64,000 bases of DNA from Archangium gephyra (GTDB lineage: Bacteria > Myxococcota > Myxococcia > Myxococcales > Myxococcaceae): positions 2,116,501-2,180,500 of the forward strand of contig NZ_CP011509.1 in the NCBI RefSeq assembly GCF_001027285.1, in the 5' to 3' direction. The translations under genes were made by a program, and so were the position numbers. The notes under the pieces were generated by a model. The model ran no database searches. It saw nothing but the letters and a program-made list of their open reading frames with translations, and was not told where the DNA came from. Positions within the stretch are counted from its first letter, which is position 1, and each line of letters begins with the position of its first letter. Shown here piece after piece: positions 1-64,000 of this stretch.

Positions 1-741
1 GCCTTCGATCTTCAGGCTGTGGACGCCGATGTCCACGAGGTCGGGCACGGCCCGCACGCCCGCGAGGTCCTTGGGGCTGAGCAGGTAGCGCACGTCGCCG
101 AGGTCGCGCGTCTGGTGATCCACCACCAGGTCATACGGCAGGCGGCAGGACTGGGCACACTGGCCGCGGTTGGCCGAGCGCCCGCCCCAGGCCTCGCTGG
201 TGAGGCACTGGCCGCTCCAGGACATGCACAGCGCGCCGTGGATGAAGACCTCCAGCTCCATGTCCGTCTGGCTGGCCAGGCGGCGGATTTCGGTGGTGGA
301 GAGCTCCCGGGGGACGACGACGCGGGTGACACCCAGGCCCCGGGCGAAGCGGATGCCCTCGGCGCTGGAGACCGTCATCTGCGTGGAGGCGTGCAGCTCC
401 AGCTGGGGGCAGATGGCGCGGGCCAGCAGGGCGATGGCCGGGTCCTGGATGATGAGGGCGTCCACACCGGACTCGGCCACGCGGCGCAGGATGCGCTCCA
501 CCAGGGGCAGCTCGGGCTCGAAGACGAGCGTGTTCATCGTCACGTAGGCGCGAGCCCCGGCGCGGTGGACGAGCACCATCGTCTCGGGCAGCCGCTCGAG
601 CGAGAAGTTGTCGGCACGGGCGCGGGCGTTGAAGCCCTCGTCCAACCCGAAATAGACGGCATCGGCTCCACTGGCGAGTGCCGCGCGCAGTGAATCGAGG
701 TCGCCCGCGGGTGCGAGGATCTCAGGACGTCGGGAAGGCAT
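1..741 (-). CDS. Peptidase U32 family protein, C-terminus cut by the window edge
   Basis: 247 codons are visible and the frame stays open to base 1, so the C-terminus lies outside the window. The protein opens with ILAPAG (residues 8-13) and has ADAVYFGL (27-33), both typical of the U32 N-terminal barrel. The U32 signature is present at about 165-181 (FIHGALC...SGQC). Cysteines 172, 179, 195 and 199 fit the cluster-binding set known in this family. Characterised members (E. coli RlhA, TrhP) hydroxylate cytidine or uridine in 23S rRNA or tRNA rather than acting as proteases; others are called collagenase-like. Which subgroup this is depends on the missing C-terminal half. The start is ATG 739-741; the next gene upstream (aminotransferase) is co-directional, about 120 bases away. 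Confidence 0.9.
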   Translation of the reverse strand, partial: MPSRRPEILAPAGDLDSLRAALASGADAVYFGLDEGFNARARADNFSLERLPETMVLVHRAGARAYVTMNTLVFEPELPLVERILRRVAESGVDALIIQDPAIALLARAICPQLELHASTQMTVSSAEGIRFARGLGVTRVVVPRELSTTEIRRLASQTDMELEVFIHGALCMSWSGQCLTSEAWGGRSANRGQCAQSCRLPYDLVVDHQTRDLGDVRYLLSPKDLAGVRAVPDLVDIGVHSLKIEG

Positions 742-787
742 GCTGCCTCCATAACACGCGGCCCGCGTTCCAGTGCCCGCGCGGAGC

Positions 788-826
788 ACTCCCTCGCCCA
801 TCCCCCGGGCGGGAGAGGGGCGCCTC
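788..826. repeat. GC-rich imperfect palindrome, possible degenerate REP element
   Basis: The sequence CCCTCGCCC, a CCCCCGGGC centre and GGGAGAGGGG form a GC-rich hairpin between the stop of the aminotransferase and the start of the U32 gene. It resembles the REP cores seen elsewhere in this window (32353, 37905, 52648, 61536) but lacks the flanking GGGGTGAGGG block. It has no U-tract, so it is not a standard intrinsic terminator. Confidence 0.4.
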
Positions 827-859
827 CGGGGCCTCCGTTGGAATAAAGGGGGAGGTGTC

Positions 860-2089
860 TCAGGCCGGGCCGCTGGCGCGAGCCGCGTGCCCTCCCACCA
901 CGTGGTGCTCGCGGATGAAGGCGTCCAGCCGGTCGAAGGCGGTGGAGAGGATGTCCTCCGGCGGGAGGAACACCACCCGGAAGTGGTGCGTGCCGGCCTT
1001 CTGTCCGAAGCCGCTGCCGTGGACGAAGAGCACGCCCGTCTCGCGCAGCAGCGACAGGACGAACTGCTCGTCGTCCGTCACGCCGGGCAGTTGGAGGCGG
1101 ACCATCGCGTAGAAGGCGGCGGCGGGCTCCACCACGGACAGGCCGGGGATGGCGTTGATGCGGCGCACCATCAAGTCGCGCCGCGAGCGCATCCGCTTCA
1201 TCATCTCCGGGATGTGCTCCTGGGGCCCCTCAAGCGCGGGCTGGATGGCGTACTGCTGCGGGGCGGGCGCGCACAGCCGGGCATCCGCCAGCCGCATCAC
1301 CGCGCTCTTGAGCTCCGGCATCAGGTGCGCGTTGCAGAAGACGAGCCACCCCATGCGCCAGCCACAGGCCAGGTATGCCTTGGACAGGCCATTGAAGGTG
1401 ATGATGGGCACGTCCTTCGCCAGCGACGCGGTGGGCGTGTGGTCCTTGTCGTAGAGCAGCTTGTCGTAGATTTCATCGGAGAGGATGACGAGCCCACGCC
1501 GCCGGGCGAGCTCCAGCAGTCCCTCCAGCACCTTGCGGTCGAGCACCGCGCCCGTGGGGTTGTTGGGGTTGCACAGCAGGATCGCGCGGGTGCCGGGAGT
1601 GCACAGCGCGTCGATCTCCTCCAGGTCCAACGTCCAGCCGCGCTCCTCGTCCAAGGTGTAGGGCACGCCCCGGGCGTTCAGCTTGGCCATGAGGGCGTTG
1701 TAGAGCGGGTAGCCGGGGTTGGGCAGCAGGACGCGCTCGCCGGGGTCCAGCAGGGCCGTGAGGGCCAGCTCGAGTGCCTCGCTGGCGCCGCTGGTGACGA
1801 CCACGTCCGAGGGCGTGATGCCGGGGATGCCGGTGCGCGTGCACTCGCGGGCGATGGCCTCGCGCGCGGCCGGGATGCCCGCCGAGGGCGCATAGCCGTT
1901 GTGTCCGTCCCGCATCGCGCGGTGCACCGCCTCGATGAGGTGCGGCGGCGTCTGGAAGTCGAATTTGAGCGGATCCCCGATGTTCAGGAAGAGGATGCGC
2001 CGGCCCTGGGCTTCCAGGCGGCTCGCCTCGGCCACGACGTTGCGGATGGCGTAGCGGACGTTCTCGATGTGCCTGGCGGCGCGAATCAC
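860..2089 (-). CDS. Pyridoxal-phosphate aminotransferase, AlaA-like (alanine-synthesising)
   Basis: A 409-residue fold-type I class I/II aminotransferase, close in length and motif order to E. coli AlaA, which makes alanine from pyruvate and glutamate. Landmarks: LNIGDP (35-40), GYPLYNALM (126-134), NPNNPTG (174-180), SDEIYDKLLY (204-213), and NGLSKAY with Schiff-base lysine K237. The reading frame is open up to 2182, but the sequence before 2089 is Arg-rich and unlike the family. GTG at 2087-2089 has GAGGA just upstream and begins IRAARHIENVRY, matching the usual N-terminus. The intergenic region behind it carries palindromes that may regulate this gene or the opposite-strand small RNA. Substrate specificity is inferred from resemblance only. 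Confidence 0.88.
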   Translation of the reverse strand: MIRAARHIENVRYAIRNVVAEASRLEAQGRRILFLNIGDPLKFDFQTPPHLIEAVHRAMRDGHNGYAPSAGIPAAREAIARECTRTGIPGITPSDVVVTSGASEALELALTALLDPGERVLLPNPGYPLYNALMAKLNARGVPYTLDEERGWTLDLEEIDALCTPGTRAILLCNPNNPTGAVLDRKVLEGLLELARRRGLVILSDEIYDKLLYDKDHTPTASLAKDVPIITFNGLSKAYLACGWRMGWLVFCNAHLMPELKSAVMRLADARLCAPAPQQYAIQPALEGPQEHIPEMMKRMRSRRDLMVRRINAIPGLSVVEPAAAFYAMVRLQLPGVTDDEQFVLSLLRETGVLFVHGSGFGQKAGTHHFRVVFLPPEDILSTAFDRLDAFIREHHVVGGHAARASGPA

Positions 2090-2193
2090 GGGAATCCTCG
2101 GCAAGGGTCGCTGTCTATGTAACAACGGCCTCCGCCTCGGGGTGCGGGACGTTCTCCTCCGGGTGCGGCGGAGGACACCCAATGGGGAAGGCG

Positions 2194-2229
2194 TCCTGAT
2201 TCAGGACAGAAGTGTCCGATTCCGGGACA
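2194..2229. promoter_or_regulatory. Tandem overlapping palindromes, candidate enhancer/operator
   Basis: Three inverted repeats overlap: TCCTGA-T-TCAGGA (2194-2206), GGACA-GAAG-TGTCC (2204-2217) and TGTCC-7 nt-GGACA (2213-2229), all perfect in the arms. They lie about 175-210 bases upstream of the predicted sigma-54 transcription start at 2402, which is where enhancer-binding proteins usually bind. They also lie 105-140 bases upstream of the aminotransferase on the other strand. The protein that binds is unknown. Confidence 0.5.
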
Positions 2230-2375
2230 GCTTCGGATTGCGCGTCCAACCCCTTGAGTTCCCGATGATTTCGGGTGGTTTTGTCACGACGCGTTACATT
2301 CGAGCGGAGGGGGAGTGGAGCCCTGACGCACCGGGTCAGTTTTGGACTCCCAAGCAATATCGAGCGCTTGGCCGC

Positions 2376-2391
2376 TGGCACGCTGGGTGCT
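2376..2391 (+). promoter_or_regulatory. Sigma-54 (-24/-12) promoter
   Basis: TGGCACGCTGGGTGCT matches the consensus TGGCAC-R-N4-TTGCW at every defined position except one (G for T). The invariant GG (2377-2378) and GC (2389-2390) are separated by exactly ten bases. The start would be near 2402. No protein gene follows on this strand; an intrinsic terminator is reached about 90-100 bases later. Confidence 0.6.
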
Positions 2392-2401
2392 TTAGAGAGG
2401 C

Positions 2402-2500
2402 CTACACCGAGACACGGGCCGTCAACCTCCTCCTCTGACGTCCCGCTGTGGTGAGCGGCGGATGAGCCTCCCCAGAAGGCTCGCCCGCCGCTGTTTTTTT
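2402..2500 (+). ncRNA. Candidate sigma-54-dependent small RNA (~99 nt)
   Basis: The stretch runs from the predicted +1 of a good -24/-12 promoter to the last T of a strong intrinsic terminator and holds no plausible ORF with a ribosome binding site. The terminator's U-tract points to plus-strand transcription, but no plus-strand protein gene lies upstream, which is the main argument for an RNA gene. The layout (sigma-54 promoter, about 100 nt, C-rich terminator loop) recalls Pxr, the developmental sRNA of Myxococcus xanthus. I cannot compare sequences here, so homology is not claimed. An alternative is the tail of a short unrecognised peptide transcript. Confidence 0.5.
2454..2500 (+). terminator. 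Strong intrinsic terminator
   Basis: An 8-bp stem AGCGGCGG/CCGCCGCT (2454-2461 with 2485-2492), a 2x2 internal loop, a 6-bp stem GAGCCT/AGGCTC (2464-2469 with 2477-2482), a 7-nt C-rich loop, then G and seven Ts (2494-2500). The U-tract is on the plus strand only. The same hairpin lies five bases past the RND pump stop codon on the minus strand but has no U-tract in that direction. Confidence 0.8.
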
Positions 2501-2504
2501 GCGC

Positions 2505-5500
2505 TCAGGCCGGACGCGGCGTCTGTCCGCCATCGCCCGATGTTGGAGGCGGGGTGCCGTGCTCATGGCGCTTGAGCAGCTTCGTCCGGGCCGTCTCCAC
2601 CAGCGTGTACAGCACGGGGATGAAGATGAGGTTGACGAAGGTGGACAGCAGCATGCCGCCGAACACCGCCGTGCCCAGCGACTTGCGCGAGGCGGCGCCC
2701 GCGCCCGTGGCCAGCACCAGCGGCACCACGCCCAACAGGAAGGCGAAGGACGTCATGATGATGGGCCGCAGCCGCGTGTCCGCCGCCTGGATGGCCGCCT
2801 CCACCGCGCTCTTGCCCTGATGGCGCAGCTGCTCGGCGAACTCCACGATGAGCACCGCGTTCTTGCTGGACAGGCCCACCAGCATCAGCAGACCGACCTG
2901 GCAGAAGACGTCGTTGGCGAGCCCTCGCAGCAGCTGGAAGCCGAGCGCGCCGAGGATGGCCACCGGCACCGCCAGCATGATGACGAAGGGCAGGGCGAAG
3001 CTCTCGTACTGCGCCGACAGCACCAGGAAGACGAAGACGACGCCCAGGGCGAAGATGAGCAGCACCTTGCCCGCGGACTGCTTCTGCTCGAGCGACAAAC
3101 CCGTCCACTCGAAGGTGAAGCCGGCCGGGAGACCCTGGCGGGCCACGGCCTCCATGGCGTCCAGCGCCTGACCGGTGCTGACGCCGGGGGCGCCCTGGCC
3201 GTTGATGGTGGCCGAGCGGAACAGGTTGTAGTGGGTGATGTTCTGCGCGGTGGTGACGGGCTCCACCTTCACCAGGCTCTCCAGCGGCACCATCTGTCCC
3301 TGCGTCGAGCGCACGTAGAAGGCGGAGATGTCCTTGGGCTCGTTGCGGAAGGGCATGGCCGCCTGCACGTAGACGCGGTAGACGCGGTTGGCGAAGGTGA
3401 AGTCATTCACGTAGCTGCTGCCCATGTAGACCTGCAGCGTGGAGTAGAGCGCGTCCAGCGACACGCCGAGCGACTTGGCCTTCTCCCGGTCCACCGACAC
3501 GTTGAGCAGCGGGGTGCTCGCCGTGTAGGACGAGAAGACGCTGCGCAGGTCCGGTGACTGGTTGGCCCGTCCCGAGAGCTGCTGGGTGGCCGCCGCCAGC
3601 TCGTCCAGCGTGTGGTTGCCCTGCTGATCCTCCAGGACGAACTCGAAGCCACCCACGCTGCCCACGCCGCGGATGGTGGGTGGCTGGAAGACCAGCACCC
3701 GCGCTCCGGGAATGCCAGCCAGCGGCCCGCGCAGCCGGTTGACCAGCCCGGCCACGCTCTGCTCCTTCTCCTCGCGCTCCTCCCACGGGTGGAGGTTGAT
3801 GAAGAGGACGCCGTAGTTGGGGCCGGTGCCCAGCAGCGAGAAGCCGCCCACGGTGAAGATGTCCGCCACCTCCTTCTGCCGGCGCAGCACCTCTTCCGTC
3901 TGCAGCAGCACCTGCCGTGTGTAGTCCAGCGACGTGCCCTCGGGGCCCTGGATGGCGACGATGATGTAGCCCTGGTCCTCCTCGGGAATGAAGCCGGTGG
4001 GGGTGACGCGGTAGAGCAGCGCCGTGAGGCCCAGGAGCACCACGAAGGCGCCCAGCACCACCCAGCGCGGGCCGGGCAGCAGCAGCTTGCCCAGGAAGCG
4101 CGCGTAGCCTCGCCGGAAGGCATCCATCGTCTGGTCCACCCAGCGGAAGAAGCGCCACTTCTGTCCCTCGTGCGCGCGCAGCAGCCGGGCGCACAGCGCG
4201 GGGGACAGCGTGAGGGCCACCAGGGCCGACAGGCTGATGGAGAAGGCCAGCGTGAGCGCGAACTGCCGGTAGATGGTGCCCGTGGTGCCCGGGAAGAAGG
4301 ACACCGGGACGAACACCGCCGAGAGCACCAGCGCCGTGGCGATCACCGCGCCGCCCACCTGCTTCATGCTCCGGTGCGACGCCTCGCGCGCGTCCACGTT
4401 CTCCTCCACCATGACGCGCTCGACGTTCTCGATGACCACGATGGCGTCATCCACCACCAGGCCCGTGGCCAGTGTCAGGCCGAAGAGCGTCAGCGTGTTG
4501 AGCGAGAAGCCGAACGCGCTCACGAAGGCGAAGGTGCCCACCAGCGACACCGGCAGCGTCGTGGCCACCACGAGGATGCTGCGCCAGCCGTGCAGGAAGA
4601 TGAAGATGACGAGGATGACGAGCGCGATGGCCTCCACCAGCGTGACCAGCACCTCCTCGATGGAGGCCTGCACCGCCGCCGTGGTGTCGAAGGCCCGCTC
4701 GTAGACCATGCCCGGCGGGAAGTTGCCCTTGAGCCGCTCCAGCTCGGCCACCACGCCCTCGCGCACCTCCAGCGCGTTGGAGCCGGGGAGCTGGAAGATG
4801 CCCAGGCCCACCGCGTCCCGGCCGTTGAAGCGCAAGAGCTGGTTGTAGTTCTCCGCTCCCAGCTCCACCCGGCCCACGTCCTTCATCTGCACCAGCGTGC
4901 CGTCCTCGCCACGCTGCAGGACGATGTCGCCGAACTGCTCCGGCGTGGACAGCTGGCCGAGCACCTGCACGTTGATCTGATACGTCTGCCCCTGCGGAGA
5001 AGGAGGCTGGCCCACCTGTCCCGCGGCCACCTGCACGTTCTGCTCGCGCAGCGCGCCCACCACGTCCTGCGCGGTGAGGCCCCGGCTCGCCAGCTTCGTG
5101 GGGTCCAACCACAACCGCATGGCGAAGCGGCGCTCGCCGAAGATGCGTACGTCGCCCACGCCCTTCACCCGCAGCAGCGCGTCGCGGATGTAGACGTCCG
5201 CGTAGTTGCTGAGGAAGCCCGTGTCGTAGCGCCCCGCCTCGTCATACAGGCCGAAGGACATGAGCAGCTGCGATTGCGTCTTGTTGATGGTGATGCCCAG
5301 CGCGTTCACCTCGGCGGGCAGCCGCGCCGAGGCGGTGGCCACCCGGTTCTGCACGTCCACCGCCGCGACGTCCAGGTCACGGTCCGGCTCGAAGGTGACG
5401 GTGATGGTGCTGGTGCCGTTGTTGCTGCTGTTGGAGGAGATGTAGCGCATGCCCTCCAGGCCGTTGAGCTGGCGCTCCAGCACCGTCGTCACGGCGCTCT

Positions 5501-5675
5501 CCACCACCTCGGCGGAGGCACCGATGTACGTGGACGTCACGGTCACCTGCGGTGCCGCGAGCTCCGGGTACTGCTCGATGGGCAGGCTGGGGATGGAGAT
5601 GGCGCCCACCAGCGTGATGAGGATGGAGATGACGCTGGCGAAGATGGGCCGGCGGATGAAGAAGTCGGAGAACAT
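2505..5675 (-). CDS. RND efflux pump inner-membrane transporter, HAE1 family (AcrB/MexB-like)
   Basis: A 1056-residue proton-driven multidrug exporter and the inner-membrane engine of a tripartite pump. It starts MFSDFFIRRPIFA, as in AcrB-type proteins, and has the expected layout: one TM helix, a large periplasmic loop, TM2-6, a second TM helix, a second loop and TM8-12. The proton-relay pair is D409-D410 in GLVVDDAIVVIENV. FFPGTTGTIYRQFALT (about 465-480) is also typical. It is the last gene of a minus-strand operon and follows the adaptor gene by six bases, so expression is coupled. Its length equals the family norm and nothing looks broken. Substrates cannot be read from sequence; drugs, detergents or secondary metabolites are usual. 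Confidence 0.95.
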   Translation of the reverse strand: MFSDFFIRRPIFASVISILITLVGAISIPSLPIEQYPELAAPQVTVTSTYIGASAEVVESAVTTVLERQLNGLEGMRYISSNSSNNGTSTITVTFEPDRDLDVAAVDVQNRVATASARLPAEVNALGITINKTQSQLLMSFGLYDEAGRYDTGFLSNYADVYIRDALLRVKGVGDVRIFGERRFAMRLWLDPTKLASRGLTAQDVVGALREQNVQVAAGQVGQPPSPQGQTYQINVQVLGQLSTPEQFGDIVLQRGEDGTLVQMKDVGRVELGAENYNQLLRFNGRDAVGLGIFQLPGSNALEVREGVVAELERLKGNFPPGMVYERAFDTTAAVQASIEEVLVTLVEAIALVILVIFIFLHGWRSILVVATTLPVSLVGTFAFVSAFGFSLNTLTLFGLTLATGLVVDDAIVVIENVERVMVEENVDAREASHRSMKQVGGAVIATALVLSAVFVPVSFFPGTTGTIYRQFALTLAFSISLSALVALTLSPALCARLLRAHEGQKWRFFRWVDQTMDAFRRGYARFLGKLLLPGPRWVVLGAFVVLLGLTALLYRVTPTGFIPEEDQGYIIVAIQGPEGTSLDYTRQVLLQTEEVLRRQKEVADIFTVGGFSLLGTGPNYGVLFINLHPWEEREEKEQSVAGLVNRLRGPLAGIPGARVLVFQPPTIRGVGSVGGFEFVLEDQQGNHTLDELAAATQQLSGRANQSPDLRSVFSSYTASTPLLNVSVDREKAKSLGVSLDALYSTLQVYMGSSYVNDFTFANRVYRVYVQAAMPFRNEPKDISAFYVRSTQGQMVPLESLVKVEPVTTAQNITHYNLFRSATINGQGAPGVSTGQALDAMEAVARQGLPAGFTFEWTGLSLEQKQSAGKVLLIFALGVVFVFLVLSAQYESFALPFVIMLAVPVAILGALGFQLLRGLANDVFCQVGLLMLVGLSSKNAVLIVEFAEQLRHQGKSAVEAAIQAADTRLRPIIMTSFAFLLGVVPLVLATGAGAASRKSLGTAVFGGMLLSTFVNLIFIPVLYTLVETARTKLLKRHEHGTPPPTSGDGGQTPRPA

Positions 5676-5681
5676 GGGTGC

Positions 5682-6899
5682 TCACTTCCCCCCGTCCGGG
5701 CTCGGTGCCGTGCCCGCGTCCCCAGAGCCACCCGTGCCCGCGTCCGCGCCACCGCCCACGCCAGGGCCCTCGCCCGGCAGCTGCTTCGCCGGTTTGGGCT
5801 GGATGGGCTGCCCATCCCGAAGCTGCTGGAGCGAACCGACGATGACCTGTGCCCCCGGCTCCAGGCCCTCCAGCAGCTCGTAGTAGTTGCCCTGGATCCC
5901 GCCCAGCTTCACCGGCCGCCGCTGCGCCACCATGGGCCCACCGTCGCCCTGCACCGCCACCATGGCGAAGAACTGGCTGCTCTGCTGCGTCACCGCGAAG
6001 GTGGGCAGCCGCAGCGCCTCGCGCGTGGCGTACACCACCTGGGTGTGCACCACCTGGCCCGCGCGCAGCCCCTGCGTGTTGTCGAAGGCGGCCTTCAGCT
6101 CCACCAGCTGCGTGCGTGGATCCGGCGTGGGCGCCACGAAGAAGACGGGGGCGCTCACCACCGGCTGGCCCTCGCTGTCGAGCACCTCCACCCGCGTGCT
6201 GCCCGTCTCCACCTCCGAGGCGCGCTCGGGCGGTACCGCCACGGAGATCTCCAGCGCCCGGCTCTGGTCCACGTTCGTCAGCGCCGTCTGGGACGTGACG
6301 TAGTCACCCATCTTCACGGGGATGTCGCCCACCACGCCGGCGAAGGGCGCCTCCACCCGGTAGTAGCCGAGCTCCACCTGCTGGGCCTGCAGCTGGGCCT
6401 CCGCCGAACGCGCGCTGGCCTCGGCCGCCGCCGCCTGGGCCACCGCCTGCTCATAGTCCTGCCGGCTCATGAGCCCCTCGCGCAGCAGTTGCTCGGCGCG
6501 TTGCCGGCTGCTGCGCGCGAACTCCCGCTGGGCCAGGGCCGAGGAGCGCTGGGCCTGGGCACTCTGTACGCCCGCGCGCTCGCGCTTCGGGTCCACCTCC
6601 AGCAACACCTGGCCCTGCTTCACCTCCTGGCCCGGCTTCACCGCGATGCGCTGCACGTAGCCGGCCACCTGCGGATAGACGGTGATGCTGCGGCGGGAGA
6701 TGAGCGTCCCCAGGTACTCGCCCATGTCGCGCACCGGGCCCGGACGCAGCTCCAACACCTCCACCGGCAGCGCCTGTGCTCCACCTCCCGGGCCGCCGGG
6801 TCCACCCTGGGGCGCTCCCTGTCCTTGTGAGCGCTGACACCCCGCAAGGGCCAGGGCCGCCAGCCACACTCCCCACACTCCCCGCCTCACCAGTCGCAT
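5682..6899 (-). CDS. RND efflux periplasmic adaptor, membrane fusion lipoprotein (AcrA-like)
   Basis: A 405-residue membrane fusion protein linking the inner-membrane pump to the outer-membrane channel. The N-terminus has a lipobox (LALAGC, lipidated Cys 21). It continues with a lipoyl half-motif around GYVQRIAVKPGQEVKQGQ (about 85-102), a long Ala/Gln/Arg-rich coiled-coil hairpin (about 110-175), then the second lipoyl half (YYRVEAPFAGVVGDI) and beta-barrel domains. The C-terminal tail is low-complexity, rich in Gly, Pro and Asp. The start overlaps the end of the channel gene by 13 bases and the stop lies six bases before the pump gene. Confidence 0.94.
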   Translation of the reverse strand: MRLVRRGVWGVWLAALALAGCQRSQGQGAPQGGPGGPGGGAQALPVEVLELRPGPVRDMGEYLGTLISRRSITVYPQVAGYVQRIAVKPGQEVKQGQVLLEVDPKRERAGVQSAQAQRSSALAQREFARSSRQRAEQLLREGLMSRQDYEQAVAQAAAAEASARSAEAQLQAQQVELGYYRVEAPFAGVVGDIPVKMGDYVTSQTALTNVDQSRALEISVAVPPERASEVETGSTRVEVLDSEGQPVVSAPVFFVAPTPDPRTQLVELKAAFDNTQGLRAGQVVHTQVVYATREALRLPTFAVTQQSSQFFAMVAVQGDGGPMVAQRRPVKLGGIQGNYYELLEGLEPGAQVIVGSLQQLRDGQPIQPKPAKQLPGEGPGVGGGADAGTGGSGDAGTAPSPDGGK

Positions 6900-8329
6900 G
6901 CCGCCTCCGCCAGGAACGCCTCGATTCGCGCCTGGAACAACTGGAACTCGCTCACCACCAGGTTCAGCTCCGCCTGCCGCAGCGCCGCCGCGGACACCAC
7001 CAGGTCCTGACTCGTCCCGGTGCCCACCTCGAAGGCCCGGCGGGTGAGCCGGTCGTTCTCCGCCGCCAGCTCCCGCGCCCGCGTGGCGATCTCCAGTTCC
7101 GCCCCCGCCACGCCCACCTCGCGCCGCGTCTGCCTCACCTCGACCGAGGCCCCGCGCTGCCTCGACACCACCTCCTGGCGCGCCGTCTCCTCCTGGGCTC
7201 GCGCCTGCCGCACGCGGCCTCCGCGCGCGCCTCCTTCATAGAAGGGCAGGGTGAGCACCGCGCCGATGTTCCACACGGGCACCCGCGCGAAGCCCGGGTC
7301 CACCGTGAAGCCCAACACCGTGCTCTGGGCCTCCAGCGTGGGCAGGTACTGCGCCCGGGCCGCCGACACGTCGTGCCCGGCCGCCTCCAGCTGCGCGCGC
7401 GCCGCCGCCAGGTCCGGCCGCTCCTCCAACGCCTGGAGGCCCTGGCATCGCCGCTGGCCGTGATTGAGCAACTCCTCCAGGGACACGCCGCGCGTCAGCC
7501 CCACAGGCTTCTCCTGTCCGAGTATCAGCGCCAGGGCATCCCGCGCCTGCAGCAGCGAGTTGTCCCCGGACACCACGGAGGAGCGCGCCGACTCCGCGTC
7601 CTGCCGCAGGCGGATGACGTCCAGCTGGGTGCCCGCGCCCAGCTCCAGCCGCCGCTGGGCCAGCGCCAGCCGCTCCAGGGCGGAGCGCAGGTTGACGCGG
7701 TTCACCTCGGAAATCCGCTCGGAGGAGGCCACCCGCGCCAGTGCCCGGGCGAGCTCGCCGGTGAGCTGGCGCCGCGTCTCCTCCAGCGACAGCTCGGCGG
7801 CGCGGCGGGAGGAGCTGGCCGAGCGCAGGGATTGGAAGGCGCTCCAGTCGAGCAGGGGCACGGAGGCCGTCACCGTGGCGGTGCCCAGGGGCGAGGTGGG
7901 CCGCGGGCCGTCACCACCCCCCGTGCCGATTCCTCCGCCAAGGCCGCCCCCGACGAAGGGGGTCGCGGGGTCGAGCACGTTGTATTGGACACCGGCCGAG
8001 CCCCCGAGGGTGGGCAGCAGTCCGGCGAGGGCCACGCGCCGTTGTCCCGCGGCGGACTCCACCCGCGCCAGCGCGACGCGCAGGTCCGTGGATTGCTGGC
8101 GCAACAGCGCGAGCGCCTCGTCCCAGGAGCCCACCAGCACCGGAGCCGGAGGCACGGGCTCGAGCAGCGGATCCGAGACCTCGGGTTGAAAGGGCGGAGA
8201 CACGGCGGCGGGCGGCTGCTGTGGCGGAGCGGCCCCCGGTCCCGTCTGGGCCAGCAGGGCACCCGCGGGAAGGCCGGCGTGCCAGAGCAGGGCTGTGAGC
8301 AGGAGGGCGGTCATGGACAGGCCGCCCAC
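6887..8329 (-). CDS. TolC-family outer-membrane efflux channel
   Basis: 480 residues with two repeats of the outer-membrane efflux protein family. An N-terminal hydrophobic segment is followed by a Pro-rich linker and two long helical barrels with LELGAGTQLDVIRLRQD (first half) and FEVGTGTSQDLVVSAAALRQ (second half), the paired signature of this fold. It is the first gene of the efflux operon; the adaptor start lies inside its last codons. GTG at 8329 is the longest reasonable start; ATG at 8314 (MTALLLTALLW) would give a cleaner signal peptide. Neither has a strong Shine-Dalgarno. A palindromic operator candidate sits 67-84 bases upstream. Confidence 0.93.
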   Translation of the reverse strand: MGGLSMTALLLTALLWHAGLPAGALLAQTGPGAAPPQQPPAAVSPPFQPEVSDPLLEPVPPAPVLVGSWDEALALLRQQSTDLRVALARVESAAGQRRVALAGLLPTLGGSAGVQYNVLDPATPFVGGGLGGGIGTGGGDGPRPTSPLGTATVTASVPLLDWSAFQSLRSASSSRRAAELSLEETRRQLTGELARALARVASSERISEVNRVNLRSALERLALAQRRLELGAGTQLDVIRLRQDAESARSSVVSGDNSLLQARDALALILGQEKPVGLTRGVSLEELLNHGQRRCQGLQALEERPDLAAARAQLEAAGHDVSAARAQYLPTLEAQSTVLGFTVDPGFARVPVWNIGAVLTLPFYEGGARGGRVRQARAQEETARQEVVSRQRGASVEVRQTRREVGVAGAELEIATRARELAAENDRLTRRAFEVGTGTSQDLVVSAAALRQAELNLVVSEFQLFQARIEAFLAEAACDW

Positions 8330-8395
8330 ATTGCTGCCTGCCTTCGCGCATTGCCTCCTACCCGAGGGCAGTCATGACACAGCAGGACATTGTGG

Positions 8396-8413
8396 GTGCT
8401 CGCTAGCGAGCAC
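8396..8413. promoter_or_regulatory. 18-bp perfect palindrome upstream of the efflux operon
   Basis: GTGCTCGCTAGCGAGCAC is a perfect 9+9 palindrome. A related copy with 14 of 18 bases identical lies at 8457-8474. Palindromes of this size upstream of RND operons are usually bound by TetR/AcrR-type repressors. No such regulator is encoded nearby, so it would act from elsewhere in the genome. Confidence 0.5.
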
Positions 8414-8483
8414 TTGCGTCACCCTGGAGCAGCAAGGCGACAGCGGCACGAGACAGATGCTCGCCAGTGGGCACTCCCGGGCG

Positions 8484-9035
8484 TCAGCTGAGGTCCTTGG
8501 AGGCCGTGCGCGGCGGCTCCTCGGAGGGCTGGGGCTGGCCGGTGCAGTCGGTGCCCGGGGCGGGGGCGCGGGTGGTGCGGGGCCGGTACTCCCAGTGCCA
8601 CGGCTCCGAGGGCACCGTGCGCCGGAAGCCATGGCGGCACGCGTTGGCCGCGAGCCACTGGTACGTGGGGGACTCCTCGTCGCCGACGACCACGTCCACC
8701 GCGAGGCCCCGCTGGTGGTTGGATTGGCCGGGGCGCGCGGCCTTGGGGCCCAGGCCCTTGCGGTAGCGCTCGTAGAGCAGGCGCTGCTCCCTGCGGGTGC
8801 GGTAGCCGCTCGTCACCCACAGCCAGATGCCCTCCGCGCGGGCCGAGGTGGCCATGCGCTGGAAGGAGGCCGCGGCGTCACGGCGCAGCGACTCGCCCCC
8901 GGGCAGGGCGACGAGGTGCTTGGGCGCGGCCGTCTTCGCCCGCTTGCGTTTCGCTTGCGCGCCGGGCGCGAGACCGGGAACGAGCAGGCACACGAGGGCG
9001 AGGAAAAGGCTCCAGCGGAGCGGCGGGAACGGCAT
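8484..9035 (-). CDS. M15B (VanY-type) D-alanyl-D-alanine carboxypeptidase, secreted
   Basis: 183 residues with a signal peptide (residues 1-28, ending GAQA). The zinc/active-site set of VanY/DdcY peptidases is complete: SNHQRGLAVD with H107 and D114, then EPWHWEY with catalytic E144 and ligand H147; SGYRTRREQ (76-84) is the preceding family motif. It would trim the terminal D-Ala from peptidoglycan stem peptides in the periplasm. The start ATG at 9035 follows an AGGA nine bases upstream; the frame is open to 9143 but the extra residues would sit before the signal peptide. The C-terminal tail after residue 150 is Pro/Thr-rich and probably disordered. Confidence 0.88.
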   Translation of the reverse strand: MPFPPLRWSLFLALVCLLVPGLAPGAQAKRKRAKTAAPKHLVALPGGESLRRDAAASFQRMATSARAEGIWLWVTSGYRTRREQRLLYERYRKGLGPKAARPGQSNHQRGLAVDVVVGDEESPTYQWLAANACRHGFRRTVPSEPWHWEYRPRTTRAPAPGTDCTGQPQPSEEPPRTASKDLS

Positions 9036-9211
9036 GGGGCGGTTCCTGTCCAGAGGGGCAGAGGAGGGTGCTCTCACATTCATTCCCGGAATGCGAGCAG
9101 GCGGCCTGGCAGGCGCCGCGTGGTCCGCTGGCTCCAAACCCATGGGTGAGGGTGTACCGGTGAGGGGGTGGCTCGTCTGTCCGGCTGCTCTCCCGGTAGA
9201 GTGGGCCTCTC

Positions 9212-9727
9212 ATGACGACCGCCCTGCGTCCCGTGCCTCCGAGCGAGGAGATTTCTCCCGCTCCCGCCGCTGTCTCCACTCCCGCGCCGCTGCCCGCCGC
9301 GCGCTTGATGGCGCATGCCGCCGCGTGGCTCACCCTGGTGGGTCTGCTCACGGGCGGCTACGTGTCCGCGGCCATGACGGGCAAGGTGCCCGCGGATCCG
9401 CACGTCGCGCTCGCCTCGCACCTCAACGCGCTGATGGGGGCCTTCCTGTTGTTGGGCGTGGCCTGGACGCTGCCGATGCTGCGCTACGGGGCCACGGGCC
9501 AGCGGCGGCTCGCGTGGGCCTTCATCGTGTCCAACTTCGCCAACTGGTTCGTCACCGGCGTGAAGGCGTGGCTGCGCGTGTCCGGCGTGGATGCCACGGG
9601 CGAGCCCGTGAATGACGCCGTGTTCGGCGTGCTCACCCTGTCCGTGGTGTTGCCGGCGCTCGTCGCGGCGGCGGCCTGGGTGTATGGCTTCCGGCGCACC
9701 GCCGCGGCTCCGGAGGCGCGCACGTGA
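9212..9727 (+). CDS. Four-helix membrane protein, hydroxylaminobenzene mutase-like
   Basis: 171 residues with a Pro/Ala-rich N-terminus and about four TM helices (roughly 33-52, 68-90, 103-122, 138-160). The phrase ASHLNALMGAFLLLG (67-81) and the spacing of helices resemble the small hydroxylaminobenzene mutase (HabA/HabB) family, which rearranges hydroxylaminobenzene to 2-aminophenol. Its stop overlaps the P450 start (GTGA at 9724-9727), so the two are translationally coupled, which supports a redox or aromatic-metabolism role. The assignment rests on pattern recognition and is moderate; an uncharacterised integral membrane partner of the P450 is the alternative. Confidence 0.6.
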   Translation: MTTALRPVPPSEEISPAPAAVSTPAPLPAARLMAHAAAWLTLVGLLTGGYVSAAMTGKVPADPHVALASHLNALMGAFLLLGVAWTLPMLRYGATGQRRLAWAFIVSNFANWFVTGVKAWLRVSGVDATGEPVNDAVFGVLTLSVVLPALVAAAAWVYGFRRTAAAPEART

Positions 9728-10914
9728 CAGGCCGTCCCAACCTGATGACGCCGGAGCTGAAGGCCAACCCCTTTCCCCTGTACGCGGAGCTGCGGCGCAA
9801 CGCGCCCGTGAGCCAGGTGGACCCGGGCGGCATGTGGGCCGTCACGCGCTACGACGACGCAATGGCCGTGCTGAAGAATCCGAGGACCTTCTCCTCGGCG
9901 GGCTTCGGACTGGCGACGAACCCTCCGTGGCTCGGGGGCAACCCCGTCTCCCAGTCGATGGGCGCCCTGGATCCGCCGCAGCACGGGCGGCTGCGGACGC
10001 TCGTCAACCGGGCCTTCACCCCCACGGCCGTGGCCCGCATGGAGCCGCGCGTGCGGGACTTCGTCGCACGGGTGGCCACCGCGCTGCCCCTGGGACGTCC
10101 GGTGGACATGGTCCCGGCGTTCGCCCTGCCCGTGCCGGCCTACGTGCTGGGAGAGCTGCTGGGCCTGGATCCCTCGCTGCACTCGCAGCTCAAGCGGTGG
10201 GCGGACCAGCTCACCAGCGTCACGGCCATCCGCGCCGAGGAGACCGAGCGGCAGGAGCCGGTGCGTCAGGCCGTGGCGGAGGTGCGGCGCTACTTCAGCG
10301 AGGTGGTGGAGCTGCGCCGGCAGCGGCCCGGTGAGGACCTGGTGAGCGATCTGCTCCGGGCGCGGGTGGACGGCGAGGCCCTCACGCAGGACGAGCTGCT
10401 GGCCTTCATGTTCCTGCTGCTGCTGGGCGGGCTGGAGACGACGGTGCACCTGATGGGGCTGTGCGTCCTGGCGCTGATGGAGCACCCCGAGGTGATGGAG
10501 CGGCTGCGCGCGGATCGCTCGCTCGTGCCGAACTTCGTCGAGGAGGTGCTGCGCACGGGGGCACCGGGCCACGGGCTGCTGCGGCTCACCACGGAAGAGG
10601 TGGAACTGGGCGGCGTGCGCCTGCCCAAGGGGGCGCGGGTGGTGGTGCTGCTGGGCTCGGTCTGCCGGGACGAGTCGCAGTTCAAGGACGGTGAGCGCTT
10701 CGACCTCGACCGGCCCGGCTCGCAGCTGCCCTTCGGCCATGGTCCGCACTACTGCATTGGCGCGGCGCTGGCGCGGCTGGAGGCGAAGCTGGCCACGGAG
10801 GCGCTGCTGGAGCGGTGCGGCGGGATATCGCCGGGAGAGGGGCCGGTGGTGTGGCACCGCTCGATGGTGGTGCGCGGGCCCTCGTCGATTCCCGCGGTGC
10901 TGCACCCGGCGTGA
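9724..10914 (+). CDS. Cytochrome P450
   Basis: A 396-residue soluble bacterial P450, normal length. Heme-binding loop FGHGPHYCIG with proximal Cys 344; K-helix ExxR in EEVLRTGAP; I-helix LLLLGGLETTVHL, where the usual AGxET reads GGLET. The start is GTG overlapping the previous stop. No ferredoxin or reductase gene is adjacent, so electrons must come from unlinked partners. The substrate is unknown; coupling to a small membrane protein is unusual. It has no biosynthetic megasynthase neighbours, so a stand-alone oxidation of a lipid, terpenoid or aromatic compound is as likely as antibiotic tailoring. Confidence 0.93.
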   Translation: MTGRPNLMTPELKANPFPLYAELRRNAPVSQVDPGGMWAVTRYDDAMAVLKNPRTFSSAGFGLATNPPWLGGNPVSQSMGALDPPQHGRLRTLVNRAFTPTAVARMEPRVRDFVARVATALPLGRPVDMVPAFALPVPAYVLGELLGLDPSLHSQLKRWADQLTSVTAIRAEETERQEPVRQAVAEVRRYFSEVVELRRQRPGEDLVSDLLRARVDGEALTQDELLAFMFLLLLGGLETTVHLMGLCVLALMEHPEVMERLRADRSLVPNFVEEVLRTGAPGHGLLRLTTEEVELGGVRLPKGARVVVLLGSVCRDESQFKDGERFDLDRPGSQLPFGHGPHYCIGAALARLEAKLATEALLERCGGISPGEGPVVWHRSMVVRGPSSIPAVLHPA

Positions 10915-10920
10915 GGCGCC

Positions 10921-12180
10921 TCAGTCCAGCGCGGCGCTCACGTCGGTGCGGGTGAGGCGCAGGGCGGCCATGCGGCGGCGGCGGGCATCGGCGATGGCCA
11001 GGTGCCAGCCGGCGGCGAACAGGCCCACGACGAGGCAGCCACCCCACAGGGCATGGGAGCCGAAGTGCCCCAGCACCCACGCGCCGAGCGTGGGGGCGAT
11101 GCTGGCCGACAGGGCCCACAGCATGTAGTAGGCGCCCTGGTAGGTGCCGCGCTGCTCGGTGGGCGCCAGGTCCGCCACCACGGCCGAGGCCGCGGGCGCC
11201 TGGGCGATCTCCCCCAGCGTCCACACCGCCACCGCGAACGCCGCCACCCCCGGGTTCGCGCCGAGCGCGTGCAGCCCGAAGCCCAGCCCCGTCAGTGCCG
11301 AGGCCCAGGCCAGCGCCGTCGCGCGCCGCACCTGCCCCAGCACCCGGCCGACGAAGGGCTGCAGCAGCACGATGAGCACACCATTCACTCCCAGCACCGT
11401 GCCGAACATCGCGGGCGACATGCCCTTCGCGGTCAGGTCCATCGGCAGCGTCACGTTGCCCTGGGAGAAGATGATGGAGGTGAGGACGATGGACAGGGCG
11501 AAGGCGAGGAACACCTCGTCCCGGAAGGGCGCCAGCGAGGGCAGCCGGCGGGAGGACCCGGCTCCCGGGGCCGCCTGCTCGGGGCGCGTCTCCGGCACCT
11601 TCCACCAGACGAGCAGCCCGTAGAGGAACGTGGTGCAGGCGTCCGCCACGAAGAGCACGAGGAAGCCGAAGCGCGAGGCCAGGCCCGCCAGGGGCAGGGC
11701 GATGGCGAAGCCCACGTTGATCACCCAGTACAGCAAGCCGAAGGCGCGTGCGCGGTCCTCGGGCTTCACCACGTCGGAGATCGCCGCCGACACCGCGGGC
11801 CGGTACAGCTCGCCCAGCAGGCCCAGCAGGAAGGCCGACACGCAGATGTGCCACGTCTCCTGGGCGAAGCCCATGGACAGCATCGCCGCCGCGCCCAGCC
11901 ACAGCCCCGAGAGCAGCGTCTTGCGCCGGCCCACCCGGTCCGCCAGCGTCCCCCCGACGAGCCCCGCCAGCACGCCGCCCACGCCGTGGAGGGACACCAC
12001 CATGCCGGCCTCCTCCACCCGGAAGCCGCGCTCGCGCGTGAGGTACAGCGCCAGGAAGGGCACCACGAAGGAGCCCAGCCGGTTCACCAGCGTTCCCGTC
12101 CACAGGTACCAGTACGTGCCCGGCAGTCCTCCCGCCGTCGCCCGGACTTCCGCCCTCAATCGCCCCAACAGGTGCTTCAT
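10921..12180 (-). CDS. MFS transporter, drug-exporter type
   Basis: 419 residues with about twelve TM helices. MFS motif A is clear in the loop between helices 2 and 3 (GGTLADRVGRRKTL, about 76-89), with a related motif in the second half (VGRVLGQVRRATAL). The central cytoplasmic loop falls near residues 195-215. Its closest general resemblance is to MdtH/YfcJ-type proton-coupled exporters. It ends seven bases from the P450 stop, tail to tail, so it is not in that operon. It has no partner gene and no recognisable substrate-specific motif. Confidence 0.88.
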   Translation of the reverse strand: MKHLLGRLRAEVRATAGGLPGTYWYLWTGTLVNRLGSFVVPFLALYLTRERGFRVEEAGMVVSLHGVGGVLAGLVGGTLADRVGRRKTLLSGLWLGAAAMLSMGFAQETWHICVSAFLLGLLGELYRPAVSAAISDVVKPEDRARAFGLLYWVINVGFAIALPLAGLASRFGFLVLFVADACTTFLYGLLVWWKVPETRPEQAAPGAGSSRRLPSLAPFRDEVFLAFALSIVLTSIIFSQGNVTLPMDLTAKGMSPAMFGTVLGVNGVLIVLLQPFVGRVLGQVRRATALAWASALTGLGFGLHALGANPGVAAFAVAVWTLGEIAQAPAASAVVADLAPTEQRGTYQGAYYMLWALSASIAPTLGAWVLGHFGSHALWGGCLVVGLFAAGWHLAIADARRRRMAALRLTRTDVSAALD

Positions 12181-12287
12181 GACGGGGCGCAGCTTGCGGG
12201 AAGTGGCCCGGGGGCGCCAGGGGAAGGGCCTTCCCCCTACTCCGGGAGTGATGGGACCGCGTAGGATTCACACCCGGAGGAAGACGC

Positions 12288-12677
12288 GTGAACCGACCCT
12301 ACAAGCCGGACGGCTACCCGAGTGTCTCGGCCTACGTGATGGTGGATGGTGCCCAGCGGGTGATCGACTTCTTGAAGAAGACCTTCGACGCCACGGAGCT
12401 GCGCCGCTTCGACGGGCCGGAGGGGAAGATCAGCCACGTCGAGGTCCGGATTGAGGACTCGGTGGTCATGCTCTCCGATGGCGGAGGCTCCTTCCCGGCG
12501 TTTCCCGCCTGGCTCCACGTCTATGTCCCGGATGTGGATGCGACGTACCGGCGCGCGCTCGCGGCGGGCGGAGTCTCCGTGCAGGAGCCGCAGCAGAAGC
12601 AAGACGATCCGGACCGCCGGGGTGGCGTGAAGGATCCCTCGGGCAACACGTGGTGGATCTCCACCCAGGTGGGCTGA
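12288..12677 (+). CDS. VOC/glyoxalase-fold protein, PhnB-like
   Basis: 129 residues forming one complete vicinal-oxygen-chelate module of two babbb units: SAYVMVDGAQRVIDFLKKTF at the start, WLHVYVPDVDATYRRAL (70-86) opening the second unit, and RGGVKDPSGNTWWIST at the end, typical of the PhnB/YdcJ-like subgroup. Such proteins are often dimeric metal enzymes or antibiotic-binding proteins; the reaction cannot be assigned. Start is GTG preceded by GGAGGAAG. The next gene follows after 16 bases on the same strand, suggesting a small operon. Confidence 0.85.
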   Translation: MNRPYKPDGYPSVSAYVMVDGAQRVIDFLKKTFDATELRRFDGPEGKISHVEVRIEDSVVMLSDGGGSFPAFPAWLHVYVPDVDATYRRALAAGGVSVQEPQQKQDDPDRRGGVKDPSGNTWWISTQVG

Positions 12678-12693
12678 GACAGGAGCTCCTCGC

Positions 12694-13344
12694 ATGCGCT
12701 TCCAACCGCCCTGGGGCGGGGCCTTCCGCCTCCAGACCTACTTCCACCGCAAGCTCGATGCGCTGCCCCCCGCTGACATCGAGGCCATGCGCTCGTCCAT
12801 CCTGGGCTCCTCGCTGCTCGGGGAGACCAACCTGACGCCCCAGTTCTCGGGCACCTATGGCTTCTCGGTGACGTTCCAGCGCGAGGGCCTCTCCGAGGTG
12901 ACGGGCCGCTTCCCGGCCTTCGCTCCGTTCCTCGAGGCCGCGCTGCTGCCGGTCTGCAACGCGTTCCTGCTCAATCCGCTGTTGATCCAGAACGGGCGCG
13001 GGGTGGAGGCCCACCTGGACAAGAGCATGATGTACTACGGGGACAAGATCGGCTGTCCGGTCGCCGTGAGCGTGCTCTACATCCAGGTGCCCGAGCAGCT
13101 CGCGGGAGGAGAACTGCGGCTGTATCACCGGGGCGAGCGGGTGGCGGCGCTGGCACCCAGGCGCAACGCGTTGGTGACGTTCCGGGGAGACATGGCGCAC
13201 GAGGTGATGGCGGTCGAGGCGGGAGCCCCGGAGCTCTCGGCGGCGCGCATCAGCCTGGTGGTCGAGCAATACCGTCTGCCGGAGGAGCTGCTCGCGCGGG
13301 TGCCTCGGATGGAGCTGCGGACCCGCGAGGGAGCGGTGTCATGA
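12694..13344 (+). CDS. Fe(II)/2-oxoglutarate-dependent oxygenase
   Basis: 216 residues with a double-stranded beta-helix core. The iron triad reads H107-x-D109 (AHLDKS) and H169 (MAHEV), with R185 as the 2-oxoglutarate-binding arginine (AARISLVVEQY), the spacing seen in prolyl-hydroxylase/PiuC-like oxygenases. YHRGERV and NALVTFRGD lie between. It probably hydroxylates a small molecule or protein side chain; no substrate clue. Its last four bases overlap the start of the SRPBCC gene (ATGA), indicating coupled translation. Confidence 0.85.
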   Translation: MRFQPPWGGAFRLQTYFHRKLDALPPADIEAMRSSILGSSLLGETNLTPQFSGTYGFSVTFQREGLSEVTGRFPAFAPFLEAALLPVCNAFLLNPLLIQNGRGVEAHLDKSMMYYGDKIGCPVAVSVLYIQVPEQLAGGELRLYHRGERVAALAPRRNALVTFRGDMAHEVMAVEAGAPELSAARISLVVEQYRLPEELLARVPRMELRTREGAVS

Positions 13345-14009
13345 GCGAGCTGTCCATGGAGTGGTGGGTGGCCCAGAGTCCGGAGCGGGTCTTCGCGGCC
13401 ATCGAGGACCCCTTCCAGATGCGGCGCTGGTACGGGGCGGTTCCGGGTGGCCAACGTCTTGGGGAGGAGGGAGCCGCGGAATCAGGCGAGCCGTTCCGGG
13501 TGAACGTGCTCGATGCGAAGGGTGTCCTGCGGTCGCAGACGGGCCGCATCCTCAAGGTGTTTCCGGGCAGGGGCTTCTTGATGGAGCTGGCCTGGGATGG
13601 CGGGGAGCTCGGCAGCGAGACGACACGCCTCTCCTTTGGGCTCGAGCCCTCTGGGGAGGGGACGCGCATCGAGGTTCGCCAGGGTCCGTTCTCGAGCCCC
13701 GAGCTCGTGGAGGCGTACCGGGCGTACTGGGAGGCCAACGTGGGGCGCCTGCTCCGCGTCGCCTCGGGCGAGGCGGTGCCCTGCTTCGAGGAGTTCTGGG
13801 AGGAGTCGGGGGGCTACGTCGAGCCGCTCGGCCTGGCGGCCTATACGGTGCTCGCCGGCATGAAGGCGGCCGGAGTGCCGCCGGAGACGCTCGCGCAACT
13901 GGAGGAGACGCTCTACACGCACCTGGCGCGCGTGCCCGAGGAGACGGCGGGAGTGCTCGGCGCGGTGCTTCGTGAGCGTCTGCGGGGCACGCTTCCGGGT
14001 GGAGGCTGA
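13341..14009 (+). CDS. SRPBCC (START-like, AHSA1-type) domain protein
   Basis: 222 residues. The N-terminal ~140 form a helix-grip fold: MEWWVAQSPERVFAAIEDP opens like AHSA1/polyketide-cyclase proteins and YRAYWEANVGRLLRV is the closing long helix. The remaining ~75 residues are an extra, mostly helical tail of unknown role. Such proteins bind hydrophobic ligands in a deep pocket. Start ATG overlaps the stop of the oxygenase gene by four bases, so the two are likely made together. It may carry the substrate or product of that oxygenase; that is inference only. Confidence 0.8.
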   Translation: MSELSMEWWVAQSPERVFAAIEDPFQMRRWYGAVPGGQRLGEEGAAESGEPFRVNVLDAKGVLRSQTGRILKVFPGRGFLMELAWDGGELGSETTRLSFGLEPSGEGTRIEVRQGPFSSPELVEAYRAYWEANVGRLLRVASGEAVPCFEEFWEESGGYVEPLGLAAYTVLAGMKAAGVPPETLAQLEETLYTHLARVPEETAGVLGAVLRERLRGTLPGGG

Positions 14010-14074
14010 AGGCTGGCCCGCCCTCCGGGGGTTGCACTACCCTCGCGCCGCACTTCCCCCGGATTGGAGTCCCC

Positions 14075-15667
14075 GTGCGGCGTATCCTCGCGCTTCTCTT
14101 CCTGTTCGCCCCCCTCACCGCGGCGCTCGCCCAGCCCGCGCCCAAGGAGCTCGATGCCCTCGTCCAGCGGACGATGACGGCCTTCGAGGTGCCCGGGATG
14201 GCGATCGCCGTCGTGAAGGACGGCAAGGTCGTGCTGTCCAAGGGCTATGGCGTCCGCAAGCTCGGCGAGGCCGCGCCCGTGACGCCCGAGACGCTCTTCG
14301 GCATCGCCTCCAACACCAAGGCCTTCACGGCGGCCGCGCTGGCCATGCTCGTGGACGAGGGGAAGCTCCAGTGGGACGACCGTGTCGTCGATCACCTCCC
14401 GGCCTTCCAGATGTACGACCCCTACGTCACGCGCGAGCTGACCGTCCGGGACTTGCTCGTGCACCGCAGTGGCCTGGGCCTTGGCGCGGGGGACCTGCTG
14501 TACTTCCCCGCCTCCTCGTATACCGAGGACGAGATCGTCGCGAAGCTGCGCCACATCCGGCCCGCGAGCAGCTTCCGCAGCCGCTACGCCTACGACAACA
14601 TCCTCTATCTCGTCGCCGGCAAGGTCATCGAGAAGGCGAGCGGCCAGCGCTGGGGAGACTTCATCCGCGAGCGCATCTTCACGCCGCTCGGCATGAAGGC
14701 GAGCAACACGAGCGTGGCGGACTTCCGGCCGGGCGCCAATGTGGCGATTCCGCACGCGAAGGCGGATGGCCGGCTGCGAGCCATCGAGCCGATGGGCTTC
14801 GACAACAACGCGCCGGCGGCGGCCATCAACTCGAGCGTGAATGACCTGAGCCGTTGGATGCTCGTGCAGCTGGCGAAGGGGGCGCTGCCCGGGGGCGACG
14901 GGACGAAGCGGCTCTTCAGCGAGAAGCAGTCGCGGGAGATGTGGTCCGCGCAGACCGTGCTGCCCATTGGCGAGTCCCCCAAGCCGCTCGCCGCGCTCCA
15001 GCCCGAGTTCTCGGCCTATGGGCTGGGGTGGAACCTGCGCGACTATCGCGGCCACAAGGTGGTGACGCACACGGGCGGGTTGCCGGGCTACGTCTCGCGT
15101 GTCCTGCTCGTTCCGTCGCTCGGGCTCGGGGTGGCGGTGCTGACCAACCAGGAGGCGCGCGGCGGCTTCGAGGCGCCGGCCTTCGCCATCCTGGACAGCT
15201 ACGTGGGAGGCCCGCGCACGGACTGGGTCGCCGCGTTCAAGGCCGCGGACGAGGAGAAGACGAAGAAGGCCGAGCTGGCCGTCAGCGAGAAGCGCACCGC
15301 CCGGAGCGCGGAGTCGAAGCCCTCGTTGCCGCTGGGGCGGTACGCCGGGACCTACCGGGATGCGTGGTATGGAGACGCGGCGATTGCCATGGAGGGGGAC
15401 CGCCTCGTGCTGCGCTTCCTCCGCACGCCGTCACTCACCGGCGAGCTCGAGCACTGGCAATACGACACCTTCGTCGCACGCTGGAGGGACCGCACCCTGA
15501 ACGCGGATGCGTTCGTCAGCTTCTCGCTGAAGCCGGACGGGTCGATCGACCAGATGAAGCTGCAGGCGGTATCGCCCCTCACCGACTTCAGCTTCGACTT
15601 CCAGGATCTGCTCTTCACCCAGGTGAAGCAGGCCGGGGGCGAAGCGGTCACCCAGACCCGGCCCTGA
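14075..15667 (+). CDS. Secreted serine hydrolase, class C beta-lactamase fold with DUF3471-like C-terminus
   Basis: 530 residues. A signal peptide ends at ALA-Q (19-20). Active-site motifs of the penicillin-binding/AmpC fold: S79-N-T-K82, Y173-D-N175, and HTGG in place of KTG at about 335. The core runs to about residue 385; a Lys/Glu-rich linker then leads to a C-terminal beta domain (about 415-525) like the DUF3471 module of Pab87-type peptidases. Family members act on D-amino-acid peptides or esters, and most are not true beta-lactamases. Start is GTG; the gene follows the SRPBCC gene after 65 bases. Confidence 0.9.
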   Translation: MRRILALLFLFAPLTAALAQPAPKELDALVQRTMTAFEVPGMAIAVVKDGKVVLSKGYGVRKLGEAAPVTPETLFGIASNTKAFTAAALAMLVDEGKLQWDDRVVDHLPAFQMYDPYVTRELTVRDLLVHRSGLGLGAGDLLYFPASSYTEDEIVAKLRHIRPASSFRSRYAYDNILYLVAGKVIEKASGQRWGDFIRERIFTPLGMKASNTSVADFRPGANVAIPHAKADGRLRAIEPMGFDNNAPAAAINSSVNDLSRWMLVQLAKGALPGGDGTKRLFSEKQSREMWSAQTVLPIGESPKPLAALQPEFSAYGLGWNLRDYRGHKVVTHTGGLPGYVSRVLLVPSLGLGVAVLTNQEARGGFEAPAFAILDSYVGGPRTDWVAAFKAADEEKTKKAELAVSEKRTARSAESKPSLPLGRYAGTYRDAWYGDAAIAMEGDRLVLRFLRTPSLTGELEHWQYDTFVARWRDRTLNADAFVSFSLKPDGSIDQMKLQAVSPLTDFSFDFQDLLFTQVKQAGGEAVTQTRP

Positions 15668-15669
15668 GC

Positions 15670-16701
15670 TCAGCGCCGGCCGAGGAAGCCCTCCAGCACC
15701 CCGGCGACGTTGGTGCCGATCTCATCCACCGCGTAGCCGCCCTCCTGCACGAACACGGTGGGCAGCTTCAGGCCGGCCAGCCGCTGTCCGATGAGCGGGT
15801 AGTGCTCCTGGGCGAGCTTGAAGGCGCTGATGGGGTCGCCCTCGTAGGTATCGACGCCGAGCGACACCACGAGGGCCTCGGGCGAGAACGTGCCGATGGC
15901 GTCCAGCGAGGCTCCGAGGGCGGCACTGTACTCCTTCCAGCCGGTGCCGCGTGGCAGGGGGAGGTTGAGGGTATAGCCCTCTCCGGCGCCGGCCCCGCGC
16001 TCGTCGGCATAGCCGAGGAAGTAGGGGTACTCCGTCTCCGGGGTGGCGTGGATGGAGACGAAGAGCACATCGGAGCGCTCCCAGAAGATGTCCTGGGTGC
16101 CGTTGCCGTGGTGGTAGTCCACGTCGAGCACCGCGACCCGGGCGAACCCCCGGTCCCGCAGGTGCTGCGCCGCGAGGGCGGCGTTGTTGAGGAAGCAGTA
16201 GCCGCCGTAGAGGGCGTGCCCGGCGTGGTGTCCGGGGGGACGGCACAGGGCGTAGGCGCTCTTCTCACCTTCGGCGACGAGCGCGGCGGCGGTCAGGGCG
16301 CAGTGGGCGGCGGCGAGCGCGGCGTCCCAGGTGCCCTCGACGATGGGGGTGCTGGCGTCGAAGGCGTAGTAGCCCATCCGGCCGTTGATGCCGGAGGGGA
16401 TGTGGTCCCGGCGCAGACCACGGGCGGGAAAGCCGCTCGGCAGCATGAAGCCCTGCTTGCCGAGCGAGCGCCACTCGGCATGGGCGGTGCGCAGGAACTC
16501 GACGAACGCGGCGTCGTGGACGCGCAGCAGGGACTCGTGCGCGAAGGAGCGAGGCTCGAGTACCTCGAGTCCGGCGCGCTCCACGGCCTTCAGGATGTAG
16601 TCGGCGCGCACCGGCATCTCGAAGCACGGCACCAGCTCGCCGCGATGCAGTTCCTTGCCACCGTCATGACGGGCGTGCAGCGGGGAATGGACGACTTTCA
16701 C
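15670..16701 (-). CDS. Acetylpolyamine amidohydrolase (histone-deacetylase family)
   Basis: 343 residues, the normal length of acetylpolyamine amidohydrolases, which remove acetyl groups from N-acetyl-putrescine, -cadaverine or -spermidine using zinc. The active site is complete: H158-H159 (PPGHHAGH), zinc ligands D195 and H197 (LDVDYHHGNGTQDIF) and D284 (LGVDTYEGDP), and Y323 (EGGYAVDE). These positions coincide with those I recall for the Mycoplana ramosa enzyme. Start GTG at 16701 follows GGAG; the much longer open frame up to 17034 is not coding-like. The gene stops two bases from the serine hydrolase stop on the other strand. Confidence 0.92.
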   Translation of the reverse strand: MKVVHSPLHARHDGGKELHRGELVPCFEMPVRADYILKAVERAGLEVLEPRSFAHESLLRVHDAAFVEFLRTAHAEWRSLGKQGFMLPSGFPARGLRRDHIPSGINGRMGYYAFDASTPIVEGTWDAALAAAHCALTAAALVAEGEKSAYALCRPPGHHAGHALYGGYCFLNNAALAAQHLRDRGFARVAVLDVDYHHGNGTQDIFWERSDVLFVSIHATPETEYPYFLGYADERGAGAGEGYTLNLPLPRGTGWKEYSAALGASLDAIGTFSPEALVVSLGVDTYEGDPISAFKLAQEHYPLIGQRLAGLKLPTVFVQEGGYAVDEIGTNVAGVLEGFLGRR

Positions 16702-17011
16702 CGGGGAGTCTCCAGGGCTGAAGGAGGAGCGGCGCGCGAGTTGTAACGCAGCGTGGGTTCGTCCTCCAAGGGAGGGGGTCTCCGCCCCGGCACGAGGGTG
16801 AAGTGGAGCAACACCGGGCGGCGAAGCACCGGCCCACGGGGAAAAAATCGATTTCGTCAGGTTGCCGGAGGGGAGCGCGTCGTTGGGCTCGAAGGACAGA
16901 GCACGCGATGTGAACCGGCCCCCGCCACCGCGGAGGCGCCGCCGCGCCTTTGTCAGTCCTCGCGCGAAGCCGTCGTCTGGGTGGGCCCACCCGCAGACGA
17001 GAGGTTCGCGA
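16702..17011. other. Divergent intergenic region with a small palindrome
   Basis: 310 bases between the amidohydrolase (minus) and the ATP-grasp gene (plus) must hold both promoters. I see no ORF with a convincing start. Around 16841-16855 there is a locally AT-rich patch, unusual here, with the perfect palindrome AAATCGATTT, which could be a regulator site or promoter element. No clear -35/-10 pair stands out. Confidence 0.35.
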
Positions 17012-17896
17012 ATGGCGACGACTCCTCGCATCAAGCAGGCGATCGTGTTTGGCCGGAATCCGCATCAGCCGGATACCTTCGACACGGAGGCCGAGGCGGC
17101 CGAGGCCCTGGGCATCGAGACCTTCCAGTTGGATCTGCACGCGCTGCTGGAAGGGAACACGGACCGGGCGCTCGCCGCGCTCCCCGAGCGGGGCCACCTG
17201 CGGCTGCTCTACCGGGGGTGGATGCTCACGGGGGAGGAGTACGAGACGTTGGACGAGGCGCTGGACGAGCGGGGCCACGCGCTGATGACGACGCCCTCGG
17301 AGTACGCGGCGGCCCACTACCTCCCGAACTGGTACCCGCGGCTGAAGGGATACACCGCCCGCTCCGTGTGGACCGAGGGCACGGATGCCTCGGAAGCGTG
17401 GGAGGCGGCGCAGGAGCTGGGCTCGCCGCCGTGGCTGGTGAAGGACCACGTGAAGTCGGCGAAGGAGCGCTGGGCGGAGGCGTGCTTCGTCCCGGCTGGC
17501 GCCACGCGAGAGGACTTCGAGCGGATCTGCGGGGCGCTGCTGGAGGAGCGCGGGGATCGCTTCGAGCGGGGATTCGTGGTCAGGCGCTTCCTGCCGTTGA
17601 AGGTGCGGGGGCGGACGCCGAGCGGGCCGGCGCACCTCGAGTTCCGGCTGTTCTTCGGGCGCGGGAGGCTGCTGGCGGCGGAGTCCTACGACGACTTCGA
17701 TGTCGACGTCCCGGACTTCTCGGCGTTCGAGCGGCTCGCACGGAAGATTGATGCGCGCTTCTTCACCATGGATGTCGCGATGCTCGAGGACGGCCGTTGG
17801 CTCGTGGTCGAGGTGAACGACGGAGGAGTGTCCGGGCTCCCGGCGAGCATCGACCCCCGCGAACTGTTCGCGGCGTTGCTGGGCGTGGAGCGCTGA
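17012..17896 (+). CDS. ATP-grasp domain protein (R2K-type)
   Basis: 294 residues. The C-terminal half looks like an ATP-grasp ligase domain: LVKDHVKSAKERW (about 142-155) as the lysine-bearing nucleotide strand, FVVRRFLPL (about 188-196), EFRLFF, and FFTMDVAMLEDGRWLVVEVNDGGVSGLP near the end with the acidic/Asn metal ligands E and N. It resembles the R2K group of RNA- or toxin-associated ATP-grasp proteins, which lack a defined substrate. Start ATG is preceded by GAGAGG; the frame is open further upstream but Arg/Pro-rich. Confidence 0.75.
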   Translation: MATTPRIKQAIVFGRNPHQPDTFDTEAEAAEALGIETFQLDLHALLEGNTDRALAALPERGHLRLLYRGWMLTGEEYETLDEALDERGHALMTTPSEYAAAHYLPNWYPRLKGYTARSVWTEGTDASEAWEAAQELGSPPWLVKDHVKSAKERWAEACFVPAGATREDFERICGALLEERGDRFERGFVVRRFLPLKVRGRTPSGPAHLEFRLFFGRGRLLAAESYDDFDVDVPDFSAFERLARKIDARFFTMDVAMLEDGRWLVVEVNDGGVSGLPASIDPRELFAALLGVER

Positions 17897-17997
17897 GTGG
17901 GGGGCCAGGGCTCACCTGGGGAGCGGCCAGGTAGAAAGGTGACAGAGGGCCGAGTGGAGATGGCGTTGGCCGGGCGAGGACGTTAAGGGAGAGCCCC

Positions 17998-18468
17998 ATG
18001 GAGCCCACCACCGACCTGGCCACCTGTCTGCTCTGTGGCGCTGGAGCCTCTCCCGCGCTGAACCTGCCGCGCTTCGCTGGCGCCTCGTGTCAGGCGTGTG
18101 CGCAGCGCGTGGGACACCTGCTGGTGCAGGAGCCCACGCTGCTGACGGACATCTGGCCGCTGCTCGCCGACGACGCGGAGCTGGAGGAGCCGGAGCCCAC
18201 GGTGCAGCGCGCGGATGGGAAGACAGTGGAGCTGCGCCAGGTCATCGCGGAGATGAAGCGCGAGCTGTCGGTCGAGGACCGCATGAAGCTCGCCGAGATG
18301 TACGGCGAGATCGGTCTCATCCGCGAGCAGCTCGAGGAGTGTGGCCGGGTGCTCGTCGCCGCGCCCGCCGCCGCGTTGGCGCAGCGCGCGCTCGACGTGC
18401 TCTTCTCCGCGGAGCTGTGCTCGCCCCGCGGGATCGAGGAGCTCCGCGGGCGCCTGTTCCCGGCCTGA
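17998..18468 (+). CDS. Hypothetical protein with N-terminal zinc-ribbon-like cysteines
   Basis: 156 residues. CxxC pairs at C10/C13 and C31/C34 suggest a zinc knuckle, followed by an acidic linker (about 60-72) and a predicted all-helical second half with many Glu, Leu and Arg. I do not recognise a family. Good coding character and an AGGGAGAG upstream of ATG support a real gene. It ends head-on against the lipoprotein gene on the other strand, so it is monocistronic. Confidence 0.72.
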   Translation: MEPTTDLATCLLCGAGASPALNLPRFAGASCQACAQRVGHLLVQEPTLLTDIWPLLADDAELEEPEPTVQRADGKTVELRQVIAEMKRELSVEDRMKLAEMYGEIGLIREQLEECGRVLVAAPAAALAQRALDVLFSAELCSPRGIEELRGRLFPA

Positions 18469-18488
18469 AGCGCGGCGCAACTCCGCTC

Positions 18489-19103
18489 TCAGCCGCGCAC
18501 CACGGCCACGGGCGTCAGGGCCGTGGGGCGCTTGTCCGGCGTGCACATGTCGCCGTCCGCCGGCCGCTTCCCGAAGAAGAGCTGGTTGCCCTCCACCTTC
18601 ACGATGTCGTGGTCCGTTCCGCACGCCGTCACCGGCCGCAGGAACACGCACCCCGTCGTGCTCGTCTCCTGCTCCTCGCCCACCTTCCACGTCCCCGTCC
18701 CGCACTTCGCCCCCTGGAACCAGTCCGCCACCGGCTGCACGTGCGCCGTCATGTAGTGCCGCGCGAAGCCGAAGTTCCCCTCCGTCGCCCCCTCCACCTT
18801 CTCCGAGTCCTTCAGCAGCGTGTACGGGCCCTCGAAGCGCGCGGTGAACAGCCGCGCCGTGCAGCCCTCGTCCCCGAACGTCTCGAACTTCAGCGACCAG
18901 TCTTTCTCCGTCAGGTCGAAGTTCCGCTTGAAGTACGTCTTCGAGCCGTCCGGGTTGGGCATCGACTCACACACCGCGCTCGTCCACGCACCCGTCAGCT
19001 CGTTCGTCTTCACGCGCGTGCCCGAGGCACCTCCCGAGGTGGCACAGCCGGCCGCGAGGCCCAGGGTGGCAACGGTCAGCGCGAGGCGGTTCATCGTCTT
19101 CAT
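18489..19103 (-). CDS. Lipoprotein with an APCDD1-like domain
   Basis: 204 residues with a clear lipobox (GLAAGC, Cys 20). The mature part begins LTGAWTSAVCES and has six further cysteines spread as pairs; GDEGCTARLFTARFEGPYTLL resembles repeats of the APCDD1 domain (first described in animal Wnt inhibitors, later seen in bacterial lipoproteins). That resemblance is from memory and moderate. It is divergent from the LysR regulator gene 113 bases away and could be a target of it. Confidence 0.7.
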   Translation of the reverse strand: MKTMNRLALTVATLGLAAGCATSGGASGTRVKTNELTGAWTSAVCESMPNPDGSKTYFKRNFDLTEKDWSLKFETFGDEGCTARLFTARFEGPYTLLKDSEKVEGATEGNFGFARHYMTAHVQPVADWFQGAKCGTGTWKVGEEQETSTTGCVFLRPVTACGTDHDIVKVEGNQLFFGKRPADGDMCTPDKRPTALTPVAVVRG

Positions 19104-19216
19104 GGTCTGCTCCAGAGGTGGGGCTCCGGCCGCTTCGTGCGGCCCGGGCGAGCCAACAAATGCCCCGGAAGCACCCCTTGCGAAAACGCTGGAGATTGCA
19201 GGGGGGGCATGCGAAT

Positions 19217-20158
19217 TTGCAGGGTGTGCCGGACTGGAATGATCTCCGCTACTTCCTCGCCATCGCGCGGGAGGGGACGCTCGCCGGGGCCGCGCGGGGC
19301 CTGGAGGTGGATGCCTCCACCGTGGGCCGGCGGCTCGCGGCGCTCGAGGAGGAGCTGGGCTCGAAGCTCTTCGATCGCACGCCCGCGGGGCTGGTGCTGA
19401 CGGACGCGGGGCGGGGCATCCACTCGGCGGTGGAGCAGATGGAGGCGGCGGCGCTCGCGGTGGAGCGCCGGGCCAGTGGCGAGGACGCGCGCCTGGAGGG
19501 CGTGGTGCGCATCACCCTCACCGAGGCCTTCGCCGTGGACATCGTCCTGCCGCGCTTCGCTCCCTTCCGCGAGCGCCACCCCGGCATCGAGGTGCAGTTC
19601 CTCACCGACTACGGCGCACTGGACCTGGCCCGGCGCGAGGCGGACCTCGCCATCCGTCTCACCCGGCCCCAGGGGGACACGCTGCTGGCGCGCAAGGTGG
19701 GGGAGATCGCCATCGCCCCCTATGCCTCCGAGGCGTACCTGGAGCGGCGCGGTGCACCGGAGCCGGCGCGGGGCTTCGCCGGCCATGACGTCATCGGCTA
19801 CGCGGACGCCGCGGCGAAGTGGCCCGAGGCCCGCTGGCTGGCCGAGGCCGCTTCGGGCGCCCGGGTGTCGGTGCGCTGCAACTCACTGCTGTCGGTGGTG
19901 GCGGCCACCGTCGCGGGCATGGGCGTGGGGGTGATGCCGTGCCTGTGTGGGGACCGGGAGCCGGGGCTGCGGCGCGTGGCGCCCCTGGTGGCCTCGCTGC
20001 GCCGTGACATCTGGCTGGTGGTCCACCCGGATTTGCAGCACAACGCGCGTGTGCGCGCCACCCTCCACTTCCTCACCGAGCTCATCCATCGCGAGCGCCC
20101 CCTGCTGTCCGGCGAGGGCCGCCCCGCCGTGCGTTCCTCCGGGAGGCGTTCCTCGTGA
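19217..20158 (+). CDS. LysR-family transcriptional regulator
   Basis: About 313 residues. The N-terminal winged helix is typical (LRYFLAIAREGTLAGAARGL, then STVGRRLAALEEELGSKLFDRT) followed by a LysR substrate-binding domain. The effector pocket residues are not diagnostic. Start choice: TTG at 19217 sits nine bases after a G-rich Shine-Dalgarno (19198-19207); GTG at 19226 is in frame but only one base from AGGG. It is divergent from the lipoprotein gene and overlaps the AEC transporter start by four bases (GTGA), so it probably controls one or both. Confidence 0.9.
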   Translation: MQGVPDWNDLRYFLAIAREGTLAGAARGLEVDASTVGRRLAALEEELGSKLFDRTPAGLVLTDAGRGIHSAVEQMEAAALAVERRASGEDARLEGVVRITLTEAFAVDIVLPRFAPFRERHPGIEVQFLTDYGALDLARREADLAIRLTRPQGDTLLARKVGEIAIAPYASEAYLERRGAPEPARGFAGHDVIGYADAAAKWPEARWLAEAASGARVSVRCNSLLSVVAATVAGMGVGVMPCLCGDREPGLRRVAPLVASLRRDIWLVVHPDLQHNARVRATLHFLTELIHRERPLLSGEGRPAVRSSGRRSS

Positions 20159-21057
20159 GCCAGTTCGTCGGTCTGCTGGCCGCCAGCCTCCTCCTTGGTG
20201 CCTTCGCCCGGCGCAGTGGCCGCTTCCCGGAGCAGACGGCGCTGGTCCTCAACGCCTTCGTGCTCAACATCGCGCTGCCCGCGCTGGTGCTGCGCGCGGT
20301 GCATCGCCTCACGCTCGCCCCCGAGCTGCTCGCCGCCGCCGCCACGCCCTGGCTCGTCTTCGGCGGCTCGTGGCTCTTCTTCCGCGCACTGGGCCCGCGG
20401 CTGGGCTTTCCGCCCGGCACCGTGGCGGCGCTCGTCCTCACCGGCGGGCTGAGTAACACCGCCTTCGTGGGCCTGCCCCTCATCGAGGGCCTCATGGGCC
20501 GCGACGCGCTGCAGGTGGCCGTCGTCGTGGATCAGCTCGGCTCGTTCCTGGTGCTGGGTACGGTGGCCACTCTCTTCGCCACGCACGCCGCCGCCAGGGA
20601 CACCCGCACCGGGGCGCTGCTCAAGAAGGTGGCGGGCTTTCCGCCCTTGCTCGCCCTGGTGACCGCGTTCCTCTTGCACCCGTGGGACTGGCCCGCGGCC
20701 GTGGACGTGGTGCTCGGCCGGCTGGGAGACCTGCTCACCCCGCTGGCGCTCTTCTCCGTGGGTTTCCAGTTGCGGCCCTCGGGCGTGAAGGGCCGGATGC
20801 GCGCGCTCGCGCTGGGGCTCGGTTACAAGCTGGCGCTGGCGCCGCTCGCCATCGCGCTCCTGCTGCTGCTGCTGCCCGGCATGGGCCGGCTCACCTTCGA
20901 GGTGTCCGTTCTCCAGGCCGCCATGGCTCCCATGGTCACCGCCGCCATCCTGGCCGCGGACAATGGGCTGGACCCTGAACTCTCCGCCCTCATGGTGGGG
21001 CTGGGCATTCCACTCTCGTTCGCCACGGTGCCCTTCGTCCTGTGGCTCCTGCACTGA
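20155..21057 (+). CDS. AEC-family permease (auxin efflux carrier/malonate-type)
   Basis: 300 residues, almost entirely hydrophobic with about ten TM helices arranged as two five-helix halves. Helix-breaking segments NIALPALVLRAV (about 39-50) and the Asn/Pro-containing GGLSNTAFVGLPLI (about 97-110) are typical of AEC carriers; the C-terminal half has QAAMAPMVTAAILA. It presumably moves a small organic acid or amino acid across the inner membrane. Start GTG overlaps the LysR stop, so the pair forms an operon. Confidence 0.88.
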   Translation: MSQFVGLLAASLLLGAFARRSGRFPEQTALVLNAFVLNIALPALVLRAVHRLTLAPELLAAAATPWLVFGGSWLFFRALGPRLGFPPGTVAALVLTGGLSNTAFVGLPLIEGLMGRDALQVAVVVDQLGSFLVLGTVATLFATHAAARDTRTGALLKKVAGFPPLLALVTAFLLHPWDWPAAVDVVLGRLGDLLTPLALFSVGFQLRPSGVKGRMRALALGLGYKLALAPLAIALLLLLLPGMGRLTFEVSVLQAAMAPMVTAAILAADNGLDPELSALMVGLGIPLSFATVPFVLWLLH

Positions 21058-21069
21058 GAGCGTGGGGGA

Positions 21070-21285
21070 CTACGCGAAGGCCTGCGTGGCGTAGGCGATC
21101 TCCAGGCCCTCCTTGCGCATGCGCAGCCGCGTGCGCGACAGCCAGTGGCAGTGCGGGCAGTAGCTGTGCGCGCCGTTTCCCGGCGTGCTGCGGATGGTCA
21201 CCGCGCCGCCGCACAGCATGCAGCCATCGGGAAGGGTGAACTCCGAGACAGCCTCACCCGTGTTCTTCTCAGTGATTCCGGTCAT
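21070..21285 (-). CDS. Small zinc-ribbon protein
   Basis: 71 residues with C22-x-x-C25 (CMLC) and C43-x-x-C46 (CPHC), a classic four-cysteine zinc ribbon, and a basic C-terminal third. The start ATG at 21285 has AAAGG upstream; the frame extends 20 codons further to 21345 without coding character. The family is not recognised. It ends 12 bases past the AEC transporter stop on the opposite strand. Confidence 0.72.
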   Translation of the reverse strand: MTGITEKNTGEAVSEFTLPDGCMLCGGAVTIRSTPGNGAHSYCPHCHWLSRTRLRMRKEGLEIAYATQAFA

Positions 21286-21491
21286 GCCTTTCACGTAACG
21301 CAGCAATCGGCGGCCACAAGCCGCCGGGCCGCGATTTCCGGACACCCTTGGTGGGCAGGCAGGCGGTCCTGTAGCACCTACCGTCCCCCGGCTCCCTGTT
21401 CACGGCCGCACACCGCAACCCGGCGGACACAGGCGCTCGGCTTGGCACGCCGCTTCCAAGAGAAGGGCGTTCTTGAGGGGGGAGGGTGGGC

Positions 21492-21719
21492 ATGGAGATT
21501 GCGCGAGTCGCGCTTCGCCGGCGTGGGAAGGGGTGGGGGGTGGAGGTGACCCTCGAGGGGGGTGGTGTGCGGCGCTATCGCTACGGCACCGAGGCCCAGG
21601 CGCGCTACTTCGCCGCGGTGTTCGAGCTGGGACCGCGCTGGCTGCCGCCGGTGTCGCGGCGGCGGCGCTCCCGGGCCGGGGCCTCCTCCGCCGGGCGGGC
21701 GGCGAGCGGGGCCACGTAG
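21492..21719 (+). CDS. Small hypothetical protein
   Basis: 75 residues: an N-terminal strand-rich part (MEIARVALRRRGKGWGVEV, then YRYGTEAQARYFAAVFEL) and a basic Arg/Ser/Ala tail. GGGGGGAGGG lies just before the ATG and there is no competing ORF on the other strand with better features. No family recognised. Given its size and the high GC content, it could still be chance. Confidence 0.55.
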   Translation: MEIARVALRRRGKGWGVEVTLEGGGVRRYRYGTEAQARYFAAVFELGPRWLPPVSRRRRSRAGASSAGRAASGAT

Positions 21720-21795
21720 GACCAGGGGGCCCGGGCATTCCCGGGCCTCCGTGGGGGTTCCGGAGAGGCCGCTCACCTGCTAGGAGTCACGCCTC

Positions 21796-22080
21796 ATGAG
21801 CAAGAGCAACTACACCCCCCGCCCGAACCGCGAGCCCATCACCCGTGAGACGGACCCGGCCGGCCGCTGGTCCGCGCAGTTCCCGGACATGATTGGTTAC
21901 AAGAACCAGGGCGGCGGCAAGGTGCCCGCGGACTACGGGTGGAACACCAACCCCAAGCAGTGGCAGGAGGAGATGACGCCGGAGACGCTCGCCACCGAGT
22001 ACCGCAACCTGGTGGTTCCGCGGCTCCCCGTGCCGGCCGCCGCCGCGCTGCCCGAGGGCGCCAAGCCCGAGTCCAAGTAG
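21796..22080 (+). CDS. Small hypothetical protein
   Basis: 94 residues, soluble, rich in Pro, Asn, Glu and Lys, beginning MSKSNYTPRPNREPITRE and ending in a Pro/Ala/Lys tail. AGGAG stands 10-12 bases before ATG. Codon usage fits real genes here (GC at third positions while residues such as Lys, Asn and Tyr are common, unlike shadow frames). Function unknown; it is probably a small soluble conserved protein. Confidence 0.7.
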   Translation: MSKSNYTPRPNREPITRETDPAGRWSAQFPDMIGYKNQGGGKVPADYGWNTNPKQWQEEMTPETLATEYRNLVVPRLPVPAAAALPEGAKPESK

Positions 22081-22093
22081 TCTCCAGGCCGCC

Positions 22094-23281
22094 TCAGGTG
22101 AAGGGCAGGGCCGCGAGACGCTCCCGGAACACCTCCAGCGTCTCGCGCAGCTCCGCTTCATCGAAGGACTGCTCCAGGCTCACGCGCACCTTGCGCAGGA
22201 AGGCGTCGAACACCGGCGCCCGGCCGTAGAGCGCTCCCGCGACCTCCACCGCCTCCCGGATGACGCGCTCGGCGCCCGGTGAGCTCAGGAACAGGTGCAT
22301 CGAGGCCTGCTCCAGCCGGGCCCCGCACGCCGCCCACACCGCCCGATCGTGCGCCGTCAGCGTGCGCTGCGTCAGCTCCGCGCCCACCCGCCCCAGCTCT
22401 CCGAGGAAGGGCTCCACGAGTGTCCGCAGCTCCTCCGCGGTCAGCTCCGGCAGGGAGGCCAGCGCGCGCAGCCGCTCGCGCAGCTCCACCACCAGGCGCT
22501 TGTCGCGCGTCTTCATCGTCAGCGAGGCGTTCATCCCCGCGAAGGCCGCCAGCATCTCCTCCAGCCGCCGCGCCAGCCCCGGCCCCTCCTTCGAGAGCAT
22601 GGCCGCCGCCTTCTCCAGCCGGGATTGCAGCGAGCGCCGCAGCTCCGCCACCGCGCCGCGCAGCACCGCCGCCGCCGCCACCTGGCCCTGGTAGCCCGGC
22701 ACCACGTCCTCGCGCCGCACGTCCGCGAAGGCCGCCGCCGTGAGGTACACGAGGTCCCCCATCTGCGCGCGGAAGTCCGCGCGGAACGACTGCAGCTCCG
22801 CCATCAGCGCCCAGCGGTCGCTCACCACCTCGGGCCGCCGCACCCGCTGGCCCAGGTCCGCCACGCGCCGGGAGAGCCGCCCCGCGCACGCGCCCAGCAC
22901 CACCTCCACCTCCCGCGACAGCCGCTCGTCCACGCCCGCCGGTGGGGGCTCCCACGCACCCTCGCGCGCGGCCTCCGCCGAGGAGGGGAAGGCCTCGTGG
23001 ATGGCCGACACCAGGGCATTCACGTCCATCAGGGTGTCGCGGATGGCCGGGGCCATCGTCTCCCACAGCGACAGGTCCGCCCCCGCGCTCTCCTCCAGGG
23101 CGGTGGGCTCGTACTTGACGATGTTGAGGTGCCCCAGCCGGTCGATGGCCAGCGCCGCGGCCCGGTACACGCGCTCCAGCCGCGAGGCCAGCTCCCGGTG
23201 GGTGAGCTCCTCGAGCAGCGTCTTCAGCCGGGGAGGCAGCGTGTCCTGCGGGGCGCGGGGCTTCTTCTCCGGAGGCGGCAT
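22094..23281 (-). CDS. Unknown helical protein, last gene of the Lrp operon
   Basis: 395 residues, predicted almost entirely alpha-helical, no signal peptide or TM segment, with many Arg/Glu/Ala/Leu heptads and few cysteines. I recognise no family motif. It starts ten bases after the stop of the ATP-grasp ligase and ends the four-gene operon lrp-aminotransferase-ATP-grasp-this gene, so a role linked to that pathway is likely. The N-terminal 20 residues are Pro/Lys-rich. Confidence 0.78.
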   Translation of the reverse strand: MPPPEKKPRAPQDTLPPRLKTLLEELTHRELASRLERVYRAAALAIDRLGHLNIVKYEPTALEESAGADLSLWETMAPAIRDTLMDVNALVSAIHEAFPSSAEAAREGAWEPPPAGVDERLSREVEVVLGACAGRLSRRVADLGQRVRRPEVVSDRWALMAELQSFRADFRAQMGDLVYLTAAAFADVRREDVVPGYQGQVAAAAVLRGAVAELRRSLQSRLEKAAAMLSKEGPGLARRLEEMLAAFAGMNASLTMKTRDKRLVVELRERLRALASLPELTAEELRTLVEPFLGELGRVGAELTQRTLTAHDRAVWAACGARLEQASMHLFLSSPGAERVIREAVEVAGALYGRAPVFDAFLRKVRVSLEQSFDEAELRETLEVFRERLAALPFT

Positions 23282-23290
23282 GGAAGCAGG

Positions 23291-24181
23291 CTAAGCCATC
23301 CCACGGGCCTTGTGGACAATCGCGTCCGCCAGCCGCTCCACCGCCCGGGGCCCTCCCTGCCTCAGGAAGAGGTTGGGCTCGGTGATCTCCAGCTCCATCA
23401 GCAGCAGCCCCCCGTGCGCGTCCCGCGCCACGTCCACCCGGGCGTAGAGCAGCTCGAAGCCGGTGGCGGCGAGCACCTGGCGGGCGAAGGCGCGCTCGTC
23501 CTCGGAGGAGGGGGCGGGCTCGGCGGCGGTGGCGTCGTAGCCCGGGTTGCCCGAGAGGGCCGGCGGACGCTTGATGGCGTGGGTGTGCTCGCCGCCCAGG
23601 AAGAGGATGGAGCGCTCACCATGGCTCTCCACCGAGGGCAGGTAGGGCTGCACCATCATGTCCTTGTGCGGGAGCACACGCTCCACCAGGGCCTGGGCGG
23701 CGGGGAGCTCCTCGGGCCTCCGGACGCGCAGTGTGTCCCGCGCGCCCGCGGACACCGCCGGCTTCACCACCGCGTCATTCCAGCCGCGCGCCGCGAGCAA
23801 CGCCTTCACGTCCGCCCGCGAGCCACGCTCCAGCCAGGCGGTGGGCACGGTGGCGATGCCGCGCGCCGCGAGCTCGCGCAGGTAGCCCTTGTGCGTGTTC
23901 CAGCGGAGCACCTCGGGCGGATTCCACAGCGGGCAGTGGGCCCCGGCGCGGTCGGCCCAGGCCACGAACTCCTCCCGGCGCGCGTCCGAGTCCCAGGCGG
24001 TGCGGATGAGCGCGAGCCGGAAGCGGCTCCAGTCCACGGCCGGGTCATCCCAGATGACGGGCCCGGCCTTCAGGCCCCTCGCGGCGAGGGCCTGGGCGAG
24101 CAGCTGCTCATCCGGCAGGCACTCGGGGAAGGTGGACGCGGTGACGAGGGCGATGTCGTAGGCGTTCTCTTTCACGGACAT
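23291..24181 (-). CDS. ATP-grasp ligase (RimK/DcsG-like)
   Basis: 296 residues. The N-terminal domain begins IALVTASTFPECLPDE; the ATP-grasp core shows DAVVKPAVSAGARDTLRV (about 135-152) with the nucleotide lysine, MMVQPYLPSV (about 174-183), SILFLGGEHTHAIKR, and at the end LMELEITEPNLFLR with the paired acidic and Asn magnesium ligands. The layout resembles the DcsG cyclo-ligase of D-cycloserine synthesis and glutathione-synthase-type ligases that join carboxylates to amines. It lies between an aminotransferase (16 bases upstream) and an unknown gene, which suggests an amino-acid-derived product. Substrate unknown. Confidence 0.85.
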   Translation of the reverse strand: MSVKENAYDIALVTASTFPECLPDEQLLAQALAARGLKAGPVIWDDPAVDWSRFRLALIRTAWDSDARREEFVAWADRAGAHCPLWNPPEVLRWNTHKGYLRELAARGIATVPTAWLERGSRADVKALLAARGWNDAVVKPAVSAGARDTLRVRRPEELPAAQALVERVLPHKDMMVQPYLPSVESHGERSILFLGGEHTHAIKRPPALSGNPGYDATAAEPAPSSEDERAFARQVLAATGFELLYARVDVARDAHGGLLLMELEITEPNLFLRQGGPRAVERLADAIVHKARGMA

Positions 24182-24197
24182 GGCCGTGAGAGATACC

Positions 24198-25415
24198 TCA
24201 ACTCCGGGCGGTGGCGATGACCGCGCCGAGCCGGCGCATGCCTTCCTCGATGAGCTCCGGCGGACGGTTGGAGAAGTTCAGCCGCATGAACTCCGTGCGC
24301 GGCTCTCCGGCGAAGAAGGAGGCACCGGGCACGAAGGCGACGCGCTTCTCGAGCGCCTGCGGGAAGAGGGCGTCCGCGCTCATGCCCCGCGGCAGCTCCA
24401 CCCACAGGAACATGCCGCCATCCGGCTCCGTCCACCGGGTGCCCTCGGGCATGTGCTTCTCCAGCGAGGCGAGCATCACCTGGCACCGGTGACCGTAGAC
24501 GGCGCGCAGCTTCTCCAGGTTGGCGTTGTAGTCGAAGCGCGACAGGAGCCGCGCGGTGGCGCGCTGCGTGACGGTGGCGGTGTGCAGGTCCGTCGACTGC
24601 TTGAGGACGGTGAGCCCGCGGATGATCTCGCGCGGGCCCACGGCCCAGCCGATGCGCAGCCCGGGGGCCAGCGTCTTGGAGAACGTCCCCAGGTTGACGA
24701 CCACGCCCTCGGTGTCCAGCGAGGCCAGCGACGGCAGGTGCTCGCCCCGGAAGCGCAGCTCGCCGTACGGGTTGTCCTCGAGGATGAGGATGCGGTGGCG
24801 CTGGGCGAAGCGCACGAGCGCGTGCCGGCGCTCCAGCGACAGCGTGGTGCCCTTGGGATTCTGGAAGTTGGGGACCAGGTAGATGAGCTTGGGCTTGCGG
24901 CTGACGCTGTGCAGCAGCCCCTCCAGCTCGTCCACGCGCATGCCGTCCTGGTCGCTGCCCACGACGGAGTAGGAGACCTCGTACCCGCTGAACGTCTGCA
25001 GCGCGGCGAGGTAGCTGGGATTCTCCACCACCACCACGTCACCCGGGTCGAGCATCACCTTGGCCACCAGGTCGATGCCCTGCTGGGAGCCGCTGGTGAT
25101 GAGCACCTGGTCCGTCGTCGCGTGCAGGCCCTGCTCGCCCAGGTGCGAGCAGATCCACTCGCGCAGCGGCCCGTAGCCCTCGGTGGTGCTGTACTGGAGC
25201 GCGGCGGGGCCCTCCTCGGCGAAGACCTCGGCGTGCGCCTGGGCGATGGCCTCCACCGGGAAGAGCTCGGGCGCTGGCAGCCCGCCCGCGAAGGAGAGCA
25301 CGTCCGGACGCTCGGCCACCTTGAGGATCTCCCTCACGGCGGAGGCCTTGACCCGCGACATGCGCTGGGCCAGCTGGAACGGCGGAGGAGCGATAATAGG
25401 GGTGGCCGCGGTCAT
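24198..25415 (-). CDS. PLP-dependent aminotransferase, 2-aminoadipate/LysN-like
   Basis: 405 residues of the class I/II aminotransferase fold in the MocR/LysN/kynurenine aminotransferase II branch: ISFAGGLPAPELFP-type opening (here LSFAGGLPAPELFP, 40-53), YSTTEGYGPLRE (75-86), PNFQNPKGTTLS (182-193), EDNPYGELRF (213-222) and FSKTLAPGLRIGW with PLP lysine K247. It would transfer amino groups from aromatic, branched-chain or 2-aminoadipate donors to 2-oxoglutarate. The start lies two bases after the stop of the Lrp gene, so both are cotranscribed and the regulator probably senses its amino acid. Confidence 0.9.
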   Translation of the reverse strand: MTAATPIIAPPPFQLAQRMSRVKASAVREILKVAERPDVLSFAGGLPAPELFPVEAIAQAHAEVFAEEGPAALQYSTTEGYGPLREWICSHLGEQGLHATTDQVLITSGSQQGIDLVAKVMLDPGDVVVVENPSYLAALQTFSGYEVSYSVVGSDQDGMRVDELEGLLHSVSRKPKLIYLVPNFQNPKGTTLSLERRHALVRFAQRHRILILEDNPYGELRFRGEHLPSLASLDTEGVVVNLGTFSKTLAPGLRIGWAVGPREIIRGLTVLKQSTDLHTATVTQRATARLLSRFDYNANLEKLRAVYGHRCQVMLASLEKHMPEGTRWTEPDGGMFLWVELPRGMSADALFPQALEKRVAFVPGASFFAGEPRTEFMRLNFSNRPPELIEEGMRRLGAVIATARS

Positions 25416-25417
25416 GG

Positions 25418-25888
25418 TCAGGCTCCTTTCAGCTCTTCGGGGGAGACGTGGATGTACGTCTCCTCCTTGATGGATGTCAGAACGATGGTGGTGTGCGTAC
25501 GTGTGACGCCGGAGATGGTCCGCAGCGTCTCCACGAGCAGGGTGTCGAGCGTCTTCGTGTTCCGCGTGCGCACCTTGAGGATGTACGAGTCCTGACCGGC
25601 GACGCGGTGGGCCTCGAGCACCTCGGGCATGGCCAGCACCTTGCGGGCGAACCCCTCGAAGTACTTGGGGTGCTCGATGCTCACGCCGATGAAGGCGGTG
25701 ATGTCCTTGCCCAGCTTCGACGCGTCCACGCGCGCCGTGTAGCCCGTGATGATGCCCCGCTCCTCGAGCTTGCGGATGCGCTCGGCCACCGCCGGCTGGG
25801 ACAGGCCCACGGACCGGGACAGCTCCAGCTGCGTGGCTCGCCCATCGCGCTGCAGCAGATCGACGATGCGGTGGTCCAGTTCATCCAT
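25418..25888 (-). CDS. Lrp/AsnC-family transcriptional regulator
   Basis: 156 residues. N-terminal winged helix-turn-helix (LDHRIVDLLQRDGRATQLEL, then SQPAVAERIRKLEERGIITGY) and a C-terminal RAM ligand-binding domain ending around HTTIVLTSIKEE. Typical length. Members bind amino acids and often autoregulate. ATG at 25888 begins MDELDHRIV as the family expects; the open frame to 26056 is not coding-like. An AT-rich palindromic stretch just upstream is a likely operator. First gene of a four-gene operon. Confidence 0.92.
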   Translation of the reverse strand: MDELDHRIVDLLQRDGRATQLELSRSVGLSQPAVAERIRKLEERGIITGYTARVDASKLGKDITAFIGVSIEHPKYFEGFARKVLAMPEVLEAHRVAGQDSYILKVRTRNTKTLDTLLVETLRTISGVTRTHTTIVLTSIKEETYIHVSPEELKGA

Positions 25889-25903
25889 GACGGGGGCAGT
25901 GAC

Positions 25904-25955
25904 CTTATTTTTATAAGTCCCAGCGACTTGGCACCTATAAGCTATATGTCTCTCG
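25904..25955 (-). promoter_or_regulatory. AT-rich promoter/operator region of the Lrp operon
   Basis: An AT-rich island in otherwise GC-rich DNA begins 16 bases upstream of the Lrp start codon. It holds the perfect inverted repeat CTTAT-TTTT-ATAAG (25904-25917) and, about 20 bases further, CTATAAGCTATATG. Lrp proteins prefer such AT-rich imperfect palindromes, often in phased pairs, so autoregulation is likely. It may also serve the divergent GNAT gene. Confidence 0.5.
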
Positions 25956-26089
25956 AAGGCGGTGCAAGAGGGTAGCCAGGCGGGCAGGCGAGCCCTTTCC
26001 GCTCCCGGGGCTCGTGCCGTCACGAACGCGGGAGGCTTCCTCTGTTGGCAATGCACGTCTCGCGCCGGTGGGCTTCGAGGAGCGCAGCC

Positions 26090-26851
26090 ATGGATTCCGC
26101 CTTCCGTCAGCAGTTCCTGGGACTCGACCTGACGCTGGCCCGGCGCTTCGCGACGGTCGAGTCACGGCCGTGGGGATATTTCGTCCACGAGGTGGGAAAT
26201 CCCGGCCACTGGGATGCGAACACCGCGCGCTGGCTGCGAGCGGAGGCTCCGGAGGCCGCGCTCGAGGACATGGTGTCGCTCTACCGGGCGAGGGGGCTGG
26301 CGCCACGGGTGCGGGTGGATGACCTGAGCGCACCCGGTGACGTGGTGGAGCGGCTGGAGGCGCGGGGCTTCCAGACGGACTCGCAGGTGATGCGCCTCAT
26401 GCACTGGGCGCCGGGGTCCTCCCGTCCGCTTCCGGTGTTGTTCTCGGGGGTGACGCTGGAGGTGGCGGGCCCGGAGATGATCGCCTCCCTGGTGGAGATT
26501 CAAGCGGGGGCCGATGGCTGGGAGGGACGCGACTGGCGGGTGCGCTACCTGGAGCGGCTGGTTCCCAGCTCCGCGTCGCACTACTACCTCGCCCGGGTGG
26601 ACGGTGTGCCGGCGGCGATGGCGGCCCTGCATGAGGGGGAGGGCTGTGCGTTGGTCCAGGAGGTGGCGACGAGCCCCAGGCATCGCCGGCGCGGCCTGGC
26701 GACGGCGTTGATCACCTGGCTGCAGCGCAGGGCCACGGTGCCACTCTTCCTCCAGGTGTCCAACCCCGAGGCGGAGCGCATCTACGCGCGCGCGGGCTTC
26801 CGCGTGTGGGGAGAGCTCGAGCAGGTGACGTGCGTCCTGCCCGGGGCCTGA
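26090..26851 (+). CDS. GNAT-family N-acetyltransferase
   Basis: 253 residues. The C-terminal half carries the acetyl-CoA site: VQEVATSPRHRRRGLATALI (with the Q/R-x-x-G-x-G/A loop as RRRGLAT) and the closing strand-helix LFLQVSNPEAERIYARAGF. The N-terminal ~120 residues look like a degenerate second GNAT unit. ATG at 26090 has GAGGAG seven bases before it. It is divergent from the Lrp operon, about 200 bases apart. A GC-rich hairpin without U-tract (26856-26877) follows the stop. Substrate unknown. Confidence 0.85.
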   Translation: MDSAFRQQFLGLDLTLARRFATVESRPWGYFVHEVGNPGHWDANTARWLRAEAPEAALEDMVSLYRARGLAPRVRVDDLSAPGDVVERLEARGFQTDSQVMRLMHWAPGSSRPLPVLFSGVTLEVAGPEMIASLVEIQAGADGWEGRDWRVRYLERLVPSSASHYYLARVDGVPAAMAALHEGEGCALVQEVATSPRHRRRGLATALITWLQRRATVPLFLQVSNPEAERIYARAGFRVWGELEQVTCVLPGA

Positions 26852-26926
26852 GGAGCCTCCCCGTTGAAGAGGGGAGGGAGGCGCGGGAGGCCCGCTCCGG
26901 CATAGAGTGGTGGCCGGGGAGAGCTG

Positions 26927-29900
26927 ATGAACATCCGTATCAACCGCCGGGTCGCCCTCGGTATCGCCGCGGTGCTCGCCGTGGGACTCGTGAGGTGGGC
27001 CACCTCGGACGTGTGCGTGTCCGCGTGGGCCTTCCAGGGTGTGAAGGTGTACCGCTGTCCGGACGGTGACTTCCGGCAGACGCTGGGCCTGAGCGTCGAA
27101 GGGCTCGCCCGGGAGGCCACGGGCACCGTCTCCGTGTCGGCCGAGGCCCACGGCGTCACCGACGACGCCTGGGGGCGGCTGAACGCTCCGGTGCGGCGCC
27201 TGGAGGCCTCGCTCTTCCTCGTGGACGCCGGGGGCAAGGAGTCTCCCCTCGCGCCCGAGAAGGGCTGGGAGCAGCGCGACTCCGACTTCTCCCTGAGCGC
27301 CCGGGTGAAGCTGCCCGCGCTGCCGGATGGGGACTACCTGCTGCGTGCCCGCGTCACCACGCCGCTGGGCACCGGCACCGTGGACGCGCCGCTGGCCCTC
27401 TACGCTCCCGCCCGCGTCCACGTCCTCACCGACCGGCCCCTCTACGAGCCCGGCCACCAGGTCCGCTTCCGCGCCGTGGTGCTGCGTGCGAAGGACCTCG
27501 CGCCCATTGATGGGCGCCCGGGCACGTGGTTCGTCACCGACCCGTCCGGCGAGGTGGTGCTGGAGCAGCGCCTGCCCGCGGGCCCGTGGGGCGTGGTGTC
27601 CGGGGACTTCCCGCTCGACCGCGGCGCGCCCACCGGCACCTGGACGGCGCGCTGGACGAGCGGCGAGGCCTCCGGCGAGGCCTCCTTCCAGGTGAAGCCC
27701 TTCACCCTGCCGCGCTTCCGCGTGGAGGCCGTCAGCACGAAGCCCTTCTGGCGCGTGGGCGAGTCCCCCGTCGTCGAGGGCCGCGTCGTCTACAGCTCGG
27801 GCGCGCCGGTGGCGGACGCGGCCGTGGACGTCTCGTGGAACGCCTCCGGCCGGTGGCCCGCGCCCCTCGAGTGGCTCGACGCGAAGGCGAAGGACGGGCT
27901 GCCCCGGAAGGCACGCACGGATGCCTCGGGACGCTTCCGCCTCGCCCTGCCGCGCGTGCCGTATGACCTGCGCGGCCAGGCCACCCTCTCCGCGTGGCTG
28001 TCCGCCACGGATCCCGCGGGAGACCAGGTGCAGGGCGGTGCCTCGGTGCTGCTCGCCGAGGACGCGCTCGCCGTGTCGGCCGTGACGGAGCTGTCGGATG
28101 GACTGTCGGACGGCTACAGCAACCGCGTCTACCTGCGCGCCACCACGGCGGACGGCCAGCTGCTGCCCGGCGCGGAGCTCACCGTGAAGCGCGCGTGGGA
28201 CCCTCGGGACGAGGGCGTGCGCGCGGTGACGGACGAGGACGGCGTGGCCGCCTTCCAGCTCGACCCGGGCCCGCCCGTCAACGTCGTCCTTCCCGCCATG
28301 CCAGTGCGCCGCCAGCCTCCGCCGCCTCCGGTGCGGTTGGACTCGGTGAGGGAGCTGCTCGCGAACGACGGCTCGCCCGCGCTGGAGGACCAGCTCGCCC
28401 TGGAGCGGTGGCTGGAGTCCCTGCGCCCCTGTGCGCGCTTCGTGTCTCCCGACGTGGGCGCCAACCAGGTGACGCTGGGGGTGCGCGTGGCCGCGGGGGG
28501 CTCGGTGGTGGACGTGGTGTCGGATGGCTCGCTGCTGGGCTCCTGCCTCGCCTCGGTGGTGCGTGCGCGCTCGCTGCCGCCCGGCCGCGAGCGGATGTTG
28601 GGGCTCACCCTGGCGATGCTCGACCCGGGCCTGCCCTCGCTCGAGTTCGAGGTGCTCGACGCCGCCGGTGCCAGCGAGGAGTTGGAGGCGGCGCTGCAAG
28701 CCGCGGCGCTCGATGCGCGCGAGTGCCTGCCCGCGAAGCTGTCGCTGTCCGCGGCGCTGCCGGCCGTGCTCACGTGGCGCACGCGCCCCAAGCAGCGCGA
28801 GGTGGAGGTGGGCTGGTCGTCCTTGCCCCCGGAGGAGGACATGCTGCCCGCGGCCCACCTGTCCTGCATCCAGTCCCGCTTCTCCCGGCTGGTGCTGAGC
28901 GCCGAGCCCGAGAGTGCCATGGGCGTGGTGCGCTTCACCGCCGAGCCCGTGGGGGGCGGCTCCGACGGAGAGGTGGCCCAGGAGACGACGCTGCTCGGCT
29001 ACGAGCTGGTGGTGAGCGCGAAGGCGGGCAAGGAGGACCTGGGCTCGACGAAGTGGGTGGTGCACCCGGCCCGGTTGCCGCCCACGCGGCTGAGGGCCAC
29101 GCCGGTGCTGGCGCGTATGGGGGACGAGGTGCGCATCGAGCTGCTGCGCGGCCCGGACTTCAACGGGAAGCTGCCCAAGGAGCTCATCCTCATGGCCGGG
29201 GAGAAGGAGCTGAAGGCGAAGGTGGACAACAAGGTGGCGCGCTTCCAGCTGCCCGAGGACTTCGAGGGCTGGGCCGAGGCGAGCTGGGCGGGAGCGGTGG
29301 CCCGGGTGTACGTGGCGCCGCGCGCGCAACTGGCGCTCGAGGTGACGCCGGACAAGACGGCCTACGCGCCCGGTGAGCTGGCGCACCTCCAGGTACACAC
29401 GCGGGTGGACGGCGCGGACGGCCCGGCGGCGGTGGGCCTCTTCGGCGTGGACGAGAGTCTGTCGCAGCTGGTGCCGTTGCCGGGGAGGGGCGCGCTCGAC
29501 GGCATGCGTCCGGTGCCCACGGTGTCCTCGCCGGCCTTCGAGGTGCTGGACGGGACGGCGCTCGCCATGGGCCGCATCCGGGGCGCCAACGCGGCCGCGG
29601 CCACGCTGCTGCGGGTGTCGGGCGTGCCGCCGCGGGATGGCGGTGAGCGGCGGCTGTCGCTCCAGGTGTCCACTCCCTTCGAGCCGGAGGTGGAGCTGAC
29701 CGAGCCCTTCTACCGGGTGCTGTCGGAGCTGACGGTGCAGGCGCGCGCGTGGGAGGAGTCGGCGCCCAAGGACGAGACGCTCTCGCCGGGGGGAATGGCG
29801 AAGCTGTGGGAGAAGGCGCTCGAGGCCTGTGAGAAGCGCGGCGAGGCGGTGACGGACGCCTATGGCCGCCGGTTGAAGCTGTCGCGGCTGCCGCCGGAGC

Positions 29901-30001
29901 TGCTCGCCCTCACCGACCCGCGGGCGGTGGTGGTGAACGGCACGCGGCTGCCCGAGGACGTCGAGAACTGGGGCGCGTGGGTCGCCCGGGAGGCGCCATG
30001 A
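26927..30001 (+). CDS. Alpha-2-macroglobulin family protein, N-terminal half (MG domains)
   Basis: 1024 residues. An N-terminal hydrophobic segment (about 9-24) exports or anchors it, then a series of beta-sandwich macroglobulin domains. The MG2 signature TDRPLYEPGHQVRFRAV is at 168-184 and VEAVSTKPFWRVGESPVVEGRVVYSSG (read in two parts) follows as in MG3. A later part has LEVTPDKTAYAPGELAHL (about 805-822) and GLFGVDESL, which match the MG domains preceding the bait region. The chain ends before the thioester domain; that part is encoded by the next gene, overlapping by ATGA. Bacterial members trap proteases in the periplasm. The split into two polypeptides is unusual. Confidence 0.88.
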   Translation: MNIRINRRVALGIAAVLAVGLVRWATSDVCVSAWAFQGVKVYRCPDGDFRQTLGLSVEGLAREATGTVSVSAEAHGVTDDAWGRLNAPVRRLEASLFLVDAGGKESPLAPEKGWEQRDSDFSLSARVKLPALPDGDYLLRARVTTPLGTGTVDAPLALYAPARVHVLTDRPLYEPGHQVRFRAVVLRAKDLAPIDGRPGTWFVTDPSGEVVLEQRLPAGPWGVVSGDFPLDRGAPTGTWTARWTSGEASGEASFQVKPFTLPRFRVEAVSTKPFWRVGESPVVEGRVVYSSGAPVADAAVDVSWNASGRWPAPLEWLDAKAKDGLPRKARTDASGRFRLALPRVPYDLRGQATLSAWLSATDPAGDQVQGGASVLLAEDALAVSAVTELSDGLSDGYSNRVYLRATTADGQLLPGAELTVKRAWDPRDEGVRAVTDEDGVAAFQLDPGPPVNVVLPAMPVRRQPPPPPVRLDSVRELLANDGSPALEDQLALERWLESLRPCARFVSPDVGANQVTLGVRVAAGGSVVDVVSDGSLLGSCLASVVRARSLPPGRERMLGLTLAMLDPGLPSLEFEVLDAAGASEELEAALQAAALDARECLPAKLSLSAALPAVLTWRTRPKQREVEVGWSSLPPEEDMLPAAHLSCIQSRFSRLVLSAEPESAMGVVRFTAEPVGGGSDGEVAQETTLLGYELVVSAKAGKEDLGSTKWVVHPARLPPTRLRATPVLARMGDEVRIELLRGPDFNGKLPKELILMAGEKELKAKVDNKVARFQLPEDFEGWAEASWAGAVARVYVAPRAQLALEVTPDKTAYAPGELAHLQVHTRVDGADGPAAVGLFGVDESLSQLVPLPGRGALDGMRPVPTVSSPAFEVLDGTALAMGRIRGANAAAATLLRVSGVPPRDGGERRLSLQVSTPFEPEVELTEPFYRVLSELTVQARAWEESAPKDETLSPGGMAKLWEKALEACEKRGEAVTDAYGRRLKLSRLPPELLALTDPRAVVVNGTRLPEDVENWGAWVAREAP

Positions 30002-32334
30002 AGCGCTACTTCGTATTGGGTGGGGTGTGCCTCGTCGCGGGCTTCGCGCTGAACACGTGCATGGGGAGCCTGGCGCGCCACGAGGCCCCTTCCGCGGCCG
30101 CGTTGGCGGGCGATGACCGGATGTACGCGAAGAAGGACCTCAAGACCTTCGGCCAGAATGTCGCGGAGGAGATGGAGGACGAGGCGCCGATGCCAGCACC
30201 CGCCCAGTCCGTGGGCCGGGTGGCCGGGGCCGGCAGGGGAGGAGGAGGGGAGGGATTCGGGATGAAGGCCGAGGCGCCGGGAGCGCCGCCTCCACCGCCT
30301 CCGCCCGCGCCCGTGGCCGAGGCGCCCGCCACGCCGGGACGGGCCTGGTTCCCCGAGACGTTCCTCTTCGAGCCGCTGGTGGTGACGGATGCGTCCGGCC
30401 TGGCCTCGGTGCCGGTGAAGGTGCCGGACCGGCTGACGAACTGGCGGGTGCTGGCGCTGGCGCACTCGCGCTCGGGGGCGCAGGCCGGGGCGGTGAGCGG
30501 CTTCGCGGGCACACTGCCCACCTACGTGGACCCGGTGCTGCCGCCCTTCCTGCGTGCGGGCGACGTGGTGCGCGTACCGGTGCAGGTGGTGAACACCACG
30601 GGCACGCCGGTGACGCGCCCGCTGAAGGTGGAGGCGCAGGGCGCGGCGGTGGAGGGAGGCTCGCGCACGGTGACGGTGCCGGCGGCGGGCAGCGTGGTGG
30701 AGTACGTGACGGTGCGGACGGCGCAGCCGGGGCCGGTGACGCTGCGGGCCTCGTTGGGAGGCACGGACTCGGTGGTGCGGACGTTCGACGTGTGGCCCAC
30801 GGGCCGGCCGGTGGCGGAGACGCACGGCGGCACCCTGGCGGCGCCGCGCACCCTGGAACTGGTGGGCCCCGAGAACGCGGTGGCCGGCAGCGAGCGGGTG
30901 CGGTTGCTCGTCTTCCCGGGGGCGCTGGGCGTGCTGCGCTCGGAGCTGAACGCGGCGTTCGGACGTGGAGGCGTGGCCGAGGATGCCTACGCGCTGCTGC
31001 TCGCCGGGCGCGCGCCGGAGCTGCTGAAGTCCCTGGGTGGCACGGCGGACGCGGACTCGCTGAAGCGCATGTCGGCGCTGGCCGGGCAGCGGGTGCTGCG
31101 GGCGGGCCGTGCGCCGGAGGTGGCCACGGCGGCGCTGTTGGCGGAGGCGGCGCTGGTGCACCCGGACAACCCGGTGCTGGCGCGGCTGGGCGAGCGCCTG
31201 TCGGGACAGGTGGCCTCGGCGCAGCGGCCCGATGGGACGTGCCAGGGCGCGGACGGGTGGACGTTGCAGCGGTTGCTGGTGGCCACGGCGGACTGTGCCC
31301 GGGCGGTGCGTGCCGGGACGGGCTCGGACGCGGGACGCCGGAGGGCCTCGGGCTTCGACGCGCGCGTGGCGGGTGCCTTCGAGCGCTACGCGGCACGGGT
31401 GCAGGACGGCTACACGGCGGCGGCGGTGCTGGCCAGCGGGGGCGTGTCCGGCACGGTGCGGGACGCGCTGCGCAAGCAGGTGCGTGAGGCCATCCAGAAG
31501 CGGCCGGACGGCTCCGCCTTCCTGCCGGTGGGCCCGGGCGTGGTGCGCGCGGACGGGCTCGTCCCCTCGGAGACGGAGGCCACGGCGCTCGCGGTGTTGG
31601 CGCTCGTGGACGACAAGGAGGCGCCCCTGGCGGACCTGGGCACCTCGCTGCTCGCGGACTACCGGCCCGAGCGCGGCTGGGGTGACGGGCGTGCCAACCT
31701 CGTGGGCCTGAAGGCGGCGCTGGCGCTCTTCAAGGAGCCGCTGCCGTCCCAGGTGAGCGTGGTGCTGGAGCGGGACGGCAAGGTGGTGACGGAGGGCACG
31801 TTCGACGCGAAGGCACTGCGGGAGGTGCTCGCGCTGGAGGGCGCGGCGGCGGGCTCGGCGGGCAAGCACACGTGGGCGGTGCGCGCGGAGCCGGCGGTGC
31901 CGGGGCTGGGCTTCTCCCTCACGCTGGGGGCCTACGTGCCATGGCGCGCGAGCGAGACGGGGCGAGGGCTGGAACTCGCGGTGAAGGGCCCGGCGGAGGT
32001 GAAGGTGGGGATGCCGGCGGAGGTGACGGTGCAGGCGGCCTCGCCCGCGGGGATGGCGCTCACGCTGCGCCAGGGATTGCCCGCGGGGGTGCAGGTGGAC
32101 CGGGCGAGCCTGGATGCACTGGTGAACGAGGGGAAGGTGACGTCCTACGAGGTGGAGGATGGGGCGGTGAGCCTCACCCTGCCGCCGCGCGGCGCGGCCG
32201 AGCCCTTCAGTGCGCGCTTCCGGGTGGTGCCCACGCTGGCGGGCTCACTGCAGGCGGGGGCGTCGAGCCTCACGCCGGTGGACCGGCCGGACTTCGTCTT
32301 CCACGTGCCCCCGGCCACCTGGGCGGTGCGCTGA
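29998..32334 (+). CDS. Alpha-2-macroglobulin family protein, C-terminal half (thioester-domain-like)
   Basis: 778 residues. A TM-like start (FVLGGVCLVAGFALN) is followed by a flexible Gly/Pro linker with seven consecutive prolines (about 98-105). Then WFPETFLFEPLVVTDASG and PVKVPDRLTNWRVLALAHS (about 118-155), the hallmark of the A2M domain that follows the bait region. A helical thioester-domain-like part (about 310-600) lacks the CxEQ thioester motif. The end is beta-rich like the receptor-binding domain (SLTLPPRGAAEPF). It starts by ATGA overlap with the first half, so the two presumably assemble 1:1. Missing thioester recalls E. coli YfaS-type members. Confidence 0.87.
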   Translation: MKRYFVLGGVCLVAGFALNTCMGSLARHEAPSAAALAGDDRMYAKKDLKTFGQNVAEEMEDEAPMPAPAQSVGRVAGAGRGGGGEGFGMKAEAPGAPPPPPPPAPVAEAPATPGRAWFPETFLFEPLVVTDASGLASVPVKVPDRLTNWRVLALAHSRSGAQAGAVSGFAGTLPTYVDPVLPPFLRAGDVVRVPVQVVNTTGTPVTRPLKVEAQGAAVEGGSRTVTVPAAGSVVEYVTVRTAQPGPVTLRASLGGTDSVVRTFDVWPTGRPVAETHGGTLAAPRTLELVGPENAVAGSERVRLLVFPGALGVLRSELNAAFGRGGVAEDAYALLLAGRAPELLKSLGGTADADSLKRMSALAGQRVLRAGRAPEVATAALLAEAALVHPDNPVLARLGERLSGQVASAQRPDGTCQGADGWTLQRLLVATADCARAVRAGTGSDAGRRRASGFDARVAGAFERYAARVQDGYTAAAVLASGGVSGTVRDALRKQVREAIQKRPDGSAFLPVGPGVVRADGLVPSETEATALAVLALVDDKEAPLADLGTSLLADYRPERGWGDGRANLVGLKAALALFKEPLPSQVSVVLERDGKVVTEGTFDAKALREVLALEGAAAGSAGKHTWAVRAEPAVPGLGFSLTLGAYVPWRASETGRGLELAVKGPAEVKVGMPAEVTVQAASPAGMALTLRQGLPAGVQVDRASLDALVNEGKVTSYEVEDGAVSLTLPPRGAAEPFSARFRVVPTLAGSLQAGASSLTPVDRPDFVFHVPPATWAVR

Positions 32335-32352
32335 GCTCATCTCCCCCAACAT

Positions 32353-32386
32353 CCCCTCTCCCCCCGGGAGAGGGACGGGGTGAGGG
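32353..32386. repeat. REP-like palindromic element (copy 1)
   Basis: CCCCTCTCCC / GGGAGAGGG hairpin followed by ACGGGGTGAGGG. The conserved flank continues past the core (GGGTGAGGGTATCGAGG ... CGGGTTG) and is also seen next to the copies at 61536 and, inverted, at 37905. It sits 19 bases after the stop of the A2M second half and could help end its transcript, though there is no U-tract. Confidence 0.75.
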
Positions 32387-32515
32387 TATCGAGGTCCCCG
32401 GGTTGCCCCCGTGTCCGCGTCCCCAGATAACGATAAGCACGTTGTCACGGAAAATATCGTGATACAAGCTTTACTCGTTTAAGTCTGGGGCATGAAGCAC
32501 GGGAGGTTGACGGAC

Positions 32516-34483
32516 ATGAATCACGGGTGGATGCGGAAGTCGTGTGTCTTCGCGCTGGCCCTGGGTGTCGCCGTTCACGCGGGTCCGGCCGAAGCGGTCA
32601 CGCCAACGAGCGTGACCCGGATTTCACGGGTGACGGGAGCCACTCCCGCGGGAGAAAGCCTCCCCAATCCCAATCAAACGCATACGAACTACGAGGTCAT
32701 GGGAACGGACCTCGGCATCATGTGGGACAAGGGGGGCGGAGAGATCTTCGTCCTGTTTGGTGACACCTTCGGCAATGGCTGGTGTGGGAACGGCGGGTGT
32801 GGAGGGGGATGGCGCAGCAACGTGCTGGCGAGGTCTTCGGACAAGACGCTGGCGGACGGCCTGTCCTTCTCCACGATGATCCAGGACTACTCCCGTCACG
32901 CCAAGGAGCTGCTGCCCTCGAAGAAGATCAACTTCGATGAGATCACGGTCATCCCGACGGCGGGCGTCACCGTGGGTGCGCGGCATTACATCCACTACAT
33001 GTCCGTCAACAACTGGGGCGAGGCGGGCAGGTGGTCCACCAACTACGCGGGCATCGCGTACTCGGACGACAACGGGCAGAACTGGATCAAACACGCGAGC
33101 GCGAGGTGGCAGAACACCAGCACCTGGACGAACAACTTCCAGATGGCGGCCTTCGTCAGGAACGGGGGCTTCGTCTACATGTACGCGACGCCGAATGGCC
33201 GCTTCGGGAACGTGCACCTGGCCCGGGTGCCCGAGAACGCGCTGCTGAACATCAATGACTACCGGTACTGGGATGGCAATGGCTGGTCGTCCTCCCAGGC
33301 GGCGGCGGTGCCCGTGGCGGTGGGGGCGGCGGGTGAGCTGTCGGTGGCCTACAACTCCTATTTCGGCCGGTTCGTCATGACGTACATGAACGAGCCTCGT
33401 CAGGCCGTGGTGATGCGGGACGCGGCGACGCTGACGGGGCCGTGGAGCGGGGAGAAGGTACTCGCGAGCGCGACGAACTACCCGGGCCTGTACAACGCGT
33501 TCATCCACCCCTGGTCCACCAGCGGGACCGACCTGTACTTCATCCTGTCCCAGTGGACGCCCTACAACACCTTCCTGCTGAGGGCCACGCTGACGAGCGA
33601 CACGTTCGGCGACAACCTCCTCTCCGAGCCGGGCTTCGAGACCCAGGCGGCCACGCCGGTGATGGCGCCCTGGTACGTGCAGGGCAGCGGAGGCATCGAC
33701 CGCAATCTGGGCACCGCGCGGACGGGCCAGGACGCGGGCTATGTGCGCGCCAGCAGCGGCTGGAATGCCCTCGCGCAGAGCGTGGCCGTCCAGCCCTACA
33801 CGGATTACACGCTGAGGGGCTGGGTGCGCACCTCCGCCAACAACACGGCGGGCTACTTCGGGGCGAGGGGCGTGAACACCGGCCCCATCGTGGGGGAGAC
33901 TCCGTTCGGCGCGTTGACGGGCTACACGCAACTCTCCGTGTCCTTCAACTCCGGTCCCCACTCCGTGCTCGAGGTGTACGGCGGCATGTGGGCGAACAAT
34001 GGAGACACCTGGGTGCAACTCGACGATGTCAGCCTCACCCGGGGCACCAACCTCGTGGGCCATGCCGGCTTCGAGCAGCAGTCTTCCTCGAGCGCGACCT
34101 CACCCTGGTACGCCGAAGGCAACGCGGGAATCGACCGCAACCTCGGGTACGCCCGGACGGGGGCCCACAACGCCTGGGTGAGGAATGCCACCGGCTGGAA
34201 TGCCATCAAGCAGGAGGTGTCCGTGGTTCCGAATACGCTCTACACGTTGAGGGCGTGGCTCAAGACGTCCAGCAACTTCAACGACGGCTACTTCGGCGCG
34301 CGGATGTTGAACGGCGGGCCCATCCTGGGTGAGACCCACCTGACCCAACCGCTGGCCGGCTATACCCAGGTGACGGTCCAGTTCAATTCCGGCGCAAACC
34401 ACAGCGTCGAGCTGTTCGCGGGGCTCTGGGCCACCAGTGATACCTGGATGCAGGTGGACGACTTCAGCCTGACACGCAATTGA
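32516..34483 (+). CDS. Secreted DUF4185 (GH183-type) glycoside hydrolase candidate with two C-terminal binding-like repeats
   Basis: 655 residues. Signal peptide ends near AEA (about 28). The N-terminal ~360 residues match DUF4185: NYEVMGTDLGIMWDKGG and IFVLFGDTFGNGWC, five-bladed-propeller-like repeats, then SVAYNSYFGRFVMTYMNEP. Characterised DUF4185 proteins define family GH183, endo-acting D-arabinanases that cut mycobacterial arabinan. Two ~140-residue repeats follow (each opening with NLLSEPGFE or NLVGHAGFE and ending DDVSLTR or DDFSLTR), resembling CBM4/9-type jelly rolls. ATG at 32516 has GGAGG nine bases upstream; ATG 32492 is in frame with weaker spacing. Likely secreted wall- or polysaccharide-degrading enzyme. 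Confidence 0.82.
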   Translation: MNHGWMRKSCVFALALGVAVHAGPAEAVTPTSVTRISRVTGATPAGESLPNPNQTHTNYEVMGTDLGIMWDKGGGEIFVLFGDTFGNGWCGNGGCGGGWRSNVLARSSDKTLADGLSFSTMIQDYSRHAKELLPSKKINFDEITVIPTAGVTVGARHYIHYMSVNNWGEAGRWSTNYAGIAYSDDNGQNWIKHASARWQNTSTWTNNFQMAAFVRNGGFVYMYATPNGRFGNVHLARVPENALLNINDYRYWDGNGWSSSQAAAVPVAVGAAGELSVAYNSYFGRFVMTYMNEPRQAVVMRDAATLTGPWSGEKVLASATNYPGLYNAFIHPWSTSGTDLYFILSQWTPYNTFLLRATLTSDTFGDNLLSEPGFETQAATPVMAPWYVQGSGGIDRNLGTARTGQDAGYVRASSGWNALAQSVAVQPYTDYTLRGWVRTSANNTAGYFGARGVNTGPIVGETPFGALTGYTQLSVSFNSGPHSVLEVYGGMWANNGDTWVQLDDVSLTRGTNLVGHAGFEQQSSSSATSPWYAEGNAGIDRNLGYARTGAHNAWVRNATGWNAIKQEVSVVPNTLYTLRAWLKTSSNFNDGYFGARMLNGGPILGETHLTQPLAGYTQVTVQFNSGANHSVELFAGLWATSDTWMQVDDFSLTRN

Positions 34484-34542
34484 CCGTTCGGTGATTGGGT
34501 GGCGGCAGGGGCCGGCCTGGCATCGGTGCTACGCTCGCACCG

Positions 34543-35289
34543 GTGGAACCGCGTCCCGTCCCTGATTTCCGTCCCCTTGGCCGCAAGGCGTATGGCTCGA
34601 TTCCCCACCTCCCGGGCTCTCGCACCGGGCCGGCGGATCGCCACCTGTCCCCCGCGCTCGCGCGCATCTGCACCGAGCGCGCTCGCGACGCGCGAGACCA
34701 CATCGTGGTGCTGGAGAAGCTCGACGGCTCGTGCGTGGCCGCGGCGCGCGTGGGGGACGCCGTGCTCGCGCTGGGCCGCGAGGGACGTCTGGCGTCGCAA
34801 TCTCCCAATGAGGCCCGCCGGCTCTGGGCGGCCTGGGTCGCCGTGCATGTGGAGCGCTTCCTGGCCGTGCTCCAGCCCGGAGAGCGGCTCGTGGGCGAGT
34901 GGCTGGCGCTAGCGCATGGCACCCGCTACGTGCTGCCGCATGAGCCCTTCGTCGCCTTCGATTTGATGCGGGACGGGGAGCGGCTGCCCTGGCACGCCGT
35001 CACCGAGCGCGTCCGTGCGGGCGGCTTCGTGACGCCGGGGTTGATCCACGAGGGCGGGCCGCTGGGAATCCCGGCGGCGATGGAGCGGCTCCAGGCGGGC
35101 GGCTTCCATGGGGCCGTGGACCCGGTGGAGGGGGCCGTCTGGAGGGTGGAGCGGCGAGAGGGCGGCACTGTCAGGGTGGAGTTCCTCGCCAAGTATGTAC
35201 GGCCGGAGAAGGTAGATGGCAGCCTCCTGCCGGAGAACACAGGGAGGGCCGCCGTGTGGAACTGGCGCCCCGAGGCGCCGCAGCCGTAG
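34543..35289 (+). CDS. RNA ligase, nucleotidyltransferase domain (Rnl2/PF09414-like)
   Basis: 248 residues, just an adenylyltransferase core. All ligase motifs are seen: motif I EKLDGS with AMP-accepting K59, motif III VGEWL (E119), IIIa FVAFDLM (136-142), IV EGAVWRV (196-202) and V FLAKYV with K217. It would seal RNA 3'-OH/5'-phosphate ends via an AMP intermediate. Start is uncertain: GTG at 34543 begins before DFRPLGRKAYGSIPHLPGS, which I take as the conserved N-terminus; the frame is open to TTG 34495. The next gene starts 12 bases on, and a nucleotidyltransferase gene follows, forming a compact three-gene cassette. Confidence 0.85.
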   Translation: MEPRPVPDFRPLGRKAYGSIPHLPGSRTGPADRHLSPALARICTERARDARDHIVVLEKLDGSCVAAARVGDAVLALGREGRLASQSPNEARRLWAAWVAVHVERFLAVLQPGERLVGEWLALAHGTRYVLPHEPFVAFDLMRDGERLPWHAVTERVRAGGFVTPGLIHEGGPLGIPAAMERLQAGGFHGAVDPVEGAVWRVERREGGTVRVEFLAKYVRPEKVDGSLLPENTGRAAVWNWRPEAPQP

Positions 35290-35301
35290 GGAGGCGCCGC
35301 C

Positions 35302-35973
35302 GTGTCTGGCTCGATCGTCACAGGGAACCCATCCAAGACCGAGAGCCAGGGGGGCGCCTTCGAGGCGCACATCACCGTCGCCGCTCGCTCCGAGGAGGAC
35401 TTGCGGCGCTTCCGTGCGTTCTGCGACGCGGCCTCGGTGAAGTGCATCGTCATCGAGCTGGGCCGGGGCGCCGAGCCCTTCCAGCCCATGACGGCCTCGT
35501 ACCACCACGGCACGCTTCCTCATGCGCTCGAGCAGGCGCGGGCCATGGCGCGCGCCCTGTCGGCCGAGGGCTTCGACGTGAAGCGCCTGAAGCTGGAGGC
35601 CCTGGGCAAGAACCGGGACATTCCCGAGGACGACGCGACGGCCCGGGCCCAGCCCGCGAACTACTTCGAGTTCCACGTGAAGGTGGTGCTGCCCTCCGGG
35701 CACACGGAGCTGGAGGCGCTGCGCGCCCGCTGTGAGACCCATGGTGCGCACCTGTCGCGCAATGCGCGGAAGGTGCGGGAGGACGGTGCGTCCGAGCGCT
35801 TCGTCACGCTCCGGGTGTACGGCCTGGGCCGCGCGAACGCCGAGGCGCGCTTCACGGCGCTGCTGGATGACCTGGCGGCGACGGGGCTGAAGCTGACGCA
35901 GCGGATGCGGGAGTGGACGGTGTACGACTCCAACCGCGGGTTGGACCGTGGCTGGCTGGGAGATGCGACGTGA
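35302..35973 (+). CDS. Unknown protein of two similar halves, middle gene of the RNA ligase cassette
   Basis: 223 residues. The halves align by eye: FEAHITV...EEDLRRFRAFC (20-41) against FEFHVKV...ELEALRARC (122-145), each followed by two strands, a long helix (ALEQARAMARALSAEGF; RFTALLDDLAATGL) and a last strand. This suggests two ferredoxin-like units. The first half has H23-x-T25, the second H125-x-K127; duplicated H-x-T motifs are the mark of 2H phosphoesterases, but the second is not canonical, so this is only a hint. GTG start is preceded by GGGAGG. It overlaps the next gene by GTGA. Confidence 0.8.
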   Translation: MSGSIVTGNPSKTESQGGAFEAHITVAARSEEDLRRFRAFCDAASVKCIVIELGRGAEPFQPMTASYHHGTLPHALEQARAMARALSAEGFDVKRLKLEALGKNRDIPEDDATARAQPANYFEFHVKVVLPSGHTELEALRARCETHGAHLSRNARKVREDGASERFVTLRVYGLGRANAEARFTALLDDLAATGLKLTQRMREWTVYDSNRGLDRGWLGDAT

Positions 35974-36767
35974 ATGCCCCTGAGTTGCCACTCCGCGCCG
36001 GGGCGGCGGTGCTGCGCCGCCTCGCGCGCTCCTCGGAGCGGGAGTCGTTCGTCCTGCGTGGCGGGTTGATGATGCGGCTGTGGAGCGGCCCGGTGCCGCG
36101 GCCGGTGGAGGACCTGGACTTCCTCGCACGGTTCTCCTTCGACGCGGCGGACACCGTGAAGCGGTTGGAGTCCGTCCTCCGGGCCGGTGTGGAGGATGGA
36201 TTCTCCTTTGGCTCGCTGAAGTCCGAGGTCATCTGGGCGGAGACGGCCTTCCCGGGCGTGCGGGTCTTCGTGGAGACGCGGCTGCCCGGCGTGGACGGGA
36301 GTTTCGAGCTGCGCATCGACACGGGTTTTGGTGACCCCATGGAGCCGGGTCCCATGTGGACGGAGTACGCGCTCGGGGAAGCCCAGGCGGCGCGGGTCCT
36401 CGCGTGCCGGCCGGAGACGCTGCTCGCCTGGAAGGTGCACGGCCTCTTCGAGCGGGGAAAGGGCCGCTTCCGTCCCAAGGACCTGTTCGACGTGTACCTG
36501 CTCACGCGGTACGCGCCGTTGGACGTGGCGCTGTTGCCACGGGCGCTGCGGCTGGCGTTCGAATCGCGCGGAGACTCGCTGGAGGTGATGGCGCGGCTGA
36601 TGGCCGGTGAGTTCGGCCGCAGCCCGTGGAGCAACGAGAAGTGGGCGCGCTATCGCCACGGCCAGCCCGAGGGACGTCCAGAGGCCCTGGCCGAGGTGGT
36701 GGCCGAAGTCGCCACGGCGCTCCGGCCCACGTGGGAGGCCGCACGCTCGGGTCATGCCTTACCGTGA
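35970..36767 (+). CDS. AbiEii/AbiGii-type nucleotidyltransferase
   Basis: 265 residues matching the COG2253/PF08843 family (AbiEii, MenT, JHP933): LRGGLMMRLW with G31-G32, RPVEDLDFLA with catalytic D48 and D50, a third acidic site IDTGFGD around D117, and LLAWKVHGLF...RFRPKDLFDVYLL (K155, K170, D171). Known members are type IV toxin-antitoxin nucleotidyltransferases that add nucleotides to tRNA 3' ends. There is no AbiEi antitoxin gene; instead an RNA ligase and an unknown protein precede it, coupled by GTGA overlap. Role therefore may be RNA modification or repair rather than toxicity. Confidence 0.87.
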   Translation: MNAPELPLRAGAAVLRRLARSSERESFVLRGGLMMRLWSGPVPRPVEDLDFLARFSFDAADTVKRLESVLRAGVEDGFSFGSLKSEVIWAETAFPGVRVFVETRLPGVDGSFELRIDTGFGDPMEPGPMWTEYALGEAQAARVLACRPETLLAWKVHGLFERGKGRFRPKDLFDVYLLTRYAPLDVALLPRALRLAFESRGDSLEVMARLMAGEFGRSPWSNEKWARYRHGQPEGRPEALAEVVAEVATALRPTWEAARSGHALP

Positions 36768-36914
36768 ATCACGGCGAAACGCGGCGATGAGAGGCGATGG
36801 ACTGGCAGGAGAGGAAGGGAGCAGGCATTGGAAGCAGCCAGGGGGCCCGCGCGAGGGGCGTCAACGACCCTCGGTACAGTTCTTGGGCGCACGGGCGCTC
36901 CCCACCTTGAGGGA

Positions 36915-37241
36915 ATGTCTTACGCCATTGAACTGCCGGACCACCTGTTCGCCTTGATGGAGGAGTTGCCTCAGCGCACGTGCGCGACCATCCACCTGAT
37001 GCTCGCGCGGATCGCGGAACTGGCGTCCGTCTGGCCGCCGGATGACGCGAGGTGGAAGCAACTCGTCTATCAGGACGCGCAGGGGCTGCGCTTCTACGCG
37101 CAGGGGTGTTGTGTACAGCTCCGTCTGGATGCGGAGACGCAGCGCGTCGTGGTGCGCGGGATCGGCCGTGTTCTCGTCCGCCTGCCCTACGAGCTGCTCG
37201 GCTCCGATACAGGCTCCGAGGGCTCGCCCGCGCAACACTAG
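36915..37241 (+). CDS. Small protein with ParE/RelE-like features
   Basis: 108 residues. MSYAIELPDHLFALMEELPQ opening, helices through HLMLARIAELA, then strands around LRFYAQGCCVQLRLD and RVVVRGIGRVLVRL give the order of a RelE/ParE-type fold. No partner antitoxin is adjacent, and key RelE catalytic residues cannot be assigned. GAGGG lies unusually close to ATG (one to two bases). The frame is open 29 codons further upstream but I see no better start. It may be an orphan, domesticated member. Confidence 0.6.
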   Translation: MSYAIELPDHLFALMEELPQRTCATIHLMLARIAELASVWPPDDARWKQLVYQDAQGLRFYAQGCCVQLRLDAETQRVVVRGIGRVLVRLPYELLGSDTGSEGSPAQH

Positions 37242-37251
37242 GTGTCACGGA

Positions 37252-37413
37252 CTACTTTTTCGGGGGCGCGTTTCCTCTGCCGCCTCCCGACGGGTTACCT
37301 GTCGTGCTCGGCCAGTTGCCACCATTCTGGCCGCCACCGCTCTGGCTCCCACTGCCCTGGCCGCTGCTGCCCTGGCCACTGCTGCCTTTGCCTCCGCTAC
37401 TGTCTTGTCCCAT
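37252..37413 (-). CDS. 53-residue Gly/Ser/Gln-rich peptide
   Basis: A short ORF with ATG at 37411-37413 preceded five bases earlier by a perfect GGAGG. The first ~32 residues are nearly all Gly, Ser and Gln with a repeated GSSGQG unit; the last ~20 are different (NWPSTTG, GGGRGNAPPKK). It has no signal peptide or cysteine. The usage of GGC/AGC/CAG codons and the strong ribosome binding site argue for a real gene; low complexity in GC-rich DNA argues for caution. Its 3' end lies 10 bases from the 3' end of the ParE/RelE-like gene on the other strand. Confidence 0.6.
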   Translation of the reverse strand: MGQDSSGGKGSSGQGSSGQGSGSQSGGGQNGGNWPSTTGNPSGGGRGNAPPKK

Positions 37414-37556
37414 TGCCGCCTCCGTGTCGCTCTGCTCTCGGGGTCTGGTTCAAGACTATTCATCGGGCGCACGGCGCACGCCGGGTGATGCGCAACCGCC
37501 GCGGGGCGCTTGTCTGGCTGCCGCGTGTGGCGTGTGGTTCCTTCTCGAGCGGGTCT

Positions 37557-37784
37557 TCAATGGGTCAAGGGTGGACCTTGATGTGTCCTGTCCCGAGACA
37601 ACCCCCACGCCACCAGCGCGACGATGATGACGGCGAGCACCGCGAGCCACAGCCAGCCCATACCCCAGCGCGTGGAGTCGTAGACCTCATGGGGCGCGAT
37701 GGGCTCGGCCGACTGGGCGAGCGCCAGGGCCGGAGTGAAGAAGAGCGACCACAGGAATGCGTGCAGTGCGCGGAGATGGATCAT
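37557..37784 (-). CDS. Small membrane protein with signal peptide
   Basis: 75 residues: signal peptide ending ALA-Q (about 23), a short periplasmic stretch (EPIAPHEVYDSTRWG) and one TM helix (MGWLWLAVLAVIIVALVAW), then a basic tail, giving a type I small membrane protein. Family not recognised. It lies between the Gly-rich peptide and a REP element. Confidence 0.65.
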   Translation of the reverse strand: MIHLRALHAFLWSLFFTPALALAQSAEPIAPHEVYDSTRWGMGWLWLAVLAVIIVALVAWGLSRDRTHQGPPLTH

Positions 37785-37904
37785 GTTCGGCCTCCCGCGG
37801 CCTGGGAGCGGGCCACTCCTGGAACGGTCTTCACCTCCGGGGACGCGGACAAGGCACGGCTCCCGGGCACTCGGGCGAGCAGTGGGAACCCGGGAGTCTC
37901 GAAA

Positions 37905-37938
37905 CCCTCACCCCGTCCCTCTCCCGAGGGGAGAGGGG
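37905..37938. repeat. REP-like palindromic element (copy 2, inverted)
   Basis: CCCTCACCCCGT followed by the CCCTCTCCC / GAGGGGAGAGGGG hairpin, i.e. the same unit as at 32353 in opposite orientation. The flanking sequence (AACCCGGGAGTCTCGAAA before it) again matches the extended flank. Located between the lipoprotein stop (37965) and the small membrane protein start. Confidence 0.75.
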
Positions 37939-37964
37939 AAATCGGGCGAGGGCTTTCGTCTGGG

Positions 37965-38738
37965 TTACAGCGGCGGACGGACGTAGGCGCCTTCTTCCCG
38001 GCTGTAGTCCGGGATGTAGACGCGATCGGACGTGCCCGTCTCCTTGGCCTTGCGCGCCGGCTTCTTGGGCTCCGCCCGAGGCTCGTCTTTTTGCGCGGGC
38101 GCTTCCACGGCGATCGTCTTCAGCTCGGCATCGGAGGCTCGGGCCCTGTCGATGGCGGCCGCGTCGTAGATGGAGATCCACCAGCCTCCATAGCTCTCGT
38201 CCGCGGTGGGCGGTGTGACCTCGAACGTGAGGCCCGCCCGCTCCAGCTTGTCTTCATTCAGCGACAGGCCGTGCACCACCTCCCGGTCGGCGGCCTGCTG
38301 GAGCAGCCCGGCCATCAGGTTGCGCAGCTCCTCCTTGGTGCTCGTCTTGCCCGCATAGATGCCGATCTCCACGCCCGCGGGGTGCTGGGGGTCTCCGTAG
38401 ATGTTGAGCTCGCCCCGGGACGTCTCGTACGTGAGGTAGGGGACGTACCGGAAGACGCCGGTGTCGATGACCTCCGACGGAACCTGCTTGAGATCCCTCT
38501 TCCCGAACCGCGTCGCGAAGGTCTCGATGATCAGCCCGGAGTCGATGAGGCGGCCCTCGGTCACGGGCTTTCTGGAGGCCGGTGCCGGGGCGGACGACAG
38601 CGCCGCCGGAGTGCTCTTCATCGCCGGAGCGGCGGGCTGCTCCGGCTGCTCCCGGAGCTGCGAGCGGCTCGGATTCGGGCAACCGCCGAGCAACACCAGC
38701 GTGAGCATTCCACTGGCGACAGCCGGCCTGGGACGCAT
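37965..38738 (-). CDS. Hypothetical lipoprotein
   Basis: 257 residues from ATG 38738, which has a GAAGGGG sequence nearby; ATG 38765 is in frame nine codons upstream. A lipobox LLGGC gives an outer-membrane or periplasmic lipoprotein, followed by a Pro/Ala/Ser linker and a folded part (about 60-200) with FRYVPYLTYETSRGELNIYG and GWWISIYDAAAIDRAR. The tail is Lys/Glu/Pro-rich. No family recognised. Confidence 0.72.
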   Translation of the reverse strand: MRPRPAVASGMLTLVLLGGCPNPSRSQLREQPEQPAAPAMKSTPAALSSAPAPASRKPVTEGRLIDSGLIIETFATRFGKRDLKQVPSEVIDTGVFRYVPYLTYETSRGELNIYGDPQHPAGVEIGIYAGKTSTKEELRNLMAGLLQQAADREVVHGLSLNEDKLERAGLTFEVTPPTADESYGGWWISIYDAAAIDRARASDAELKTIAVEAPAQKDEPRAEPKKPARKAKETGTSDRVYIPDYSREEGAYVRPPL

Positions 38739-38852
38739 CTTCCCCTTCACCTGGAACGGATTCATCGGTGCGCGGACTCTACCGGATGCCAGCGAGGGCT
38801 CGATAGCCGCGTGGAGTGAGGAGGTGAAGGACGGCCGGCCGGGCAGGGAGGC

Positions 38853-39734
38853 TCAGCCGTTGGGGCCCGACAGGGGCTGCGACGTGTCGCCAGGCGTGGA
38901 GCGCAGCCGGCGGATGGCGCGCAGCAGCAGCTCGCCGTCCAGCGGGTTGGCGACGTAGCCCTTCGCCCCAATCTGGTGGGCCCGCTCGAGGTCCTCGTCC
39001 GTGGAGGAGCCGGAGAGGAGCAACGCCCCCGCGATGCGTGCTTCTCCCGCCAGCAGCCCCTCCATGGCCTGCACCGGGGCGAACACGATGTCCGAGGGCG
39101 TCGAGTGCATGACCTCCAGCGGCGTGGCGACCCTGGACCGAAGGCCGTGCCGCGCGAGTGCTCGCGAGATGAGGGTGGCGGTGACGGGAGGCCACGCGTA
39201 GAGCAGCAGGGGCGAGTCCGGACCCGATGACCCATGGGTGCCAGGGGCCGGCTCGGTGGCGTCGTCCTGGAGGCCATAGAGCGCGGCGAGCGCGTGGCCC
39301 AGCGCCGTGTCCGACGCGAGGTGGGGCTCGACGCGAGGCTTGCCGGAGACCGCTCGTACCGCGTCCAGCGCCTCGAGCGAGGCTGGAGCGGGCAGGGCCA
39401 CGTGCAGCACCACGCGCTCGTCCTTCTCGAGCCGCAGCGGCACCACCCGGTACTTCTGGGCGATGCGCTTGGGCACCAGCCGGGTGAGCTTGGGATCCAA
39501 CCGCTCGCGATCCAGGTCGATGGCGGGCAGGCCGAGCTGTAGGGAGAGCGCTCGGAGGATGTCGTCCTCGGTGCACAGTCCCTCGCGCACCAGCGCCCGT
39601 CCGAGTGGGACCCGGGTCTCGTGGTGGTGCACCAATCCGAGGCGGAGCTGGGCCCGGTCGATGAGCCCCAGCTCCATCAGGATTTCACCGAGCATGCGCC
39701 TGGACCCGAGCTGCATGGCTGTAACCGTTGCCAT
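38853..39734 (-). CDS. MshEN (GspE N-terminal) domain protein with receiver-like C-terminus
   Basis: 293 residues. The first ~145 match the N-terminal domain of GspE/PilB/MshE ATPases: RRMLGEILMELGLID, PLGRALVREGLCTEDDI, LGLPAIDL and a DRERLDPKLTRLVPKRIA stretch. Some MshEN domains bind c-di-GMP. No ATPase domain follows. Instead residues ~170-285 look like a response-regulator receiver in layout (YAWPPVTATLISRALARHG, SSTDEDLERAHQIGAKGYV, ELLLRAIRRLR) but the phospho-acceptor strand reads DIVFAPVQAME without the usual Asp and the conserved Lys is absent, so a pseudo-receiver is likely. Confidence 0.75.
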   Translation of the reverse strand: MATVTAMQLGSRRMLGEILMELGLIDRAQLRLGLVHHHETRVPLGRALVREGLCTEDDILRALSLQLGLPAIDLDRERLDPKLTRLVPKRIAQKYRVVPLRLEKDERVVLHVALPAPASLEALDAVRAVSGKPRVEPHLASDTALGHALAALYGLQDDATEPAPGTHGSSGPDSPLLLYAWPPVTATLISRALARHGLRSRVATPLEVMHSTPSDIVFAPVQAMEGLLAGEARIAGALLLSGSSTDEDLERAHQIGAKGYVANPLDGELLLRAIRRLRSTPGDTSQPLSGPNG

Positions 39735-39794
39735 GCGGCCCCTGCCCGGCGATGGGCACCCGGACGAGCCCCCGCCTCGCCGGCTGCTCTCCGG

Positions 39795-40232
39795 TCAGAA
39801 AGCGACCTGGGAGGCCCGGCCCCGGAGCGGGACGGCGATGTACGTCTGCAACTGGGCGTCGGTGGGAAGCCGGGAGAACCGGCTGCGGGTGAGGAAGCCC
39901 TGGGTCTCGATGCGCACCTCGCGCTCCGGACCATCGACGCGGGCCCTCGGAATCACCACGGTGAACAGGAGCGAGCCCGCGTCCGCGTCCGGCTCGAGCG
40001 TGATGGTCACCAAGGTGCCGAGCTCCGTCTCCTCCTGACGAATCTCGTCGCCGCTCGCATTCACCTCCCGGCACGAGTCCTGGTAGTGCAGCCGGGCATC
40101 CCCGGTGAAGCTGGTGGTCGAGAAGTGGATGGCGACTCCCCGGCCCAACAGCTCGTACATGTTGGGCACGACGGGCTCGGTGCGGGTCTCCGGGATGACG
40201 TGTACGGGTGCGGCTTCCATCGTGGCGTCCAT
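39795..40232 (-). CDS. Hypothetical protein
   Basis: 145 residues. AGGAGGAGC just upstream fixes ATG 40232, although the frame is open to 40469. The protein is beta-rich (ELGTLVTITLEPDADAG, then SLLFTVVIPRARV), with IHFSTTSFTGDARLHYQD near the middle. No signal peptide, TM helix or known motif. Single-gene unit between the MshEN protein and an esterase, all on the minus strand. Confidence 0.7.
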   Translation of the reverse strand: MDATMEAAPVHVIPETRTEPVVPNMYELLGRGVAIHFSTTSFTGDARLHYQDSCREVNASGDEIRQEETELGTLVTITLEPDADAGSLLFTVVIPRARVDGPEREVRIETQGFLTRSRFSRLPTDAQLQTYIAVPLRGRASQVAF

Positions 40233-40320
40233 GGTGCTCCTCCTGTCGGGTCCAGTGCAGCCGCAGTGGGCTGCCAAGGAAGATGGAGGAGTCGATTTCC
40301 GGACGTGACGGAGCCTCGTG

Positions 40321-41103
40321 TCAGCGCTCCGCGGTGAGCCAGCGCAGCAGGGCCTCCGGGGAGTCCACGTGGACGAAGTGGCCCGCGTCGGGAAGGGTAG
40401 CCACCGGGCAGCCCAGGGACTCCATCCGCGCCAGGTCCGCGTCGGAGACGTAGTGGGCCCGTCCGCCACGGATGCAGCGCACCTTCGCGCCCGGGCGCGT
40501 CAGCGCGGCCCACAGGTCCTCGCCATTCACCCGCCCGTGGAACTCGGCGAGCGACTCGCGGTCGAAACGCCAGCGCACCGTGCCATCCGGCGCCGGCTCC
40601 AGGTTCATGAGGAGCCAGTCCGCCAGCGGCCCGGACAGCCCTCGTCCCGTCAGCTCCGTGCGCATCGTCCGGCGGTCCGGTGCACCGGGAGGCGCGGCCC
40701 GGAGGATCTCCAACACCTTGCCGCTCTCCGACAGCTGGGTGGGAATGGGGCTGGGGGTGATGTCCAGCAGCGTCACGCGGGCCACGTCGGCCGGGGAGCG
40801 CAGGCTCGCGGCGAGCGAGACGCGCCCTCCCAGCGAGTGGCCCACCAGCTCCAGCGGCCCCTGGAGCCCGGCCGCGCGCGCCGTCTCCAGCACGTCCCCG
40901 GCCACCGTGGCCAGGGTGGCCCCGGGCGGCAGCCGCGGCGAGGTGCCGTGGCCCGTCATGTCCAGCAGGAGGAAGCGGCGGCTCTTGTCCACCTCGCTCC
41001 ATGCCGTGGCCAGCGAGCGCAGGTTGCGCCCCGTACCGAGGAAACCATGCAGCAGCACCGTGGGCCGCTGCCCCTCTCCCACCTGGAAGCTCTCGAGAAT
41101 CAC
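40321..41103 (-). CDS. Alpha/beta hydrolase, YbfF-like esterase
   Basis: 260 residues. HGFLGTGRNL (19-28) forms the oxyanion loop, GHSLGG the nucleophile elbow with S90, and DAGHFVHVDSPEALLRWL at the end carries the catalytic His. Length and motifs match E. coli YbfF, a cytosolic acyl-CoA/ester hydrolase. Its stop lies about 90 bases before the start of the downstream hypothetical gene. Confidence 0.88.
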   Translation of the reverse strand: MILESFQVGEGQRPTVLLHGFLGTGRNLRSLATAWSEVDKSRRFLLLDMTGHGTSPRLPPGATLATVAGDVLETARAAGLQGPLELVGHSLGGRVSLAASLRSPADVARVTLLDITPSPIPTQLSESGKVLEILRAAPPGAPDRRTMRTELTGRGLSGPLADWLLMNLEPAPDGTVRWRFDRESLAEFHGRVNGEDLWAALTRPGAKVRCIRGGRAHYVSDADLARMESLGCPVATLPDAGHFVHVDSPEALLRWLTAER

Positions 41104-41149
41104 GGTTGCCTCCTATAGCCCGAGCGCCTCCACATCGCAGCGCCTTCGC

Positions 41150-42511
41150 TCACATTCCGAAGGGCCAGGTGTCCGCGGCATCCTCCTCCTCGTGCCCGGC
41201 GTCCCGATCCAGGGGGTGCAGGGCGCTGGTGAGATCGAAGTGCAGCACCGCGTCGAACTGCGCTGGCAGGTCCGCGTGGAAGTAGTGGCTGTGGCGCTCG
41301 CTGTGGGGCGCGTAGATGACGCCGATGGCGCGCTCCAACCGCCGCTCGCGCAGGCCGGAGCCCGCCTCGCCCAGGTCCTCCATCCTCAGGAGGAAGCCGG
41401 GCATCCCCACCGCGTGGAAGAGCGCCTCGTAGCTGCCCCGCAGGGCCGGCCGCACCCGCCGTCTCAGGCCCGGCATGTCCCATTCACGCGCGGCGATGAC
41501 GCTGCCCGAGTACGTGGTGAAGCCCACGTTGTACGTCTCGCGGCCATGGCGCTCGCGCAGCAGCTGGCCCAGGTTCAGCTCGCCCTGGTCCCCCATCTGC
41601 GTGGCGCGTGCGTCGCCCAGGTGCGAGTTGTGCGCCCAGATGACCAGCCGCGCGGGGTTGCCGTGGCGGCGGCCGAGGTACTCGGCCAGGGCGTCCGCGG
41701 TGTCCGCCATGTGGGTGTCGCGCAGGTTCCAGGACTCGTCGCGCCCGGCGAACATGGTGCGGTAGTACGCCTCCGCGTCTCGCGCCAGCCGGGCGTTCTG
41801 CTCCGCGTAGAAGAGCGCGTCCTGTTCGAGCACCCCCTCCACCTCGCGCCGGCGCAGGTCCAGCAGCTGCTCGAGGACTTCGTTCGAGCAGGTGTCCGCG
41901 TAGCCATACGCCGTGGCGTGGCCGTAGGCCTGCGGGTCCGTGCCGTAGCGGTCGAAGCACGCGTAGCGGTGCCGGGCCCGCTCGGCCGCCGCGGGATCTC
42001 TCGCCGCCAGGTAGCGCACCACCTCGCGCATGGAGGCATGCAGGCTGTAGAGATCCAACCCGTAGAAGCCCACCTGGGGCGAGTCCTTGCCCCGTGCGGC
42101 GTTGTGCGCGCGCAGCCACTCCACCAGCTCCAGCACCTCCTGGTTGCGCCACATCCACCGGGGGAAGCGCTGGAAGTTGTCGAGCGCCCGCATCGCATCC
42201 GGATCCGCGCCCTGGCCCTGCACGTACTGGTTGAGCCGCAGTGCGTCCGGCCAGTCCGCCTCCACGGCCACCGCGGTGAAGCCCCGCTCGACGATGAGCC
42301 GGCGGGTGAGCGCGGCGCGGGCCCTGTAGAACTCGTGGGTTCCGTGAGTGGCCTCGCCCAGCAGGACGAAGCGCGCGTCACCGATGCCTTCCAGGAGCGC
42401 GTCGAAGTCCGAGTCATCGTCCTTCAGGGCAATGGCCGCGGTGCGCACGCCTTCGATGAGCTCTGGACGGAATTCCTGCTCGCCATGTCTGTCTTCATCG
42501 AACGGATTCAT
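41150..42511 (-). CDS. Erythromycin-esterase-like family protein
   Basis: 453 residues. The family active-site strand GEATHGTHEFYRAR (52-65) carries E53 and H56, the residues that activate water in EreA/EreC-type enzymes; later IWAHNSHLGDAR (about 300-311) matches the second conserved histidine segment. Characterised relatives open macrolide lactone rings, but many family members have unknown substrates, and succinoglycan-related members exist. ATG 42511 begins MNPFDEDRHG; the frame extends to 42601. No clear Shine-Dalgarno, but a perfect 9-bp inverted repeat (42521-42547) lies directly upstream. Confidence 0.85.
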   Translation of the reverse strand: MNPFDEDRHGEQEFRPELIEGVRTAAIALKDDDSDFDALLEGIGDARFVLLGEATHGTHEFYRARAALTRRLIVERGFTAVAVEADWPDALRLNQYVQGQGADPDAMRALDNFQRFPRWMWRNQEVLELVEWLRAHNAARGKDSPQVGFYGLDLYSLHASMREVVRYLAARDPAAAERARHRYACFDRYGTDPQAYGHATAYGYADTCSNEVLEQLLDLRRREVEGVLEQDALFYAEQNARLARDAEAYYRTMFAGRDESWNLRDTHMADTADALAEYLGRRHGNPARLVIWAHNSHLGDARATQMGDQGELNLGQLLRERHGRETYNVGFTTYSGSVIAAREWDMPGLRRRVRPALRGSYEALFHAVGMPGFLLRMEDLGEAGSGLRERRLERAIGVIYAPHSERHSHYFHADLPAQFDAVLHFDLTSALHPLDRDAGHEEEDAADTWPFGM

Positions 42512-42520
42512 GCAGTGAAG

Positions 42521-42547
42521 GTGGGCAGGCGGCCCGGACCTGCCCAC
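42521..42547 (-). promoter_or_regulatory. Perfect inverted repeat before the erythromycin-esterase-like gene
   Basis: GTGGGCAGG, nine intervening bases, CCTGCCCAC. It ends ten bases before the start codon, so in the transcript it would form a stable hairpin occupying the place where a ribosome binding site is expected; none is visible. It could be a protein operator or an RNA element limiting translation. Confidence 0.4.
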
Positions 42548-42676
42548 GCGGCCCCGACAAGCCGGAGGGTTGACAGACGGGAGGGCACGCCCGCTCCTCA
42601 ACTGGCCCTCTCCTGGCGGGCAGGCAGGCGCTCGCTTTCAATCCAGGAATAAGCAGGCTGGCCGACCCTAAAGGGC

Positions 42677-43270
42677 ATGAACACCTTCGACGACATGGAG
42701 CCCAAGCGAGAGAACATGACGGTGTCGGCGGGGAGGAGTTGGCGGGGTGTTCGGTGGCTGGTGCTGGCCATGACGCTCATGGCGGGCACGGCCCAGGCCA
42801 AGGTGATGGCGGGTGTCCGTCTCCCGGATGCCATCTCGCTCCAGGGCAAGGAGCTGTTGTTGGAGCACGTGGAGCTCAAGAAGAAGCTCTTCTTCGAGAT
42901 CTACGTCTGGGGCCTCTACCTGGAGCAGAAGCCGACCTCCACCCAACAGGCCATTGCCTTCCAGGGACCCAAGCAGCTGCAGCTCCACTTCCGGCGCAGC
43001 ATCAAACGCGAGCAGCTGGCGGATGCCTTCCGTGCCTTCCTTTCCAACAGCCGGGCGCTGCGCTCCCCGGAGATGAAGCGCCACTCGGAGATGCTCGTCC
43101 AGTCGCTCAAGGGCGTGCGCAAGGGAGACACGCTGCTCATCACCTATCTGCCGGACAAGGGATTGCAGATCTCCGGTGAGGGCAGCCAGGGAGCGGTGAT
43201 TCCCGGCAAGGCCTTCGCGGACGCGCTCTTCGACGCGTGGCTGTCGGAGAACCCCATCTACGAGCGCTAG
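42677..43270 (+). CDS. Chalcone-isomerase-like domain protein, exported
   Basis: 197 residues. After an N-terminal hydrophobic segment ending AQA (about 40) comes a chalcone-isomerase fold of the bacterial lipid-binding-like kind: LQGKELLLEHVELKKKLFF, EIYVWGLYLEQ, and GSQGAVIPGKAFADALFDAWL as the closing helix, with the FEIYVWGLYL strand typical. Bacterial members are exported proteins of unknown function without isomerase activity. An in-frame ATG at 42719 would shorten the cytoplasmic leader before the signal. Confidence 0.8.
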   Translation: MNTFDDMEPKRENMTVSAGRSWRGVRWLVLAMTLMAGTAQAKVMAGVRLPDAISLQGKELLLEHVELKKKLFFEIYVWGLYLEQKPTSTQQAIAFQGPKQLQLHFRRSIKREQLADAFRAFLSNSRALRSPEMKRHSEMLVQSLKGVRKGDTLLITYLPDKGLQISGEGSQGAVIPGKAFADALFDAWLSENPIYER

Positions 43271-43276
43271 CCGCGC

Positions 43277-44485
43277 TCAGATGAGGAAGGAGCCCCGGAC
43301 CTCGGCACCCTCGGCGAGCAGGGCCGCGGTCCGGTCCAGGCGCTCGCGGCTGAGGTGGGTGAGCGCGCGGCGGACCTCGGGGTGGGTGAGCACCCGCTCC
43401 TTGACGGTCTCCTGATCCAGCACCAGCAGCAGGCACGAGGTGGCGGCGCGCACGGTGGCGGTGATGCGCAAGTCCAGCAGCAGGGAGATCTCCCCGAAGA
43501 GGGCGCCCTCGGTCATGTCGGGGTAGGGGCGCTCGCCGCCGTCGGGATCCTGGTGCACCACGGAGCAACGTCCGCGCAGCAGCAGGTGGAGGGCGTGGCT
43601 GCGCTGGCCCTGCTGGAGCAGCACGGTGCCCGGCTCCACGGTGCGCGTCTGGAAGCGCTGGGCGATGGCGCGCTTCTGCTCCTCGGAGAGCGGCTGGAAG
43701 ACGGGGTTGGACTCGAGCAGGTTGTCCAGCAGCCGGTCCTTGTAGAACTGCTGCACCACCAACTCGAAGGTGGGAAAGCGGGCACCGAGCCGCGCGAGCA
43801 TGTCGCGCGTCACCTCCAGCAGGGTGCAGTCGCGCAGGGCGATGACGCTGGCCGTGCGGGGCGCGTCCGACATGAGTCCCATCTCACCGAAGAAGGAGCC
43901 CTCGGTCAGCTCGGCGAGCGTGCGGGGCGGAGCGTTCTCGGGTGCGTGCACCACGCGCACCGTGCCCTGGACGAGGATGAACATGGAGTGGCTCCGCTCG
44001 CCCTCGGTGATGATGTGCTCGCCTCCGTTCACGCGGCGCATCTCCAGCAGCTCGAGCAGGGCGAGGAACACGTCCCGGGGGAGCTTGGAGAACAGGGGGG
44101 TGCTGGGTGGCTCGGGTTCGCTGGGGGACTGGCGCTCCTCGGCGCTCCGAATGGCGATGAGACTGGCCAGGTTCTCCTGGGTCTCCGCGTGCTGGGGATC
44201 GATGGCGAGGATGAGCTTGCAGGCGGCGATGGCGTGGAGGGTGTTGCCCTCGGCGGCATAGCGGATGGCGAGGGAGTGGAACTCGCGGACGGCTTCCTGC
44301 TGGTGCCCGAGCTGGGCGAGGAGCTCGGCCACCTTGAGGCGGGCGGCGGAGTCGTGGGGGTTGAGCTCCACGGCCTTGCGGTAGTCGGCGAGGGCCTCCT
44401 CGGGCTTGCCCTGGAGGATGTGGGCGGCGGCGCTCTCCTTGTATTGCCGGCTCGACTGCTGGGCCTCATCGGTGGGGTGCGCCAC
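43277..44485 (-). CDS. TPR protein with two cyclic-nucleotide-binding domains
   Basis: 402 residues: tetratricopeptide repeats (about 10-115; YRKAVELNPHDSAARLKVAEL), then two cNMP-binding domains with phosphate-binding cassettes FFGEMGLMSDAPRTASV (about 198-214) and LFGEISLLLDLRITATV (about 333-349). The first has the G-E-x(n)-R arrangement for binding; in the second the Arg is also present but shifted. No HTH or catalytic domain is attached, so it is probably a signalling scaffold. A minimal nucleotide cyclase is encoded at 62942. Confidence 0.85.
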   Translation of the reverse strand: MAHPTDEAQQSSRQYKESAAAHILQGKPEEALADYRKAVELNPHDSAARLKVAELLAQLGHQQEAVREFHSLAIRYAAEGNTLHAIAACKLILAIDPQHAETQENLASLIAIRSAEERQSPSEPEPPSTPLFSKLPRDVFLALLELLEMRRVNGGEHIITEGERSHSMFILVQGTVRVVHAPENAPPRTLAELTEGSFFGEMGLMSDAPRTASVIALRDCTLLEVTRDMLARLGARFPTFELVVQQFYKDRLLDNLLESNPVFQPLSEEQKRAIAQRFQTRTVEPGTVLLQQGQRSHALHLLLRGRCSVVHQDPDGGERPYPDMTEGALFGEISLLLDLRITATVRAATSCLLLVLDQETVKERVLTHPEVRRALTHLSRERLDRTAALLAEGAEVRGSFLI

Positions 44486-44636
44486 GGGAACCTCCAGACG
44501 GGTGCTACGGGTACGACGGGCCGCATGATCGGCGAGATGGAGGGCAGGGTAAAGACACAGCGGGTATCGGCCCGTGGCACGGGAGCGGCGTGTTCCCGTG
44601 GGTTATGCTGCCGCTCACCACCGAGGAGGGCGCTTC

Positions 44637-44876
44637 ATGCGTTGGCCGTTCGTGCTGGGTATCACGCTGCTGGCGGGATTCTTGGGGACGGGGTGTCCGG
44701 AGACCTATGGGAAGCGGGGCACCCTGGACGACGCCATGGCAGAGGACAGGGAGGAGCAGCAGGACGAGCGGCAGCGGGAGTTGGGGAATCCCGTGCCATG
44801 TACCAAGCCCAGGACGTTGACGCAGGTTTGTGAAGATGAAAACCAGCGAAACACGTGTCACTGGGAATGCACATGA
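44637..44876 (+). CDS. Small lipoprotein
   Basis: 79 residues. Lipobox FLGTGC (Cys 20), then an acidic helix with Glu/Asp/Gln/Arg (about 30-48) and three further cysteines near the end (VPC, QVC, NTC, WEC region). GAGGAGGG stands six bases before the ATG. It ends by ATGA overlap with the start of the Cys-rich protein, so the two are cotranslated and probably interact at the surface. Confidence 0.75.
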   Translation: MRWPFVLGITLLAGFLGTGCPETYGKRGTLDDAMAEDREEQQDERQRELGNPVPCTKPRTLTQVCEDENQRNTCHWECT

Positions 44877-45760
44877 AGCGGCGGACGATTCTGGGTGTTC
44901 TCGTGGGCTTGCTGCTCCCGCTGCCGTTCATGTTCGATCAGTGCGGCGCCTGGCTACAGAAGCACCCGATACAGGCCATCACGCCACAAGGCGCGAAGCT
45001 CGTTCCCATCCTCGCTCCAGACGAGAGACGCGCACTCCTGACCTACGGACGATCCTGTCAGGACCCGAAGGACTGCGATCCTCCGTTGGCGTGCCTGTCC
45101 TTGTTTCCTGGAGACGAACGCGTCTGCATTGACAGTTCGTGTAGGACGGACCTGCAATGCAAGCAGGGATTCACCTGCCGGACCCGTCAGGCGCCAGGAA
45201 ATGGCCCGCTGGTGCGCCGGTGTGTCCTCATCGGAGTTAGAAAGGAGGGACAGCCCTGTTTCGACAATGCCAGAGAGAAGGAAGCGGCGTGTGCGCAGGG
45301 GTTGCTGTGCGGCGGTAGCTCTTGCGGCCGCCCCTGCCAGTTGGCGGTGCCTTCGAGTTGCCCCTCAGGGTTCGTTTGCCGGGCGGATCCGGAGTCGCCT
45401 TCCTGCCAACCCTTCTGCAAGGGCGGAGATTGTCCCGAAGGACAGGAGTGTATGGGTGCAGGCACCGACGATGCTCAATGCATGGCCGTCATCGGCGAGA
45501 ACTGCCAGCGGCAACCCTGTCCCGACGGCCAGCAATGCAAGGTCATCGGTTACACGCCCGAAGAGGAGGTGTGGAGCGCCACCATGGAGTGTGTGACCCC
45601 CTGTGACGGAGCGCACCCCTGCCTCGAGGGCTCCCTGTGTTTCCGGGGCGGATGCCGACGGACATGCGGACCGGACGCGCAAGATGTCTGCGGCCCGGGC
45701 CGACGATGTACTGAATACCTCTCCAAGCAGCTCTGGCTCTGCGAGCCAGCTCACGATTGA
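44873..45760 (+). CDS. Secreted Cys-rich protein with Dickkopf-like repeats
   Basis: 295 residues. A hydrophobic leader (TILGVLVGLLLPLPFMF) precedes about 30 cysteines in repeated knots such as C-x(5)-C-x(4)-C-L, QGFTCRTR, CPSGFVCRAD, CPEGQECMG and CPDGQQCKV. The spacing resembles the Dickkopf N-terminal Cys-rich motif common in myxobacterial surface proteins. ATG 44873 overlaps the stop of the small lipoprotein gene (ATGA); two ATGs six and two codons upstream are in frame. Extracellular and disulfide-bonded; function unknown. Confidence 0.78.
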   Translation: MKRRTILGVLVGLLLPLPFMFDQCGAWLQKHPIQAITPQGAKLVPILAPDERRALLTYGRSCQDPKDCDPPLACLSLFPGDERVCIDSSCRTDLQCKQGFTCRTRQAPGNGPLVRRCVLIGVRKEGQPCFDNAREKEAACAQGLLCGGSSCGRPCQLAVPSSCPSGFVCRADPESPSCQPFCKGGDCPEGQECMGAGTDDAQCMAVIGENCQRQPCPDGQQCKVIGYTPEEEVWSATMECVTPCDGAHPCLEGSLCFRGGCRRTCGPDAQDVCGPGRRCTEYLSKQLWLCEPAHD

Positions 45761-45841
45761 GGGCGGGCCGGGACGCCGCGCGGCGTATCAACCTGGGAAG
45801 TTACTCCCTCCAGGCCGTTTTTTGAGGTAGTATCGGCTCGC

Positions 45842-46207
45842 ATGGATGATGACATTGGCAAGTTGAAGCGGATGCTGGGCGGTGCGCTGCTGGTCGCCCG
45901 GGAGCAATCCGGGCTCACCCAGGCCGAGGTCGCCACGCGGGTGGGCATCGCCCCCGCCGTCTATGGCCGCATCGAGCGCGGGCAGATGCTTCCCAGTGTC
46001 CCCACCCTGTGCCGCCTGTGCGCCACCCTGAACGTCTCCTCGGATGTGCTGCTGGGACTCGATGCCACCGAGCGCGAGGCCCTCGCCGGCCTGCCCGTGC
46101 CGGAAGCGCCGCCCGAGCTGCGCCGCCTCGCGTCCCTCGTGCGCACGCTCTCCCCCTCCGCGCTCCGCACGCTCACCGCCGTGGCCGCCGCCGTGGGCAG
46201 CAGGTAG
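45842..46207 (+). CDS. XRE-family helix-turn-helix regulator
   Basis: 121 residues. HTH_3 domain at about 9-70: LLVAREQSGLTQAEVATRVG, then APAVYGRIERGQMLPSVPTL and LNVSSDVLLGL, standard phage-repressor-type fold. The C-terminal ~45 residues (PELRRLASLVRTLSP...TAVAAAVG) form helices that may dimerise. No adjacent toxin or phage gene, so targets are unknown. Confidence 0.85.
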   Translation: MDDDIGKLKRMLGGALLVAREQSGLTQAEVATRVGIAPAVYGRIERGQMLPSVPTLCRLCATLNVSSDVLLGLDATEREALAGLPVPEAPPELRRLASLVRTLSPSALRTLTAVAAAVGSR

Positions 46208-46222
46208 CCGCGCGCCCGGCCC

Positions 46223-46639
46223 TCACCCCCGGCGCCGCATCGCCAGGTAGCGCGCCAGGGGACCCCAATACGTGGTGCGCCAGCCCTCATCCAGCGAGTC
46301 GTAGCTGTCCGCCGGTACCCCCATCTGCGTGAAGGACAGGCGCGTGCCCCTCCCCATGGGCGCCAGGTCGAACGTCGCGATGGAGTAGTGGTGCTCGGGC
46401 CAGTCCCGGTGCCTCCACGCCTGCACGATGCGGCGCCCGGGGACGAGCACCAGCGTGTAGCCGCTGTTGCGCCCCCCACACGTGACGAAGGCCCCTCCCT
46501 CGCGCGCGTCGATCTCCGCGTCGAAGCCCGTGAAGGCGGCATGCTGCCCGGCATCCATCAGCGCCGCATAGACGGCCTCTGGCGGTCCGGACAGCTCCAC
46601 CGTCTGCTGCACGTGGCGGACCTCGCGGTTCTGGCTCAT
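46223..46639 (-). CDS. SRPBCC (AHSA1-like) domain protein
   Basis: 138 residues, a single helix-grip domain: VQQTVELSGPPEAVYAALMD at the N-terminus, GGAFVTCGGRNSGYTLVLVP, RIVQAWRHRDWPEHHYS, GTRLSFTQMGVP and a closing helix YWGPLARYLAMRR. This matches AHSA1-type proteins of the Hsp90-activator-homologue family, which in bacteria bind small hydrophobic ligands. Monocistronic. Confidence 0.85.
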   Translation of the reverse strand: MSQNREVRHVQQTVELSGPPEAVYAALMDAGQHAAFTGFDAEIDAREGGAFVTCGGRNSGYTLVLVPGRRIVQAWRHRDWPEHHYSIATFDLAPMGRGTRLSFTQMGVPADSYDSLDEGWRTTYWGPLARYLAMRRRG

Positions 46640-46696
46640 GATTTCCCGCTTAAAAGCCTATTTCGGGAAAGATGCCAAGCGTCCTTCCGCCCTCCC

Positions 46697-47710
46697 TCAG
46701 CGTGCCTCCGCGGAGGCGGGCGCGGCGAGGGCCTCGACGGCGCACCGCACCCCCCGCACCACCTTCGCCATGCGTGCGTAGTCGAGTGTGTCCCAGGTGT
46801 CCTGGGGCGTGTGGTAGTGCGGATTCCGGAAGAGGGCGGTGTCGGTGACCATCACCGCCGGGTAGCCCTCGTCCCAGTAGCTGCCATGGTCCGAGAAGTC
46901 CACGCCCTCGAGGCCTCGGGGGGCGGCGAGGGACTCCGAGGGCAGGCCGCTCGCGGCCCCCAGGGCCTGGTGCACGCGGTCCACCAGCGCGCGCTCGTCC
47001 GTGCGGCCCACCACGGCGATGAAGTGGCCCTCCGTGGGGTAGCGCAGCTTCAGCGAGGCCACCGGGTAGCGCTGGCTGTCGGGCGCATCCGAGAAGTAGC
47101 CGATGCTCTCGATGGAGATCATCGCGCGCACCTTCACGCCCTGCTCGCGCAGTCCCCGCGCGTGCACCTTGCTGCCCATGGTGCTCCGGCGGAAGTGGGG
47201 CGGCTCCTCCAGCGTGTAGCCCACGAGGTCCACCCGCATCGGCGGAGGGTGCGCGCCCAGCCAGGCCGCGAGCTCCAACAGGCCGGCCACGCCGCTGGCG
47301 TTGTCGTCCGCGCCAGGGGCCCCCCGCGCCGCGTCATAGTGCGCGCCGATGACGAGCCGCTCCTCGCTCTCCGGTCCGAAGGTGGCGATGACGTTGCGGT
47401 AGCTCATGCCACCCGCCGTGTACGGCTCCGAGCTCACGCGCCCGCCCGCGCGGGACAGCGCCTCGGCGACGTAGTCCGCGGTGCGCTCGAGATTGTCCGG
47501 ATGCTGATGGTCCCTCGGGTGGAAGCGCTCGCTCAGGGCGCGCACGTGGGCCTTCAGCCGCTCGGGGTCCACCTGTCCCGGGGTACAGGGCGCGAGCACC
47601 GGCTCGGGCGGCGCACGCCCCAGCCAGGCCGCCGCCGCGCCGAGCACGCCGAGCCCCACCACCGCCCCGAGCACGAGGGCGCGCTTCCGGGATGTCCTCG
47701 AAGAATCCAC
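46697..47710 (-). CDS. M28-family zinc aminopeptidase, membrane-anchored or secreted
   Basis: 337 residues from GTG 47710. An N-terminal basic-hydrophobic segment (RKRALVLGAVVGLGVLGAAAAW) serves as signal or anchor. Zinc site pieces: GAHYDAARGAPGADDNASG with the His and bridging Asp, YTLEEPPHF with the Glu pair, DFSDHGSYWDEG with Asp/His, and PHYHTPQDTWD with the last His. It would remove N-terminal amino acids from peptides in the periplasm or outside. The start is uncertain (no strong Shine-Dalgarno); the gene is divergent from the peptide deformylase, which limits it to below 47835. Confidence 0.88.
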   Translation of the reverse strand: MDSSRTSRKRALVLGAVVGLGVLGAAAAWLGRAPPEPVLAPCTPGQVDPERLKAHVRALSERFHPRDHQHPDNLERTADYVAEALSRAGGRVSSEPYTAGGMSYRNVIATFGPESEERLVIGAHYDAARGAPGADDNASGVAGLLELAAWLGAHPPPMRVDLVGYTLEEPPHFRRSTMGSKVHARGLREQGVKVRAMISIESIGYFSDAPDSQRYPVASLKLRYPTEGHFIAVVGRTDERALVDRVHQALGAASGLPSESLAAPRGLEGVDFSDHGSYWDEGYPAVMVTDTALFRNPHYHTPQDTWDTLDYARMAKVVRGVRCAVEALAAPASAEAR

Positions 47711-47834
47711 GAGCGGACGAAGCCACGCCGGGCGGGGGTCTGTCCATGGCGCTGGCGGGCCCGCCGTCCACGAGCGGGCACGAGGCTTGCCTGGAGTGCC
47801 CGCGCGCGCGCCACTCCGCGTATCCTCGCGGGCC

Positions 47835-48437
47835 ATGATGCTGAAGATCGTCCAGGCTGGAGAGCCGGTGTTGCGCCGGCGCGCGAGAGAGCTCACCCCC
47901 GAGGAGATGACGGGCCCCGCGGTGCGGCAGCTCATCTCCCTCATGCGCGAGACCATGCGGGACGCGCCGGGAGTGGGACTGGCGGCGCCGCAGGTGGGGG
48001 TGGACGTGCGGCTCGCCGTCATCGAGGACCGGGCCGAGTACCAGGCGGGCCTGTCTCCCGAGGAGCTGGCCGCGCGTGAGCGCAAGCCGGTGGACTTCCA
48101 CGTCATCATCAACCCGCGCCTCACCGTGGAGGACCCGGAGCCGGTGGAGTTCTTCGAGGGCTGCCTGAGCGTCAGTGGTTACTCCGCGCTGGTGCGGCGG
48201 GCCCGCGCCGTGCGCGTGGAGGCCTTCAACGAGAACGGCGAGGCCATCTCCCTGCGGGCGCGTGGCTGGTACGCCCGCATCCTCCAGCATGAAATCGACC
48301 ACCTGGACGGCATGCTCTACCTCGACCGGATGGAGCCGCGCAGCTTCACCACCCTGGAGAACCACCGCCGCCATTGGGCCTCGCGCCAGGTGGCCGAGGT
48401 GCGCCAGGCGCTCGGGCTGACCGAGCCTCGGGGCTGA
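47835..48437 (+). CDS. def: Peptide deformylase
   Basis: 200 residues, removing the N-formyl group from new proteins at the ribosome exit. All three motifs are intact: GVGLAAPQVG (46-55), EGCLSV with metal ligand C110, and QHEIDHLDG with H152, E153 and H156. A ~25-residue insert (EYQAGLSPEELAARERK) lies between motifs 1 and 2. It is not in the usual def-fmt pair, suggesting a second, stand-alone copy; that is inference. Start ATG 47835 (or the adjacent ATG 47838). Confidence 0.92.
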   Translation: MMLKIVQAGEPVLRRRARELTPEEMTGPAVRQLISLMRETMRDAPGVGLAAPQVGVDVRLAVIEDRAEYQAGLSPEELAARERKPVDFHVIINPRLTVEDPEPVEFFEGCLSVSGYSALVRRARAVRVEAFNENGEAISLRARGWYARILQHEIDHLDGMLYLDRMEPRSFTTLENHRRHWASRQVAEVRQALGLTEPRG

Positions 48438-48601
48438 GCTGCGGCCCGGAGCCCTCCCTCCTCCGCGCTCTGTGGGGCGATGAAGGCGTGCACGGGCCAA
48501 CAGGACAGACATGGGAGGGCAGCGCCGTGTCAGAGTGCGGGGTAGCCTGGAGGTGAGGCTCGGGTGGTACGGGCATGGTGCCCTCCCGCCGCGAGTCGCG
48601 C

Positions 48602-49837
48602 ATGCGTGCTCCTGTCCTGTTGCTCTTGCTGCTCACGGCGGTGGCCTGTGGCGAGGACTCCCTGGAGTTGCTCCAGGAGGAGGCCTCGGACTGCCCCGAG
48701 GCGCCCGCGATGCGCCTGGGCGCGGTGCCTTCCGCGGCGGTGGTACTCAATGCCTACTACCTCCAGGAGGAGGCCGCGAGGGACTTGCGCCGGGGCCGCA
48801 CCGAGTCGCCCGCCGTGGAGGAGACGCTCGCCAAGGTCTCGGCGCTCGGGGCCCACGCCGTACGTACCATCGGCTACAACGACGCGGCCGACAAGCGGGG
48901 GGACTCCGCCATCCAGGTGGCACCGCTGCAGTATGACGAGGTGTCCCTGCGGGGGCTGGACCTGGTGCTCCACCGCGCCGCCGCGTATGGCGTGAAGCTC
49001 GTCCTGCCGCTGGGCAACTACTGGGATGCCTACGGAGGTGCCCGGCGCTACGTGGAGTGGGCGGGGCTGCCCTCTCCGGTGGAGGGAGATCCGCGCTTCT
49101 TCACCGAGCGTGCCGTCATCGAGCACTACAAGGCGCACGTGGCGAGGCTGCTCTCGCGCGAGAACTCCTTCGACGGGCTGCGCTACGGGGAGCACCCGGC
49201 CGTGCTGGCCTGGGAGTTGCTCAACGAGCCCCGGGGCAAGGGATTGGACCCGGAGGGCGCGGCCATGCGCGCCTGGGTGGACGAGGTGGCCGCGGTGGTG
49301 AAGGCCTACGCGCCCGGGCACCTGGTGGGGACGGGGGAGGAGGGTTTCGACACCTCGCTGGCGGGCTATGACGAGCTCTTCTGGCGGGGCGCGGCGTCCT
49401 CCCCCTTCTTCAAGGGAGGCAGCAGCTTCCGCCGCAACACGGCCTCGCCCTTCATCGACTTCGCCAGCGTGCACTTCTACCCGGAGCTCTACGGGGTGAA
49501 GCAGGACGACACGGCCCGCGCCGGGGCGCACTGGTTCTCCGAGCACGCCGCCATCGCCCGGGACGTGGGCAAACCCCTGTTCATCGGCGAGTTCGCCCTG
49601 CGCAACCACGAGGGTTTCTCGCTCGATGAGCGGCGAGCCATGTACCGCGGTTGGTTCCGCTGTGCCTCGCGCGTGGGCGCGGGCGCCAGCGGTCCGTGGA
49701 TGTTCGCCAATGATTCGCGGCCGGAGGAGTGGGACGAATTCACCTTCTATTACCGGGATGGCACCCTTCCGGCGGACCCGCGCAACCGTTACGCGGACCT
49801 CGTCGTCGAAGCCGCGGCGCTCTCCGGCACGCGTTGA
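48602..49837 (+). CDS. GH5-like glycoside hydrolase lipoprotein (endo-mannanase-type)
   Basis: 411 residues, lipobox LTAVAC (lipidated Cys 16). A TIM-barrel hydrolase of clan GH-A: WELLNEPRG holds the acid/base Glu (residue 209) at the end of strand 4 and PLFIGEFAL the nucleophile Glu (330) on strand 7; FASVHFYPELYG contributes the conserved His/Tyr, and NDSRPEEWDEFTFYY the C-terminal Trp region. The set resembles mannan endo-1,4-beta-mannosidases of GH5. It would act at the cell surface on plant- or fungus-type mannan or a related glycan. ATG 48575 is an alternative start, nine codons earlier. Confidence 0.85.
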   Translation: MRAPVLLLLLLTAVACGEDSLELLQEEASDCPEAPAMRLGAVPSAAVVLNAYYLQEEAARDLRRGRTESPAVEETLAKVSALGAHAVRTIGYNDAADKRGDSAIQVAPLQYDEVSLRGLDLVLHRAAAYGVKLVLPLGNYWDAYGGARRYVEWAGLPSPVEGDPRFFTERAVIEHYKAHVARLLSRENSFDGLRYGEHPAVLAWELLNEPRGKGLDPEGAAMRAWVDEVAAVVKAYAPGHLVGTGEEGFDTSLAGYDELFWRGAASSPFFKGGSSFRRNTASPFIDFASVHFYPELYGVKQDDTARAGAHWFSEHAAIARDVGKPLFIGEFALRNHEGFSLDERRAMYRGWFRCASRVGAGASGPWMFANDSRPEEWDEFTFYYRDGTLPADPRNRYADLVVEAAALSGTR

Positions 49838-49911
49838 GCTGTCTTTCCGCGTGGCCCCTCCCAAAAACCTCACATCCCACTGAAGAAAGACTGGGATTGG
49901 GGTTGTCAGGG

Positions 49912-49940
49912 TTGACCGGGATGGTCAGTTTTCCTGTATA
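49912..49940 (+). promoter_or_regulatory. Sigma-70-like promoter overlapped by a palindrome
   Basis: TTGACC (49912-49917), a 17-base spacer and TGTATA (49935-49940), upstream of the secreted hydrolase. The perfect inverted repeat TGACC-GGGAT-GGTCA (49913-49927) covers the -35 element, a position from which a repressor could block RNA polymerase. The -10 matches consensus only in part. Confidence 0.45.
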
Positions 49941-49951
49941 GGGGGGTCTCC

Positions 49952-51328
49952 ATGAAGAAGGGAAGCCGTATGGGAATTCCGAGCAGGATGGCCGCGTGGC
50001 TTTGCATGGGCGCGCTGGGTTTCGCGCAGCAGGCTCGCGCCGACGACGAGCGGTGGGGGCGCCAGAACACGGAGAGCCTCGAGCAGCCGTGTGGTGAGGG
50101 GGAGGCCGACGAGCCCTGCACGCTGGGCAACGCCGAGCGCCGGCAGCTGGCCGACGACATCTTCGAGTACACCTACCGCGTGCGGGTGGGCCCCGGGGCC
50201 TACGACATCATCACCCTCCACCGGGTGGTGCGCGAGCTGGGCCCGTGGTCGCCCATGCGCACGGTGAAGTCGATGTTCCTGGTGCATGGAGATGCCCTGG
50301 GCTTCCGGGGCGCGTTCCTCTCCAGCGCCGCGAGCCCGGCGGTGCCGGCGGGTCAATCCATCGCCGTCTTCCTGGCGCGCAAGGGCGTGGATGTGTGGGG
50401 CATCGACCTGCGCTGGGTGCACGTCCCGGCCGGGACGACGGACTTCTCCTTCATGAAGGACTGGAACCTGGGCCTGCACGCCCGGGACGTGGGGACGGGT
50501 TTGTCCCTGGCGCGCGGGTGGCGTGCGTACACGGGCAACGGCGCCGGGCGGATGACGCTGCTGGGGTGGAGCCGGGGCGCCACCGTCTCCTACGCCTACC
50601 TGAACGGGGAGACGCAGCAGCCGCAGGACAAGCGCCACGTGAGCGGCTTCATCCCCGTGGACATGGCCTACACGTTCGCGCCCGGTGCCACGCAGGAGCG
50701 CCAGGCGGCGTGTCAGACCCATGCGGCGCTCGCGCAGGCCCAGGCCTCGGGGCAGTACGAGGGCGGAATGCTCGGGCTGACGCTGCAGGGACTCGCGGGG
50801 CTCGCCATCAACCAGCCCGCGGCGCCCTCGAGCATTCTTCCGGGGAGCACGAACCGGCAGGTGGCGCTGCTCTTCGGCTCGGCGACCCATGCCTTCCAGA
50901 ACCCGCCCGTCATCCCGGCCTACCACTGGATCGGCGGCCAGTTCAGCGCGGAGGGCCTGCCCACCGGCTTCTCGTGGACGGCCGAGAGCTTCTTCTTCGA
51001 CACCCTGACGCAGGCCTCGCCCTACCAGAGCATTGGCGAGCAGGTGGACACCCTGGCCATGTGGTGCGGTGCGCCGGACGTCCCGTATGACGACAACCTG
51101 GCGCAGGTGCGGGTGCCGGTGCTGTACGTGGGCGCCGCGGGAGGCGTGGGCGGCTATGGCCTGCACAGCCTCTCCCTGCTGGGGAGCGCGGACGTCTCCA
51201 CCCATGTGGTGCAGCGCCTGCCGGCCATGTACCGCGCCGTGGACTATGGCCACGCGGACCTGTTCCTGGCGTCCGATGCGCAGAGCACGGTGTGGGCGCC
51301 CATCCTCGACTGGGTGCAGCGCCACTGA
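49952..51328 (+). CDS. Secreted alpha/beta-hydrolase (lipase/esterase-like)
   Basis: 458 residues. Signal peptide ends around QQARA (about 30). HGDALGFRG (112-120) is the oxyanion region and LGWSRGATV carries the nucleophile S207 in a G-x-S-x-G elbow; DYGHADLF near the end holds the catalytic His. A short Cys-containing segment (CGEGEADEPC) near the mature N-terminus and CQTH/WCGAP suggest disulfides. Similar to large myxobacterial exported hydrolases; substrate unknown. Promoter and operator candidates lie directly upstream. Confidence 0.8.
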   Translation: MKKGSRMGIPSRMAAWLCMGALGFAQQARADDERWGRQNTESLEQPCGEGEADEPCTLGNAERRQLADDIFEYTYRVRVGPGAYDIITLHRVVRELGPWSPMRTVKSMFLVHGDALGFRGAFLSSAASPAVPAGQSIAVFLARKGVDVWGIDLRWVHVPAGTTDFSFMKDWNLGLHARDVGTGLSLARGWRAYTGNGAGRMTLLGWSRGATVSYAYLNGETQQPQDKRHVSGFIPVDMAYTFAPGATQERQAACQTHAALAQAQASGQYEGGMLGLTLQGLAGLAINQPAAPSSILPGSTNRQVALLFGSATHAFQNPPVIPAYHWIGGQFSAEGLPTGFSWTAESFFFDTLTQASPYQSIGEQVDTLAMWCGAPDVPYDDNLAQVRVPVLYVGAAGGVGGYGLHSLSLLGSADVSTHVVQRLPAMYRAVDYGHADLFLASDAQSTVWAPILDWVQRH

Positions 51329-51341
51329 GGCCGCGGCGGGC

Positions 51342-52592
51342 TCAGACGGAGGCCGCGGCCCGTCCCAGGCCCTCGGCCACGGAGGTGAAGGCGTCCTTCG
51401 TCTTCACCCGCTCCTCGCCGAAGCGCTCGGTGTAGAGCCGGCGCACGGCGGGAATCTGCGAGGAGCCTCCGGTGAGGAAGACGGCGTCCACCTCGCCGGC
51501 TCCCGCGCAGCGCTCCAGCAGCCCCTCGGTGACCTGGCGCAGCTCGGTGAGCAGCGACGCGGAGGCCTCCTCGAACTCGGCGCGGGTGATGGGCTCGTGC
51601 AGGTGGATGCGGGCCTCCTCGAAGTCGAGCGTGGCCTCCTCCTGCGAGGAGAGCTGGACCTTGACGGCCTCGATGGCGCGGAAGAGCCGGTAGCCGAGGT
51701 TGTCCATGACGAGATCGTACAGGGCCTCGGCCTCGGCGGGCTTGTCGCTGGACTCGAGCATCAGCTCCAGCAGCTCCTGGGTGGACTTCTCGCGGATGAA
51801 GGACATCTCGTGCCAGGAGAGCAGCTTGGACATGACGTGCTGGGGTACCGCCAGCCGCTTGTCGCTGAAGCCCCGGACTTTGTAGGTGGAGCCGGCGCCG
51901 AAGCGGGGCAGCAGCTTGTAGCGCATGATCTCGGCGTCGAAGCGGTCACCGCCGATGCGCACGCCGGTGGAGCCCACCACGTCCGCGCGCCGGTCCGGGT
52001 TGCCGCGGCGCGAGGGCCCCAGCCGCATGAGCGTGAGGTCCGTGGTGCCGGCGCCGAAGTCGGCCACCAGCACCAGCTCGTCGCGGGTGAGCTGGGCCTC
52101 GTAGGAGAGCGCGGCGGCGATGGGCTCGATGAGGAACTGGATGTGGGTGAAGCCGGCGATCTCCGCGGCCTTGCGCAGGCGCTGCTCGGCGAGCACATCC
52201 GCCTCGGGGTCCGGGGAGAAGAGGGCGGGGCGGCCGAGCACCACGGACTCGGGGGCGCCGCCGGTGTGGGGCGCGGCGGCCTCGCGGACGCGGCGCAGCA
52301 GCAGGGCGACGAGGTCCTCGATGAGCCAGGTGCGGCCGCGGATCTGCGTGGCGCGGAAGGAGGCGCTGTGCAGGAAGGACTTCACGGACTGGATGAAGCG
52401 GCCCGTGTGGTCGTCGAGGTAGCGGGCGATGGCCGGGGCGCCCGTGTACACCTCGCGCTCGTCCTCGGGGAAGAAGATGACGGAGCGGTAGAGACGGGGA
52501 TCGCTGTAGCCAGGCGAGATGGGGAGCACCGTCCCGTCCGGGAGGGCGATGGCGGTGTTGCTGGTTCCGAAGTCGAGTCCGCAGGCGGCCAT
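51342..52592 (-). CDS. Hsp70-family protein, YegD-like
   Basis: 416 residues, the actin-like ATPase part of Hsp70 only. Phosphate-1 GLDFGTSNTAIALPDG (5-20), phosphate-2 VLVADFGAGTTDLTLMR (about 178-194), adenosine motif FLTGGSSQIPAVRRLY (about 375-390) and the connect segments are present; no substrate-binding domain follows. This is the plan of E. coli YegD, a chaperone-like protein of unclear role. ATG 52592 follows GAGGAGG; a longer frame (to 52712) merely reads through a REP element. Confidence 0.9.
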   Translation of the reverse strand: MAACGLDFGTSNTAIALPDGTVLPISPGYSDPRLYRSVIFFPEDEREVYTGAPAIARYLDDHTGRFIQSVKSFLHSASFRATQIRGRTWLIEDLVALLLRRVREAAAPHTGGAPESVVLGRPALFSPDPEADVLAEQRLRKAAEIAGFTHIQFLIEPIAAALSYEAQLTRDELVLVADFGAGTTDLTLMRLGPSRRGNPDRRADVVGSTGVRIGGDRFDAEIMRYKLLPRFGAGSTYKVRGFSDKRLAVPQHVMSKLLSWHEMSFIREKSTQELLELMLESSDKPAEAEALYDLVMDNLGYRLFRAIEAVKVQLSSQEEATLDFEEARIHLHEPITRAEFEEASASLLTELRQVTEGLLERCAGAGEVDAVFLTGGSSQIPAVRRLYTERFGEERVKTKDAFTSVAEGLGRAAASV

Positions 52593-52647
52593 GGGGGCGC
52601 CTCCTCTACGCGCAAACGGTGCGCATGGGTAGCGCCGAGTGCATCTT

Positions 52648-52680
52648 CCCTCTCCCCTCGGGAGAGGGTCGGGGTGAGGG
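52648..52680. repeat. REP-like palindromic element (copy 3)
   Basis: CCCTCTCCC / GGGAGAGGG hairpin followed by TCGGGGTGAGGG, the same unit as at 32353. It lies between the divergently oriented Hsp70-like gene and the small secreted protein gene. Confidence 0.75.
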
Positions 52681-52788
52681 TGCCTATACCCGTGTATGGT
52701 TGCCCGTTGCACGGAGGGCCGGGGTCCCGGTTTGAGCCGCGTGCCCGGAGTGCGTCATGCTGGGAATCATCCACGCGGAGGCCGCCCG

Positions 52789-53049
52789 ATGAAGACGCTG
52801 CTCGCCGTGCTTCAGCTCACCCTGGTCTCACCAGAGCCCGCTCCGGCTTCGGAACAGCCGGTCTCGACCCCACCGTCCGAGAGCCAGCGGGTGCTGACGA
52901 TCGACTTCGAGGATGAAGACCTCGAGCTCGACCTGTCCACCTATGAGACGGAGTGCTTCCCGGATCGCCGATGCTGTTTCTGGCGGCCGCTGATCCGGAT
53001 CCGCGAGGACTTCAACGACAAGGTGATGAAGTCCGTGGCGGAGATGTAG
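52789..53049 (+). CDS. Small exported hypothetical protein
   Basis: 86 residues. A short hydrophobic start (TLLAVLQLTLVS), a Pro/Ser/Glu linker, then a compact acidic segment LTIDFEDEDLELDLSTYE and a terminal LIRIREDFNDKVMKSVAEM helix with CFPDRRCCF between. The DFEDE...LIRIREDF combination reminds me of short myxobacterial exported proteins, but I cannot name a family. GCGGAGG precedes the ATG by eight bases. Confidence 0.65.
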   Translation: MKTLLAVLQLTLVSPEPAPASEQPVSTPPSESQRVLTIDFEDEDLELDLSTYETECFPDRRCCFWRPLIRIREDFNDKVMKSVAEM

Positions 53050-53056
53050 CGGAGCC

Positions 53057-53947
53057 TCAATCCAATAACTGGCGCAGGCCCCGCGTCAGCCGCTCGGCGT
53101 GCCAGCGTTGCAACTCACGGGCTGTCCGGGCGGCGCGCTCGGCCCGCTCCTCGCGCACGCGCTCCTGCAGCGTGCGCGCGGCGGTGCGCTCGGCGGCGGT
53201 GCCCTTCGCGGCGAAACCCTCGAGCAGCCCCAACCGCACATCCGAGTCGTGCAACTCGCCCAGCAGCTCCTGGAGGGGCACCAGCGCCTCCAGCAGGGCC
53301 TCCATCTTCCGGCGCATGGCGGGGCGGAAGAGCTCCGCCTCGTAGCGGAGCTTCTTCACCTCCTTGCGCAGCTCATGGGCCGTGGGCGCGTCCGGAGCGG
53401 CCGCGTAGTCCTCCATGAGCCGCTGCACCTCACGCAGGCGGCGGCGGAGCTGACGGCGGACGCGCTGGCCTCCATAACGCCCGGGGCCCTTCAGCCGTGT
53501 CGTCTCGTCCAGGAGCGCGGGCACCGTCCGCTCGTCCCAACGCTTCATCACGCGCCGAAGCTGCTTCTCCTTCGCGCCGAGCTGGGACTCCACGCTCGCG
53601 CGCAGCGCCTCGAATCCCGCCCGCTTCGCCGGCTTCTCCTTCCGGGCGGCCTGTTTCAGCCAGGCCCCCTGCACGTGGATGTCACGCACCTCGCCCAGGG
53701 CGTCCTGAAGCTTCTTCACCTCGCGTTCCAGCGGCGCCAGTCCACCCAGGCGGCGGAACACCTTCAGCGCCGCGCGCAGGCGGCGGGTGGACACACGCAG
53801 GTCATGGACACCGTCCTCGGTGAGCTGCCCGTCGAGCGCGTCCTGCTCGTGGCGCACGTCGGCCAGGCGGCTGGAGACGAGTCGGCGGGCGGCCTCTTGC
53901 AGGCGGCTGTCCGGGCCAAGTCCGCGGATGGGAGTAGGGCGGGGCAT
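53057..53947 (-). CDS. CHAD domain protein
   Basis: 296 residues, a stand-alone conserved histidine alpha-helical domain: VHDLRVSTRRLRAALKVFRR (about 46-65) opens the domain, ELRKEVKKLRYEAELF (about 198-213) is the second basic/His helix, and LQELLGELHDSDVR (about 230-243) is the signature third one. CHAD domains bind polyphosphate and often accompany CYTH triphosphatases. Here it starts 13 bases after the pyrophosphatase stop, so the two form an operon pointing to polyphosphate/pyrophosphate handling. Confidence 0.9.
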   Translation of the reverse strand: MPRPTPIRGLGPDSRLQEAARRLVSSRLADVRHEQDALDGQLTEDGVHDLRVSTRRLRAALKVFRRLGGLAPLEREVKKLQDALGEVRDIHVQGAWLKQAARKEKPAKRAGFEALRASVESQLGAKEKQLRRVMKRWDERTVPALLDETTRLKGPGRYGGQRVRRQLRRRLREVQRLMEDYAAAPDAPTAHELRKEVKKLRYEAELFRPAMRRKMEALLEALVPLQELLGELHDSDVRLGLLEGFAAKGTAAERTAARTLQERVREERAERAARTARELQRWHAERLTRGLRQLLD

Positions 53948-53960
53948 GACTCCGCTCTCC

Positions 53961-54509
53961 CTAGCGCCGGGCCTTCATCTCGTACGTGGTGGCGGCCTTG
54001 CCGACCATCTTCTCGGCGGCCTCCGCTCCCTCCCAGCCGAGGATGCGCACGTCCTTGTCCGCGAAGGCGACGGCGGCGGTGAAGAAGTGCTCCAGCTCCT
54101 GACGCTCCCGGCGCGACAGATCTTGGATGGAGTTCAGGTTCTCCGCGCGTGCCGCGATGATGGGGACGACGAGCAGCCGGTCATTGCGCTCCCGGCCACC
54201 TCCGCGCTTCTTCTTCTGGTCCACCTTCAGCACCCCGAGGGCGCGGCAGGGGAGCACCACGCCGGGGTAGGTGGATTGATCCCAATACACCAGCGCGTCG
54301 AGCGGATCTCCGTCGGGGGCCTCGGTGCTGGGGACGAAGCCCCAGTCGAAGGGGTAGCGCATTCCGTGCACGAGGGGCCGGGAGACGGTGAAGGCGCCGA
54401 GCTTCGGTTCGTACTTCAGCTTCACCGTGGAGGCCCGGGGCGACTCGACGACGACATGGAAGGAGCCGTCCTTGCCGCGCAGGGGAATGCGGGTGAGGTC
54501 CGTGGTCAT
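53961..54509 (-). CDS. ppa: Inorganic pyrophosphatase (family I)
   Basis: 182 residues. LVHGMRYPFDWGFVP (46-60) precedes the metal cluster DGDPLDALV (D66, D68, D71), and KKKRGGGRERNDRLLVVP contains the further Asp (D110) of the ENDK-like stretch. It splits PPi to two phosphates and drives biosynthetic reactions. The Arg/Gly-rich insert KKKRGGGRER is longer than in E. coli. ATG 54509 gives the usual start (frame open to 54545). Followed by the CHAD gene. Confidence 0.9.
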   Translation of the reverse strand: MTTDLTRIPLRGKDGSFHVVVESPRASTVKLKYEPKLGAFTVSRPLVHGMRYPFDWGFVPSTEAPDGDPLDALVYWDQSTYPGVVLPCRALGVLKVDQKKKRGGGRERNDRLLVVPIIAARAENLNSIQDLSRRERQELEHFFTAAVAFADKDVRILGWEGAEAAEKMVGKAATTYEMKARR

Positions 54510-54592
54510 GGTGTCGAGGCTCGGACGGACTGTCCCCGGGGACAAGTGCCCCCGGAGGCGAGTTTCACCTCGACAACCTTCGAGGCCCGCGG

Positions 54593-55069
54593 TCAGGGCG
54601 TAGCGGAGGCCAGCAGGGAGCGCTTCGCGGCGCGAGCGGAGCCGAGGCCCCCGAGGGTGTACCAGAGCACGGTGAGGAAGGCGGTGGAGCGCCTGGCGCG
54701 GCTGGGGCGCTCGCCGAGCCCGAGGTAGGGCGGGAGCACCACGGCGCCCAGGCCCGCGAGCGCACCGAGGAAGGCGCCGCGCAGGTAGATGCGGCGCGGG
54801 CGGCCGATGGAGACGAGGGCGTAATAGAGGGTATTGCTCAGCAGGTCGCCGATGAGGCTCTGCTGGTACAGCGCGCGGCCATGGGGCGTCGGCAGGCCGA
54901 GCCGCTTGGAGAGCTTCTTGATGGAGCGCATGCCGAGCACATCCATGCGCGGAGGATGCTTGAGCACGGCGCGCGCACCCTGGTGCACGAGCGTGAGGGA
55001 GACGGCGCCCGCGAGGCCGGGGCCGAGCGATTGGAAGAAGCCGCGAGGTTGGGAGACGGGCTCACTCAT
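54593..55069 (-). CDS. Hypothetical membrane protein
   Basis: 158 residues with about three hydrophobic segments (LGPGLAGAVSLTLVHQG; GAFLGALAGLGAVVLPPYLGL; AFLTVLWYTLGGLGSA). SNTLYYALVSIGRPRRIYLRG lies between. AGGGG precedes ATG 55069 by four bases. I recognise no family; gene lies between pyrophosphatase and GST genes, same strand. Confidence 0.7.
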   Translation of the reverse strand: MSEPVSQPRGFFQSLGPGLAGAVSLTLVHQGARAVLKHPPRMDVLGMRSIKKLSKRLGLPTPHGRALYQQSLIGDLLSNTLYYALVSIGRPRRIYLRGAFLGALAGLGAVVLPPYLGLGERPSRARRSTAFLTVLWYTLGGLGSARAAKRSLLASATP

Positions 55070-55142
55070 GGTGCCCCTCAAGCTAGGCACCGGGCCCGCC
55101 GTGTTCCGGTCCCGGGTGCCTGCCTGACTGGCCGCTGGGCGG

Positions 55143-55769
55143 CTACTTGAGCTCCGGCACCTTCATGCCGCGCTGTACGGCCGGGCGGGCGGCCACGGTG
55201 TCCATCCAGCGCCGCACGTTGGCCACCGCCGGCAGCAGCTCCGGGTAGTACTGCGTGGCGCCCGCCAGCCACGGGTACGTGGCGATGTCCGCCACCGAGT
55301 ACTCGGGGGCGAGGAACTCGTGCTGCGCCAGGTGCTTGTCCATCACGCCCAGGATGCGCTCGGACTCCTTCGTGTAGCGCTCGATGGCGTACGGAATCTG
55401 CTCCTTGGCGAAGCGCTTGAAATGGCCGAGCTGTCCCAGCATGGGCCCCACGGCGCTCATCTGGAACATCAGCCACTGCACCGCCTCGGTGCGCGCGCGC
55501 GGATCCGCCGGCAGCAGCTTCCCCGTCTTCTCGGCCAGGTAGAGCAGGATGGCGCCGGACTCGAAGACGGACAGCGGCTTTCCGCCCGGACCCTGGTGGT
55601 CCACGATGGCCGGAATCTTGTTGTTGGGATTGATGGCGAGGAACTCGGGCTTGAACTGATCGCCCTTCATGATGTCCACCACGTGCACCGTGTAGGGCAG
55701 CCCCAGCTCCTCCAGCGCGATGGACACCTTGCGCCCGTTGGGCGTGGTGAACGTGTACAGGTCAATCAT
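55143..55769 (-). CDS. Glutathione S-transferase, YghU/YfcG-like
   Basis: 208 residues. Thioredoxin-like N-domain MIDLYTFTTPNGRKVSIALEE with the TPNG motif typical of the Nu-class (YfcG/YghU) disulfide-reducing GSTs, INPNNKIPAIVD (54-65) with the cis-Pro, and ESGAILLYLAEK (about 80-91). The helical C-domain has SVADIATYPWLAG. Likely a glutathione-dependent peroxide or disulfide reductase. Its start overlaps the SDR stop (ATGA), forming a two-gene operon. Confidence 0.9.
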   Translation of the reverse strand: MIDLYTFTTPNGRKVSIALEELGLPYTVHVVDIMKGDQFKPEFLAINPNNKIPAIVDHQGPGGKPLSVFESGAILLYLAEKTGKLLPADPRARTEAVQWLMFQMSAVGPMLGQLGHFKRFAKEQIPYAIERYTKESERILGVMDKHLAQHEFLAPEYSVADIATYPWLAGATQYYPELLPAVANVRRWMDTVAARPAVQRGMKVPELK

Positions 55770-56629
55770 CGTCCCACCCCCGTCAGTTCGGCGCTCTTGC
55801 GCCACAGCGTCTCGGCGCCCTCGTCGCTCTGGGCGGCCTTGGACTCGCGGGCCACCTTGCTCTTGATGAAGTACTTCGCGCTCATGCCCTCCACCTCGGG
55901 TGAGGCGGCCAGGTACACCGAGGTGCGGGCACCGCCCTCGGCGGAGAGCATGAAGGGGGCGGCCAGCTTCACCAGGTGCTTGAAGAAGCCCTCGGCGTTG
56001 AGACCGAACCCGGTGCGCACCACGCCCGGGTGCAGGCTGTTGGCCGTCACCTTCGTGCCCTGCAGCCGCTTGGACAGGCCGCGGGTGAAGAGGATGTTGG
56101 CCAGCTTCGAGTTGCCATAGACCTTCATGCCGCTGTAGCCGCCGCGCTCGGCCTGCGGGTCGTCGAGGAAGTCGAGCGAGCCCATGCGGTGCCCCTCGGA
56201 GGAGACATTCACCACGCGCGAGGGGCCGCTGGCCTTGAGCAGCTCCAACAGCAGGTTCGTCAGCAGGAAGTGGGAGAGGTGGTTGGTGGCGAAGGTGGCC
56301 TCGAAGCCGTCGGGCGTCACCTTGCGCCGGTCGAGCACGAGGCCCGCGTTGTTGAGCAGCACGTCCAGCCGTGGGTACCGGGACTGGAAGTCCTGGGCCA
56401 GCTGGCGCACGGAGGCCAGCGAGGTGAGGTCGGCGAGGAGCAGATCCAGCTTCGCGTCGGGCACGGTGCGGCGCACCTCGGCGAGCGCGGCCTCTCCCCG
56501 GCCCTTGTCACGTCCCGACAACACCACGGTGGCACCCGCGCGCGCGAGCGCCCGGGCCGACTCCAGCCCGATGCCCGAGGTGGCTCCGGTGATGAGGCAG
56601 ACCTTCCCTTGCATGTTTCCCGGCGTCAT
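55766..56629 (-). CDS. Short-chain dehydrogenase/reductase (retinol dehydrogenase-like)
   Basis: 287 residues, classical SDR fold. TGATSGIG (14-21) binds NAD(P), NNAG 93-96, S143/S144 and Y171-x-x-x-K175 (YGNSK) give the catalytic set, and R40 in SGRDK suggests NADPH preference. Sequence features (ATNHLSHFLLTNLLL, NSLHPGVVRTG) resemble the RDH/WWOX branch acting on lipid-like alcohols or ketones. First gene of the SDR-GST pair. Confidence 0.92.
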   Translation of the reverse strand: MTPGNMQGKVCLITGATSGIGLESARALARAGATVVLSGRDKGRGEAALAEVRRTVPDAKLDLLLADLTSLASVRQLAQDFQSRYPRLDVLLNNAGLVLDRRKVTPDGFEATFATNHLSHFLLTNLLLELLKASGPSRVVNVSSEGHRMGSLDFLDDPQAERGGYSGMKVYGNSKLANILFTRGLSKRLQGTKVTANSLHPGVVRTGFGLNAEGFFKHLVKLAAPFMLSAEGGARTSVYLAASPEVEGMSAKYFIKSKVARESKAAQSDEGAETLWRKSAELTGVGR

Positions 56630-56714
56630 CCTGTATGGCCCTCCAGAAATGAGGGCCCTCTATAATGCGCCAGGGGGCCCGCGCGCACGCTGGCGAGCGG
56701 GCCCGGGGACAGGC

Positions 56715-57272
56715 TCAGGCGTTGGGCGCGGTGGTGCGCTCCTCGATGATGGTGGAGGGGGCGACCTCGTCGCGGCTCGAGGCGGCCGAGCCGTACAGGT
56801 GGCTCTCGAGGAACCAGAGGTCCTGCTCCACCTGGCCGAGGGTCTGGGTGAGGAGATCCTCGGTGACCGGGTCGTTGAGATCGCCCGCGCGCTGGATGCC
56901 GCCGCGGATGGTGGAGGCGTAGATGGTGATGCGGTCCACGAGCACGCGCACGTGGTCGTCGCCGTTCACCGCGCTCAGGTCGTACTCCTCCAACTCACTG
57001 TTCTTGGTGGCCAGGCGGATGGTGCCCTGGGCATAGCCACCGAGGGCGCCCGCGCGCTCGGCGAACTGGTCGGCCTGTTTGCGTACATGGTCGGCCACGG
57101 TGTCGAAGAGCTCATGGCGGCTGATGAAGTCCTTGCCCCGGATGTTCCAGTGGGCCTGCTTCACCTGCCAGTGCAGGTCGATGGACGTGGCCAGGCAGAC
57201 GTTGAGCAGCTCGATGAGCTCCGCGCGGGACTCGCGGGGGAGATTGATGTGGCTGGGGAACTTCGTGGTCAT
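56715..57272 (-). CDS. dps: DNA-binding ferritin-like protein Dps
   Basis: 185 residues of a four-helix ferritin. The ferroxidase signature DLHWQVKQAHWNIRGKDF (32-49) and HELFDTVADHV (53-63) supply the His/Asp/Glu iron ligands shared between subunits. The protein forms dodecamers that store iron oxidised by peroxide and protect DNA. The N-terminus (MTTKFPSHINLPRESR) is longer than needed and mildly basic. Monocistronic; no OxyR or Fur box is evident in the ~130 bases upstream. Confidence 0.92.
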   Translation of the reverse strand: MTTKFPSHINLPRESRAELIELLNVCLATSIDLHWQVKQAHWNIRGKDFISRHELFDTVADHVRKQADQFAERAGALGGYAQGTIRLATKNSELEEYDLSAVNGDDHVRVLVDRITIYASTIRGGIQRAGDLNDPVTEDLLTQTLGQVEQDLWFLESHLYGSAASSRDEVAPSTIIEERTTAPNA

Positions 57273-57406
57273 ACGTCACCCCTCGTCTGTGGTTCCGTCC
57301 GGCCGGAGAGCCGACGGTTCTTTCAGACGGTGGGGACGGAGAGGGCTCGCGCCAACCCGGCCGGGCCTGTCCGGAGAGCAGGCGGACGGGGAAGGGGAGC
57401 CCTGGG

Positions 57407-58129
57407 CTATTGCCGCGGCGCCTGGGCCAGCACTTCCACCGTCGCGGAGATGACAGCGGGGGCGCTCAGCATCAGCTGGTGCGCGGGCACGAAGAAGGTG
57501 CGCTCGGTGGCGCCGGGCAGGCGGGCGCTGTCGGCCGGGACGACGGTGCTGTCCAGCGGCGTCCAGAAGGAGAAGACCTCGGTGTCTCCCCAGGGGTTCT
57601 CGCGGCGGTTCAGCTCGCGCAGGAAGGTGCTGTCCGGGCGCATCTGCACCAGGGCGGGGTCCGCCTTCAGGTACGCCGCGCGCGTGCCGTGGTGCGGCCC
57701 CGAGATGGAGACAAAGCGGCGCACGCGCGGCTGGCCCCCCAGCTCCTGCATCCAGTAGCGCGAGGACAGAGCGCCCTGGCTGAAGGCCACCACGTCGATG
57801 CGCTCGGCGCCGGTGCGCTTGCGCAGGCCCTCCGCCGCGCGGCGCACCTGGTAGGCCATCACCTCGATGGGCATCTGGCCGTTGTTGGGGTGCAGCCGCA
57901 CCGCGTACAGGCGCTCCTGGGGCCAGCCGGCCTGCTGGAACGCATCCACCATCGCGAAGAAGGCACCCGGGGTGTCATCGGTGCCGTGCACGAACAGCAC
58001 GGGCACCTGCTCGGGGGCGGAGGTGGGCTTCGCCTCGGGCGCGGCGGCACAGCCCGTCACGACGGCGAGCAGGGCCAGCACGAGCGCGCGCCAGGCGCGT
58101 GGAGAGACGTCATGAAGAGGGGAGAGCAT
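57407..58129 (-). CDS. Lipoprotein lipase/esterase (class 2 lipase-like)
   Basis: 240 residues, lipobox VVTGC (Cys 27). VPVLFVHGT (42-50) precedes the oxyanion loop, AFSQGA holds nucleophile S117 in an A-x-S-x-G elbow as in Bacillus LipA-type enzymes, FWTPLDSTVVP the Asp and VPAHQLML the His. SISGPHHGT is also typical. Anchored in a membrane and exposed to periplasm or outside. It lies 36 bases downstream of the other lipase-like gene, so both may be one operon. Confidence 0.85.
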   Translation of the reverse strand: MLSPLHDVSPRAWRALVLALLAVVTGCAAAPEAKPTSAPEQVPVLFVHGTDDTPGAFFAMVDAFQQAGWPQERLYAVRLHPNNGQMPIEVMAYQVRRAAEGLRKRTGAERIDVVAFSQGALSSRYWMQELGGQPRVRRFVSISGPHHGTRAAYLKADPALVQMRPDSTFLRELNRRENPWGDTEVFSFWTPLDSTVVPADSARLPGATERTFFVPAHQLMLSAPAVISATVEVLAQAPRQ

Positions 58130-58165
58130 GGTGGGCTCCAGGGCAACGGCTGGGCCCGCTGTGTA

Positions 58166-59299
58166 TCAGGTCTCCAGCAGGACGAAATCCACCACGGTGC
58201 TCCACAGGCGCTCGAACTGGAGCCGGCGGAAGCCGGAGCCCGAGATGAGCCAGTCCACGTGGGGCGGCCGGTGGGAGGGCTGGTCGAAGTGGCCGATGGC
58301 GTCCAGGTGGTCCGCGCGCACGGCCGTCAGCACCCGCCCGTACACCTGCGAGCGCGTGGGGACGATGCCGTCACAGGCCTGCGGGCCGGGCATGGCCCCG
58401 TAGGCCTCCACCAGCGCCGCCGTCTGCGCCGGGGTGTGCAGGGGAATGGCCGTGAGGGGCATGCGCTGGGTGCGCCCGTAGAGGAAGCCGTACACGGTGT
58501 GGGTGATCTGGGCGTACGGATCCAACCCCGCGCTCACCCGCGCGCGCAGCGACGGCGGCCGTGCCTGGGTGATGACGGAGCCGTAGCGCACCCCGGGCCG
58601 GTCCAGGGTGCTCGCGTTGAAGAGGTCGATGCCCTCGGGGGTGAGCTGGGGGACGAGTGAGGCGTCGTTGGTCACGTCGCCCAGGAAGCGGACGAGCTCC
58701 TCGCGGCGCTCCACGGAGAAGTCTCCCAGCAGCTGCTCGAAGAGCTGGTCCAGGATGGTGGGGCGGAAGCCGAGCTGCTCGTCCCAGCGTGTCAGCACAC
58801 TTCCCAGCCGGAAGGCCACGCTCAGCGGCAGCCGGCCGAAGCGCAGCACGTACACGGTGAAGAGCGACAGCAGTTGCAGCAGCTTCTGGCCGAAGAGACC
58901 CAGGAAGAAGGTGGCCAGCGGAGTGCCCGAGTGCGGGGTGGACACCGTCACCAGCGTGCGGACCCGGCGGGCATAGGGCTCCACGTCGATGTCGTCGCCC
59001 AGCATCGCGCCCGGGCTGATGAACAGCCGCGAGTCCAGCCCTCCGGTGGAGTGGCCGATGAGGTGGATGGGGCCGTCGTCGTTCTTCGCGCTCGCCTCGA
59101 TGGCCCTGTAGAGGTCCGCGGCGCGCGTGCGGATGGAGCCGGTGGGGTGCGAGAGCACCTGCACCACCTCGACCTCCACGCCGCGGCGCGCCATCTCCGC
59201 CACGAAGTAGTCGCGCACGTGCCCGAAGTAGAGCAGCTCTCCCAGGTTGGCGAAGCCGAAGAAGCCGGGGACCAGGTAGATGTGGTGCTTCGTCGCCAT
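58166..59299 (-). CDS. Cytosolic lipase/esterase-like alpha/beta hydrolase
   Basis: 377 residues without signal peptide. IYLVPGFFGFANLGEL opens with the oxyanion strand, LIGHSTGGLDSRL carries S84, then VTVSTPHSGTPLATF as in triacylglycerol lipases; ACDGIVPTRSQ gives the Asp and AIGHFDQPSH the His. A central ~100-residue helical insert (about 135-250) forms a lid-like domain. ATG 59299 gives MATKHHIYLVPG. The product is larger than ordinary esterases; substrate may be a long-chain ester. Confidence 0.82.
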   Translation of the reverse strand: MATKHHIYLVPGFFGFANLGELLYFGHVRDYFVAEMARRGVEVEVVQVLSHPTGSIRTRAADLYRAIEASAKNDDGPIHLIGHSTGGLDSRLFISPGAMLGDDIDVEPYARRVRTLVTVSTPHSGTPLATFFLGLFGQKLLQLLSLFTVYVLRFGRLPLSVAFRLGSVLTRWDEQLGFRPTILDQLFEQLLGDFSVERREELVRFLGDVTNDASLVPQLTPEGIDLFNASTLDRPGVRYGSVITQARPPSLRARVSAGLDPYAQITHTVYGFLYGRTQRMPLTAIPLHTPAQTAALVEAYGAMPGPQACDGIVPTRSQVYGRVLTAVRADHLDAIGHFDQPSHRPPHVDWLISGSGFRRLQFERLWSTVVDFVLLET

Positions 59300-59431
59300 T
59301 GTCCCCAACCTTCCGCAGTCCCCGCCTCCAACTCAAGCCCGACGTGCATCCTCCGTTCGCTCGGGTTGACGGCGCGCCACTCCCGGGCCACAACCCGGCC
59401 CTTCTCCCTCCCCAGGAAGGAACGCCCGCCC

Positions 59432-61489
59432 GTGCAACGACTGCTCGCCCTTGGCCTGCTCTTCGCCCTCCCCGCCGCCGCGGAGGAGGGGATGTGGACC
59501 TACGACGCCTTCCCCCGGGCCGCCGTGAAGGCCGCCCATGGTTTCGAGCCCTCACAGCAATGGTTGGATTCCCTGCGGCTGTCCTCCGTGCGGCTGGCCG
59601 GTGGGTGCTCGGCGAGCTTCGTGTCGCCGGACGGGCTGGTGATGACCAACCACCACTGCATCCGCTCCTGTGTGCAGGACCTGTCCTCGCCCCAGCGCGA
59701 CTATCTGGCCACGGGCTTCTTCGCGAAGGAGCTGAAGGACGAGCTGCGCTGCCCCAAGGTGGAGGCCAACCAGCTCCAGGCGATGACGGACGTCACCGCG
59801 CGGCTCCAGGCCGCCACCAAGGGCCTGAGCGGCGCGGCCTTCAACACCGCCCTCAAGGCGGAGATGTCCACCATCGAGAGCGAGTGCGCCACCGGGCCCG
59901 AGGTGCGCTGCGACGTGGTGACGCTCTTCCACGGAGGCAAGTACCAGCTCTACCGGTACCGCCGCTTCCAGGACGTGCGGCTGGCCTTCGCGCCCGAGTT
60001 CTCCATGGCCGCCTTCGGTGGAGACGCGGACAACTTCAATTTCCCGCGCTACGGCTTCGACGCGGCCTTCCTGCGCGTGTGGGACGCCCATGGCCAGCCG
60101 CTGAAGACGGAGCACTACCTGCCCTGGGCGAAGGAGGGCGCGAAGGAGGGGGACCTGGTCTTCGTCTCCGGCCACCCTGGCGCCACCCAGCGGCAGCTCA
60201 CCGTGGCGGAGCTGGAGTTCCAGCGGGATGTGGCCATGCCGTTCGCGCTGCTGTACCTGGCGGAGCGGCGCGGCATGATGCGCGAGTACGCCTCCACCTC
60301 ACCGGAGCGTTTCCGCACCACGCGGGCGAAGCTGCGCTCGGTGGAGAACGGGCTGAAGGCGCTCCGCGGCCGGCACCAGGCCCTGGCCGAGCCCTCGCTG
60401 CTCGCCGACAAGCGCAAGGCCGAGGCGGACCTCCGGGCGAAGGTGGAGGCGGACCCGAAGCTGAAGGCCACCACGGCGGGCGCCTGGGAGGCCATCGCCC
60501 GCGCGCTGGACACCTACCGGCCCCTGCTCGTCGAGTACCGGCTGAAGGAGGACGGGTATGGCTTCTCCTCGGAGCTCTTCGAGCTCGCCCAGCGGCTGGT
60601 GCGCGCGGCGGACGAGCTGCCCAAGCCCAACCCGGAGCGGCTGCGCGAGTACACGGAGGGGCAGGTCCCCGCCCTGCGCATGGGGCTGCTGCGCGAGGCC
60701 CCCATCCCCGCGGAGCTGGAGGTGCTCTCGCTCACCTTCGGCTTCAACAAGCTGCGCGAGACGCTCGGCGCGGATGACCCGTTCGTGAAGACGGTGCTCG
60801 GCCGCGAGGCCCCGGAGGAGCTGGCGCGCGCGCTGGTGAAGGGCACGAAGCTCTTCGACGTGAAGGTGCGCAAGCAGCTGCTCGAGGGCGGCAAGGCGGC
60901 GGTGGAGGCCTCGAAGGATCCGATGATCCTGCTGGCGCGCCGGGTGGATGCGCAGGCGCGGGAGGTGCGCAAGCGCTACGAGGACACCGTGGAGCCGGTG
61001 CTGAAGAAGAATGGCGAGCTGCTCGCGCAGGCGCGGCTGGCGGCCTACGGCACCACGGGCTACCCGGACGCCACCTTCACCCTGCGGCTCAACTACGGCA
61101 CGGTGAAGGGCTGGGAGGAGGGCGGGCGCCAGGTGCCGCCGCTGACGACGTTCGCCGGTGCGTATGAGCGTCACACGGGCAAGGAGCCCTTCCGTCTGCC
61201 GGACTCGTGGATGAAGGCCCGGGGCCAGGTGCCCGGCGAGACGCCCTTCAACGTGGCCACGACGAACGACATCATCGGTGGCAACTCGGGCTCGCCGATG
61301 GTGGACCGCGAGGGCCGCGTGGTGGGGCTCATCTTCGATGGCAACCTGCACTCGTTGGGCGGCGAGTACGCCTATGTGCCGGAGACCAACCGCGCGGTGG
61401 CCGTGCACGGCGAGGGCCTGTTGCGGGCCCTCGAGCACATCTACGGCGCCGGGCGGCTCGTGAAGGAGCTGCGCGCGAACCAGCGGTAG
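59432..61489 (+). CDS. S46-family dipeptidyl-peptidase (DPP7/DPP11-like)
   Basis: 685 residues. Signal peptide ends at PAAA (about 17). Chymotrypsin-fold halves flank a helical domain: SFVSPDGLVMTNHHC (62-76) with the catalytic His, FGGDADNFNFPRYG with the Asp and IIGGNSGSPMVDREGRVVGL (about 605-624) with the Ser. The helical insert (about 270-550) caps the site so that dipeptides are released from free N-termini. Start GTG 59432 follows AGGAAGGA by nine bases; a long upstream open frame is a shadow. Exported and probably used for digesting peptides of prey or environment. Confidence 0.93.
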   Translation: MQRLLALGLLFALPAAAEEGMWTYDAFPRAAVKAAHGFEPSQQWLDSLRLSSVRLAGGCSASFVSPDGLVMTNHHCIRSCVQDLSSPQRDYLATGFFAKELKDELRCPKVEANQLQAMTDVTARLQAATKGLSGAAFNTALKAEMSTIESECATGPEVRCDVVTLFHGGKYQLYRYRRFQDVRLAFAPEFSMAAFGGDADNFNFPRYGFDAAFLRVWDAHGQPLKTEHYLPWAKEGAKEGDLVFVSGHPGATQRQLTVAELEFQRDVAMPFALLYLAERRGMMREYASTSPERFRTTRAKLRSVENGLKALRGRHQALAEPSLLADKRKAEADLRAKVEADPKLKATTAGAWEAIARALDTYRPLLVEYRLKEDGYGFSSELFELAQRLVRAADELPKPNPERLREYTEGQVPALRMGLLREAPIPAELEVLSLTFGFNKLRETLGADDPFVKTVLGREAPEELARALVKGTKLFDVKVRKQLLEGGKAAVEASKDPMILLARRVDAQAREVRKRYEDTVEPVLKKNGELLAQARLAAYGTTGYPDATFTLRLNYGTVKGWEEGGRQVPPLTTFAGAYERHTGKEPFRLPDSWMKARGQVPGETPFNVATTNDIIGGNSGSPMVDREGRVVGLIFDGNLHSLGGEYAYVPETNRAVAVHGEGLLRALEHIYGAGRLVKELRANQR

Positions 61490-61535
61490 ATCCGCACGGC
61501 AAATCCCTGCCCTCAATCCCTGCCCTCAATCCCTT

Positions 61536-61656
61536 CCCTCTCCCTTCGGGAGAGGGTCAGGGTGAGGGTGTCGGGGCCCACGGGTTGAACCCGTGTGGAT
61601 GCGAACCCGAGTCCACGAGACACCCTCACCCCGTCCCTCTCCCGGAGGGAGAGGGG
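61536..61656. repeat. REPIN: two REP units in inverted orientation
   Basis: Unit one (61536-61568, CCCTCTCCC...GGGAGAGGG then GGGTGAGGG) and unit two (61623-61656) are mirror images; GGGTGAGGGTGTC and GACACCCTCACCC pair perfectly across the element. The ~54-base centre contains its own perfect hairpin CACGGGTT-G-AACCCGTG. The whole 121-base piece can fold as one large cruciform, the structure of REP doublets (REPINs) that are moved by RAYT-type transposases in other bacteria. It lies between the S46 peptidase stop and the OsmC stop. Confidence 0.75.
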
Positions 61657-61664
61657 AAATGTGC

Positions 61665-62204
61665 TCAGGCCGCCACGGTGCCGCTGCGCTTCGTCACGCG
61701 GCCCGAGATGGCGGTCGGGTTGAGGATGTTGTCGAACATCGGGCTCGTCTTCTCCGCCGCCTTGCGGATCTCCTCCAGCGTGGCGGCGTCCGCGTCCGTG
61801 TCCACCTCGACCGTGTACTGCAGCTCGGAGAAGCCCGCGCGCACCTGCGGGTCCAGGTTCAGGTAGCCCCGCAGGTCGAACGGCGCGCTCACCTTGATGC
61901 GCAGGTCGCGGTAGTCCAGTCCCCGCATCCGCGCCTGCGTCACCCAGCCAATCGTCAGGCACGTGCCCAGCGCGGCCAGCAGCAGCTCCATCGGATCGAT
62001 GTGCTGATCCTTGCCACCCAGCGCCGTGGGCTCGTCCGTCTCCAGCGTGAAGGAGCGCGCCCGGGTCACCGCCTGCGCTCCATCGCGCCACTCCGTCACC
62101 GTCTCGAAGCGGCCCTTGCCCGCCTCCGGATTGGCCGACACGTGCGCCTTCGTCTTCTGGAACGTGTCGAGGTCGAGCGTGCAGCAGCTGCCGGTGTTTT
62201 CCAT
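61665..62204 (-). CDS. OsmC/Ohr-family protein
   Basis: 179 residues. OsmC fold: RSFTLETDEPTALGGKDQHI, PMELLLAALGTCLTIGWV with the first active Cys (C82) on the central helix. The second Cys expected before the last strand reads TSPMF here, i.e. Ser-Pro instead of Cys-Pro, so peroxidase activity by the standard two-Cys mechanism is doubtful. Cys 7 and 8 near the N-terminus are unusual. ATG 62204 fits the gene; the open frame extends far upstream without coding character. Confidence 0.85.
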   Translation of the reverse strand: MENTGSCCTLDLDTFQKTKAHVSANPEAGKGRFETVTEWRDGAQAVTRARSFTLETDEPTALGGKDQHIDPMELLLAALGTCLTIGWVTQARMRGLDYRDLRIKVSAPFDLRGYLNLDPQVRAGFSELQYTVEVDTDADAATLEEIRKAAEKTSPMFDNILNPTAISGRVTKRSGTVAA

Positions 62205-62317
62205 GGCTGTCTCCAGGTGTTCGAGGGGCAGCGAAGCTAGGTCGGTGCCATTCGGGGCCGCAAGACACCCTCCGTGACGGCGCTCCGTGCGCCGTGACAC
62301 GCGCCACCCACCCGGCG

Positions 62318-62713
62318 TCACAGCACGCGGCGGCCCGCACCCACGGTGCCCCACGCCCAGTAGAGAAGGGGGCCCAGCAGCGCCGCCCAGGGCACGTAGG
62401 GCACTCCCGCGAGCACGCCATCCAGGCACAGGCGGATGCGGCACTCGGGCCTGTCCAGGGTGGAGCAGGCGCCGAGCAGCAGCGGCACGTGGCTCGCCAG
62501 GTAGCCCATGGCCAGCCCTCGCAGCACGTCCCCGCGCACCCACCGGCGCGTCAGCACCCGCCACAGCGTGGGCAGCGCCACCAGCGTGGCCAGCGCGCTC
62601 AGCACCAGCTTCTGCTCCCGCACCCGGGTGGCCACCAGCAGCACGCACAACGTCGCCAGCAGCGGCGGCCAGAGCGGGGTGTGCGGGTCCTGTTCGTCCT
62701 CGGGTGCCGACAT
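62318..62713 (-). CDS. Hypothetical membrane protein
   Basis: 131 residues with an acidic N-terminus (MSAPEDEQDPHTPLW) and about four hydrophobic segments: WPPLLATLCVLLVATRV, LVLSALATLVALPTLW, LAMGYLASHVPLLLGAC and VPYVPWAALLGPLLYWAWG. Cysteines in CSTLDRPECRIRLC form a possible extracytoplasmic disulfide loop. Family not recognised. Confidence 0.7.
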   Translation of the reverse strand: MSAPEDEQDPHTPLWPPLLATLCVLLVATRVREQKLVLSALATLVALPTLWRVLTRRWVRGDVLRGLAMGYLASHVPLLLGACSTLDRPECRIRLCLDGVLAGVPYVPWAALLGPLLYWAWGTVGAGRRVL

Positions 62714-62941
62714 GGATGCAGGCTCTCTCACGACAGTAACAGGGCGACACTCCTCCGCTTCCCTCTGTCGTCTCGTGGACCCTCGCGCTCCCCGTGCGTT
62801 GTGCGCTGCGTCAGTAATAAATACTCTCATCCGAACCAGCAGGTGGGATTAGGCGCGGCTGTTGGGCCGCCCCCGTGCAGACCAGGCGAGTGTCTCTCAG
62901 GTAACATTCGCCTCCGTGGTGGGGGGGAAGGAGACGCGTTG

Positions 62942-63538
62942 ATGATGGCGGAAGTGCCGCAACCGGAACCCAGGAAGGTAGCGGCCATCATGTTCACGGA
63001 CATGGTGGAGCTCAGCGCCGAAGCCCGGCGGGACGAGGCGCTCAACCACGAGCTGCGCCAGGAGCATGGCCGATTGGTGCGCGGTCTGCTCTCCGGCCAC
63101 GGAGGCCGGGAGATCAAGCAGCTGGAGGATGGCTTCCTCGTCGAGTTCGACGAGGCCCTGCCCGCGGTGGCCTGCGCGCTGGAGTTGCAGTCGGCGCTGT
63201 GCGCGCGCAACGAATGTGTCCCGCAGACGCGCCGGGTGGAGCTGCGCATCGGCATCCACCTGGGCTCGGTGGTGCACCGGGACGGCGACATCTTCGGCGA
63301 GGGGGTCAACGTGGCCGCCCGGCTCGAGTCGCTCGCCCGGCCCGGCTCCCTCTATGTCAGCGAGCCGGTGGTGCGGCAGGTGCAGAGCCAGGTCCTGGCT
63401 CCCGTGGTGCGCCTGGGCCGGAGTGATTTGAAGAACATCCGCCTGCCGGTGCCCGTCTACCGCATTGATCCGCCCGTGCGCCGGCGCCGCGGCTCGTGGA
63501 TGACGCGCCTGCGCAACCTGCTGCGTACTGGCAGCTGA
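62942..63538 (+). CDS. Minimal class III adenylate/guanylate cyclase
   Basis: 198 residues, a single catalytic domain. Metal-binding Asp residues D20 (IMFTDMVELS) and D63 (KQLEDGFLVEF), purine-contact Lys K59, and IFGEGVNVAARLESLA with the transition-state Asn/Arg. RIGIHLGSVVHRDGD is the usual preceding strand. No sensor, TM or REC domain is attached, so it is cytosolic and regulated by partners or expression. ATG 62942 follows AAGGAG by eight bases. The double cNMP-binding protein at 43277 is a possible reader of its product, which is inference. Confidence 0.88.
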   Translation: MMAEVPQPEPRKVAAIMFTDMVELSAEARRDEALNHELRQEHGRLVRGLLSGHGGREIKQLEDGFLVEFDEALPAVACALELQSALCARNECVPQTRRVELRIGIHLGSVVHRDGDIFGEGVNVAARLESLARPGSLYVSEPVVRQVQSQVLAPVVRLGRSDLKNIRLPVPVYRIDPPVRRRRGSWMTRLRNLLRTGS

Positions 63539-63577
63539 GCCCTCGGGCGGGGCCGGGGCGCTATAAGGTGCGCCCCC

Positions 63578-64000
63578 ATGAAAGAGCTCACCCTCGTCGT
63601 CGCCTCGAAGAACTACTCCTCCTGGTCGCTGCGGCCCTACCTCGCGCTCGCCCACACCGGGCAGCCCTTCCGCGAGGTGGTGGTGGCGCTGGGCCAGGCG
63701 GACACCGCCGCGAACATCGCGAAGTACTCGCCCAGTGGCCGGGTGCCGGCGCTGCTGCACGGGGACCTCGTCCTCTGGGACTCGCTGGCCATCTGCGAGT
63801 ACCTCGCCGAGCAGTTCCCCCAGGCGAAGCTGTGGCCCCAGGACAGCGCCGCCCGCGCCCTGGCCCGCTCCGTCACCGCGGAGATGCACTCGGGCTTCGC
63901 CGCCCTGCGCAACCACATGCCCATGAACCTCCACGCCCGCCAGCCCGGCGAGGGCCGCGCCCCGGGTGTCGCCGAGGACATCTCCCGCATCACCTCGCTG
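63578..64000 (+). CDS. Glutathione S-transferase family protein, C-terminus cut by the window edge
   Basis: 141 codons visible; the frame is open to base 64000. N-domain KELTLVVASKNYSSWSLRPYL resembles the YfcF/GST_N_3-like branch that begins with a Ser-rich active site (SSWS, residues 14-17); KYSPSGRVPALLHGDLVLWD (48-67) gives the cis-Pro and DSLAICEYLAEQFP the helix cap. The C-domain has started (ARALARSVTAEMHSGF). TATAAGGTG lies just before the start codon. A second GST-like gene, of a different class, is at 55143. Confidence 0.85.
   Translation, partial: MKELTLVVASKNYSSWSLRPYLALAHTGQPFREVVVALGQADTAANIAKYSPSGRVPALLHGDLVLWDSLAICEYLAEQFPQAKLWPQDSAARALARSVTAEMHSGFAALRNHMPMNLHARQPGEGRAPGVAEDISRITSL

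Follow-up and report, generated by a model that had tools for sequence, protein, structure and literature searches.

Positions 2376-2500 of the window (the whole stretch of 64,000 nt analysed here, part of the 12.49-Mb single-contig genome of the predatory soil bacterium Archangium gephyra) very likely represent a predicted gene for a sigma-54-controlled small RNA (sRNA), located at 2,119 kb of the contig. Our comparisons favoured a real sRNA gene, confined to Archangium among the genomes searched and belonging, as a non-coding member, to a sigma-54 regulon of secreted proteases, lipase-like enzymes and other exported proteins; this reading is given a probability of roughly 0.77. The locus comprises the following features:

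860-2089, minus strand: aminotransferase gene, divergent neighbour (open reading frame; an orthologue adjoins the locus in all six species)
2192-2208, plus strand: enhancer box A, distal copy, CGTCCTGATTCAGGACA (among the 41 A-like sites of the genome; at 182-184 bp in 6/6 species)
2213-2229, plus strand: enhancer box A, proximal copy, TGTCCGATTCCGGGACA (163 bp upstream of the promoter TGG; at 161-163 in 6/6 species)
2248-2265, plus strand: weak fourth element, AAgtCCnTGnttTC-like (third EM motif)
2282-2298, plus strand: enhancer box B, TGTCACGACGCGTTACA (weight matrix from exoenzyme promoters only; 6/6 species)
2316-2333, plus strand: enhancer box C, TGGAGCCCTGACGCACCG, consensus TGGAGCATCgATGCTCCA (60 bp ahead of TGG; p from 4e-6 to 1e-4 depending on the species)
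2376-2391, plus strand: sigma-54 promoter, -24/-12 elements TGGCACG-CTGG-GTGCT, TGGCACGCTGGGTGCT (one mismatch to consensus; 6/6 congeners)
2402-2500, plus strand: predicted sRNA of about 99 nt (covariance model R1 matches 6/6 congeners, four of them its source; fold z-score -4.84)
2405-2453, plus strand: stem-loop 1 (from the fold; two-sided changes at two pairs)
2425-2435, plus strand: apical loop of stem-loop 1, ACCUCCUCCUC, anti-Shine-Dalgarno-like (from the fold)
2454-2500, plus strand: stem-loop 2 and 7-T tract, an intrinsic terminator of plus-strand polarity (15-pair stem; two-sided changes at two pairs)
2505-5675, minus strand: RND efflux pump gene, convergent neighbour (open reading frame; stop codon 5 bp beyond the T tract)

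The architecture reported in a preliminary description of this DNA was recovered. The promoter GG (2377-2378) and GC (2389-2390) are exactly ten bases apart and a sole mismatch was counted against TGGCACG-N4-TTGCW, the -12 element reading GTGC instead of TTGC. The RNA start (+1 near 2402), deduced from the -12 element, is uncertain by a few nucleotides; 52 bases beyond it, at 2454, begins the GC-rich terminator stem, followed on the same strand by seven T (2494-2500). The promoter string alone carries little weight since five one-mismatch matches were found in the window versus 5.4 expected, and the hairpin at 2454-2500 was not among the results of a simple terminator scan of the window. As mere strings, promoter and terminator are unremarkable in GC-rich DNA, but the whole arrangement is beyond chance: positions 2402-2500 folded into two hairpins (-47.9 kcal/mol, z-score -4.84) with a stability equalled by none of 200 shuffles, and promoter, hairpins and T tract recurred in six of six congeners. 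No Rfam family matched at its gathering score anywhere in the window. The best weak match was ncS035 (22.7 bits against a cut-off of 79); membership of ncS035 and of CcsR1 was rejected on such weak scores, as was that of alpha-r14 (RF02344, 21 bits against 58.8).

Conservation was examined among 96 genomes of the family. Promoter, both hairpins and T tract recurred beside an orthologous aminotransferase gene in all six Archangium genomes, that of the window included; a 191-bp BLAST query found the locus in five of the 96 genomes and the sixth Archangium locus was reached via the aminotransferase orthologue. Covariance model R1, built from four species, matched all six congeners and gave weak matches in two of the 90 other genomes (G077, 32 bits; G022, 28.8 bits). 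Both belong to other genera and were taken as chance because their loci lack the TGGCAYG-N4-GTGCT-N2-AG motif, so that this R1 search disclosed no convincing copy among the 90; weak relatives could be missed by it, since stricter filters were used and 39 candidates were scored per genome. The combination of promoter and leader was also sought in 84,980 species, a set from which the records closest to the window's genome may be absent; 31 loci were returned, and R1 found the RNA in two of them, both from Archangium. Conservation of promoter and hairpin in relatives, on which the preliminary description had made its proposal depend, was thus encountered throughout the genus and not found outside it.

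Nearly the entire RNA is common to four long-form species, whose C-rich loop is the same save for a 2-nt deletion in A. gephyra (CUCCUCCUCCUCU in three congeners). The two others, G003 and G006, display a shortened first hairpin, UGGCCGU-CUCCUC-ACGGCCA, where CUCCUC takes the place of the loop, with promoter and terminator as in the rest. In every one of the six species the terminator hairpin is followed on the sRNA strand by six or more T, and in the A. gephyra genome no T run follows it on the other strand. In a six-row alignment, which was fitted to the structure and hence favours pairing statistics, 93.9% of the cells paired, and sliding the partner by 1-3 columns destroyed the pairing. 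Two-sided changes were observed at four pairs, in seven cells (seven cells were reached by 0/500 shuffles, four pairs by 23/500), whereas further pair types were no better than in shuffles (329/500).

Short frames inside the RNA were also considered, and none was kept across all six species, in line with the earlier observation that no open reading frame with a ribosome-binding site lies there. A small peptide gene in place of an sRNA would have to use the frame opening at 2462 (ATG in A. gephyra and G004, GTG in G002), but this frame begins within the terminator stem and meets no stop before the T tract, no ribosome-binding site stands at a proper distance from it, and G005, G003 and G006 lack it. 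On these grounds the peptide reading was rejected, and its probability is practically nil.

The surroundings of the sRNA are less constant than the sRNA itself. In A. gephyra, both neighbours lie on the minus strand, which agrees with the previous statement that no plus-strand gene reads into the locus and rules out an mRNA leader in A. gephyra; G005 does have a plus-strand frame after the sRNA. The RND orthologue (88-96% identical) adjoins the locus in four of the five other congeners. In G005, the convergent RND gene is replaced by a plus-strand membrane-fusion-protein-like frame (L044 3134-4224), opening about 100 bp past the sRNA T tract, and by a distant RND-type start (35% identity). The aminotransferase gene being kept in 6/6 species but the convergent RND gene in 5/6, the sRNA and not this neighbour is the constant of the locus. 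Action in cis on efflux genes, either by interference or a shared terminator with the convergent RND operon or, in G005, as the terminated leader of a plus-strand efflux-type operon, would account for the RND stop codon lying 5 bp from the end of the T tract in A. gephyra and for the closeness of the G005 frame. Yet the neighbour varies and the sRNA does not, stem-loop 1 would be superfluous and, among 28 loci of the genus sharing the control region (see below), an efflux gene adjoins the sRNA loci alone in the stretches read. Cis action was already improbable and was marked down further because of the different neighbour in G005; we consider it quite unlikely. As a separate observation, in G006 (L043) an extra plus-strand lipoprotein-like open reading frame, absent from the window, separates the aminotransferase gene from the sRNA enhancer, and G003 (L042/L005) contains similar sequence.

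In G034, a relative from another genus, the same RND gene ends at a GC-rich hairpin with neither sRNA nor plus-strand T tract, which suggests that the predicted sRNA terminator may have grown out of a hairpin of the neighbouring gene. Part of the terminator may accordingly pre-date the sRNA, as would be expected if the locus were a remnant of an exoenzyme gene that was lost, its promoter and enhancer now standing before a hairpin and yielding a short functionless transcript; the exoenzyme-type control region described below would fit such a history as well. However, compensatory changes keep both hairpins over six species, stem-loop 1 would have no cause to persist, and neither the near-identity of the C-rich loop in the long-form species nor the T run on the sRNA strand in six of six would be expected of a relic, which makes this origin unlikely.

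Other sigma-54 promoters of the genus have upstream elements in common with the sRNA promoter. These elements (boxes A, B and C) are all palindromic. Box A, of the form TGTCC-N7-GGACA, is present twice at the sRNA: the distal copy lies 184 bp upstream of the promoter start, at a distance of two helical turns (21 bp) from the proximal one, a 17-mer identical to one upstream of an M35-protease promoter at 8016 kb. The proximal copy has one arm mismatch in three of the six species, and one of the two copies carries one arm mismatch in 4/6. A TGTCC-N7-GGACA search of the own genome returned 56 sites, against 11 in the reversed control; 32 or more of the 56 display a commoner palindrome, TGTCCAACTGTTGGACA (e.g. 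131622, 154551, 186918, 353113/353180 and 456746/457747; loci L156-L170), which was set aside as a motif distinct from box A. With the ATTC-centred A form and up to two mismatches, 44 matches were obtained (reversed control 22) and 41 distinct sites were examined. Ten of these, before eight promoters, were followed 162-194 bp downstream by a strong sigma-54 promoter (custom-made score, threshold 7, 260 bp), and none of the 41 had one on the other side. All but one of the ten distances (162, 163, 173, 173, 173, 174, 184, 193 and 194) fall on helical turns, the exception being the A distance of the 732-kb promoter (178).

Genes for exported proteins lie downstream of seven of these promoters, the eighth being that of the sRNA. 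Pfam assigned trypsin-like, M35, M57 and lipase-like (palmitoyl-thioesterase/PGAP1-type) hydrolase domains among the seven. Two others displayed a thermolysin propeptide (fragments), with an M4 domain below the cut-off or beyond the stretch; this domain passes in homologues L238, L273, L275 and L082. The seventh, at 732 kb, is exported, resembles a beta-propeller protein with a score below the Pfam cut-off, and was counted as exoenzyme-type. A ninth promoter, at 1753 kb and with degenerate A boxes, precedes an M10-like protease. Elsewhere, near-identical sigma-54 promoters 1.6 kb apart (G000:C1:4876714 and 4878338, L176) were noted before lipoproteins of one family, with a different upstream region containing a GCGACATTCGCCGATGGC stretch.

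An A box followed after 143-173 bases by GGC-N8-TGCT, taken as one combined pattern, matched 64 times in 33 of the 96 genomes, against five times in the reversed control. The six Archangium genomes contributed 30 matches, representing 28 loci (reversed control 0), and a version with one extra base in the promoter matched 0 times there and 15 times elsewhere. The 28 loci correspond to six sRNA loci (one per species, 6/6), 20 exoenzyme-type genes and two others (L240 and L268); L267, without Pfam match at 1e-5, is by eye a close homologue of the lipase-like L236/L239. Outside the genus, 34 matches were recorded. Among the 28 of these loci that were read, 20 by eye precede exoenzyme-type genes, five of which were Pfam-checked (two M10-like, one M57, one subtilase and one lipase-like hydrolase), and eight do not; most of the eight belong to genus g5 and display the TGTCCGACWGTCGGACA repeat. 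Palindromic TGTCCGACWGTCGGACAGGTT repeats were also frequent among the pattern matches of genus g5 (e.g. L243 and L248). As judged from these searches, the putative enhancer code is wider than Archangium and the predicted sRNA is found in Archangium alone.

Motifs B and C were learned from 23 Archangium exoenzyme-type promoters, which include orthologues and hence are not independent, the sRNA being left out. Motif C, TGGAGCATCgATGCTCCA, occurs 68-72 bp before TGG in 22/23 of them and motif B, TGTCAnGnnCnCTTTACA, 105-109 bp before it in 17/23 and at 95-96 in two. The array is not uniform across the regulon, since B was not found in four lipase-like promoters. At the sRNA, the best C (59-60) and the best B (95-97) lie one helical turn (10-11 bp) nearer the promoter in all six species, and the A boxes flank the usual 173 position by one turn on either side. 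The same arrangement is encountered before an exoenzyme gene, L272, with A, B and C at 161, 95 and 59. The weak fourth element lies 126-128 bp from the sRNA promoter in 5/6 species, versus about 136-139 in several exoenzyme promoters.

Weight matrices were made from the best B sites of 16/23 promoters and the best C sites of 22/23, the rest being excluded by hand (for B, these were L173, L274 and L110, of poorer fit, and the four lipase-like promoters, where B is lacking). The background consisted of 31 non-regulon loci and positions 6001-64000 of the window; an earlier one, used in motif learning, still held regulon loci. The B score of the sRNA (20-26 bits) was reached by none of 255,894 background positions, whichever of the six species was considered, and C reached p 4e-6 in three species and a weak value of about 1e-4 in the other three, A. 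gephyra included. Four further sigma-54 promoters were examined and none contained the B+C pair: a weak B-like site without C was observed at one pxr copy (11.0 bits, -165) and at the promoter of an FHA gene (8.2 bits, -106), and neither box at a second pxr copy and a GON-domain promoter. In two congeners (L097/L100), a sigma-54 promoter was observed before an FHA-domain-like gene, and a stretch resembling an enhancer-binding protein lies close by (35% to PxrR in tblastn); the weak B-like site at -106 is that of L097.

From this control region, the sRNA very probably belongs, as its non-coding member, to the sigma-54 exoenzyme (feeding) regulon instead of being a developmental RNA. The preliminary description had proposed a perhaps developmental role by likening the locus to Pxr, an sRNA of M. 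xanthus; the sigma-54-controlled sRNA itself is well supported by the comparisons, but the developmental role is unsupported since the control region belongs to a secreted-enzyme regulon. Pxr blocks development in rich medium and has a sigma-54 promoter, about 100 nt and three stem-loops with a C-rich first loop; pxr is located downstream of pxrR (nla19) in M. xanthus, and some published Cystobacter paralogues likewise have two stem-loops (PMC5568312, PMC5684412). The likeness holds as an analogy: both are myxobacterial, with a sigma-54 promoter (here recognised by its letters), about 100 nt, a C-rich first loop and a strong, GC-rich 3' terminator. It does not extend to homology. The Archangium sRNA has two stem-loops instead of three and another sequence, it is not downstream of pxrR, the B+C pair is missing at the two pxr promoters tested, and it was encountered in Archangium alone, where pxr itself is present separately. 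A partial pxr DNA query, built from the Pxr primer letters in PMC5568312, landed at four other places of the genome and not at 2402-2500. These are four tandem pxr copies at 2,696-2,697 kb, 0.58 Mb from the sRNA and, as in M. xanthus, downstream of an NtrC-like response-regulator gene. In this array (L036 2375-3450), copies are about 300 bp apart and three have a TGGCACG-N4-GTGCT promoter; a similar four-copy array was observed in G006 (L038).

A covariance model of Pxr (R2, from 11 copies) recovered, at 110-131 bits, each of the eight Pxr copies carried by two genomes. The comparison of 2402-2500 with Pxr that the preliminary description had suggested gave no R2 match at E up to 10. A diverged Pxr paralogue acting as a developmental gatekeeper might explain the similar plan and the weak cross-matches, R2 scoring 14-19 bits on the orthologues in G002, G003 and G006, and R1 scoring 16-17 bits on two Pxr copies of A. 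gephyra and one of G006. But antisense Pxr strands score higher with R2 (up to 26 bits) than every sRNA orthologue, the R1 alignment is carried by the terminator and a short leader, and pxr occupies another locus with a different control region. Membership of Pxr was rejected on the missing R2 match and the landing sites of the DNA query, and descent from it seems very improbable.

The steps supported by sequence are the array of boxes A, B and C, the -24/-12 promoter and the predicted two-hairpin, terminator-ended RNA. Sigma-54 polymerase requires an enhancer-binding protein; since the boxes are common to the regulon, we infer a common activator. This putative protein would bind boxes A-C when macromolecular food is present, feeding being proposed as the signal because of the enzyme types, and sigma-54 polymerase would then make the sRNA together with the exoenzyme mRNAs. 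The sRNA is thus probably produced along with the feeding enzymes. Searching with PxrR by tblastn gave no enhancer-binding-protein gene in the 1.8-3.2 kb around the regulon loci, nor in the window. The half-site of Nla28, CT(C/G)CG(C/G)AG (PMC9765219), differs from boxes A-C.

Once made, the exposed CCUCCUCCUC loop may pair with purine-rich ribosome-binding sites of other mRNAs and would lower their translation while cells feed. Such anti-Shine-Dalgarno action in trans is plausible by analogy, the loop being the complement of GAGGAGGAGG-type ribosome-binding sites. GAGGAGGAGG-N3-9-ATG sites numbered 23 in A. gephyra (reversed control 5) and 34 versus 18 in G003, showing in neither genome an enrichment beyond what ribosome-binding sites predict; as these sites give GAGGAGGAGG before ATG anyway, the count is uninformative on targets. 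By eye, some of 14 inspected among the 23 resemble gene starts, e.g. those of a ribonucleotide-reductase-like and a Wzz-like protein, and others lie inside reading frames or open very short ones.

How myxobacteria turn on secreted digestive enzymes and set feeding against development is poorly known. The enhancer code (A, B and C in fixed phase with a sigma-54 promoter), common to protease and other exported-enzyme genes and with matches beyond the genus, offers a handle for isolating the activator, and the candidate RNA regulator would be produced simultaneously with them. A recent sRNA gene birth is possible, since the code is wider than the genus and the sRNA was found in the genus alone. 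It is conceivable, if rather doubtful in its entirety, that the gene owes its origin to the placing of an exoenzyme-type sigma-54 enhancer-promoter ahead of a terminator hairpin, and that its anti-Shine-Dalgarno loop switches off competing programmes (e.g. surface polysaccharide synthesis or development) during hydrolase production. If true, an RNA arm would be built into the Archangium feeding programme.

Several known systems resemble parts of this scheme. M. xanthus on prey increases 20 peptidases and three lipases, the same broad enzyme classes as the Archangium regulon, and its sRNAs change too, but these were left out of the authors' manual analysis, and the available part of the report names no regulator, enhancer or sRNA (PMC9548883). 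A CCUCCUCC-type sequence exposed in a hairpin loop is shared with the alpha-proteobacterial alpha-r14 sRNA NfeR1 and, from its weak Rfam match, with CcsR1-type RNAs. NfeR1 silences ntrB via CCUCCUCCC loops; alpha-r14 RNAs consist of three hairpins, each with CCUCCUCCC, and the NfeR1 promoter has no sigma-54 signature (PMC10746234). The Archangium sRNA, by contrast, has one C-rich apical loop. A search of the open-access literature by title and abstract yielded no paper on sigma-54 control of myxobacterial secreted proteases, nor any on the Archangium sRNA.

As a kind, sigma-54-driven sRNAs are known; in the open-access literature covered, neither this sRNA family nor its regulon or enhancer code was encountered. 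Qrr, CrcZ and NrsZ are sigma-54-dependent sRNAs of other bacteria and act under an enhancer-binding protein. We know of no sequence relation between these RNAs, or GlmY, and the one described here. GlmY, dependent on sigma-54 under QseF/GlrR, likewise combines sigma-54 polymerase with an enhancer-binding protein (PMC7073468). What sets the Archangium sRNA apart from GlmY, Qrr, CrcZ and NrsZ is that its predicted enhancer array also serves a set of secreted-enzyme genes.
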